Below are positions 1-40,468 of a DNA stretch of 40,468 bases, piece after piece. The stretch is from NCBI GenBank assembly GCA_903944135.1, contig CAJAQL010000034.1, positions 1 through 40,468 of the forward strand. Direction: 5' to 3'. This DNA comes from an uncultured Parcubacteria group bacterium. Its GTDB lineage: Bacteria; Patescibacteriota; Minisyncoccia; UBA6257; 2-01-FULL-56-20. Numbering within the stretch: the first letter of the stretch is position 1; each line of letters starts with the position of its first letter. The notes under the pieces were generated by a model that saw nothing but the letters and a program-made list of their open reading frames with translations, did not search any database and was not told where the DNA came from. The translations under genes were made by a program, and so were the position numbers.

Positions 1-219
1 AGGAAACCTCCGGAAAAATAGAGGAGATATTTTCGAGAGATCGTGGTATAGACCAGCGCGAAATATCGCCAACGACCCACTGATGGCTACGCACCTTGCG
101 AGCAAGTTCTAGAGTCCTCAAATAACCACTCTGAATATTTTTTCGAATGCCAGATGTCCGCCATGGTTATATGACTGCCGCGCCCATGAGGGTTACATAA
201 AACTTGGGACTATATGGCT

Positions 220-396
220 TCACTTCCCTTGACCCTCTTTCTTTGCAGGGGATTTCATGCCACCGCTTTTCATATGCTTGAACATTTCAATCTGTCCGAG
301 GCGCCGTGCCGCTTCGGCTTTTGTGGTATAGCTCCCAAATGAACGTCCGTTTTTTTCCGAAAGCACTACATATTTCCCCTTAATCTTTTTGATCAT
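220..396 (-). CDS. small hypothetical basic protein (58 aa, MIKKIKGKYVVLSEKNGRSFGSYTTKAEAARRLGQIEMFKHMKSGG...)
   Basis: C-terminal part of ORF 220..672(-); internal ATG at 396 gives a typical small lysine-rich protein, while the longer N-terminus looks non-coding. Confidence 0.6.
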   Translation of the reverse strand: MIKKIKGKYVVLSEKNGRSFGSYTTKAEAARRLGQIEMFKHMKSGGMKSPAKKEGQGK

Positions 397-571
397 TGAT
401 GTTGCCACTATTATAACGCAGAGATATATAAAGAACTTCGTGCAAGATTTCCCGTGGTCATGGTAGTGTTTGATGCGGAATTTGTGTTGATGCTTCACAT
501 TCGTCTCCATGTGGCCCATAATAGAGGCAGAGTTGCGGTTCAAAATAGATCCATTCAGAAGGGAGGGAGAC

Positions 572-1177
572 GTGAAAACTCGTCTTGTGGTTAGCATCAC
601 ACTTGCCGTTGTTATGAGTTCCCTGTTTGGACTGGGACAAACTCCGGCAAACAATAATGATCGCGGGCGCATGCAGGCGCAGTCTGCCTGCGAAAATAAG
701 TTGTTGCGCGATGCTCAAGCGAAGGAAGTTTTGAGCGGCGACGAGTACAAGACACTCCAGGGCGTTGCTATGGCTTTTGGACTTAACCGTATCCCGCGTC
801 TTTACCTCTTTGAAGGGGGTGGCAATTCCTACTATATCGCCGGAAGTTTTTCTTTGGACGGCAGGGGGAAGATACTCATCTCCCGGCAGTTTGCGGATCT
901 TATAGGGGGAGGTCTGGCGTTCAGAGGCGTCCTGGCCCACGAGACCGCTCATCTGGTCGTTGACGTACATGGCGATACAAGTTGCGATCAATGGGTCATG
1001 CGTGATCCCAAGATCGAGGAAGCGGCAGACGCACTCGCGGCCGCTACGGTCGGATTCGGCCCATTGAAAGCATTTCTTATAAGGGTTGAAAAGATGACCG
1101 GGACAACGGGCGGCGAAACAGAATCGCGTCTTCAGGCGCTTGAAAAACTTGAAGCGCAAAAAAACGGGCAGCGATGA
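572..1177 (+). CDS. secreted M48-like zinc metallopeptidase-type protein
   Basis: HExxH motif in LAHETAHLVVD; hydrophobic N-terminal signal; GTG start at 572 preceded by gggaggga. Confidence 0.6.
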   Translation: MKTRLVVSITLAVVMSSLFGLGQTPANNNDRGRMQAQSACENKLLRDAQAKEVLSGDEYKTLQGVAMAFGLNRIPRLYLFEGGGNSYYIAGSFSLDGRGKILISRQFADLIGGGLAFRGVLAHETAHLVVDVHGDTSCDQWVMRDPKIEEAADALAAATVGFGPLKAFLIRVEKMTGTTGGETESRLQALEKLEAQKNGQR

Positions 1178-1222
1178 TCATCGCTGCCCTCTTCTTGGCG
1201 GGGGCGATGCTTCCAATACTTT

Positions 1223-3673
1223 ATGGGGGTTGGTATCATTAGAAATACTATAGTGGTATGCCTTATTAATCCGACCGCCCTTTTTAAATACATGCCGTTA
1301 TTATCGCGTTCTTCAAAATTTCGTTTTCGTGCTATCGCGGATATTATTTCCCGCAATGTCTTTCTTCTTATAAATGGAATCATTTTCGTTGTTGCAATCC
1401 TTCTTATGGCATTCGGTGATGTCCAGGAAGGAATTTTTCTCGGGCTTATTACGGTACTGAATATCATCCTGGGATGTTTTCAGGAAATCAGCGCGTGGCT
1501 TGCCCTTCAAAGACTGCAATTGCTCACAGTTCCCAGGGTGACGCGGATCGATAAGGATAACGGTGAATCGACCATTTTCGTAGAGGATATTAGAGAGAAG
1601 GACAAGATCAAGCTTGGTATAGGAGACCAAGTACCCTGTGACGGCATCTTAATATCGTCACACGGTCTTGAGGTGAATGAAGGGCTGATCACGGGTGAAT
1701 CGACCGATTTTTTGAAAAAGCCCGGCGACAGGATATTTGCGGGGAGTATCGTGACGTCCGGTTCAGCCACTTTGGAGGTCGAAAAGATCTTCGCCGACAG
1801 CAGGATCGCACTCATGACGAAGAGCATTAAAAAATACTCCTTAGTTCAGAGTCCGATCCAGCGATCGATAAGCACCGTGGTTAAATATACCGGCTACGCG
1901 CTCCTTTTCATCATCCTTTTTGTCATTGGGCGGGGATTTCTCGTCCATGAATCCACGATAAATATCATTCAGACCATAGGAGCCTTAACGAGCATCCTTC
2001 TGCCGCAGGGAATGGTGCTGATCGTTACGTTGCTTTTTTCGTATGGCGCAGTTCATCTTTATCACCGGCATGTGTTGCTCCAGGAGATCAACGCCATCGA
2101 GAAGCTCGGGAGGATACAGAATCTTTGCATGGATAAAACCGGAACGTTGACCGACAATGATCTTGTGGTCGAGCACCTTTATGTGGCGCCGGGAGTGGAT
2201 GAAAGAAACGCGAAGGAATCTATTGCGGCATATATCAAAAATTCAGGAGATTTTTCCTTGACCATAGAAGCCATCAAAAAGGCGCTTACGGACGAATATA
2301 CGGGCGCCGTTCTGGACTCCCGGAGCTTCTCTTCGTCGCGTCAATTCGGCGCTATCCATATTAAAGATGACTTAGGAGAGCGCGTTATTCTGGCGGGAGC
2401 GCCGGATGTATTCCTGCCGTATTTCAAAACCGCAGGCGAAAAGGAATGGGTACAAAAATACATAGATGCCGAAGCAAGAATCGGCAAGAGGCTCATCTGT
2501 TTCACCCAGTCGGATTCGAAAGAATTACCGAGCGACCTTTCCGGCCTCAAGCTGACGGTTCTCTCTGTTTTTGTGCTGAACAATAATCTTCGCGAAGGGG
2601 TTCAAGAGGCGGTACGATTTTTTCAGGAGCGGGGCGTGACGATCAGGATAATCTCCGGCGATAATCCTGAAACCGTCCGTGCCGTCGCCACGAAGGCAGG
2701 CGTCAACAATCCCGATGCCGTCATAACAGGGCCGGAAATCGAAACATGGGCCGAAGCTGATTTTTCCAGGAAGATCCATGATTACAATGTTTTTGCAAGG
2801 ATAAAGCCCGAACAAAAAGAAAAAATAATCGAGGCATTGAAAAAGGACGGCTTCACGGCGATGATAGGCGACGGAGCGAACGATGCTCTCGCGATAAAGA
2901 AGGCCGATCTTGGGATAGCGATGTTCGACGGGGCGCGAGCAACCCGACAGGTCGCCTCGGTGGTGCTCGTAAAAAATAGTTTTTCCGATCTGCCGAACGG
3001 CGTAAGGCTCGCCGACGGCATCATTCAAAGCATAAAAATATGCGCGAGTATCTTTTTTAATCAGGTGTTTCTCGGTCTCCTCTTCTTCGTTATTCTCACG
3101 GCGGCCGGCTATTCGTTCCCTTTCACATCGCTCAATTTTACGTTTACGAGCTATTTCGCCATAGGCCTACCGGGATCCCTTGTCTTCTATTGGATAGTTC
3201 GGCCTGTGCGCGCCGATATTGCGAGAGATCGTAAGTCCTTTTTCAGGCAAGTATTCCCCCTCGCCTTTATCTCGGCCATTCCGCAGGCGCTTGTTGTCGC
3301 CGCCGCTTTTTATGAAAGTCTGGAACATACCGGACAGCACGGACCGACAAGCTTGGTCCTCGTCGTAATGATAATCGTCGGTTTTATATTCTTCGCATTT
3401 ACGCCGAGCGTGTATAGTGGACCGATAACGAAAATGCAGATAAAACAAATATCCGCATTGGCGATAGCGGAGATCATTGCCGTCGCTATTTTGATCAGGA
3501 TCCCGGTCGTTGAAACTTTCTACAACCTCACGAATTCTCCATTGCACAGCATCATAGAGCTCGCGCCATTCATTGCGCTATATGCGCTCATCCAATACGG
3601 ATTAGTCCGATGGTTTTTCGTGATGCGAGCTCCGGCTTTGATAGGGCCTTCCAGGATTCAAACGGATATTTGA
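1223..3673 (+). CDS. P-type cation-transporting ATPase
   Basis: DKTGTLTD phosphorylation motif, TGES, GDGANDALAIKKADLGIAM hinge, multiple TM segments. Confidence 0.93.
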   Translation: MGVGIIRNTIVVCLINPTALFKYMPLLSRSSKFRFRAIADIISRNVFLLINGIIFVVAILLMAFGDVQEGIFLGLITVLNIILGCFQEISAWLALQRLQLLTVPRVTRIDKDNGESTIFVEDIREKDKIKLGIGDQVPCDGILISSHGLEVNEGLITGESTDFLKKPGDRIFAGSIVTSGSATLEVEKIFADSRIALMTKSIKKYSLVQSPIQRSISTVVKYTGYALLFIILFVIGRGFLVHESTINIIQTIGALTSILLPQGMVLIVTLLFSYGAVHLYHRHVLLQEINAIEKLGRIQNLCMDKTGTLTDNDLVVEHLYVAPGVDERNAKESIAAYIKNSGDFSLTIEAIKKALTDEYTGAVLDSRSFSSSRQFGAIHIKDDLGERVILAGAPDVFLPYFKTAGEKEWVQKYIDAEARIGKRLICFTQSDSKELPSDLSGLKLTVLSVFVLNNNLREGVQEAVRFFQERGVTIRIISGDNPETVRAVATKAGVNNPDAVITGPEIETWAEADFSRKIHDYNVFARIKPEQKEKIIEALKKDGFTAMIGDGANDALAIKKADLGIAMFDGARATRQVASVVLVKNSFSDLPNGVRLADGIIQSIKICASIFFNQVFLGLLFFVILTAAGYSFPFTSLNFTFTSYFAIGLPGSLVFYWIVRPVRADIARDRKSFFRQVFPLAFISAIPQALVVAAAFYESLEHTGQHGPTSLVLVVMIIVGFIFFAFTPSVYSGPITKMQIKQISALAIAEIIAVAILIRIPVVETFYNLTNSPLHSIIELAPFIALYALIQYGLVRWFFVMRAPALIGPSRIQTDI

Positions 3674-3741
3674 CATCATGAACCATGGCCGTACCATATA
3701 TCTTATAAGGTAAGGAAAAATTAAGAATAAAAACAACCGCT

Positions 3742-4023
3742 ATGTTTTCACAAATACCGTTCGAGCAAAAAAACATCAAGAAAGAAGACGTAATCAAGGA
3801 AATACTTCGCGTGGCGATCGCTGCCGAGTTTGATGCAATCAGCCTTTATGAGCAATTGGCGGCAGTGAGCGATCGGGAGGATATAAAGAAAGTCTTTCAA
3901 GACGTCGCGAGCGAAGAAAAAACGCACGTGGGAGAATTTCAGACGCTCCTCTTGAGGGAAGACAAGGAGCAGATTACGAAATTGGAGGGCGGCAAAAAGG
4001 AAGTAGACGAATTGTTGCGCTAA
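3742..4023 (+). CDS. small ferritin-like/rubrerythrin-like protein (93 aa)
   Basis: Helical protein with AEFDAISLYEQL and EEKTHVGEFQTLLL (E...ExxH iron-site-like motifs). Confidence 0.65.
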   Translation: MFSQIPFEQKNIKKEDVIKEILRVAIAAEFDAISLYEQLAAVSDREDIKKVFQDVASEEKTHVGEFQTLLLREDKEQITKLEGGKKEVDELLR

Positions 4024-4149
4024 GGGGAAAAGTTCGGATCAACCGTCGGAAGAAAGATGTATTTGCCGTGGCCGTATGGCCGAACCGCATACGGGTATCG
4101 CACAAAAACACTGCCCGATCCCCCTCCTCTCGCGGGAAATTCATAATGA

Positions 4150-4746
4150 TCAAAAGAATCCGTATTTGAGCGCAAAAAAGTTCAGGACGCCATGGCTCAG
4201 CGCGATCAGGAACAGGTTGGGATATTTTTCGTACATCCACGCAAATCCTAAACCCGCGAGGAATGTCAGCGGCAAGATCAAAAAGGGAGGGTTGTATAAA
4301 ATATGAAGCATCATAAAGAGAAGCGCGTTTATGATGATCGCTACCGCCATCGAAGTATGGAGCCGATGCAATTCGCGCATGAGAAATCCTCGGTATAAGA
4401 ATTCCTGTATCGCGCCGATCGGAAGCGACCACGCAAAAAATAAAACATAGGGATTCACGGTGCTGGTTTGCAGGCCAAGCACCTTCATGGTTCCCGCAAG
4501 CATGATGATGCCAAGTGCCGTGAAGACGGTATACGGCAGGAGGGCGCCTCCCAGATTATCGAGTCGCAGATTCAATGCCGTGAGCGTCCAGTGCTCCTTA
4601 TATATCAATGCGAGCACAAAGACCGTGCAGCAGGCCAATACTACGAGATAATAGCTCCGCGGGACGAAATTAAAATACAGCAATAAAACCGGAACAACGA
4701 AGATGAAGATGATTTTTAACCATGTCCAATTTTGTTGCTTGTCCAT
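4150..4746 (-). CDS. CPBP/CAAX family intramembrane protease
   Basis: QEFLYRGFLMREL and HxxxN-type motifs within a multi-TM protein. Confidence 0.85.
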   Translation of the reverse strand: MDKQQNWTWLKIIFIFVVPVLLLYFNFVPRSYYLVVLACCTVFVLALIYKEHWTLTALNLRLDNLGGALLPYTVFTALGIIMLAGTMKVLGLQTSTVNPYVLFFAWSLPIGAIQEFLYRGFLMRELHRLHTSMAVAIIINALLFMMLHILYNPPFLILPLTFLAGLGFAWMYEKYPNLFLIALSHGVLNFFALKYGFF

Positions 4747-4833
4747 GTTCCATTATTCTAATCCGCGGATCGGCGATAAACAACAGAAAATGCCGATCTT
4801 TGATATACTGAATGAAACCGAATAGTCACATCT

Positions 4834-6306
4834 ATGTTTGACCTCATTGTATATGCGGGCGGTTGTTATGCGATCATCGGCACCGCGGGGTATGTCATTG
4901 GCCATCCGGCCGTCGCAAAACGGTATGGAACAACCTTTCGAAAAAGCGGCGCGCAGGAACCAGCGAGCCGCCAGGGAATTATTGCTCGTCAATTCGCGCA
5001 CGCCATTCAAATGGTCAATTTCCTCGTGTATGCCATTGCCGGCTCGCGGATCACGGAATACCAATACCCGCCTTCAATATCGGAATTGTATACGGAAGCA
5101 ACGCGGCGCGCTTTCGATATGAGCAACCATTTTTTTATTACGACCGGCTCGCCTCACTCCCGGGCCTATTACCCGAGGAATTTCGCGTGGTTCTATCCCA
5201 CGCTTCTCGATGCGGCGACGATCCGTGATTCCGAGGATATAGCGAACCGCGTCGCGCTTCTTGAGCAAAGTCTGAAGACCGTCGTTATAAGCGCCCGCAA
5301 TACACCTTATACAACAACACTCGTGGCGTTCTCGCAAAAACGTTTCGCCGCCGTAAACTATGTGACCCCGCCATCCGATTCCCTGCTGGGTGTTCTCTGC
5401 GGCATTGAGCAATTGCTTGGACAAGCTACGCCGTTATCTCCTCCGATAAGAGCAGCTGTTCTTGCCGGAACCGCGTTGCTCAGTGAGTATCGTGCCGATC
5501 TTGCGGCACAGGCGCGGTATCTTATCAGTCAACTTTCTCCGGCGACATTCGAAACTGCCTCGGGAACGGTGACGTGCCCCCTGTTCGATATCCAGAAGAA
5601 CAAATCGTCGGCGACCGACACGCGGCGGGAGCGCATGCGGTTCGTCGTAAACGCGAACATCTGGAGCACGCTCAGAAAAGCGGTCAGTCTCGGCATTATA
5701 GGATCGGAAGAAGTTGCCGATTGCATCGGTTGTGATCTGCTTTCCTATAAGGAAAAAATACTCGATCTTTTTGGTAGTGAGGGATTTATCCGAAATTCTG
5801 TCGATCCCAACTATCCCGCTGAAGGAATACATGCCATCACGCTCGACTTTGCACATGTAAACCGTGGTTTCTGGGACTTTTCGTCAGCACGGGAGGCTGC
5901 ACTTTTCAAGAACACCGTTGCCATGATCACGGGAAGCGATGAGTTTACGGATACTTCCGGAAAATGTTTTTTTGTCTCGGCGGAAAATGCCCGAACAGGA
6001 CTCATCCATTGGATGACCGTGCCAAGCTACCATGGGCGGACGGTCTGGCCAGCCTTGAATGTTGAGTTTGCGGATCGGTTGCTTGATCTTGCAGACGCAA
6101 CGAACGATGCCGATTGCTTTGCCCGGGCGGCAACGACGCTTCAGCAGATAAAACGATATGTCGCATCCGCGAATGGCTATCCCGAACTCTTGGACGCACA
6201 CGGCAAGCCTTACCGCACATGGATTTATCGGAGCGCGGTTGCGGATTCATGGTTTCCCCGTTTCGCTTCGGTCTGGTACAAGGCGTTCGGCGAGAGATTG
6301 GCGTAG
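4834..6306 (+). CDS. hypothetical 490-aa protein, possibly (alpha/alpha)6-barrel glycosidase-like
   Basis: Long clean ORF; PRNFAWFYPTLLDAATIRDSEDIANR and VWPALNVEFADRLLDLADATNDADCF segments resemble six-hairpin glycosidase repeats (weak). Confidence 0.6.
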   Translation: MFDLIVYAGGCYAIIGTAGYVIGHPAVAKRYGTTFRKSGAQEPASRQGIIARQFAHAIQMVNFLVYAIAGSRITEYQYPPSISELYTEATRRAFDMSNHFFITTGSPHSRAYYPRNFAWFYPTLLDAATIRDSEDIANRVALLEQSLKTVVISARNTPYTTTLVAFSQKRFAAVNYVTPPSDSLLGVLCGIEQLLGQATPLSPPIRAAVLAGTALLSEYRADLAAQARYLISQLSPATFETASGTVTCPLFDIQKNKSSATDTRRERMRFVVNANIWSTLRKAVSLGIIGSEEVADCIGCDLLSYKEKILDLFGSEGFIRNSVDPNYPAEGIHAITLDFAHVNRGFWDFSSAREAALFKNTVAMITGSDEFTDTSGKCFFVSAENARTGLIHWMTVPSYHGRTVWPALNVEFADRLLDLADATNDADCFARAATTLQQIKRYVASANGYPELLDAHGKPYRTWIYRSAVADSWFPRFASVWYKAFGERLA

Positions 6307-6424
6307 AGCCATATTCATTCATTTTACAGAGACCATTTTTTCAGGACGGGTTTTGACATTTTTGATCCAGGCATCCCTTTTTTATTATCAAAGGGACGGG
6401 ACGGTCGCTCCCGTCACATCATGA

Positions 6425-6562
6425 GATTATGACCGATCTTTTTTCGATGTTTCGGGAAAAGTGGTGGGTGTAAATGTTGTGACGATACAAGAAGCGAACA
6501 ACGTCAGCTTCTCTATTTCGATAAATGAAATCGCAGGGATCGTTAATAAGGTTCTTCGCTAA
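6425..6562 (+). pseudogene. C-terminal remnant of an HtrA/trypsin-like serine protease
   Basis: Open frame without start encodes ...FFDVSGKVVGVNVVTIQEANNVSFSISINEIAGIVNKVLR*, like the (GGPL)FDxxGxVIGVN...ISFAIPIN region of S1C peptidases. Confidence 0.5.
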
Positions 6563-6724
6563 GGATCATCATGGGAATTTTCATATCGGTTCCACTGTCC
6601 CAACTTCAAATCTCAAAAACAGTTCCTAAGGGAAGATGAACCTTATTTCTCCCGTGCTGCGTAGTAGTTAGAGTGAGCAATCGTCACAACGGCACATTAA
6701 CAATCCATCATATCGGAGGGAACA

Positions 6725-7168
6725 TTGAAGTATCTACGAATAGGGTTATCGCTGATCGCGCTACTTTCCATTGCGTCGCTCGGAGCGCGCGGCGGCAACC
6801 CCCACGTTGAATCAAGGATCATCAAGAAGCCTGTCGTTTCTGTACCCACTGAACAACATTTCGCCTATGCCACGTGGTATGGGCCAAGATTTTTCGGGCG
6901 CACCCTTGCGTGTGGAAAATCATATGTAAAGAGCGCGGTATTTGCGGCACATCGGACTTACCCGTTAGGGACAAGGCTGAGGGTCACGAATCTTCACAAT
7001 CATCGGAGTCTCATAGTTGCCGTGGAGGACAGGGGACCGTATAGTCTGGGCAGGGACTTGGATCTTTCCTATGCGGCAGCCCGTAAGCTTCACATGATGC
7101 CGACGGGCGTTGTCTTGGTCTCGTATTCCAGAGTAATACCACCATCAAAGGGAGGTTCTCTACAATGA
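6725..7168 (+). CDS. RlpA-like double-psi beta-barrel domain protein
   Basis: ATWYGPRFFGRTLACG...AAHRTYPLGTRLRVTNL...VEDRGPY...DLDLSYAAARKL; TTG start after atcggagggaac. Confidence 0.85.
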   Translation: MKYLRIGLSLIALLSIASLGARGGNPHVESRIIKKPVVSVPTEQHFAYATWYGPRFFGRTLACGKSYVKSAVFAAHRTYPLGTRLRVTNLHNHRSLIVAVEDRGPYSLGRDLDLSYAAARKLHMMPTGVVLVSYSRVIPPSKGGSLQ

Positions 7169-7431
7169 TCGAGTTGATCGGTGCGAAGCATCAGATCGTG
7201 AAAATGAAGAGCTTGATTCCTTTATCCATCCGTGGATTCCCCTCAAAGCTGCCCAAAATTCCAAATGGGCATGACATAGTCTGTGAGCTTGACCACGGCG
7301 ACGGGGAACGCATATTCACCTGTAAATCTCTCAAGGATATGCAAGAGCTCTACCGCGAATATGCCCTCGGACACGCCGTCAGCATTTCGTGGTATCACAC
7401 AGATGTTTTCAGGGATGCCTCGACATCATAG
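7165..7431 (+). CDS. hypothetical protein (88 aa)
   Basis: Overlaps stop of the preceding gene (ATGA); SD-like gggagg upstream. Confidence 0.55.
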   Translation: MIELIGAKHQIVKMKSLIPLSIRGFPSKLPKIPNGHDIVCELDHGDGERIFTCKSLKDMQELYREYALGHAVSISWYHTDVFRDASTS

Positions 7432-7475
7432 CCGCGCATCCGTTCATTCACTGCTTGTATCATTTGATACGAACC

Positions 7476-7503
7476 AAGAACCCTTAAGCAAGGTTCTTTT
7501 TTT
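7476..7503 (+). terminator. Rho-independent terminator
   Basis: AAGAACC...GGTTCTT stem followed by T-tract. Confidence 0.7.
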
Positions 7504-7591
7504 ATGCCAAATCCGCAGTTTCCGAAAATCATTTTTGCCTCGTGCTATACTGATGTTAATAAAGGAGTTCAAAGGTGGATTCTAAAAATCT

Positions 7592-10500
7592 ATGCATTCA
7601 TTTTCATCTTTAAAATCATTCTCTCGTTCGCTGACAATTCTTTTTGTCGGAGGGATATCCATGGGGATATTTCTTTTTTTCACGCCGCCGGCCCATGCAG
7701 CTTCTTGGTATGATGCTGCTTGGCCTTATCGCAAAGCGATCACGATCAATAATGCAAAGATTAGCCAGACCGGCGGCACGGTTCTATCCAATTTCCCTGT
7801 TTTGGTCTCTCTCACCGACCCTGATCTTAAATATGCCGGAAGCGGTGGCAGAGTGGCATCATCCACGGGGGCCGATATTGTCTTCACCGACTCAGACGGC
7901 AGAACCGCGTTGAACTACGAGATAGAGAACTATTCTTCGTCCACGGGAAATCTCGTGGCCTGGGTGAATGTGCCGATATTGTCGCCAGCCGTGAGCCATA
8001 CTATTTATGCCTATTTCGGCGATGCCACCGCACCGACGGAAAGCGTGGCGACCGAGGAGGCAACCTGGGACAGCGATTTTATCAGTGTTTATCATCTTGG
8101 GAACATCACGGATCTTAGAACCAACGATTCGACTGGAAATTATCCGGGCATGAACAATGGAGCGGCTGTTGTGACGACGGGCGAAGTTTTTGGTGGTGCA
8201 GGTTTTAACGGGAGCAGCACATATATTTACAATAATTCTTTTGTCGAACCGACCAACTCGGCGACACTTTCGGCATGGGCGAAATTGACCGATGCGAGCG
8301 ATAACTGGAATACGATCGCCGATGTGGATTATGGCTATTTGCAGCTGCAGCTTGCCGCTCGGTCCGGTGCAGGGGATATTAGTTGGCTCGTTTCCCATCC
8401 CGGAGGAAGCAGTCTCTGTAAAATAGGCGACGCGGGTATTCTGAACCAGTGGCATCTCTATACTGCTACCTATGACAGCTCGAACAATGCTTTATCGGTA
8501 TATGTCGATGGGAACAAACTCGGCAGTTGCGCCATGACAGGAAGTCCGAATTTTTCAGGAAATTCAGCACTCACGATCGGGGCGATCTACAAAGGATCCG
8601 GAGGCGCCTATTTTAATGGCGCGATGGATGAGGTTGAAGCGTCCGAGGTGGCTCGATCCGCAGACTGGATCAATACGGAATACAACGATCAGAGCGATCC
8701 CTCAGCCTTTTATTCTGTGGGAGTCCTCGAACGATACGCTTCATCGCCGATCATCAATTCTTTTACGGCAAGTCCCGCCTACATCGGCCACGGAGGAAGC
8801 TCGACTCTTTCCTGGAACGTGACCGGTACGATAACTTCGATAGCTATCACGCCGGGCGTATTTACTTCTTCTTTAAGTTCAGGATCTATGACGGTGACGC
8901 CGGGCGGGACGACGGTTTACACGCTTACGGCAACGAACAATAACGGCTCGGCAACGGAAAATACCGCGATTACACTTGGGTCAACTCCGCCCACGGTTCC
9001 GAGTGGCTTAAGCGTAGTGACCAGTACGCCCTCAACTATCGCTCTTTCTTGGCCGGCTTCGACGGGAGCGGGGACTGCTGTCGCTGGATACGACATTTAT
9101 CGCAATGGTGCAAAGATCGCATCGATAGGTCCCGGGACATATATCGACACCGCCATCAATTCACCGGCGTACGTCTACTATCTTGATACCGGTCTCACGG
9201 CCGGGACGGCATATGTCTATGCGGTCGACGCCTACGATGCTACCGACGATGTTTCGGCGCAGTCTTTCGGCATCCGTGCAGCGACATTGAGCCAGACGGT
9301 TCCTTCGATATCTGAATGGAGCGCGGCGTTTTGGATGAGCGGCAGCGGCAGCAGTTCCACGCCGCCGATCTCCGCAATAGACTGGTCATCAATGACCCAC
9401 ATTATCCATGGACCCGCCATTCCTTGGGCGAACGGAACACTCGATCTTACTACCTATTCCATTACGAGCGATGCTCCGGCGCTTGTGAGCGCGGCCCATG
9501 CGCACAACGTAAAGGTTCTCTTGTCTATTATGTCGGGGTGGTCGGCTCAGGATGATTTTGCGGATGCCGCGAACAACAACATGACTACCCTTGTTGGTAA
9601 TATTGTGAACGCGGTAAATACCTATGGATATGACGGAGTAGATATCGATTGGGAAAATACCGCAAGCAGTATGATAAACTGGACATCAATGACGACCCTG
9701 ATCTCGGATCTGCGTGCCGCTCTCGGCACAAAACTTCTCACCGCGGAAGCGGATGGCGGAGATCAATCCCATTGGGCGCCATTATCCGGTGATCTGGATC
9801 GGGTCAATGTCATGGTCTATGATATGGCCGCTTCGTGGGAACCGTTCACTTGGTACGATTCTCCTCTCTATGGGATCAAGAGCGCCGTTTCGTTGGATTC
9901 ATATAAGAATGATTTCGTGAACGCAGGGATCCCTGTGTCGAAAATAGATTTAGGATTGCCGTTCTATGGATACGCGGTGCGGGGCGGATGTCAGACGCTC
10001 GGATGCGCCGCGGGGATCTCGGCGCCTTTGCAGATGTGGACAACGCCACCGACATGGATACCGGAAAATGAGGCAAGGCTTGCGGGTAATTATGATCTGT
10101 CTTCCTCGAATCCCGATTGGCATTGGGATATTTACGCGCATGAACCATATCTCAGCATCAATGAGCAGGACAATGCGAGCGATACATTCGTGACTTTTGA
10201 AAATCAACAATCTCTGACGGACAAGATCGATTATATAAAATCAAACGATCTCGGCGGGTGGAGCATATGGAACATCAACAACGATTATTTTCCGAGTGAA
10301 CCGGCAACGGCTCAAATATATCCGCTCTCTCATGCTGTCGCGCTTGAGTTGGCTAGTGCTCCAGCCGCGCCGTCCTCTGTGGTTATCGCTCCATTGCAAA
10401 CCGGCAGCGGTTCTACGGTCTCTGCACCGATCTCCTCCGTGGCGACTTCTTCTGTTTCTTCTCCGTCTTCTTCTATTATGGCAGGCATGACTTCGTCACA

Positions 10501-10822
10501 GCTGGAAAGTCTCCTTCTTTCGCTCGAGTCGGAACTTCAAACCTTGCATGAGGAAAGTTCTTCCTCTTCTCCGTCTTCCTCGGTTTTTACGCGCGATCTT
10601 TCCTCCGGCATGACGGGTGCCGATGTGAAGCAATTACAGCTTTTTCTCATTTCCCGAAATATCGGGCCTGCCGCGAAAAAACTCGCCGCCAACGGCGCGA
10701 CCATGAATTTCGGATCTCTTACAAAAGCTGCTCTTATGGAGTTTCAGGTGTCTGCGCATATTACTCCCGCAGCGGGCTATTTCGGACCTGCTACGAGAGC
10801 ATATGTGAATGCGCAGGATTAG
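7592..10822 (+). CDS. secreted multidomain GH18 (chitinase-like) protein: DUF2341 + LamG-like + FnIII + GH18 + Ser-rich linker + peptidoglycan-binding-like domain
   Basis: WYDAAWPYRKAITI (DUF2341); DEVEASEVARSADWINTEYNDQS (LamG tail); GYDGVDIDWE (GH18 DGxDxDxE); C-terminal LSSGMTGADVKQLQLFL...FGSLTKAALMEFQ. Confidence 0.9.
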   Translation: MHSFSSLKSFSRSLTILFVGGISMGIFLFFTPPAHAASWYDAAWPYRKAITINNAKISQTGGTVLSNFPVLVSLTDPDLKYAGSGGRVASSTGADIVFTDSDGRTALNYEIENYSSSTGNLVAWVNVPILSPAVSHTIYAYFGDATAPTESVATEEATWDSDFISVYHLGNITDLRTNDSTGNYPGMNNGAAVVTTGEVFGGAGFNGSSTYIYNNSFVEPTNSATLSAWAKLTDASDNWNTIADVDYGYLQLQLAARSGAGDISWLVSHPGGSSLCKIGDAGILNQWHLYTATYDSSNNALSVYVDGNKLGSCAMTGSPNFSGNSALTIGAIYKGSGGAYFNGAMDEVEASEVARSADWINTEYNDQSDPSAFYSVGVLERYASSPIINSFTASPAYIGHGGSSTLSWNVTGTITSIAITPGVFTSSLSSGSMTVTPGGTTVYTLTATNNNGSATENTAITLGSTPPTVPSGLSVVTSTPSTIALSWPASTGAGTAVAGYDIYRNGAKIASIGPGTYIDTAINSPAYVYYLDTGLTAGTAYVYAVDAYDATDDVSAQSFGIRAATLSQTVPSISEWSAAFWMSGSGSSSTPPISAIDWSSMTHIIHGPAIPWANGTLDLTTYSITSDAPALVSAAHAHNVKVLLSIMSGWSAQDDFADAANNNMTTLVGNIVNAVNTYGYDGVDIDWENTASSMINWTSMTTLISDLRAALGTKLLTAEADGGDQSHWAPLSGDLDRVNVMVYDMAASWEPFTWYDSPLYGIKSAVSLDSYKNDFVNAGIPVSKIDLGLPFYGYAVRGGCQTLGCAAGISAPLQMWTTPPTWIPENEARLAGNYDLSSSNPDWHWDIYAHEPYLSINEQDNASDTFVTFENQQSLTDKIDYIKSNDLGGWSIWNINNDYFPSEPATAQIYPLSHAVALELASAPAAPSSVVIAPLQTGSGSTVSAPISSVATSSVSSPSSSIMAGMTSSQLESLLLSLESELQTLHEESSSSSPSSSVFTRDLSSGMTGADVKQLQLFLISRNIGPAAKKLAANGATMNFGSLTKAALMEFQVSAHITPAAGYFGPATRAYVNAQD

Positions 10823-10963
10823 ATCACGATTCCTGTTAAAAAAAGTTTTCGTCCAGGCATTTCGATAAATATAAATTCAATCACTATTTTTTGAGGCCGC
10901 AGATAGAGTGGAGCTGATTTTTTATTGAAGTTTATCAACAGTATCCCGCTTATTTAATGTGGT

Positions 10964-11983
10964 ATGCTTACAGTATCAATTATCTCTACGAAAATGAGTT
11001 TCTTTTCACAAAATCGGAAAGGTGTTGTCATCGCAAGCATTGTTTTTTTGGTGCTTTTCATCCCAACCCTTATTACGGGAATATTTTATTATCGAAGTTT
11101 CAATAAGAATTTAACCCAGGAGGTTTTTAGCCAGCGGGAAACAGTGGCCAGTCTTACGGCCTCGGCAATTGGATTGAAACTTCAGCAACTGACCTCGATC
11201 GTTCAGATATATGCATCGCAACCCGAAGTGATCAATGATGTCGCCGCGGGCAATTGGAGCGCAGCAAAGAATATCATTATCAATTTGCAGAATGATCCCA
11301 AGAACTACGATTATTTTATCGGGAGATTTTTATTGGTGGATACGCAGGGAAATATAAAAGTGGTGTTCCCGGGTATCGCGGATGAGGGTATTGGGCAACC
11401 CGATGATGCGTTCAGCGAGTGGAAAACGCCAATTTTGGAAAATGGAGCCGATTCGTTCGTCTCCGATGTTTTTCAGCGAAGCGTGTATCCAAAGAACAAT
11501 CATATCGAAGTTTTAGTGCCCATACGGAAAGCCTCTGTCCTTGTGGGGGTCGTGGGGATCACGGTGCCTATCAATGAATTTTCCGACTATGGCAAGGACA
11601 TCGACCTTGGAAGCAATGGGTTTGCTTATGTTGTTGATCGATTGGGCCATATCATCACTCATCCGAAGTACGCGTCAGACGGGCCGATCATAGATTATTC
11701 GAGCATCCCGGTGGTTCAAAAATTAATGCAGGGGCAAAGCGGGACGGCAATCGCCTACAACCCTATCGAGCGCGTGGAACGGGTCGCCGCATATGAACCT
11801 ATCCCTACTTACGGATGGGGGATCATTTCCCAGGAGCCGGTGAAGGATGCGTTCGAGACACGGGACGGCATCCTTTTGCAGGTCATCTATCTGATCATTG
11901 CCATAAGTTTGATCGAACTGGCTATCGCGTGCGGAATCCTCTTTCTGGTAAGTCATCGCCATCGCGAACACAGCAATGTTTAA
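10964..11983 (+). CDS. membrane-anchored dCache-like sensor protein with no output domain
   Basis: N- and C-terminal TM helices bracket a Cache-type domain (LLVDTQGNIKVVFPG...GNGFAYVVDRLGHIITHP-like); short C-tail only. Confidence 0.7.
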   Translation: MLTVSIISTKMSFFSQNRKGVVIASIVFLVLFIPTLITGIFYYRSFNKNLTQEVFSQRETVASLTASAIGLKLQQLTSIVQIYASQPEVINDVAAGNWSAAKNIIINLQNDPKNYDYFIGRFLLVDTQGNIKVVFPGIADEGIGQPDDAFSEWKTPILENGADSFVSDVFQRSVYPKNNHIEVLVPIRKASVLVGVVGITVPINEFSDYGKDIDLGSNGFAYVVDRLGHIITHPKYASDGPIIDYSSIPVVQKLMQGQSGTAIAYNPIERVERVAAYEPIPTYGWGIISQEPVKDAFETRDGILLQVIYLIIAISLIELAIACGILFLVSHRHREHSNV

Positions 11984-12557
11984 CATTATAAAAAAAGAAG
12001 AAAAAGGATTTACCCTCATTGAACTCTTGGTTGTTATCGCCATCATAGCCATACTTTCTGTTGTCGTGGTGCTTACTATGAATCCTGCCGAAATGTTGCG
12101 TCAGTCAAGGGATTCAAGCAGGGTCTCTGATTTCAGTACGTTGCGAACCGTCATCTCCCTCTCTCTCGCAAACGGAAATTACAATCTTGCATCGTCATAT
12201 TCCGCTTGTTATCTTTCCACGCCTCTCGGAACAGGAACAACGGCATCCCGGTGCGGTATTTTTACGAGTGCCGGCATCACGTCAAACTCAAGCAGCTCAT
12301 CCGCGAATTACCGAAAGATCAATGCGACCGGTTGGATACCCATTGATTTTACGCAGGTTGCCGGAGGCACTCCTTTCGGTTCGTTGCCGGTCGATCCCAC
12401 AAATAATGCTGGCTATTACTACGCCTATGCCGCGAATGCGGCTGGCATGTATGAGTTCGGGGCATTTCTGGAAAGCAAAAAATATACCAGCGGAAGCAAT
12501 AGCCTCGTGACAACGAGTACTGCCATTTACGAATCCGGTTCAACGCTCACGCTCTAG
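11976..12557 (+). CDS. type IV pilin/pseudopilin-like protein
   Basis: Prepilin motif KGFTLIELLVVIAIIAILSVVVVL near the N-terminus. Confidence 0.9.
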   Translation: MFNIIKKEEKGFTLIELLVVIAIIAILSVVVVLTMNPAEMLRQSRDSSRVSDFSTLRTVISLSLANGNYNLASSYSACYLSTPLGTGTTASRCGIFTSAGITSNSSSSSANYRKINATGWIPIDFTQVAGGTPFGSLPVDPTNNAGYYYAYAANAAGMYEFGAFLESKKYTSGSNSLVTTSTAIYESGSTLTL

Positions 12558-12726
12558 ATCTTAAGCGATTCAATTTTCATCTGGTGCGCGGTGAACAAGT
12601 GAGCTGGTGAGCGACCATCACGTCCATGAGTATCGGTGAGGCGTTTGAGATATGTAAAAATATAAGCGTCGATAAGTGACGCATCGGTTGGATAGAGAAC
12701 ATAGATCATTCCACGGGGATCGACCG

Positions 12727-13263
12727 TTATTTTCCGGTCAATTTTTCCTTAAGCTTTTCGATTTCCCCCTTAAGCTCAACCATCTTCAGTTCCCGGCCGA
12801 CCATCGTCTTGTTCACTTTTTCGAGCTCCTCCAAATAGGTCGCCGCTTTCTTTTCTGCCGTCTTGCGCACGGTAATGTCGCGTATATTGCACTGGATCAT
12901 CGTTGAGCCGTCGATGCGATATTTGTTGCTCACAAATTCAACCGCATGTTCCGTTCCATCTTTGGATTTGAGCGGTATATCCTCGTAGTGAACATATCCG
13001 TTTTTCTGCAATTCCGCGAAGAGTGCCTTCGTGACTTCGATATCTTCAAATGTCCCGATTTCCCAAAGTTTCTTTCCGATGATATCGCACAGAGAATATC
13101 CGATCATATCAAGCAGAAAGGGATTGGCATCTATGATCTTTTCCGTCGCGGGATCAATGAGCAATATGCCGTCTTTGGCCGTCTCGAATAGCTTGCGGTA
13201 GCGCATTTCGGAAACGAGCAACTTATGGTCTATATCTTCTCTCTTTGGCGTTCTTTTCACCAT
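12727..13263 (-). CDS. PAS-domain protein with C-terminal coiled coil, no kinase domain
   Basis: RKLFETAKDGILLIDPATEKIIDANPFLLDMIGYS...IRDITVRKTAEKKAATYLEELEKVN. Confidence 0.85.
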   Translation of the reverse strand: MVKRTPKREDIDHKLLVSEMRYRKLFETAKDGILLIDPATEKIIDANPFLLDMIGYSLCDIIGKKLWEIGTFEDIEVTKALFAELQKNGYVHYEDIPLKSKDGTEHAVEFVSNKYRIDGSTMIQCNIRDITVRKTAEKKAATYLEELEKVNKTMVGRELKMVELKGEIEKLKEKLTGK

Positions 13264-13474
13264 AGTAAAGCGAAATGCTTCATGGTTCTCGACCGACCTT
13301 TGCGGACGCTTTATTGTTTTTTATTATATCATATTGGGTTATGGAAGGTGCCACGGATAAATGACCGTTGTGCGGTTACGATCCCATTGTCCACGGCAGT
13401 GATAAGCGAAAATCGCCACGGTTTTTGGGTTAAGCCCGCTATCCCTATCTTAAAATTCACGATAGAATCAGTTT

Positions 13475-14194
13475 ATGAGACAGCGGGCCGCAATATTTGT
13501 TATCGATCAAAACAAGTTGCTTCTTTTCCACCGCCTTAAGAAAGGAAGGGAATATTATGCTGTTCCTGGTGGTGGCGTAGAGGCTGGCGAAACAGTGGAA
13601 CAGGCCGCCGTGCGCGAACTGAAAGAAGAAACGAATCTGGATGTCGTGCTTGGCGAAAAGACGGGCGAATTCGAAACGGCCGATTCCCATGAATATTTTT
13701 ATGGCGCAAAATCATGGAGCGGCATGCTTGCGCTCGGCGGGCCGGAAGCGCAACGTCAATCTCCCGATAATTTCTATCAGCTGGAATGGGTGCCGATGGA
13801 AAAACTCGGCGGAATCAATTTAAGGGATGAGATCAGGGAGATGGTGTTGAGATATGTGAGCCCCGCTTCTTATTTTCTCAATACCATGGTTAAGGTGATC
13901 ATTGATCGTCCGCTTGGCAGCAGGCATCCTGAATGGGGATTTGAGTATCCGATCAATTACGGTTATGTCCCGCACACGAAAAGCGATGACGGCGAGGAGA
14001 CGGATGCTTACGTGCTCGGTGTCGCTGAACCGCTGAAAGAATTTACCGGCAAGTGTATTGCGATCATCCATCGCTTGAATGACGATGACGATAAATTGAT
14101 CTTGGTCGCGGGTGCCGCAGAATTTAATGACGAAGAAATCCGCTCCGCCACCGATTTTCAGGAGCGCTTTTTTAAATCGGTAATCGTGCGATAA
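13475..14194 (+). CDS. Nudix hydrolase fused to inorganic pyrophosphatase-like domain
   Basis: Nudix box GGGVEAGETVEQAAVRELKEETNL; C-terminal GFEYPINYGYVPHTKSDDGEETDAYVLG as in soluble PPases. Confidence 0.85.
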   Translation: MRQRAAIFVIDQNKLLLFHRLKKGREYYAVPGGGVEAGETVEQAAVRELKEETNLDVVLGEKTGEFETADSHEYFYGAKSWSGMLALGGPEAQRQSPDNFYQLEWVPMEKLGGINLRDEIREMVLRYVSPASYFLNTMVKVIIDRPLGSRHPEWGFEYPINYGYVPHTKSDDGEETDAYVLGVAEPLKEFTGKCIAIIHRLNDDDDKLILVAGAAEFNDEEIRSATDFQERFFKSVIVR

Positions 14195-14201
14195 TTTCAA
14201 T

Positions 14202-14813
14202 ATGAAACTTCTCCTTACCTCTCATGGCTGGAAGTACAACCCGAAGATCGCGAAGGAGTTTTTGCGCTTAGCCGCCAAGGAACCTTCGGAGATAAGGATT
14301 TTTCTGGTGACGACGGCTGATAAAAAAAGTAAGGACTGGAAGTGGGTGAGGCAGGAGATGAAAATGATCACCGGTATCGGCATCGCCAAAGAGAACATTT
14401 CGATTTTCAGTTTGAACCGGAAAATAAAGAAGAATGAGCTTGCGGATAGGGATATTGTTTACGTGTGCGGAGGCAACACCTTTCTTTATTTGTATGGCGT
14501 CAGAAAAACGGAGCTGGACAGGGAAATTATAAAATTCGCAAAGAAAGGAGGCTTATATTATGGCGTGAGTGCGGGGAGCGTCCTCGCAGGACCGAACATT
14601 GCGGTCGCCAAACCTTTCGATGACAGCAGGGCTGTAAATCTAAAAAATGATAGAGGGCTCCGATTGACCGATGTCGTTATCGGCCCCCATTACGAAGGAG
14701 AGGCTGTAAAAATACTGGATGCATTCAAGCTGAGGTCGAAATATCCGACGGTTCTGCTGACGGATGAACAGGCTCTTGAGATCGTCGGTCGCAAGAAGAA
14801 GCTGATCAAGTAG
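14202..14813 (+). CDS. peptidase S51/peptidase E-like protein
   Basis: GGNTFLYLYGVR...GVSAGSVLAGP nucleophile elbow. Confidence 0.85.
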   Translation: MKLLLTSHGWKYNPKIAKEFLRLAAKEPSEIRIFLVTTADKKSKDWKWVRQEMKMITGIGIAKENISIFSLNRKIKKNELADRDIVYVCGGNTFLYLYGVRKTELDREIIKFAKKGGLYYGVSAGSVLAGPNIAVAKPFDDSRAVNLKNDRGLRLTDVVIGPHYEGEAVKILDAFKLRSKYPTVLLTDEQALEIVGRKKKLIK

Positions 14814-14827
14814 ATTGTCACATTTTT

Positions 14828-15565
14828 ATGTACCCCAGAGTAAAATTCAGGATCAGCGCTCGAAAAGATATTGCTTCGTTCGGGTCATTTGTCGGCCAAG
14901 CTGATTTTGATAACGGACGAAGCCTGCGATGGGCGATCCTCAGATGGCATCCTCTGTTGCGGCAAGCGATCAAAAACGGGAAGATCGTCGACCGGATCTT
15001 CGCTGAAAAATATGTGAAAGATATTTATCGAAAAAACAGGGGGATCGCTTCAAAAAATATGGAGCGGTACGAGCGCGATTGGCGGAAGAAAGAGGGGATA
15101 TTTTTCGAAATGACGGACGATATCTTTCACGGCTGTCCATGGCCACCGGGAAAATATATCGCCTATGCGACGATATGGGGCATGTTCCCGCGTTTTTTGG
15201 ATGATAAGACGTTTCAGGTTCCCATGGAATATCGAAATAAGAAGTATATCCCGGTTACGATCGCGCATGAAATGCTGCATTTCATGTTCTATGCTTATGT
15301 CGAAAAAAATTATCCACGCTACCGCGATCCCGAACATAATTTCTTCTTATGGCATATCTCGGAGATCTTCAATATTCTCGTCATAAATTCTCCGGCATGG
15401 CTCGATGTTTTTAGGGAAAAGAACATGCTCTATCCCGAGCACCGGAAGATCGTCGCCGAACTCCGAAAAAAATATCAGGAACCGTCATCTCTTGATGCGG
15501 ATAGTCTCATTCGGGACATCCATCCGCTCGTGAAGAAAATGATGCAGGAAAAGAAGCCGATTTAA
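14828..15565 (+). CDS. hypothetical HExxH zinc peptidase-like protein
   Basis: TIAHEMLHFMFYAYVE motif. Confidence 0.65.
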   Translation: MYPRVKFRISARKDIASFGSFVGQADFDNGRSLRWAILRWHPLLRQAIKNGKIVDRIFAEKYVKDIYRKNRGIASKNMERYERDWRKKEGIFFEMTDDIFHGCPWPPGKYIAYATIWGMFPRFLDDKTFQVPMEYRNKKYIPVTIAHEMLHFMFYAYVEKNYPRYRDPEHNFFLWHISEIFNILVINSPAWLDVFREKNMLYPEHRKIVAELRKKYQEPSSLDADSLIRDIHPLVKKMMQEKKPI

Positions 15566-15569
15566 AAAA

Positions 15570-15597
15570 GAAAACCCCGGCATTTGGGCCGGGGCTT
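15570..15597 (-). terminator. Rho-independent terminator downstream of cbiZ
   Basis: CCCCGGC...GCCGGGG hairpin, T-rich on the minus strand. Confidence 0.65.
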
Positions 15598-15602
15598 GGG
15601 GA

Positions 15603-16268
15603 TCAGTGTGCAAAACGTTTTCCGAGACTGTCGTCCATGGCGGCAGCGACGGCGCGGCCGATGAGTTCGCCGAGTTTGGTGTGTTTTCCGGCATAGGATA
15701 GTTCTTCTCCAATGCCGAGCGATACGATGGTGATGCAATCGGTCCCGGTTCCGGTGGCCGGTCTGTTTGAAACAACGCTTTTGACGTCATGTTCGAAAAG
15801 AAATGCCAGCTTTGCTTCGGTAGCGATCGCGACGCACTCGATCAGCGCTTCGTCGGTCAGCGCTGCTGCAATGGGAACGATGAGATTGATGGTCCCTGGC
15901 TGGGAGGATCCGCTCGCGGGATCGCCTGCGGCGAGCGAGTTCCCCAGGCCGACGGTCGCGAATGTCTGTACGGAAAGATCGCCGTGCCAGCATTCTGCAT
16001 ACCCCGCGAAGCGCTGTTTTACGGATGTCATCATGACGATCGTCTCGTTCGCGGGCAGAAGAAGTTTGCGTGCGACCGATTTGGCATAAGCGCAGCTATC
16101 TTCTACCCAGGTATTTGGGGCGATGGTATGATTGACAACATAGCGCGGGGTCGAAATGCCGCCGCCATAGACCGCCCATGAGATGGCGCGCGGAGAGGGA
16201 AAAATTTCCGGAGGGATAAAAACCACCAGAGAATCCCTCTCGATTTTCCCTTGAATTTTATGGATCAC
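15603..16268 (-). CDS. cbiZ: adenosylcobinamide amidohydrolase
   Basis: SNRPATGTGTDCITIVSLG...AGKHTKLGELIGRAV C-terminal signature of the CbiZ family. Confidence 0.85.
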   Translation of the reverse strand: MIHKIQGKIERDSLVVFIPPEIFPSPRAISWAVYGGGISTPRYVVNHTIAPNTWVEDSCAYAKSVARKLLLPANETIVMMTSVKQRFAGYAECWHGDLSVQTFATVGLGNSLAAGDPASGSSQPGTINLIVPIAAALTDEALIECVAIATEAKLAFLFEHDVKSVVSNRPATGTGTDCITIVSLGIGEELSYAGKHTKLGELIGRAVAAAMDDSLGKRFAH

Positions 16269-17264
16269 TTTCTCTCACCTCTTTTTCTTGCATGGCCGCT
16301 TCTCGCGGGGTTTGTGCTGGACGCAATTATAGGCGACCCCGAGACAAAATACCACCCCATCCGTTTCATTGGCCGTTTGATCGACTGGGAAGAGGGAAAA
16401 CTCTATCATGCGCACTTTTCAAAAAGATTGGCCGGCATATTTTTGGTGATCGCGACGCTTGCGGTGACGCTTGGCATAGGGCTCGGTATCTCTTGGCTTC
16501 TCTTTCGGATGAATTTCTTTCTCGGCTGCGCTTGGAGCGTTTTTATATTTTATACAGGACTTGCGTTTCGATCTTTGCTTGATGCCGGAGAAACGGTTGC
16601 GCATGATCTTCGAAAAGGCGACCACGCGGCGGCGCGCGCGCATCTTGCCGATATCGTGAGCCGCGACACGAAAGATTTATCCGATCATGATATCATCCGC
16701 GGTACGATAGAATCGCTTTCCGAGAATCTGAACGATGCCATCATTGCGCCGCTTTTTTATGCTTTTCTTTTCGGTATCGGCGGCATTATTGCCTATAAGA
16801 CCGTGAACACGCTTGATTCGATGGTCGGCTATAAAACGGAGCGCTATGTGCATTTCGGCTGGTGCGCGGCGCGCCTCGATGACGTTTTGAATTTTATTCC
16901 CGCGCGCCTTGCGTTCCTTTTTGTCATCGTTGCCTCGGTCATGCTGCGCTATGACGCGGGGCTCTGCTGGACGACGGTTCTGAAGCAAAGCCAGACGGGT
17001 GAAAGCCCGAACGGCGGCATCGGTATCTGCGCTTTTTCGGGGGCGCTTGGCGTTCGGCTCGGCGGCATGAATCATTTCCATGGTCAGCCGTCTTTCACGC
17101 CGACCATCGGCCGTGCCAAGCATGAGCTTTCCGTTGAAGACATTCTCCGGAGTCAAAAGCTCATCATGGCGAGCACCGTGGTCGGACTTTTTGTTTTTCT
17201 CGCGATGTTCTCCGTACTCTTGAAATTCGCGTGGTTCAAATGCATATTTTCCATCAATGTCTGA
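16260..17264 (+). CDS. cbiB: adenosylcobinamide-phosphate synthase
   Basis: LDAIIGDPETKYHPIRFIGRLIDWEE; KTVNTLDSMVGYKTERYVHFGWCAARLDDVLNFIPARL. Confidence 0.9.
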   Translation: MDHFLSPLFLAWPLLAGFVLDAIIGDPETKYHPIRFIGRLIDWEEGKLYHAHFSKRLAGIFLVIATLAVTLGIGLGISWLLFRMNFFLGCAWSVFIFYTGLAFRSLLDAGETVAHDLRKGDHAAARAHLADIVSRDTKDLSDHDIIRGTIESLSENLNDAIIAPLFYAFLFGIGGIIAYKTVNTLDSMVGYKTERYVHFGWCAARLDDVLNFIPARLAFLFVIVASVMLRYDAGLCWTTVLKQSQTGESPNGGIGICAFSGALGVRLGGMNHFHGQPSFTPTIGRAKHELSVEDILRSQKLIMASTVVGLFVFLAMFSVLLKFAWFKCIFSINV

Positions 17265-18333
17265 TACGACGTGGCAATTTTATCTGCGGTCCGCGGATGC
17301 ATGGGACATCATGCTGGCTGACTGCGCTGCGGCGCACGCAACCATAGACATTGAACAGTATATTTTTGGCATGGGCGAGATCGGCGCGAGGTTTTTTGAT
17401 GTGCTGAAAAGGAAAAACAGAGAAGGCGTGAAGATCAGGATAATCGGCGACGCGGTCGGTAGTTTTGATTTTTTGAATTCCGCAACTGAACGTTCGCTTA
17501 TGGCTCTTGGCGTCGAAATAAAGTTCTTCAATCCCATTCAGCAGTGGCGGATCAGAAATTTTTCCTCCTGGTTCCGGCGCGACCACCGCAAGATATTGGT
17601 GGTTGACGGGAACGTGGCGCATACCGGCGGTGTCGGACTCGATGATCGCATGAAGGATTGGCGCGATACGAATGTCAGGATAACCGGCCCGGTCGTTGCC
17701 GAAATGCAGGAAGCTTTCAACCAGGCATGGATCGCCGTTTCCCGGCATAAATTTTTCAAATTCAAACCGGTATTTGGAGTGAGCGAGGATTTTTCCTTTC
17801 TCGTAAATTCGCCGCGATTCCGCCGCCGTTATATCTATCATGATCTGAGGCGAACGATCCGGAAAGCGAAAAAATATATCTATCTGACAACGCCGTATTT
17901 CGTGCCGAGCGTGAAAATATTCAGATCGCTCACGAAGGCGGCGCGGCGCGGCGTTGACGTCAGGATACTCCTGCCCGCGCGCTCGGATGTTCATATTGCG
18001 GACATTGCGGCAGGGTCTTATTTTCTTCTGGCGCTCCGCGCGGGGATCAAGATCTACCGGTATGGCGGCGGGAGAATTCTGCATGCGAAAACCGGCATTA
18101 TCGATGACATCTGGGGCAGTGTGGGCAGCGCGAATGTCGACAATCTCAGCCTGCTGCTGAACCTTGAGGGGAATATAAAAAGTCTCGATCAGGATTTTAT
18201 CGCCGAGCTGAAGCGTCAATTTCTGGATGATATTGCGAATGCAAGGATCGTTGACAAGGAAAATTGGATCAGACGCCCTCTTTTACTTAAATTTTTTGAG
18301 GTCATCATTTGGCCGATCCATAATATCTTATAA
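17257..18333 (+). CDS. phospholipase D/cardiolipin synthase-like protein
   Basis: Two HxK(x)4D motifs: RDHRKILVVDG and LHAKTGIIDDIWGSVGSANVD. Confidence 0.88.
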   Translation: MSDTTWQFYLRSADAWDIMLADCAAAHATIDIEQYIFGMGEIGARFFDVLKRKNREGVKIRIIGDAVGSFDFLNSATERSLMALGVEIKFFNPIQQWRIRNFSSWFRRDHRKILVVDGNVAHTGGVGLDDRMKDWRDTNVRITGPVVAEMQEAFNQAWIAVSRHKFFKFKPVFGVSEDFSFLVNSPRFRRRYIYHDLRRTIRKAKKYIYLTTPYFVPSVKIFRSLTKAARRGVDVRILLPARSDVHIADIAAGSYFLLALRAGIKIYRYGGGRILHAKTGIIDDIWGSVGSANVDNLSLLLNLEGNIKSLDQDFIAELKRQFLDDIANARIVDKENWIRRPLLLKFFEVIIWPIHNIL

Positions 18334-18415
18334 AAAATGACCATACCTCCGTGGGTGGTCATGACGGTGGAAAAAAGGAACCGATGGGAGTATAAAGGGG
18401 GAAGGAGGTGCCGTC

Positions 18416-18736
18416 ATGGCGCAATTAATAGAGTGGTTCGTGGAACCGACTGGTGATGTTGCCCGCGCAAACCAGGTGTTCGCGCGCGAACTTAGTTCAG
18501 CGGAAGAATCCGCCAGTGAGCAGAGGGACGACATGAAGATCGTCCGGAAAGTGTGGGCTTGCGCGTCGTTTGCTCAGGTGCTCCAGTTTTGGAGAAGTCG
18601 GGGAACGCTCGGGATCACGTTTGATGTCTGGAATCGGGAGCGCAACTACGGCCCGATCCGATATGTGACGTTTCTCATGCCGCATCGGCGCCCCGCAAGA
18701 ATGCCCGCTCAAAAAACAAGGGCCGTCACTCCATGA
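18416..18736 (+). CDS. hypothetical protein (106 aa)
   Basis: Strong SD (aaggaggtg) ahead of ATG; terminator hairpin overlapping the stop. Confidence 0.5.
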   Translation: MAQLIEWFVEPTGDVARANQVFARELSSAEESASEQRDDMKIVRKVWACASFAQVLQFWRSRGTLGITFDVWNRERNYGPIRYVTFLMPHRRPARMPAQKTRAVTP

Positions 18737-18752
18737 CGGCCCGTTTCATTTT
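18719..18752 (+). terminator. Rho-independent terminator
   Basis: GGGCCGTCA-CTCCA-TGACGGCCC followed by gtttcattttt. Confidence 0.65.
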
Positions 18753-18833
18753 TGTCTTCCGAGGGATATTCGAGATCATCCGCGGGTTCAGATTTTTTAC
18801 ATGATACGGGAATAAATGAAAGAGGTGACAAGC

Positions 18834-19484
18834 TTATCGCCATGGCCATATGATGGATAGCACCTTCAGGATAAGAATAACCGCAACCTGGAGGATGATG
18901 TTCGCAAAGATCAGGCTGAGTGCCGCAAGGCAGATGCCCGTGAGAAACGGCGATTTTATAAAAAGAAGAATGATGAGCGCGGGCCAGACATTTTTAAGAT
19001 CGCGCACCGAGGGTCCGAGCATCGCTCCGGCATTGAAAGAGAGGAATATCATCACCCAGCTTTGCCAGCGCAGGAGGTTTATCTGCGATAAAAGCTTCAG
19101 TGGCCCAAGGAGGATGTTCTGCCAGCTCTCCTCAATCGAAAATTGCGGAATTACAAAATAATCTTTCAGGCAAAAGTGATTTATCAGAAAAAGAAAGAAT
19201 AGTCCTCCGGCGATCGGGGCGAGAGAGATCAAAAGTTCGCCCAAAAACGGCAGTTTTGATTTTCCGTGCACGACGTGCGGCTGATCGGAAAAAACGGTGA
19301 ATTCCTGTATTCTCGAACCCGTGAGAATGCAGAGTATTGCGTGCGAGGTCTCATGAACGATAGCTCCTACATAATAGAGGAGACGGATGATCCGATAGTT
19401 CAGATAGCGCCAGTTGAGAAAGTTGCTGAAATAGCCGAATGCGGTGATCAGGATAACGGCGATGCCAAGACTTACGTCGATCAT
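18834..19484 (-). CDS. M50-like membrane zinc protease
   Basis: VHETSHAILCILTG HExxH motif in a multi-TM protein. Confidence 0.65.
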   Translation of the reverse strand: MIDVSLGIAVILITAFGYFSNFLNWRYLNYRIIRLLYYVGAIVHETSHAILCILTGSRIQEFTVFSDQPHVVHGKSKLPFLGELLISLAPIAGGLFFLFLINHFCLKDYFVIPQFSIEESWQNILLGPLKLLSQINLLRWQSWVMIFLSFNAGAMLGPSVRDLKNVWPALIILLFIKSPFLTGICLAALSLIFANIILQVAVILILKVLSIIWPWR

Positions 19485-19634
19485 GATAGATTCAATTCTA
19501 ACAGAAACAACTCTCCGTTCACAGAAAGGCCCCGCTTCACAATAGAGAATAATGCCAGTTGTTCGAATGTAAAGTCATGAGCGAGTTATAAAATTCAGTT
19601 TGACGAAGATTTTAATAAACACTAAACTAACTTT

Positions 19635-19823
19635 AGTGCGCAAAGACAGGAAATCAACGTTCCTGGTACTGCGGAATCGCTTCTATGGGGTACAAAGCGA
19701 TGAACCGTAAAGCTTTCCCCTCCCATGTTGGGATAAGAAAAAGCTTCGCGGCGTAAAAACTCAACAGACCCGAGACGGCAAGGGTCATAACCAAAAGAGG
19801 GGAAGCGCTTCCCCTCTTTTTTG
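19635..19823 (+). ncRNA. candidate structured non-coding RNA of unrecognised class
   Basis: TTGACG-N17-TAAACT promoter-like sequence (19600-19628), serial hairpins, strong terminator, no convincing ORF. Confidence 0.45.
19793..19822 (+). terminator. Rho-independent terminator
   Basis: AAAAGAGGGGAAGC/GCTTCCCCTCTTTT perfect inverted repeat followed by TT. Confidence 0.8.
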
Positions 19824-19830
19824 TTCATAG

Positions 19831-19914
19831 TGCGCGGGACAGGATTTGAACCTGCAAGCCCTTACGGGCGCTACCACCTCAAGGTAGTGCGTCTGCCAGT
19901 TTCGCCACCCGCGC
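19831..19914 (-). tRNA. tRNA-Leu (anticodon GAG)
   Basis: Minus strand GCGCGGG..CTACC-TTGAGGT-GGTAG..long variable arm..GGTTCAAATCC..CCCGCGC. Confidence 0.95.
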
Positions 19915-20091
19915 CCGAACGAATCCCATTATAGGTGAGTGAGGGGTGATTTTCAACCTTAATCATATCCGGGCCATGGATAAAACCGAGATGCCGCCTG
20001 TGCATTACTGATATATTGATTTCGCCTCGAATGAGTTACAATTAAATAAAGAAAACGTCGCTCTTTTATTTTAATAATCTAAAAAATATCC

Positions 20092-21153
20092 ATGATACAG
20101 GATCAGCTTGTTGAATATGTTTCGTCTCAGCTCAAACTCGGCATTTCGCGCGACGCGGTAAAAGCGGCATTGGTGGGAGTCGGTTGGGCACCGCTTGACG
20201 TTGAGGATACTTTGAAAAAAGTGGAAGGCAGTGCGACCGTGGTTCCTGCGGAGCCGATTGTTTCTCCGAAAACGACAGATGTTGCCGGAACTGCAGCTGT
20301 CGCATCGCCGAAATTCGTTTCGTTTTCGGGGCCAGGCATGGTTGCGGGTCAGGTGAAGAGTTCCGAGCCGCAACAGACGGTTCGCGTGAGCGACTTGGTC
20401 TCCTCGGTTGCACCCGCTTCCAGTACTCCAAGTGCGCCCGCCTCGAGGGTTGCTCCCGCAATGAACATTTCCACGGACATCGGAAAAACGCCCGTCATGA
20501 CACAGAAGAGCCCGCTTTCAAAAACGCCTCTCGCGGGAAATTTTCCTACGTATACGGCGCCTATGGCGCAGAAAAAAAGCGGGAGTAAACTTGTGGAAAT
20601 AATTGAAGCTGTCGTTGTTGTTGTTCTTTGCTGCTTTACGGGCTATCTCTTTTATAAAAATAACAACTTGAACAATCAGCTCCAGGCGATAAACGGGCAG
20701 AGCCAGGGTATGGCGCAAGGTTCTGCGTCGCAACTTCAGATGCTTAATGCGTCGAATACCGCACTGACGACGGAGGTCGCATCGATCACGGCGGAAAATC
20801 AGGATCTCATGACCAATCTTTCGTTCCTTGTATTGCCTACCAGTTCTTCTTCAACGGCTTCTTCGACGTCGGTTTCGATAAGCGGTACGCTTTCCGCGGG
20901 CCTTGGGAAGAACACCTATATCGTGACCACGCCGTATGGCGTGAAGACATATGTGAAAAATTCTTCCGCGAGCGGAGTTGCGGCAGCGTTGCAGCCGCTT
21001 CTCGGAACGATGATACAAATTTCAGGCACCTATACTCCCGGAACGCCAAACATAACCGTGACAAGCATAAATGGTTCACCGATCTCTGTGCCGACTGTTA
21101 CAACGACCACGGCAGCGGTCAAAGTGAACACCGCAACGACCACGGCTCCGTAA
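20092..21153 (+). CDS. hypothetical membrane protein (single TM, Ser/Thr-rich)
   Basis: N-terminal helical region, TM IIEAVVVVVLCCFTGYLFY, low-complexity Ser/Thr tail; terminator follows. Confidence 0.7.
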   Translation: MIQDQLVEYVSSQLKLGISRDAVKAALVGVGWAPLDVEDTLKKVEGSATVVPAEPIVSPKTTDVAGTAAVASPKFVSFSGPGMVAGQVKSSEPQQTVRVSDLVSSVAPASSTPSAPASRVAPAMNISTDIGKTPVMTQKSPLSKTPLAGNFPTYTAPMAQKKSGSKLVEIIEAVVVVVLCCFTGYLFYKNNNLNNQLQAINGQSQGMAQGSASQLQMLNASNTALTTEVASITAENQDLMTNLSFLVLPTSSSSTASSTSVSISGTLSAGLGKNTYIVTTPYGVKTYVKNSSASGVAAALQPLLGTMIQISGTYTPGTPNITVTSINGSPISVPTVTTTTAAVKVNTATTTAP

Positions 21154-21177
21154 AAGTATAAGGTTTGAAGGTCATAA

Positions 21178-21207
21178 AAATCCCCGCTTTGGCGGGGATT
21201 TTTATGA
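21178..21207. terminator. bidirectional Rho-independent terminator
   Basis: AAAAATCCCCGC-TTTG-GCGGGGATTTTT between convergent genes. Confidence 0.8.
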
Positions 21208-21828
21208 TGTAGCAGGGGAAGGTGGTTCGGGTTCTGTGGGTTGTTTCTTCTCTATATCGAACACACCAAGATTTTTCAGGGCCACATTATAGGTTTCAAG
21301 GGCATGTTCTGCGGTGTCGCGCTTAAGGACGAAGTTCGTTTCATGCGCGATTTCATTGCGTAATTTGTGAGCGTCCCAGATGTCTTCGAGATTCGGCATC
21401 TGGCTGCGTTTGATGTTCTTCAGCCGCTCACCAAGGTTGGTGCCCCGGATTCCGGCATACCGCAGGGCATCGTTCAACATATTGTCCGCTTCCACGATCG
21501 ACATCTTAAGATCACTGGGATTGCCCGAGAAAAAATGTTTCTGGACCGTGGCCCAGGCTTCTTTGGCGTGTTTTTTGGGCATATCGGTCTTCAGGATGAC
21601 GTCGCGTACGCGGTCAACGCGAATGGAGAGCCAGCCTGTTTTGATGATGATGATGATCGTTCCCGTGATGAATATCGCCGATACGAGGACGGCGAATATT
21701 TCAAGCATGAAAAGGTTGGCGTTATAGGCCGCAAGCGCCGTCTGTCCGAGATGTCCCGCGGTCTCGGAATATCGGGAAGCAGTCAATGAGATCGTCTGAA
21801 AGTTCATGGAAAAGTTATTGAACGACAA
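21202..21828 (-). CDS. membrane protein with HEPN-like RNxxxH motif
   Basis: TM segment MLEIFAVLVSAIFITGTIIIIIK; C-terminal DAHKLRNEIAHET. Confidence 0.65.
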   Translation of the reverse strand: MSFNNFSMNFQTISLTASRYSETAGHLGQTALAAYNANLFMLEIFAVLVSAIFITGTIIIIIKTGWLSIRVDRVRDVILKTDMPKKHAKEAWATVQKHFFSGNPSDLKMSIVEADNMLNDALRYAGIRGTNLGERLKNIKRSQMPNLEDIWDAHKLRNEIAHETNFVLKRDTAEHALETYNVALKNLGVFDIEKKQPTEPEPPSPATS

Positions 21829-21865
21829 AGAATGTCAGAATTTTATCGCGAACGGCGAGGAATGA

Positions 21866-23308
21866 TTATATTTTTTCGTAAAATTGTCCGATGCCCAAAA
21901 TATCCGCCTCATGCCATTTTTTGCCGATGAGTTGAAAGCCGATCGGCAGTTCACCCGGCGCGAGGTCGTGCTTGGTCGGCAAGACGAGGGCGGGAAGCCC
22001 GGCGAGATTTACGGGGATCGTGAAAATATCAGAGAGATACATCGCGAGCGGGTCATCCGTTTTCTCGCCGATCTTGAACGCGGGGGTCGGCGTGACCGGT
22101 GTCAGAAGGACATCGACGTCCTCGAAGGCCGTTGTGAAATCGTTCGCAATGAGCGTTCGCACGCGCTGTGCTTTGTCGTAATACGCATCGTAATAGCCCG
22201 AGGAAAGAACGAATGTCCCGAGGATCGCGCGACGCTTGGTCTCCGGCCCGAAACCGAAGCCTTTTCTGTTCAGATAGATCTCCTGCAGATTTTTTTCCTC
22301 ATGCTTATGCGGCGTGCCGTAGCGGATGCCGTCGAATCGCGCCAGATTCGAGCTTACTTCTGCGGGCATGATGACATAATAAACGGAAAGCGCGTATTTT
22401 GTATGGGGGAGGGAAACCTTTTTGAATTTCAGTCCCAGACTTTTTATCTTTTTGATCGTATCTTCAACCTCCTTCGTGACGGCATCGTCGGTGCCTGAAA
22501 CGAAATATTCGTCCGGGATGCCGACCACGAGCTGTTTCACTGTTTCCAATTTCGGATGGTTGAGGTCTTTATAATTTGTTTCAGTGCTGGTCGCGTCGAG
22601 CGGATCGTATCCGGCGATCGCCTTGAGCATGATCGCGGAATCCTCAACGGTTTTTGTGAGCGGGCCGATCTGATCAAGGCTGGATGCCATGGCGATAAGG
22701 CCGGAGCGCGAAACGGCTCCGTAGGTCGGCTTGAGGCCGACCACGCCGCAGAAGGATGCCGGTTCGCGGATGGAGCCGCCGGTATCTGAACCGAGTGCCG
22801 CAAGCGACAGATGCGCCGCAACGGCCGCAGCGGAACCGCCCGATGAACCGCCCGGTACGCGCGTAAGATCGTGGGGGTTCCTGGTTTTCTTGAAAGCTGA
22901 ATTTTCCGTGGATGATCCCATGGCGAACTCATCCATGTTCGTTTTTCCGAGAAAAACGGCATGCTGCGATTTCAGTTTTTTGATGACCCCCGCGTCATAA
23001 CTTGCCCGATAATGTTCCAGCATCTTCGATGCTGCGGTTGCGGGCTGATCTTTAATGAGAATGACGTCCTTGATCGCTAGGGGAACGCCTGCGAGATCGC
23101 TCACGGTTTCGTCCCTTGCGATGGCGATATCTATCGTTTCCGCTTCGCGGGCAGCCGACTCTTCCGCCAGACTCAGATAGGCGCCGATCTCGGGATCCTT
23201 TTCCTTGATGCGCGCAAAATATTCCTGCGTGATCTCCAGGGCGGAAAACTTTTTGTCCAAAAGTCCCTCGTGAAATTTCTTAATGGTCAGATTATGCAGG
23301 GGTTCCAT
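21866..23308 (-). CDS. gatA: Asp-tRNA(Asn)/Glu-tRNA(Gln) amidotransferase subunit A
   Basis: Amidase signature GGSSGGSAAAVAAHLSLAALGSDTGGSIREPASFCGVVGLKPTYG. Confidence 0.96.
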   Translation of the reverse strand: MEPLHNLTIKKFHEGLLDKKFSALEITQEYFARIKEKDPEIGAYLSLAEESAAREAETIDIAIARDETVSDLAGVPLAIKDVILIKDQPATAASKMLEHYRASYDAGVIKKLKSQHAVFLGKTNMDEFAMGSSTENSAFKKTRNPHDLTRVPGGSSGGSAAAVAAHLSLAALGSDTGGSIREPASFCGVVGLKPTYGAVSRSGLIAMASSLDQIGPLTKTVEDSAIMLKAIAGYDPLDATSTETNYKDLNHPKLETVKQLVVGIPDEYFVSGTDDAVTKEVEDTIKKIKSLGLKFKKVSLPHTKYALSVYYVIMPAEVSSNLARFDGIRYGTPHKHEEKNLQEIYLNRKGFGFGPETKRRAILGTFVLSSGYYDAYYDKAQRVRTLIANDFTTAFEDVDVLLTPVTPTPAFKIGEKTDDPLAMYLSDIFTIPVNLAGLPALVLPTKHDLAPGELPIGFQLIGKKWHEADILGIGQFYEKI

Positions 23309-23354
23309 ATTCTTAATATGTCATCCCCGTGCAGACGGGGATCCAGGCTGTTTC

Positions 23355-23645
23355 TTATTCAAACACCGGCGGGATCTTCAAAAATCCGTTTTTACTCTCG
23401 GGAAATGCTTCGAGTCCTGCGCCCCGGTTCGTGCTTTCGCGTTCGGTATCGTTGCGGAAAACATTCTTAAGATCTGTTCCGCCGGTCATCGGTGCAACGG
23501 TCGTAGTGTCGAGTTCCTGCAGTTCTTCAAAATGCCCAAGGATACTGCCGAGGTCCTTGATCAGCTTATCCTCTTCTTTTGGATCTATCTTGATGCGTGC
23601 CAGATCCGCGAGATGCCGGAGCTCTTCCTTGGAGATCGTTGCCAT
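23355..23645 (-). CDS. gatC: Asp-tRNA(Asn)/Glu-tRNA(Gln) amidotransferase subunit C
   Basis: EELRHLADLARIKIDPKEEDKLIKDLGSILGHFEELQELDTT; upstream of gatA. Confidence 0.92.
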   Translation of the reverse strand: MATISKEELRHLADLARIKIDPKEEDKLIKDLGSILGHFEELQELDTTTVAPMTGGTDLKNVFRNDTERESTNRGAGLEAFPESKNGFLKIPPVFE

Positions 23646-23829
23646 GCAAGAAATATAACGCATTTTGAGCGTTGATTCAACCCGTAACCTGTTCCATTCT
23701 TTGTCATTCCGGCGGATGTCCGGATCCGGATTTTATTTCCAGGCTCCGTTTTGCGATACAGAGGGATGGCTTGAGATTTCCCGCAATACGCCATATTTGG
23801 ATGACGGCAAAAATTTCCCCGAGATGCGA

Positions 23830-25179
23830 CTAGGAAGAAGATAATCCATCAAAGTATGCCTTGAACTGGTCGCCGCGATCGTACTCATTTTTGAAAACGC
23901 CGAAGCTTGTTGCGCCGGGCGAAAGCAGGATGATATCCCCGGCTTTTGCCGAGCTGAGCGCATGGGTGACGGCATCGGACATGTTCGATACGGTTTCAGC
24001 GGGGAACTCTTCCGGCAGAAGCTTTTGCAATTTTTCGGTTGCCTTTCCAATGAAGAAAACCGCTTTTTTCACCTTTTCCTCTATTTCGCGGGCAAGTTCG
24101 GTAAAATCCAGTTCTTTATCGCTCCCGCCGCCAATAAGTATGATCGGACGTCCTGTGCTTGCGAAGGTTCGAAGCGCGGCAACTGCGGCTTCCGGCGTCG
24201 TGGAATTCGCGTCGTTATAGAATGCAATACCGTTCTTTTCCCCGAGGAATTCCATGCGTCCCGGCAAGCCGGAAAAATTCTTTAATACATTCTTAATGAT
24301 GTCGTCTGAAATGCCGAGAGTCCTTGCGGCGGCCGCGGCATAGCCGGCATTTTTTCGATTATGTTCGCCGGGCAGGGCGATATCCCAATCGTCCGGAAGT
24401 AAGGCGTTCGTAACGCATGTTCCCTGAAGCGAGCCGAACGTCGTTTCTATTTTTTCCTTTATTTCCGGGATGGTGATGAAGACATCTCCTGCTTTTTGAA
24501 ACCGCGCGATAGCCGCCTTATCACGGAAATAGCGATCCATGTCGCCTTTGTAGTAATTCATGTGATCGGGCATGAAATTGGTCCAGATGGAAATGTGCGG
24601 GCTGATCATGCTTTCCTCGAATCCCTGGAGCTGCCACGAATCAAGCTCGAGGATGACAAGATCGCCTTCGTTTATTTCGGGCAGAAGCTGGAGCGTCGCC
24701 ACGCCCCGTTCGTTCCCTCCGAGATGAGGATTTTTCCCCGCCGCCTTCGCCATCTCGTAAACAAGGTGCGTGACCGTTGATTTTCCGCGCGTCCCGGTGA
24801 TGCCGATGATCGAAGCATGCGAAAGTTTTGCGAAAAGCGATGCGTCCATCTCGATCGGAATGTGCTTCTCGCGGGCATGGGCGAGAAAAGGAGAATCGAG
24901 CGGCACATTCGGTGCGCGTACGATCATGTCGCGGTTCTCGAAGTCTTCGAGCCGATGTTCTCCGAGGTGGTAGGCGATATTGGAAAACTGCTTTAATCGT
25001 TCGATTGACGGCGCGAGATCAGCCGCGCTTTTCATGTCGGTCACGATAAGCTCCGCACCCGCCGCCGCAAAAAGTTCCGCATCGCCCACGCCGCGCCCCA
25101 GAAGACCAAGCCCCATGAGCGTTATTTTCTTGCCCGCAAAAATCTTTTTAATGTCATTCTGTATCATATTCTCCATCAT
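23830..25179 (-). CDS. murD: UDP-N-acetylmuramoylalanine--D-glutamate ligase
   Basis: Mur ligase GITGTRGKSTVTHL, LDSWQLQGFE, YNDANSTTPEA, LIGGGSDKELDF. Confidence 0.94.
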   Translation of the reverse strand: MMENMIQNDIKKIFAGKKITLMGLGLLGRGVGDAELFAAAGAELIVTDMKSAADLAPSIERLKQFSNIAYHLGEHRLEDFENRDMIVRAPNVPLDSPFLAHAREKHIPIEMDASLFAKLSHASIIGITGTRGKSTVTHLVYEMAKAAGKNPHLGGNERGVATLQLLPEINEGDLVILELDSWQLQGFEESMISPHISIWTNFMPDHMNYYKGDMDRYFRDKAAIARFQKAGDVFITIPEIKEKIETTFGSLQGTCVTNALLPDDWDIALPGEHNRKNAGYAAAAARTLGISDDIIKNVLKNFSGLPGRMEFLGEKNGIAFYNDANSTTPEAAVAALRTFASTGRPIILIGGGSDKELDFTELAREIEEKVKKAVFFIGKATEKLQKLLPEEFPAETVSNMSDAVTHALSSAKAGDIILLSPGATSFGVFKNEYDRGDQFKAYFDGLSSS

Positions 25180-25309
25180 GACATCGTTTTTTTATTTTGA
25201 CAATTGTTGCAAAAAGAAATAAAATAGGTGAGCTGTATCCCTTGTTATTACGAGTCGTCCACAGGACGAATCTCGCGATATTTTCCCCGCCATAATTTGG
25301 GAAAAATAT

Positions 25310-25383
25310 CGCGGGAGGGTTGGGAAAGGTTTTCCGGGGAGCCCCATAAGCTCCCGAAGCAAGTCCGAGTCTTGCCCCCGCAA
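25310..25383 (+). tRNA. probable tRNA-fMet (CAT), possibly degenerate
   Basis: 74 nt; acceptor CGCGGGA/CCCCGCA with initiator-type C1-A72 mismatch; anticodon arm GGAGC-CCCATAA-GCTCC; T-arm GCAAG-TCCGAGT-CTTGC; weak D-arm TTGG/CCGG. Confidence 0.55.
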
Positions 25384-25485
25384 CACTCAAGTTTCAATCT
25401 TTAAAGACCCACGGGCCTCATTTTTGCTACATTTTCAAAATCGGTTTTTCGCAAAAAACGGGCCACCCCGACAGGACTCGGACTT
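25361..25485 (+). repeat. R1 copy 1 (125 bp), begins in the tRNA T-arm; terminal inverted repeats
   Basis: AAGTCCGAGTCTTG...CAGGACTCGGACTT; about 95% identical to copy 2 at 26360. Confidence 0.95.
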
Positions 25486-25540
25486 GCGATGTCGTTTCCG
25501 GCGACTGCAACAATTAACCGCAACGTTCTGTTTCATAACC

Positions 25541-25573
25541 ACGGAGGGTTGAATCAAACCCTCCGTTTTTTTA
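25541..25573 (+). terminator. Rho-independent terminator
   Basis: ACGGAGGGTT-GAATCA-AACCCTCCGT followed by TTTTTT. Confidence 0.75.
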
Positions 25574-25583
25574 TACTACTACT

Positions 25584-26243
25584 ATGAAATTGATTTTTTG
25601 TGAGTCTCTTGACCGTGATATATGGAATTGGCAAACCGCAGTAATGGCAACGAGTTACGGCATTGATTGGAAAAAATTTCTTCCAGAAGGAGTTACTGTT
25701 GAAAATGTTGGCGATAAGAAATTTTTAAGACAGTATCTCGAAAAAGAATTTTACGATACTCGTAAGGTTTCTGATTTCAAACAATGGCTCGAGAAGAACG
25801 TTTTGGGCAATCAAGTCGAGGGGGACCTTATATCATTAATGCAAAAACCTTTGCGTTCCGAATCGGTGAAAATTTATCTCACTACATTTCATCGTGCTCC
25901 TTATGATCCGGACGAGCCATCGCTTTTCCTTTTCGATCGTTCGCCGCGCGAGCGTTGCGCCACCACAATCTATCACGAGATAATGCATTTTCTTTTTCAT
26001 TGGTATTACTGGGAACAATGCGAAGCGGCGGGATTTTCGAATCAGGAAATACATGATCTGAAAGAATCACTGACGGTACTCTTGAATCCTATTTTAAAAA
26101 AACGAAATTTGCCTTTGGACAATGGTTATCCGATGCATCAAGAACTAAGGAAGAAATGGACGGCGCTCTACGAAGAAAATCCTAACTTTCCAGTATTTTT
26201 AGAAAAGGCGATTCCCTTATACGAAGAGTCACTCGCGAAATAG
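25584..26243 (+). CDS. HExxH zinc peptidase-like protein (cargo of unit A)
   Basis: TTIYHEIMHFLFHWYYWEQCE; related in motif to 14828..15565. Confidence 0.7.
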   Translation: MKLIFCESLDRDIWNWQTAVMATSYGIDWKKFLPEGVTVENVGDKKFLRQYLEKEFYDTRKVSDFKQWLEKNVLGNQVEGDLISLMQKPLRSESVKIYLTTFHRAPYDPDEPSLFLFDRSPRERCATTIYHEIMHFLFHWYYWEQCEAAGFSNQEIHDLKESLTVLLNPILKKRNLPLDNGYPMHQELRKKWTALYEENPNFPVFLEKAIPLYEESLAK

Positions 26244-26297
26244 CAGGGGCAAGCGTATCAAAAAAGACGACACTAGTACAAAGTTTCCGGCTGACCT

Positions 26298-26359
26298 ATT
26301 CCCTGTGGCACTAGGTCAGCCGAGCCGGAGCTCAAATAATGCTTGTACTGTCTAGACGA
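26298..26359 (+). repeat. H element copy A, immediately before R1 copy 2
   Basis: ATTCCCTGTGGCACTAGGTCAGCCGAGCCGGAGCTCAAATAATGCTTGTACTGTCTAGACGA; only 2 mismatches to copy B at 29057. Confidence 0.95.
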
Positions 26360-26484
26360 AAGTCCGAGTCTTGCCCCCGCAACACGCAAGTTTCAATCTT
26401 TAAAGACCCACAGGCCTCATTTTTGTTACATTTTCAAAATCGGTTTTTTGCAAAAAACGGGCCACCCCAATAGGACTCGGACTT
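26360..26484 (+). repeat. R1 copy 2 (125 bp)
   Basis: Same length as copy 1; about six substitutions by eye. Confidence 0.95.
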
Positions 26485-26500
26485 TTTAAAAGCAGTCATT

Positions 26501-26532
26501 TTGACAAAATATAAGCTTAAAGTTGCTATTTT
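26501..26532 (+). promoter_or_regulatory. candidate promoter of the precursor peptide gene
   Basis: Consensus -35 TTGACA followed by AT-rich sequence; similar layout to the promoter at 27612. Confidence 0.45.
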
Positions 26533-26557
26533 TATAGCACCTCCGGAGGGGTGTTAT

Positions 26558-26707
26558 ATGAATGAATCCCTTGTTCTTTCCGCTAATCAACAGGAAGAGG
26601 AAATGGAGTTGACGAAAGTCACTTCTGACCTCAACCAGGAACTCGGCCGTTGTATCCCGCAATGTGGCCCGGATTGCTCGCCGGCCTGTAGCCCGTTTGT
26701 CGACTGA
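26558..26707 (+). CDS. candidate RiPP precursor peptide (49 aa) with C-terminal (CxPx)4
   Basis: ggaggggtg SD before ATG; MNESLVLSANQQEEEMELTKVTSDLNQELGRCIPQCGPDCSPACSPFVD; next to a PqqD-like/rSAM/SPASM gene. Confidence 0.75.
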   Translation: MNESLVLSANQQEEEMELTKVTSDLNQELGRCIPQCGPDCSPACSPFVD

Positions 26708-26726
26708 AACAATCCGGCGCTTGATG

Positions 26727-26766
26727 AGACGCCTTCTCTCTTGAGGGAAGGCGTCTTTACTTTTTT
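26727..26766. terminator. terminator between convergent precursor and peptidase genes
   Basis: Perfect 10-bp stem AGACGCCTTC/GAAGGCGTCT followed by ttactttttt. Confidence 0.75.
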
Positions 26767-27574
26767 AATGCCACTCCGCCCATTCGGCAATCTTGGACAT
26801 CGGTCTTAAAAGTTTTTCTTCTTTATATTTCTTTCGCATCCGTTTTTCAAACTGATAGATATTTTCATTGGGATCTTTGAGATAGTTTTTCCAGTCGGGG
26901 AGAAGTTTTTTATTCAGATTAACGAGATATTTGTGACCCAAAAGAGCGCCGCCTTCTTTGAAATATGCCTTGCCGCCGTTGAGGCGGATCCGTAGTTCAT
27001 TATCACAGGAAAGCTCTATTAGAGAATGCATTAAATGCGGCGCACACGGAATATCTTTCGTGATGTGATGCATTATTTCATGCCAGAGATAGACCGTTGC
27101 ATAATTCTTCCATTCATCAGGATGAGACCATGCAATGGCATTGTCCTCGATATATGATCTTCCGCGTGAGAGGCGTGGATGTGAAATGTATACTGTGATT
27201 TGCTTATCGATCTTCGAGAAATCGATTTTTGTTATATTGCTGAGATCACGGATGGAAGTTGTATAGTTTTTGTTCCATTGCTTCTCCACGGTTATGGCAT
27301 AGCGTTCGGCTTCACGAAATATCTTTTTGAAATCGTTCGTTTTATAGACCAAGAAAAGATCTTTATTGAGGTTTTTTGTTGCCATGGAAAGTCCCTTAGC
27401 GATGCCATGTTCGATAACAAGCGGTTCCAAATTTTGAGAAAGAACCTGATAAAGATCGGAATTTGTCTCAAAAACCTTCTTTTTAATTCTTAAAAAAGGA
27501 AGGTGATCCGAATAGCTTTTAAGGATATGTTGGAGGATAAAATCTTTATCTACAACGAACTTTAAAGTAATCAT
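26765..27574 (-). CDS. HExxH zinc metallopeptidase-like protein
   Basis: ATVYLWHEIMHHITKD motif; convergent to precursor, divergent from maturase. Confidence 0.7.
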   Translation of the reverse strand: MITLKFVVDKDFILQHILKSYSDHLPFLRIKKKVFETNSDLYQVLSQNLEPLVIEHGIAKGLSMATKNLNKDLFLVYKTNDFKKIFREAERYAITVEKQWNKNYTTSIRDLSNITKIDFSKIDKQITVYISHPRLSRGRSYIEDNAIAWSHPDEWKNYATVYLWHEIMHHITKDIPCAPHLMHSLIELSCDNELRIRLNGGKAYFKEGGALLGHKYLVNLNKKLLPDWKNYLKDPNENIYQFEKRMRKKYKEEKLLRPMSKIAEWAEWH

Positions 27575-27611
27575 AAGGATAATTGTGGTAGGTTTCTTTT
27601 TAAATGTCTAA

Positions 27612-27640
27612 TTGACAAATATATAAATTTAGGTTATTTA
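27612..27640 (+). promoter_or_regulatory. candidate promoter of the radical SAM gene
   Basis: TTGACAAATATATAAATTTAGGTTATTTA; aligns with TTGACAAAATATAAGCTTAAAGTTGCTATTT at 26501. Confidence 0.45.
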
Positions 27641-27673
27641 TTGATCGGATACTTCAAAATTCAGGAGGACGAA

Positions 27674-28951
27674 ATGAGAACGGAACAGGCATTTGCTCTT
27701 GCGGAAAAAGTTGTATTGGTATCTGGCATAAAGCGAGGTGCTCTTTATGACTTGCGGAATGGCGCTGTCTATTCCGTTAACGAACATTCAAAAGCGTTTC
27801 TTCTTGCATGCGAAAACGCGCGGTCTCTTTCCGATATATTTTCTTCAACGTCTCGGTTTTCTCCCGGTCGATGCATGACTTATCTCGATAAGCTTGTTGC
27901 AAACAACCTGGGAAGATATTGCAACGTTGGAGAAGTGTCGGGAAGGATTAACCCAGCGATGACATCACCGGGGCTTGAATTTGCCTGGCTGGAAGTCACC
28001 GCTGGCCGCAATCTTCGTTGCGTGCATTGCTATGAACAGGGATGCGCATCTCTAATCGGTTCTGAAAAGATGCAGATAGCCGATTGGCGAAGGATTATCA
28101 ATGAGTTGAGTTGCCTCGGTTGTAAAAGATTGCAATTCATCGGTGGCGAACCGCTTTTGTTGGGAGATGACCTTGTTTCTCTCATCGAGTACGCGCGGGA
28201 ATCTAGATTCACCTTCATTGAAGTCTTTACCAATGCAACACTGCTCACTGAAAAATTTATTTCAGCATTTGTGACCAACGATGTGCACGTAGCAATTTCT
28301 TTTTACGGAGAAACACCCCAAACACACGAACTGGTAACGCTTTCTCCTGGAAGTCACAAAAAGACACTGGAGGGAATCAAGCGGGTCATCGATGCGGGCT
28401 GTGATCTGAGGGTTGCCGTGGTGGGTATGCGTCAGAACGAATCTGAATGTGAACAAACGATTGCCTACCTGAAAAAAATCGGCGTGAAGCATGTGAAATT
28501 CGACGTTGTGCGCCCAAGCGGGAGAGGTGCATCGGTTGATGTCATTTCCGAGAAGTTGCTTAAGTCAGTGCTACAAAGTAAACCTGCTTTTCCGCCCTGC
28601 ACCGAAGATACTTTTCTACGGAGAATGCGTGGACACAATTGCTTTCTCACGAAGATTTGCGTGAGTTCCAATGGGGCGGTATATCCATGCATCATGGAGC
28701 GACGCGTCAGTTACGGAAATGTCCTCCAAGATTCCCTTTCGAACATTCTGAGTGGTGATAAGGCGATAGGTGCTCAAGGGTTATCGAAAGACAAGATAAC
28801 AACTTGCCGTGACTGTGAATATCGCTACGCTTGTTCAGATTGCAGACCAAGGGCCGTGGTGGGAGAAGAAAATTCTTTTACCGCGAAACCAAAAGAATGT
28901 CTCTATGATCCCTATTCTGGAATTTGGGGAATTGTTGCCTCTGAAGAGTAA
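27674..28951 (+). CDS. radical SAM/SPASM peptide maturase with N-terminal PqqD-like (RRE) domain
   Basis: SD aggagg; GALYDLRNGAVYSVNEHSKAFL (PqqD-like); RNLRCVHCY, GGEPLLL; SPASM CVSSNGAVYPCIMERRVSYGNV...CRDCEYRYACSDCRP. Confidence 0.88.
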   Translation: MRTEQAFALAEKVVLVSGIKRGALYDLRNGAVYSVNEHSKAFLLACENARSLSDIFSSTSRFSPGRCMTYLDKLVANNLGRYCNVGEVSGRINPAMTSPGLEFAWLEVTAGRNLRCVHCYEQGCASLIGSEKMQIADWRRIINELSCLGCKRLQFIGGEPLLLGDDLVSLIEYARESRFTFIEVFTNATLLTEKFISAFVTNDVHVAISFYGETPQTHELVTLSPGSHKKTLEGIKRVIDAGCDLRVAVVGMRQNESECEQTIAYLKKIGVKHVKFDVVRPSGRGASVDVISEKLLKSVLQSKPAFPPCTEDTFLRRMRGHNCFLTKICVSSNGAVYPCIMERRVSYGNVLQDSLSNILSGDKAIGAQGLSKDKITTCRDCEYRYACSDCRPRAVVGEENSFTAKPKECLYDPYSGIWGIVASEE

Positions 28952-28967
28952 ATGTTTTACAGGGATT

Positions 28968-28998
28968 GGGCGCGTCGATAACGGCGCGCCCTTTTTTT
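28968..28998 (+). terminator. Rho-independent terminator after the rSAM gene
   Basis: GGGCGCG...CGCGCCC followed by TTTTTTT. Confidence 0.8.
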
Positions 28999-29056
28999 GA
29001 TCTGGATAAATGGATATTTAGAATATGGGGAGTACACAAAGTTTCTCGATGAATCG

Positions 29057-29118
29057 ATTCCCTATGGCGCTAGGTCAGCCGAGCCGGAGCTCAAATAATG
29101 CTTGTACTGTCTAGACGA
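29057..29118 (+). repeat. H element copy B
   Basis: ATTCCCTATGGCGCTAGGTCAGCCGAGCCGGAGCTCAAATAATGCTTGTACTGTCTAGACGA. Confidence 0.95.
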
Positions 29119-29149
29119 AAGTCCGAGTCTTGTCGCCCCAACACTCAAG
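29119..29149 (+). repeat. partial R1 copy 3 (left end only)
   Basis: AAGTCCGAGTCTTGtcgCCCCaACACTCAAG matches the left ~30 bp of R1. Confidence 0.85.
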
Positions 29150-29150
29150 G

Positions 29151-29606
29151 TTAGGAGGTAGAGCAAGACCGACCCCCGTCGGGATGTTTTTTGGCGCATG
29201 ATTTGCAGAGGCCATAGAATTCCAATGTGTGCTGTCGTATCTCTGCAAAGTGCTTGGAATCGTGGAGGACAGTATCTTGTACCTCTTTGACCCAGCAATG
29301 ATGTACGTCTTCGATCTTGCCACAACCGAGACAGATAATATGGTGATGCTCGACGATGTTTGCAAGCTCGTAGTGTGCGTGATTGTGGCGCAGATCGATC
29401 GGTTTGATCACCCCTTTTCCTTTTAAAGATTTTAATGTTCGATAAACAGTAGCCTGGTCCGTATCAGAGGGAAGTTCATTAATGATTTCCTGAGCGCTTA
29501 TCGGATTTTTATTTTTCTTGAAAACCTCGAGAATGGCGATCCGGGAAGGAGTCGCCTTATAGCCGCTTTTTCTCAAGAGTGTTCGGAGATCGTCTTTCTT
29601 TTGCAT
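29151..29606 (-). CDS. Fur family transcriptional regulator
   Basis: ATPSRIAILEVF, DQATVYRTLKSLKGKGVI, HHHIICLGCGKIEDV. Confidence 0.92.
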   Translation of the reverse strand: MQKKDDLRTLLRKSGYKATPSRIAILEVFKKNKNPISAQEIINELPSDTDQATVYRTLKSLKGKGVIKPIDLRHNHAHYELANIVEHHHIICLGCGKIEDVHHCWVKEVQDTVLHDSKHFAEIRQHTLEFYGLCKSCAKKHPDGGRSCSTS

Positions 29607-29634
29607 TCCCCCATTATATCTAAATGCGAATTAC

Positions 29635-29651
29635 TTGCAACTAATTTGCCA
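29635..29651. promoter_or_regulatory. candidate Fur-family operator
   Basis: TTGCAA-N5-TTGCCA between divergent fur-like and ATPase genes. Confidence 0.35.
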
Positions 29652-29681
29652 TGGAAGCGTGTGGCCGTTATCCTTGAATAC

Positions 29682-30638
29682 ATGAGAATAGCATTTGTGG
29701 GGAAAGGAGGCTCAGGCAAGACAACGCTTTCCGCCCTTTTTGCCCAATATATTAATAAGCAGTATCCCGTGCTAGCCCTTGATGCGGACTTGAACATGCA
29801 CCTCGGATCGCTTCTGGGATTCGAAGCCGAGTTGCCAATCGAGCAGAATATCTCTCATCCCGCAGCGGCGAAGATCATTAAAACGCATTTAAGAGGAAGG
29901 AACGCCCGTATCAAAGATATTGTACAGTTCCGGAAAACAACGCCGCCCACTGCCGATTCAAACTTTATTCATCTGAGCGATCCGCAAGACCCCGTTCTTT
30001 CGCGATTCGGGCGTGGCGACGGCGCATTGCGGCTTCTTGTCGTCGGTTCATATGATACCGAAGAGATCGGCGCGAGTTGTTATCACAATAATCTCGCCAT
30101 TCTTGAGAATATCCTTTCGCATCTTATGGATGATTCTGGCGTTGTCGTGACCGACATGGTCGCGGGCGTAGATGCGTTCGCGAATACACTTCATGCGCAG
30201 TTCGACCTACTGGTTCTGACTGTCGAGCCGACGAGGCGTGGCCTCGAAGTGTTCGAGCAATATCGAAAGCTCGCCGAAGAGGCTGGCGTATATAGCCTGC
30301 TCTTTGTGGTCGGCAATAAAGTGCGGGCTGATGCCGATGTGGATTTTATCAAGGCGCATATCCCCGCAGAAAAATTCATCGGTTTTTTAAGAGAATCAGA
30401 ATATCTTCGCCGGAAGGATCAGGAGGGTGGAGCGCTCAACGTCGATTTATTGGAAAATGAGAATAAGGCGCTCTTGGAGAAAATTAAAAAAAAGCTCGTC
30501 TCGATAATTCCGGATCCCCAGAAGCGATTACGGAAATTATATGAGTTGCATCGTCGCTACGTTGCGCAGGGATTTATCACCGAGCGTTATGGCGACCTCA
30601 CTAATCAGATAGATGAAACATTCACCTTTCCCGCTTAA
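29682..30638 (+). CDS. CooC/MinD-type P-loop ATPase
   Basis: Deviant Walker A GKGGSGKTTLSALFA; LALDADLNMHLGSLLG. Confidence 0.88.
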   Translation: MRIAFVGKGGSGKTTLSALFAQYINKQYPVLALDADLNMHLGSLLGFEAELPIEQNISHPAAAKIIKTHLRGRNARIKDIVQFRKTTPPTADSNFIHLSDPQDPVLSRFGRGDGALRLLVVGSYDTEEIGASCYHNNLAILENILSHLMDDSGVVVTDMVAGVDAFANTLHAQFDLLVLTVEPTRRGLEVFEQYRKLAEEAGVYSLLFVVGNKVRADADVDFIKAHIPAEKFIGFLRESEYLRRKDQEGGALNVDLLENENKALLEKIKKKLVSIIPDPQKRLRKLYELHRRYVAQGFITERYGDLTNQIDETFTFPA

Positions 30639-32130
30639 CGTCTTCGGCGGGCCGGATGCGGTAAAAGATTTTTTGAATCCCGATTGCAACCCGCCACTGC
30701 CGCTTGTGGAGATTCCGCGGCGCCTCAATCCTTTCGCCCGCGACGGCATTCGCATTTTTGCGAAGCTTATGAATTTTCTCCCGCTCGCGAACGTGAAGTC
30801 GCTTCCTGCGTACAACATGCTTCTTGAAAAAGAAGGTGGTGCCGGAGGATTAGGCGGCATACATTCGCTCATTGAGAACTCTTCCGGCAATACTGTCTTT
30901 TCTTTGGCCGTGATCGGGAGATTGTTCGGTATCCCGCAGACCAAAGCGATCGTTTCGCACGAAGTGACGTGGGGCAAGCTCCAGATGCTCCGCTTTTTTG
31001 GAACCGAGATTATGGTCAACGAAGAGCCGATCTGTCCCGACCCGGGTGATAAGGAAAGCGGTATTTATAAAGCGAAGCAAATAGGAAAAGAGAGAGGGTG
31101 GTTCAACCCGGGGCAATATGACAACGAAGCCAATCCGCGCGCCCACGAGCGATGGACGGGGCCGCAGATATGGGAGCAGACGGAAGGCAAGATCACCGTG
31201 TTTTGCGCTGGGCTTGGCACGACCGGCACGATGGTCGGAACGGGCGGATATCTCAAAGGAAAGTCATCAAAAATCATCCGGGTTGGAGTTGCGCGGCAGC
31301 CCAATAATCCCGTGCCTGGCGTGCGGACACCGAACCTCCTTCGAGAAATAGCTTTTGATTGGAAGCAGGCAACGGATCACCTCGAAGATGTCGGCACCAA
31401 GGAATCGTTTGAAAAAAGCCTAGAGCTCTGCCGAGGGGGCATCGTCGCCGGACCAAGCGCAGGTTTTGCGCTTCAAGGATTATTGCAATTTCTTTCCAAA
31501 CAAAAAGAACAGGACAAACTCGATAGTATGAAGAACGAAGATGGCGAGGTTGTTGCGGTGTTCATCTGTCCCGACAGTCCGTTCCCATATATTGATGAAT
31601 ATTTCGAATATCTCGACGCGTCTCATTTTCCGAACATCGAGCACGAAGAGCTTCTCATCAACAAGTCCGGAGAGAAGAAAAAAAGCAAACATGAAAATAA
31701 AACCACTCGGACTGAATTTGAAGTTGACCCTCTCGATGCTTATGCTCTGGCCTATCCCGTATCTCCAAAAGAAGCGTGGGTACAACTCAAAGATCGCGGC
31801 GGCGTAGCGCCGCGAAAAGGGATTTCAATCATTGATGTTCGGCCATATAACGAATTTATTCATTTTCACCTTCCCGGGTCGGAGCGCATGGATTCGCATG
31901 ACATTACCGACAATCTCTCGAAGCTCTCCAAAAAATGGAAAGATAGAAAAGTGTTTCTTGTGTGTGCCATGGGAATCCGAACAAGGGTAGTCGCTGAATT
32001 TCTGCGAGAAAAGGGGGTTGAAGCTTACAGTATCAAAGGCGGTGCAGCCGAATGGTCTGCGCTTAATCTGCCGCGCTGGCGTCCAAATATTTGCAATGTA
32101 CAAGATAAAGATAGGGGAGGATCAGTTTAA
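30613..32130 (+). CDS. cysteine synthase-like PLP enzyme fused to C-terminal rhodanese domain
   Basis: NSSGNTVFSLAV, GLGTTGTMVGTGGYLK, AGPSAGFALQG; rhodanese IIDVRPYNEFIHFHLPGS...VCAMGIRTRVVAEFLREKGVEAYSIKGGAAEW. Confidence 0.88.
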   Translation: MKHSPFPLNVFGGPDAVKDFLNPDCNPPLPLVEIPRRLNPFARDGIRIFAKLMNFLPLANVKSLPAYNMLLEKEGGAGGLGGIHSLIENSSGNTVFSLAVIGRLFGIPQTKAIVSHEVTWGKLQMLRFFGTEIMVNEEPICPDPGDKESGIYKAKQIGKERGWFNPGQYDNEANPRAHERWTGPQIWEQTEGKITVFCAGLGTTGTMVGTGGYLKGKSSKIIRVGVARQPNNPVPGVRTPNLLREIAFDWKQATDHLEDVGTKESFEKSLELCRGGIVAGPSAGFALQGLLQFLSKQKEQDKLDSMKNEDGEVVAVFICPDSPFPYIDEYFEYLDASHFPNIEHEELLINKSGEKKKSKHENKTTRTEFEVDPLDAYALAYPVSPKEAWVQLKDRGGVAPRKGISIIDVRPYNEFIHFHLPGSERMDSHDITDNLSKLSKKWKDRKVFLVCAMGIRTRVVAEFLREKGVEAYSIKGGAAEWSALNLPRWRPNICNVQDKDRGGSV

Positions 32131-32353
32131 TCGTCTCCCTTATTATTCGAAGGTTATTTTTTGTCCTTGAACACCAGCCTGCCCCTCAGATTGGCGAGAA
32201 GCTTCCGTTTCTCATTGGGAAGGCGCTGTTGCGTTTGTAGCATTTTCTCTCTAGGACCTCATACCGAGATGCCTCGGCATTTTTTGGATATGCTAGTATA
32301 AAGATATGGGTGTTCATGGGCGAATGAAGGGGAAATAAAATTTAAATAATCAA

Positions 32354-32797
32354 ATGAACTATTTGCGGGAATCTTGGAAAAAGTGTTTTTGCTATGCGGG
32401 GAGGGCGAGCAGAAAAGAATACTGGATGACCTTCCTTTGGTACATCGTAAGCGTGATCGTCGCGGGGATCTTATCGGTGATACTCCGAATACCCGTGGGC
32501 CCGCTTTACGTGCAGGATGCACTGGCATGGGTTGCCTACGCTCTTATCATCCTGATCACGCTCTATGTCATCGGGTCATTTTTGATGTTCCTCGCGCTTG
32601 CCGTGCGCAGAATCCACGACATTGGATCGAGCGGATGGTGGGTTCTTGTTGGCTTCATTCCATTCATTGGAGCGATCGTAATTTTTGTGTTCACGGTGAT
32701 TCGTGGGAATATTGGTGATAACAAATACGGACCAGATCCGATAAAACCGATCGTTGTTCCTGATTCGGGGATGCCCTTGGCCGGCGGCCAATTGTGA
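32354..32797 (+). CDS. DUF805 family membrane protein
   Basis: GRASRKEYWMTFLW...VRRIHDIGSSGWWVLVGFIPFIG...GNIGDNKYGPDP. Confidence 0.9.
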   Translation: MNYLRESWKKCFCYAGRASRKEYWMTFLWYIVSVIVAGILSVILRIPVGPLYVQDALAWVAYALIILITLYVIGSFLMFLALAVRRIHDIGSSGWWVLVGFIPFIGAIVIFVFTVIRGNIGDNKYGPDPIKPIVVPDSGMPLAGGQL

Positions 32798-33099
32798 TAG
32801 AACGCATGTGATGAGATATGCGCATAGACCGAGCCGCCTCGGTTTCTTTGCTAGCTTTGAATGGGGGCTTATGTTCTGAGCGCAGATCATCTTTTGAAAC
32901 TTTATTTCATGCAATATCGTATCAATAATATTGAAATAGGCCGGTAAGAACGTTACGCAACAGATTATGGAATAGACGGGATGATTGCGGGATATTTAGT
33001 GCAACCATCATATATAATAAAAAGGTTCTCTATGCGCAAAATTAGGCATCGTTGTCATGGCTGCGCGTGCCAGGCAAGACAGGGGATCTAAGAATAGCG

Positions 33100-33666
33100 A
33101 TGCACCGATCAAAATCAAAGATCAAATACTTGGCTCTTGCGGCGATTTTGGCCGTAGGAGCGATTTTCTTTTTCATTAACAAAAATGCCACGACCTCTGT
33201 TGAAACGATCTTGCCGATAGGGAGCGCCTCTTCTTCGGGTCAGATTTCAACGTCGTCGTCCGTATTGTCATCAGCCAGCGACAATGATGCGCCACAGGTG
33301 ACCATTCACGGCACGGATATTGCGGTTGAACTTTCGACGACCACGGCGGCCATTCAACAAGGTCTTTCCGGCAGGTTGTCGCTTGATCCGGGAAGCGGCA
33401 TGCTTTTTATTTTTCCGAAACCGGCGATCTATCGCTTTTGGATGCCCGATATGCATTTCCCCCTCGACATGATCTGGATCAACGATGGCGCAGTAGTCGA
33501 TATTTCCGCGAATGTGCCGACCACCTTTGATCCGGCGGATCCGACGTTTTATAGGCCGGACAAGCCCGCGCAATATGTCCTTGAGGTGAATGCCGGATTT
33601 TCCGCCGCCCACGGCATTATTCCTGGCGATACGGTCGTTTTCCGTAATATCCCGCCATTGCCATGA
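33100..33666 (+). CDS. DUF192 family protein with N-terminal membrane anchor
   Basis: QQGLSGRLSLDPGSGMLFIFPKPAIYRFWMPDMHFPLDMIWIN...YVLEVNAGFSAAHGIIPGD. Confidence 0.9.
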   Translation: MHRSKSKIKYLALAAILAVGAIFFFINKNATTSVETILPIGSASSSGQISTSSSVLSSASDNDAPQVTIHGTDIAVELSTTTAAIQQGLSGRLSLDPGSGMLFIFPKPAIYRFWMPDMHFPLDMIWINDGAVVDISANVPTTFDPADPTFYRPDKPAQYVLEVNAGFSAAHGIIPGDTVVFRNIPPLP

Positions 33667-34709
33667 TCATAAAAGATGCTGCATCCGAAAATAAATACGA
33701 ATGGGATGCGTTCGTCGCGGAAAACTATCCTCCAATCGGTGCGTTCATATCGACGTGGGAATGGGGGGAATTTCAGCAGAACCTCGGGAGAAAGATCGAC
33801 CGCTACATCGTGATCGAAAATAACGTACGCGTCGCAGCGTTCACGGTCGTGCATTTCGATCTGCTGCTCGGTTTAAGCTATGGATATATTCCGCGCGGAC
33901 CCGTGATTGCAAGTAGTGTAACGAAGCCTGATGAGATCATTTCCATTTTCAAGACCATACAAGCATGGGCGGCGGAAAAGTTCCCCCATTTTGTTTTCCT
34001 GAGGCTCGAACCGCCCCTTTCTGTTTGGCCGGAAGGATTGGAGGGCCAGGTTGGTTTTCGCATTCCGTCCTATTATGTACAGCCTCGTTACAACGCCTCC
34101 ATTTCATTATCCGGCAGCGAAGATGATATCGCCGCGTCATTCCATCCTTCGACCCGTTCCAATCTCCATAGGTCCGAGAAGCGCGGCGTCAGGGTGGAAA
34201 CAAAAACAGAGATCACGTCTGACGATTATGCGGCGTTCGGTTTGATGATGAAAGACACCATCGAACGAAACAGCGGAAAGAACGCCTATCCGAGCGACGC
34301 CTATTTCAGGTCGTTGCTGAGAACCATCCCGTTCGTCGGTGAAAAAAGCGGAAAAGGAACATTGTCCCTGAGGGCGTACTACGGTTATCATGAGGGCGAA
34401 CCGGCGTCGGCGCACCTCGTTCTTTTTTTCGGAAAGACCGCCACATATCTTTATGGCGCATCACGCACGGATCATCTCAGTTCAAAAGTAGACACCTATC
34501 TTCATTGGACGGCATTGCGTGAAGCCAAGCGTGAGGGGTTTGATCATTACGATCTTGGCGGGATCGATCATGACAAGTGGCCGACGCTTACCGATTTCAA
34601 ACGCCAGTTCCGCGGCAAGGAAACGGTCTATGTTGGCAATTGCGATATTGTTTTTCGTCCGGCATTATATCGATCATATTCCTTTTTGCGGAAATTCAGA
34701 CATCTATGA
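33663..34709 (+). CDS. FemAB-like peptidyltransferase / GNAT-fold protein
   Basis: TWEWGEFQQNLGRKIDRYIV...YIPRGPVI...LHRSEKRGVRVE...HYDLGGID. Confidence 0.85.
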   Translation: MIIKDAASENKYEWDAFVAENYPPIGAFISTWEWGEFQQNLGRKIDRYIVIENNVRVAAFTVVHFDLLLGLSYGYIPRGPVIASSVTKPDEIISIFKTIQAWAAEKFPHFVFLRLEPPLSVWPEGLEGQVGFRIPSYYVQPRYNASISLSGSEDDIAASFHPSTRSNLHRSEKRGVRVETKTEITSDDYAAFGLMMKDTIERNSGKNAYPSDAYFRSLLRTIPFVGEKSGKGTLSLRAYYGYHEGEPASAHLVLFFGKTATYLYGASRTDHLSSKVDTYLHWTALREAKREGFDHYDLGGIDHDKWPTLTDFKRQFRGKETVYVGNCDIVFRPALYRSYSFLRKFRHL

Positions 34710-35812
34710 TGAAAAAAACATTTTTTATATTCTGCATCGTCGTTGTCCTGGGGTCGGTGTTGTTCTTTATATTGAAGCAGGATCGCACCAGCGGATCTTT
34801 CGCCGGCGAGCAACGTCAATCAGCGCAGGTCGGAAATTCCCTCGGGCAAACGTCAACGTCCCAATCGTTGCCTCCAAAGGTTCTTTTGAACGATGGCGGC
34901 TATTATGTCACGCAGACGTTCAATAACTGCGGTCCGGCGGCGCTATCGATAGACCTTTCTTTCTATGGCGTGCACGTCGATCAGCAGACACTGGCCGATG
35001 CGCTGCGCCCTACGAACAATACGACCGGCAAAGATGACGACAAATCAACGCCGCCGGACGAGATCGCAGCGCAGGCAGGAACCTACGGACTCGTTGCATA
35101 TTTCCGCCCGGGAGGCAATATTGATCTTCTGAAGCGCCTCATTGCCGCCGGTTTTCCCGTCATGACACGGACGCTTCTCAATACGAGCGAGGATTTCGCG
35201 CATTATCGCGTGATCAAAGGATACGACGACACGAAAGGCGAGCTTACGGACGAAGACGGCTTCCAGGGCGAAAACGTGAACTTTTCGTACAGTGATTTTC
35301 TCGCGATCTGGAAACCTTTCAACTATGAATATGTTGTGTTTGCGCCGTCCAACGAGCAAACGGAAGTGGAATCGATCTTGGGAAATGACGTCAATGCGAC
35401 GACGGCGTGGAAAGAAGCGGCGCAGGCTGCCGGTCAGGTGGTTGCGGCCGATCCGAAGGATGCATCGGCTCAGTTCGATCTTTCGGTCGCCGACTATTAT
35501 ATATCCGACTATACGGATTCCGTGCGCGCATTTGAAGCGGCTCAACCTTCGCTGTCCGAGCACGCATTGTGGTATCAAATAGAGCCGATCGAGAGCTATT
35601 ATGAGCTCGGCGATTACGACAAAGTGTTCTCGCTTGCAAAATCGATCCTTTCCGACAACAATCCCGCCTATCCCGAGCTCTATGTCATTGAGGGTGAAAG
35701 CTATCTCAAAGAAGGCGACAACGCCTCAGCGAAGACCGCATTTGAAACGGCTCTTCACTACAATAAAAATCTGAAGAGCGCTCAGGACGGACTTGCTTCC
35801 GTTGCTGATTGA
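34706..35812 (+). CDS. membrane-anchored C39-like peptidase with TPR-like C-terminus
   Basis: TQTFNNCGPAALSIDLSFYG; AHYRVIKGYDD; C-terminal TPR-like repeats; ATGATGA overlap with preceding gene. Confidence 0.8.
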   Translation: MMKKTFFIFCIVVVLGSVLFFILKQDRTSGSFAGEQRQSAQVGNSLGQTSTSQSLPPKVLLNDGGYYVTQTFNNCGPAALSIDLSFYGVHVDQQTLADALRPTNNTTGKDDDKSTPPDEIAAQAGTYGLVAYFRPGGNIDLLKRLIAAGFPVMTRTLLNTSEDFAHYRVIKGYDDTKGELTDEDGFQGENVNFSYSDFLAIWKPFNYEYVVFAPSNEQTEVESILGNDVNATTAWKEAAQAAGQVVAADPKDASAQFDLSVADYYISDYTDSVRAFEAAQPSLSEHALWYQIEPIESYYELGDYDKVFSLAKSILSDNNPAYPELYVIEGESYLKEGDNASAKTAFETALHYNKNLKSAQDGLASVAD

Positions 35813-35875
35813 TTGCTCGATAAGCGCCTGTCGCCATGCTCTTTTTTGGGAGTGGCTCCGATATTCCAGATGAAA

Positions 35876-36133
35876 TCAGAATCCGCCGAGGCCTGATGCG
35901 AGCATCGTCTTCGCGAGCCGTTTCTGAATGTTCTTTTGAGCTTCGTTGATGCACTGCGCAAGCGCGATCTCCGTTTCTGATTGATCAAGTGCGGGATTGA
36001 GCGTTATGCGTTCCACCTCGAGCGTGCCATTCACGGTGACGGTGATGCCTTTTTTCTGGACGGTCTCCTGCTCCTGCTTCATGGAATCCTGAAGTTTTTT
36101 CAGTTCCTGTATTTTTTTGAGTTGGTCGAACAT
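35876..36133 (-). CDS. YbaB/EbfC family nucleoid-associated protein
   Basis: MFDQLKKIQELKKLQDSMKQEQ...ITVTVNGTLEVERITLNPAL. Confidence 0.88.
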   Translation of the reverse strand: MFDQLKKIQELKKLQDSMKQEQETVQKKGITVTVNGTLEVERITLNPALDQSETEIALAQCINEAQKNIQKRLAKTMLASGLGGF

Positions 36134-36182
36134 GAGGATGAGTATAATTCTTTTTATTCGTTCTGTGAATAATAAAAATGGT

Positions 36183-36254
36183 GTCGTTCCCGCGAAAGCG
36201 GGAATCCAGGTTTAAAAGAAAGAGATTCTGGATTTCCGCATTCGCGGGAACGAC
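36183..36254. repeat. paired REP-like palindromes in inverted orientation
   Basis: GTCGTTCCCGCGAAAGCGGGAATCCAGG ... ATTCTGGATTTCCGCATTCGCGGGAACGAC. Confidence 0.75.
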
Positions 36255-36289
36255 AGAAAGCGCTATTTTCTTATATTCAGGCGCTACGG

Positions 36290-36547
36290 TTACTGCTTAA
36301 CCGTTCCGGTGAAATTCTGCAAAGCGGCACGAAACTCCGCCACTTGGTGGCTCAGTGCGGGAATGACGCCGATGACATTCAATATCCATCCCGCGACCAC
36401 GATGATGACGATAGCACCAAGGACATATCCTGCACCATAGACGCATCCGCGCCACAGCGTGTGCCATGTTCCGGTCGATTCCTTGTCCATATGGGACAGC
36501 TCCTTTTCTATTTTCTTCAGATCAGTCTTCAGTTCCGGATCGATCAT
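36290..36547 (-). CDS. hypothetical single-TM protein (85 aa)
   Basis: Clean short ORF with TM YVLGAIVIIVVAGWILNVIGVI. Confidence 0.6.
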   Translation of the reverse strand: MIDPELKTDLKKIEKELSHMDKESTGTWHTLWRGCVYGAGYVLGAIVIIVVAGWILNVIGVIPALSHQVAEFRAALQNFTGTVKQ

Positions 36548-36810
36548 AATATATTAAGTGTAGCAGAATTTTTGAGCGGACACGAATAAAAATCATCTCT
36601 TTGCAAAAGCTTTTTTCCATTTCCGCACCTCGACAGACTCCCGCCTTTGCCAAAGCTATGGACGGGACAAGTGGGATAAGCTCCGGCAAGGGGTCATTTC
36701 TCCCTTTTTGCCATTCCGGCGAACGCCGGAATTCAGGGGCTAGTATGTTTGCGCCCGCGTGGCGGTTATTGGAAAAAGTTCGCACTTTTTACCAAGAAAA
36801 CCCCTACATT

Positions 36811-37033
36811 GCCTAGTCGTTTACCCCTTCATTCAGGTAGTCACTAGCTCTTTTCGGAGTGACTACCATCCTAACTCAAAATCACCCCGTTATCATTGGC
36901 TTTCTTGCGTTGCCGCGATCTGAAATCCAATGCCGACTTCACTTCGCTCCGGCCTGCTGTCCTCCGCTCCGTTCATTGTCCTCGGCCTTCTCTCCCGTCC
37001 GTCTTTTGTTGTGGCTCGTTGGTGGGGGTGAAA
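36811..37033 (+). repeat. left 223-bp inverted repeat
   Basis: Reverse complement of 40246-40468 with one mismatch found by eye. Confidence 0.97.
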
Positions 37034-37118
37034 CAGTGAAATATGGTAGCGGACGGGTCGAGAAGGCCTCGGACGGAGAGGGTCTGAAATTGCTATAATT
37101 GAGGCGTACAGCTTCTTT

Positions 37119-37982
37119 ATGCCCAACAATTTGCGCAAAAGGTTAGTCCGCAGGGAGGTAACCGACCCCCTCCGTTTAATGCCCCGCGATATGGAGCTTC
37201 TCCAAGAGCTCGGAGAGTCCAGATTCCTCAACACCGAGCAAATCCTCGCCCTACACCCCGGAGGCAGGCGCAATTTCCTTCGGAGGCTTGCCGCGATGTA
37301 CGACCTAGGCTATCTCGACAGGCCTAAAGTACAGAGCCGCTCCAAGTTGCCTTCCTCGCATATCGTCTATTCTCTCGGCAAGCAAGGCGTGGAAGCCGTC
37401 TTCGGGGACGCGGGGCAGTACCAAGCGGTGTTGCGCCGCCTGCGGGAGATCGAACGTTCTTTGCCGCTCATCGCCCACGCCTTGATGATCTCGCAGTTCA
37501 AAGTGTGCCTTACGCTTGCGACGCGGAAACGAAATGACCTCACGCTTGAACGGTGGTTGCAGGGCTATGACTTGAAATATTCATTGAAGGGGAGATACGG
37601 CGAGAATCCCGGACTCGTGCCGGATGCGTTTTTCGTCCTCGGACACGACGGGTACGAATATCCCGTTTTCCTTGAGGTTGATCGGGGCACGATGACGGAA
37701 GAACGATTCGTGAACAAGTTGAAACTCTATTGGCGGTGGTGGCGGGAAGAACGGATCAAGGACACTTTGGGATTTACCAATTTCCGGGTGATCACCGTTA
37801 CGCCGAACGAGACGCGGAGCGAGAACCTGCGGATCGCCTCGAAAGAGGCCAACACCGACAAGAAGGGCAGCAATATGTTCCTGTTTACGCCAGACAAAAA
37901 TTATTCCATTGTGAAGCCGGAGGCGATCTTCGAGCCTATATGGAAGTCGCCGAAGGACGATCTGCCGAAGGGGATTCTATAA
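37119..37982 (+). CDS. replication-relaxation-like protein
   Basis: LMPRDMELLQELGESRFLNTEQILALH...FLRRLAAMYDLGYLDRP...SLGKQGVEAVFG; winged-helix then nuclease-like layout. Confidence 0.7.
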   Translation: MPNNLRKRLVRREVTDPLRLMPRDMELLQELGESRFLNTEQILALHPGGRRNFLRRLAAMYDLGYLDRPKVQSRSKLPSSHIVYSLGKQGVEAVFGDAGQYQAVLRRLREIERSLPLIAHALMISQFKVCLTLATRKRNDLTLERWLQGYDLKYSLKGRYGENPGLVPDAFFVLGHDGYEYPVFLEVDRGTMTEERFVNKLKLYWRWWREERIKDTLGFTNFRVITVTPNETRSENLRIASKEANTDKKGSNMFLFTPDKNYSIVKPEAIFEPIWKSPKDDLPKGIL

Positions 37983-38018
37983 TGGTCTTGCCAAATTGCT
38001 TATTCAATAACTAAAAAT

Positions 38019-38052
38019 CAAAAACTCGCCGTGCGTGATCGGCGAGTTTAAG
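38019..38052. terminator. terminator between convergent genes
   Basis: AAACTCGCCG-TGCGTGAT-CGGCGAGTTT. Confidence 0.7.
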
Positions 38053-38064
38053 ATTAACGATTGT

Positions 38065-38487
38065 CTACCAAGGAGAACTAATCTGCACGGGAACTACATC
38101 GGGGAACCTATCTCCTACCTTAGGATTCCACTTCTCGGCCAAAAATCGCTCCACTCCATCCATTAACGTCGGATGGACAGCTATCCATGTAGCATAAAGA
38201 CCTAATGGTCGATATGCGAGGATGCTCGAATCGTTGCGATGTTGAGAAAGGCGGTCGCTAATGACTCCTTGCCCCACCCTCACAACTGCTGGATTAGTGC
38301 CGCCGTGCCAAATGATGTAGACGCCACGCAAATCCTTGAAATGAGGATCTGCTAAGTTCAGCGTCATGAGATCGCACCACTTGCCGTCTGTGTACCGTAC
38401 CCAATTATTGGGACTCATTATTAAGTTGTCGATCGGGGATGTCTGTGGTAAGCTAAAACCAAGGTTAAAGGGTTGTAGCGCGGCCAA
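38065..38487 (-). CDS. GIY-YIG-like domain protein
   Basis: GVYIIWHGGTNPAVVRVGQGVISDRLSQH ... GVERFLAEKWNPKVGDRF. Confidence 0.5.
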   Translation of the reverse strand: MAALQPFNLGFSLPQTSPIDNLIMSPNNWVRYTDGKWCDLMTLNLADPHFKDLRGVYIIWHGGTNPAVVRVGQGVISDRLSQHRNDSSILAYRPLGLYATWIAVHPTLMDGVERFLAEKWNPKVGDRFPDVVPVQISSPW

Positions 38488-38593
38488 GTCGACCCAAGAT
38501 TCACGCCTCTTGAAGCCGCTTTTCTCACTGTTCTACTCAAATCACTCCTTCTGGGGTGGTTTTTGTATGTGGAAGCGCCTGTGGACATCCCTA

Positions 38594-38646
38594 TTGCGCG
38601 CCACGGGGGATAATGCTATTATCTCATTAACCCTTGGGGTTAATGA
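38594..38646 (+). promoter_or_regulatory. promoter and palindromic operator of the toxin-antitoxin operon
   Basis: TTGCGC-N17-TATTAT followed by TCATTAACCC-TTG-GGGTTAATGA. Confidence 0.7.
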
Positions 38647-38706
38647 TAACCTCACAAGGGGAATAGCGCAAGAGGTGGTAGCGTTCAGGACGGCCTCATC
38701 TTATAC

Positions 38707-39033
38707 ATGATAGTATCGTTCGGCGATAAAAAGATTGCTAAGATATCAGACCCCAAAGAATGTACCAAGAATTATGGCTTAAGCATGAAGAAAATCATTC
38801 ATCGCAGGTTGAATGAACTCCATGCCGCACCAAGTCTCGAAACTATGCGGGGCATTGGTGATTGCCACGAATTACAAGGTAATCTTAAGGGTTACTTTTC
38901 CGTCGATCTACAAGGATCGTATCGGATGGTATTCAGACCCGCCACAAGCAATCCTCCCTACGTTGATAATAAAATGATTATCTGGGGGAAAATAACCGAG
39001 GTCGAGATAACTGAAGTTCTTGATTATCACTAA
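38707..39033 (+). CDS. HigB/RelE-type toxin
   Basis: ELHAAPSLETMRGIGDCHELQGNLKGYFSVDLQGSYRMVFRP. Confidence 0.85.
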   Translation: MIVSFGDKKIAKISDPKECTKNYGLSMKKIIHRRLNELHAAPSLETMRGIGDCHELQGNLKGYFSVDLQGSYRMVFRPATSNPPYVDNKMIIWGKITEVEITEVLDYH

Positions 39034-39039
39034 AATCCT

Positions 39040-40161
39040 ATGAACGATAAAAATACCGAGAAAAAGTTAATATTTAAACCAGTAATAGCGATAGCTCCCG
39101 GCGAAACGCTTTTGGAGGTCATCCGATCATTGGATATTACCCAAGCGGAATTGGCACGGAGGATGGGTCGCCCACTGAAACTCATCAATGAAATCATTAA
39201 AGGGAAGACTTCAATTACCCCAGAAACAGCAGTGCAGTTGGAACAGGTTTTAGGAAAGCCCGCGGCTTTTTGGAATAACCTAGAGTCGATGTACCAAGAT
39301 TTAAAAATCAGGCAAGAGCAAGGAAATAAGTTTAAGGAGATGATTGATGAAGCAAAAAAGTTTCCTTATGCAGAGATGGCGAAGCATGATTGGGTTCCCG
39401 AAGCGCGAGACGCAGTTAAAAGAGTAGAATGCCTACTCCAATTTTTCTCCGTTACTTCTTTTGAAAATATCATAGAAAAGGCAGCATTACAGGGAGCTTA
39501 TAGTATCTCCACAAAACATAAGCACTCTATGCCAGCGATTTATGCATGGTTAAGACAAGGCGTTCGGGAAACTGAGAATATAAGCGTCAATGATTTCGAT
39601 AAAGATAAATTAATCAATAGTTTACCGCTTATAAAAGCTCTCTCTAAATCAGGGCCAGATATTTTCGCCCCGGAATTAGAGAAAATTTTCAATGAATGTG
39701 GCATAGCTTTTGTGGTAGTCCCGGAACTGACAAATGCTCCGATTTTCGGATCGACAAGATGGCTAGCGCCAAATAAAGCATTAATTCAGATGAGCATCAG
39801 ATTAAAATGGGCTGATTATTTCTGGTTTCATTTATTTCATGAGATAGGGCATATTCTCTTCGACAACAAAAAAGAATTTAATGTGGATTTTAAGGAGAAT
39901 AATCCTAGGAAGGAATCCGAAGATAGGGCAAGTGAATTTGCGATGGACACTTTAATATCCAAAAATCACTATCAGGAGATCAAGACGAAGGTCGAAAAAT
40001 TAAAATCGCAGGGATCGAGTTTTTCTGGCGAGATAAAAAGCTTCGCTACACAATTAAATATTCATCCTGGAATAATTGTCGGCAGGCTACAGCATGAAAA
40101 GGTATTGCCCTATACATTCAACCAACTAAGGATGAGGTTGGAATGGGTAAAAAAAGATTAA
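39040..40161 (+). CDS. HigA-like XRE antitoxin fused to ImmA/IrrE metallopeptidase domain
   Basis: LDITQAELARRMGRPLKLINEIIKGKTSITPETAVQLEQVLG; FHLFHEIGHILFDNKKE. Confidence 0.9.
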   Translation: MNDKNTEKKLIFKPVIAIAPGETLLEVIRSLDITQAELARRMGRPLKLINEIIKGKTSITPETAVQLEQVLGKPAAFWNNLESMYQDLKIRQEQGNKFKEMIDEAKKFPYAEMAKHDWVPEARDAVKRVECLLQFFSVTSFENIIEKAALQGAYSISTKHKHSMPAIYAWLRQGVRETENISVNDFDKDKLINSLPLIKALSKSGPDIFAPELEKIFNECGIAFVVVPELTNAPIFGSTRWLAPNKALIQMSIRLKWADYFWFHLFHEIGHILFDNKKEFNVDFKENNPRKESEDRASEFAMDTLISKNHYQEIKTKVEKLKSQGSSFSGEIKSFATQLNIHPGIIVGRLQHEKVLPYTFNQLRMRLEWVKKD

Positions 40162-40203
40162 ACTAAGCTTAGGTCTAGTTGATATTCGGTTTTTATTTTT
40201 TTC

Positions 40204-40242
40204 GCGCTCGGCCTTGCGGCCTTGAGCGCGATTTTCTGTTTT
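40204..40242 (+). terminator. Rho-independent terminator
   Basis: CGCGCTCGGCC-TTGC-GGCCTTGAGCGCG followed by T-rich sequence. Confidence 0.7.
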
Positions 40243-40245
40243 AAT

Positions 40246-40468
40246 TTTCACCCCCACCAACGAGCCACAACAAAAGACGGACGGGAGAGAAGGCCGAGGA
40301 CAATGAACGGAGCGGAGGACAGCAGGCCGGAGCGGAGTGAAGTCGGCATTGGATTTCAGATCGCGGCAACGCAAGAAAGCCAATGATAACGGGGTGATTT
40401 TGAGTTAGGATGGTAGTCACTCCGAAAAGAGCTAGTGACTACCTGAATGAAGGGGTAAACGACTAGGC
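40246..40468 (-). repeat. right 223-bp inverted repeat (ends at window end)
   Basis: Reverse complement of 36811-37033. Confidence 0.97.

Follow-up and report, generated by a model that had tools for sequence, protein, structure and literature searches.

The described systems closest to the locus analysed here are the ranthipeptide maturases of the CteB-thermocellin type, which share with it an N-terminal RRE, a radical SAM core, SPASM auxiliary clusters and an adjacent Cys-rich precursor. Ranthipeptides are recognized by a thioether to a β or γ carbon, and sactipeptides by one to the α carbon. CteB (5wgg) is the best structural match to our maturase, nearly full length, and also matches by profile, but identity in the structural alignment is only ∼17%, and the precursors beside our enzymes follow a C-x-P rule with free spacing and no set acceptor residue (Asp or Thr, for example). 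The small-ring sactipeptides offer a chemical model for a ring formed within a single C-x-P unit: enteropeptins carry a six-membered thiomorpholine and suisactin nine-membered sactionine rings, and a model of its A-ring spans three residues (PMC12395415). Unlike these, the CxP precursors show no sequence-level membership, contain many repeated units and have Pro two residues after Cys. In TvgA/TvgB, a short repeated motif (TVGG) is likewise modified locally, unit by unit, but there the reaction is Val cyclopropanation rather than one at a Cys-centred motif (PMC9062424). HxsA of the His-Xaa-Ser system resembles the deltaproteobacterial CxP precursors in that a repeat target is fused to a peptidoglycan-binding domain; the CxP loci differ by their C-x-P repeat, a single radical SAM enzyme and the lack of any Hxs model above cut-off. 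The CXXX-repeat system (precursor model TIGR04117, maturase model TIGR04115) likewise has a Cys-repeat target beside a radical SAM enzyme. Membership in this family was rejected because neither model reached its cut-off, the precursor model in 0/10 genomes and the maturase model in 0/6, the window genome giving no TIGR04115 match at E ≤ 0.001. Whereas the SCIFF rule asks for six Cys in forty-five residues, the core of our precursor has four, all in CxP units. NCBIfam had no match to this precursor, no Pfam or NCBIfam precursor model covers it, and the best 25 NCBIfam families of radical SAM maturase equivalogs scored far below their cut-offs on the enzymes of the window, Sporomusa and Jorgensenbacteria. 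In the open-access literature, searched for CxPx, C-x-P and CXXX repeats and for RiPPs in Patescibacteria, we found no description of the family, subscription journals being outside the search. The initial annotation likewise recognized no described family with the strict CxPx tetrad. The locus thus appears to be a radical SAM RiPP system of a kind already known, and its own C-x-P substrate rule is what seems new.

The window, that is, the whole stretch of 40,468 nucleotides analysed, contains the three genes that the initial annotation had named, for a precursor, an HExxH protein and a radical SAM enzyme (Table 1). We think it likely that they represent a small RiPP cassette of a widespread, uncharacterized family, in which the RRE would bind the leader and the radical SAM/SPASM enzyme would act on each C-x-P unit.

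Table 1. Features of the CxP locus and its flanks, in positions of the window
Feature	Position	Strand	Remark
Repeat, right part, upstream of single-gene unit (HExxH ORF 25584-26243)	25356..25485		94-95% identical
Repeat, full-length copy, upstream of precursor	26298..26484		three copies in whole genome only
Possible N-terminal extension of precursor (49-aa form)	26558..26602	+	own Shine-Dalgarno, in frame
Precursor peptide gene, conserved 34-aa form	26603..26707	+	MELTKVTSDLNQELGR-CIPQCGPDCSPACSPFVD, four C-x-P units
HExxH (type A) putative metallopeptidase	26765..27574	-	motif HEIMHH; patescibacterial accessory
RRE-radical SAM-SPASM maturase, CxP family	27674..28951	+	Pfam Radical_SAM and SPASM above cut-off
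N-terminal PqqD/RRE-like domain, residues 1-83	27674..27922	+	model, hhalign, profile versus CteB
Codon CGC (Arg112), replaces first Cys of CxxxCxxC	28007..28009	+	alignment A1
SPASM domain	28640..28900	+	invariant columns of alignment A1; Pfam SPASM 326-382
Repeat, left part, downstream of maturase	29057..29152		93% identical

The maturase has 425 residues when read from ATG 27674 (alternative start, TTG 27641). Its AlphaFold2 model (pLDDT 90.5) shows an N-terminal domain of a β-sheet and three helices and finds CteB, SuiB, SkfB and TigE as its best PDB matches, nearly full length, with EpeE also among the matches. The alignment of the family profile to CteB starts at profile position 20, and the profile of the N-terminal domain aligns by hhalign (79%) to the Pfam-PqqD domain of two Latescibacterota maturases (L040 and L043). 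The Pfam PqqD model itself gave no score on the N-terminal domain of the window enzyme, and a search of PDB sequences with the profile of this domain alone returned nothing useful. All seven conserved SPASM Cys are present (C323, C339, C378, C381, C387, C390 and C409), and across alignment A1 no Cys beyond the radical SAM and SPASM motifs is invariant. About 45 full-length relatives, mostly 33–42% identical, align from the N-terminal domain through the C terminus. The PqqD-like, radical SAM and SPASM features noted at the outset thus hold, the latter two by Pfam, and an RRE-radical SAM-SPASM architecture is supported by structure and profile comparison. At their C termini, L040 and L043 carry an additional PqqD domain (for L040, Pfam E 4e-19) and thus probably have two leader-binding domains.

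A scan of one genome per species (85,462 species) yielded 54 loci. A CxP ORF, defined as one with at least three clustered C-x-P units, lay within 1 kb of the maturase gene at 35 of the 47 full-length homologous loci, always on the same strand, compared with three matches in the 522 kb farther out and an ORF with three clustered CxP in only 1/940 shuffled flanks. Some of the 12 loci without a strict adjacent CxP ORF are explained by the end of a contig, by fewer or more widely spaced units, or by an ORF lying farther away. Within Patescibacteria, a profile search of 380 genomes separated 11 members, including that of the window (E<1e-119), cleanly from all other SPASM enzymes (E ≥1e-43). Outside the window, nine of the ten members lie within 1.5 kb of an ORF with four or more C-x-P units, whereas none of 15 other radical SAM/SPASM loci of the same phylum has such an ORF this close (Fisher p=5e-6). 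In Sporomusales, the enzyme is present in 27/28 genomes with a CxP ORF at 24/29 loci. Given this co-localization in the survey across species, in Patescibacteria and in Sporomusales, precursor and enzyme belong together; the first refuting case set by the initial annotation, homologous enzymes that never neighbour a Cys-rich small ORF, did not arise.

Relatives occur in Bacillota, Bacteroidota, Chlamydiota, Krumholzibacteriota, Latescibacterota, deltaproteobacterial lineages and other Patescibacteria, with related pairs in at least seven named phyla. Maturase phylogeny departs from that of the species: the window enzyme groups, with moderate support, with sequences from Jorgensenbacteria, Marinilabiliaceae, Chlamydiota and clostridia. 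No transporter was constant across the loci, and searches of plasmid and viral collections returned only distant radical SAM matches that lack the N-terminal domain.

Among the 625 core Cys counted in 59 distinct precursors, 614 belong to a C-x-P unit, a fraction biased upward because precursors were chosen for having three CxP units. The rule holds even in precursors with up to 26 units. Residues +1 and +3 of Cys vary freely, and Cys-Cys spacing ranges from 1 to 24 residues, mostly 4–7. Because both the spacing and these positions vary, the conserved unit is, judged from these cores, the local C-x-P and not a four-residue period; the strict CxPx tetrad proposed initially was not borne out. 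Other Cys-rich products were seen near some maturases. In place of CxP repeats, an Anaerolineae locus (L047) has a tandem pair of small Cys-rich proteins with a different pattern (CSCNSHCACDSFC), encoded 1.0–1.6 kb upstream of the maturase, and at L055 two unusual CxP proteins, with CWPWRGGGGG and CWPRRRPPCSP repeats, are found ∼3.2–3.8 kb downstream of the maturase start.

Leader type varies from clade to clade. The window shares an E-L-x-K-V-T-like motif with Jorgensenbacteria, Marinilabiliaceae and Krumholzibacteriota; other Patescibacteria have (P)xIxLVT, Sporomusales RPKWxxPEM-acidic and some clostridia Nif11 with a double Gly. Three Sporomusales genomes (L127, L128 and L129) contain a second, weaker-scoring maturase subfamily, surrounded by several double-Gly precursors of the Nif11 type (GCQPSWSPCEPK type). 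In two deltaproteobacterial genomes, the precursor has a Tat-like SRRGFIK start and a PG_binding_1 domain (match computed on the L016 protein); these CxP precursors, at L016 and L061 (∼1.27 kb after match start), have 14–17 CxP units, and their layout, which is similar to that of HxsA, suggests export in folded form and attachment to the wall.

What the CxP proteins do may be read from the same survey. They could be structural or metal-binding proteins of the envelope, stabilized by the modification, rather than secreted signals or bacteriocins, a reading to which we give slightly less than even weight. It is favoured by the near-universal presence in Sporomusales, where many loci adjoin what we take, judging from the sequences, to be the housekeeping genes tig-clpP-clpX-lon, by the deltaproteobacterial fusions of a Tat-like start with PG_binding_1, and by the repeats of up to 26 units. 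However, Nif11 double-Gly leaders of the kind typical for exported RiPPs occur in some clades, and the window core has only four units. For Sporomusales, a physiological or envelope function appears more likely than an antibiotic one because of the near-universal presence there.

The HExxH protein of the window has no Pfam or NCBIfam match, and Pfam gave only sub-threshold matches to both HExxH types that we distinguish. A moderate model (pLDDT 75, four sequences) had no match in a PDB fold search. Type A, to which the window protein belongs, is 66% identical in L062, a locus from the same taxonomic family, and 35–37% in L013 and L058; it occurs at nine patescibacterial loci, with type B instead at five. 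Together, an HExxH gene lies beside 14/17 patescibacterial CxP loci, compared with 5/15 control radical SAM loci (p=0.01), so that the link is modest, since control loci also have such neighbours. It lies beside none of 26 Sporomusales loci and is therefore, on its distribution, an accessory of the patescibacterial lineage outside the core system. Hence, of the single maturation system proposed for all three genes, the pairing of precursor and maturase stood and the inclusion of the HExxH protein in its core did not. In Patescibacteria, the protein is plausibly the leader protease. That it is instead a lineage-specific passenger, or an immunity or regulatory factor, is a tenable but less probable reading: the Sporomusales loci do without it, a third of the unrelated radical SAM genes have one nearby and neither Pfam nor NCBIfam assigns it to a family, but two different types hold the same place at patescibacterial loci, and the 66% identity was kept in L062 despite a broken maturase there.

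A second HExxH ORF of the window (25584-26243), weakly Peptidase_M78-like below cut-off, is the sole gene of a neighbouring repeat-bounded unit. A distant relative of it adjoins the CxP cassette of L077 (2815-3423). Comparison gave no support for a paralogous relationship with the type A protein.

As to the reaction, the architecture supports binding of a leader with an (I/M)E-L-x-K-V-T-like motif by the N-terminal RRE of the maturase. The radical SAM/SPASM enzyme would then act on each C-x-P unit separately. Most likely, it would join the Cys sulfur to a backbone carbon of either the next residue or Pro, giving a 6- or 9-membered thioether ring with a loss of 2 Da per unit, and in Patescibacteria the HExxH protein would probably remove the leader. 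Unlike the genes, the family, the co-localization, the conservation of Cys and Pro and the architecture, which are read directly from the data, the reaction, the order of these steps and the role as protease are ones that we infer. Since C-x-P is fixed while the Cys-Cys spacing varies, the modification is probably confined to a single unit. By analogy with the small-ring sactipeptides, we lean slightly towards a thioether from Cys to x or Pro, although, with x varying so widely, modification of only the Cys or only the Pro would also fit. Alternatively, the enzyme might alter Cys, x or Pro of the core without any crosslink, for instance by epimerization, oxidation or thiolation, and the Cys would later serve in metal binding or disulfides. 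Such reactions are catalysed by SPASM enzymes, EpeE is among the PDB matches, and only Cys and Pro are conserved with the spacing of units irrelevant. Nonetheless, we consider this the less likely reading, as the best matches that include the N-terminal domain are maturases forming thioether or C–C crosslinks (CteB, SuiB, SkfB and TigE), and there is no invariant extra Cys that could act as the hydrogen donor of an epimerase. Overall, the initial RiPP reading gained strong support from the pairing and the RRE; its crosslink stays conditional, and the maturase of the window itself is probably dead.

This last point, which the initial annotation had missed, rests on one residue. The window motif reads TAGRNLRCVHC (RxxxCxxC), whereas homologues have the complete CxxxCxxC (alignment of 36 homologues), so that the family carries the radical SAM motif and the window copy lacks it. 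The other near-invariant positions are almost all intact, a conservative D219E aside. Enzymes of this superfamily should be inactive once a ligand of the SAM-binding cluster is lost, and with Arg in place of the first cluster Cys the window maturase is predicted to be inactive. No second member of the maturase family was found in the 856-kb genome of the window. In a genome from the same taxonomic family (G036, locus L062), the maturase is reduced to a C-terminal remnant of the last ∼45 codons beside intact precursor and HExxH genes. A sequencing or assembly error at codon 112, leaving the real enzyme active, seems doubtful. One T-to-C change would suffice, and the ORF is open with nearly all other near-invariant positions preserved, but CGC is the codon as assembled and the relative has lost its maturase too. 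Unless such an error occurred, the two losses were probably recent and separate, because the precursor cores have changed mainly silently and the precursor and HExxH genes of G036 are intact. The CxP system thus appears to be decaying in the taxonomic family of the window.

The precursor has nevertheless been kept. Its core is CIPQ-CGPD-CSPA-CSPF-VD, and relatives include a near-twin in L062 (MKMELIKVTPDRGVTSKACIPQCGPDCQPACIPA). Between the window and L062 cores, 11 codons differ, eight of them synonymously; all four Cys codons are altered silently, and the three amino-acid changes fall at non-Cys, non-Pro positions. Judged from these codons, the precursor is under purifying selection, and the annotation's own refuting case, a CxPx ORF that is not conserved, did not arise. 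A chance Cys/Pro-rich ORF, to which its shortness and the preference of GC-rich codons for Pro might point, is refuted by the shuffled flanks, the conservation and the synonymous pattern and can be set aside with near certainty. The start codon is ambiguous: ATG 26558, with GGAGG 7 nt upstream, gives the 49-aa form described initially, while a second in-frame ATG at 26603 gives a 34-aa form. Conservation among relatives starts exactly at the latter (MELxKVT), and the upstream extension showed none. The strong Shine-Dalgarno sequence and the 49-aa ORF are present, but the shorter form is also a candidate. Its conserved leader comprises ∼16 aa, with a MEL.KVT motif common to L013, L014 and L015.

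The three-gene cassette is delimited by the full copy and the left part of a repeat (Table 1). The order of the copies (right part, full, left part) resembles attL, attP and attR of two tandem insertions and is as expected for site-specific events of this kind. The right part, which folds into a long hairpin, has terminal inverted repeats of about 16 bp. Near the window repeats there is no recombinase gene, and tRNA and Rfam scans of them gave nothing. Cassettes at L036 (116 bp), L042 (52 bp) and L058 likewise lie between direct repeats, whose sequences are unrelated. Those of L058, a Paceibacterota cassette, are 147 bp long (7376-7522 and 10405-10551), 99% identical, and contain a perfect 40-nt palindrome. 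Horizontal spread of the CxP cassette appears likely. Elsewhere in the window, a 223-bp perfect inverted repeat (36811-37033 and 40246-40468) reaches the contig end, possibly an assembly feature or the end of a mobile element.

Tentatively, these data may describe a new RiPP class in which each C-x-P would form a small thioether ring, so that rigid chains of up to 26 rings would result. Such chains might be a conserved envelope or housekeeping component of Sporomusales; the class would have spread among phyla and been reduced to four rings in Patescibacteria. The family is one of modified peptides for which Pfam and NCBIfam have no precursor model; it spans at least seven named phyla and includes nearly all genomes examined from Sporomusales, an order that can be cultured. 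The simple C-x-P substrate rule makes its chemistry directly testable, and use in peptide stapling is possible. A physiological role, if true, would be an uncommon one among Cys-rich radical SAM peptides.
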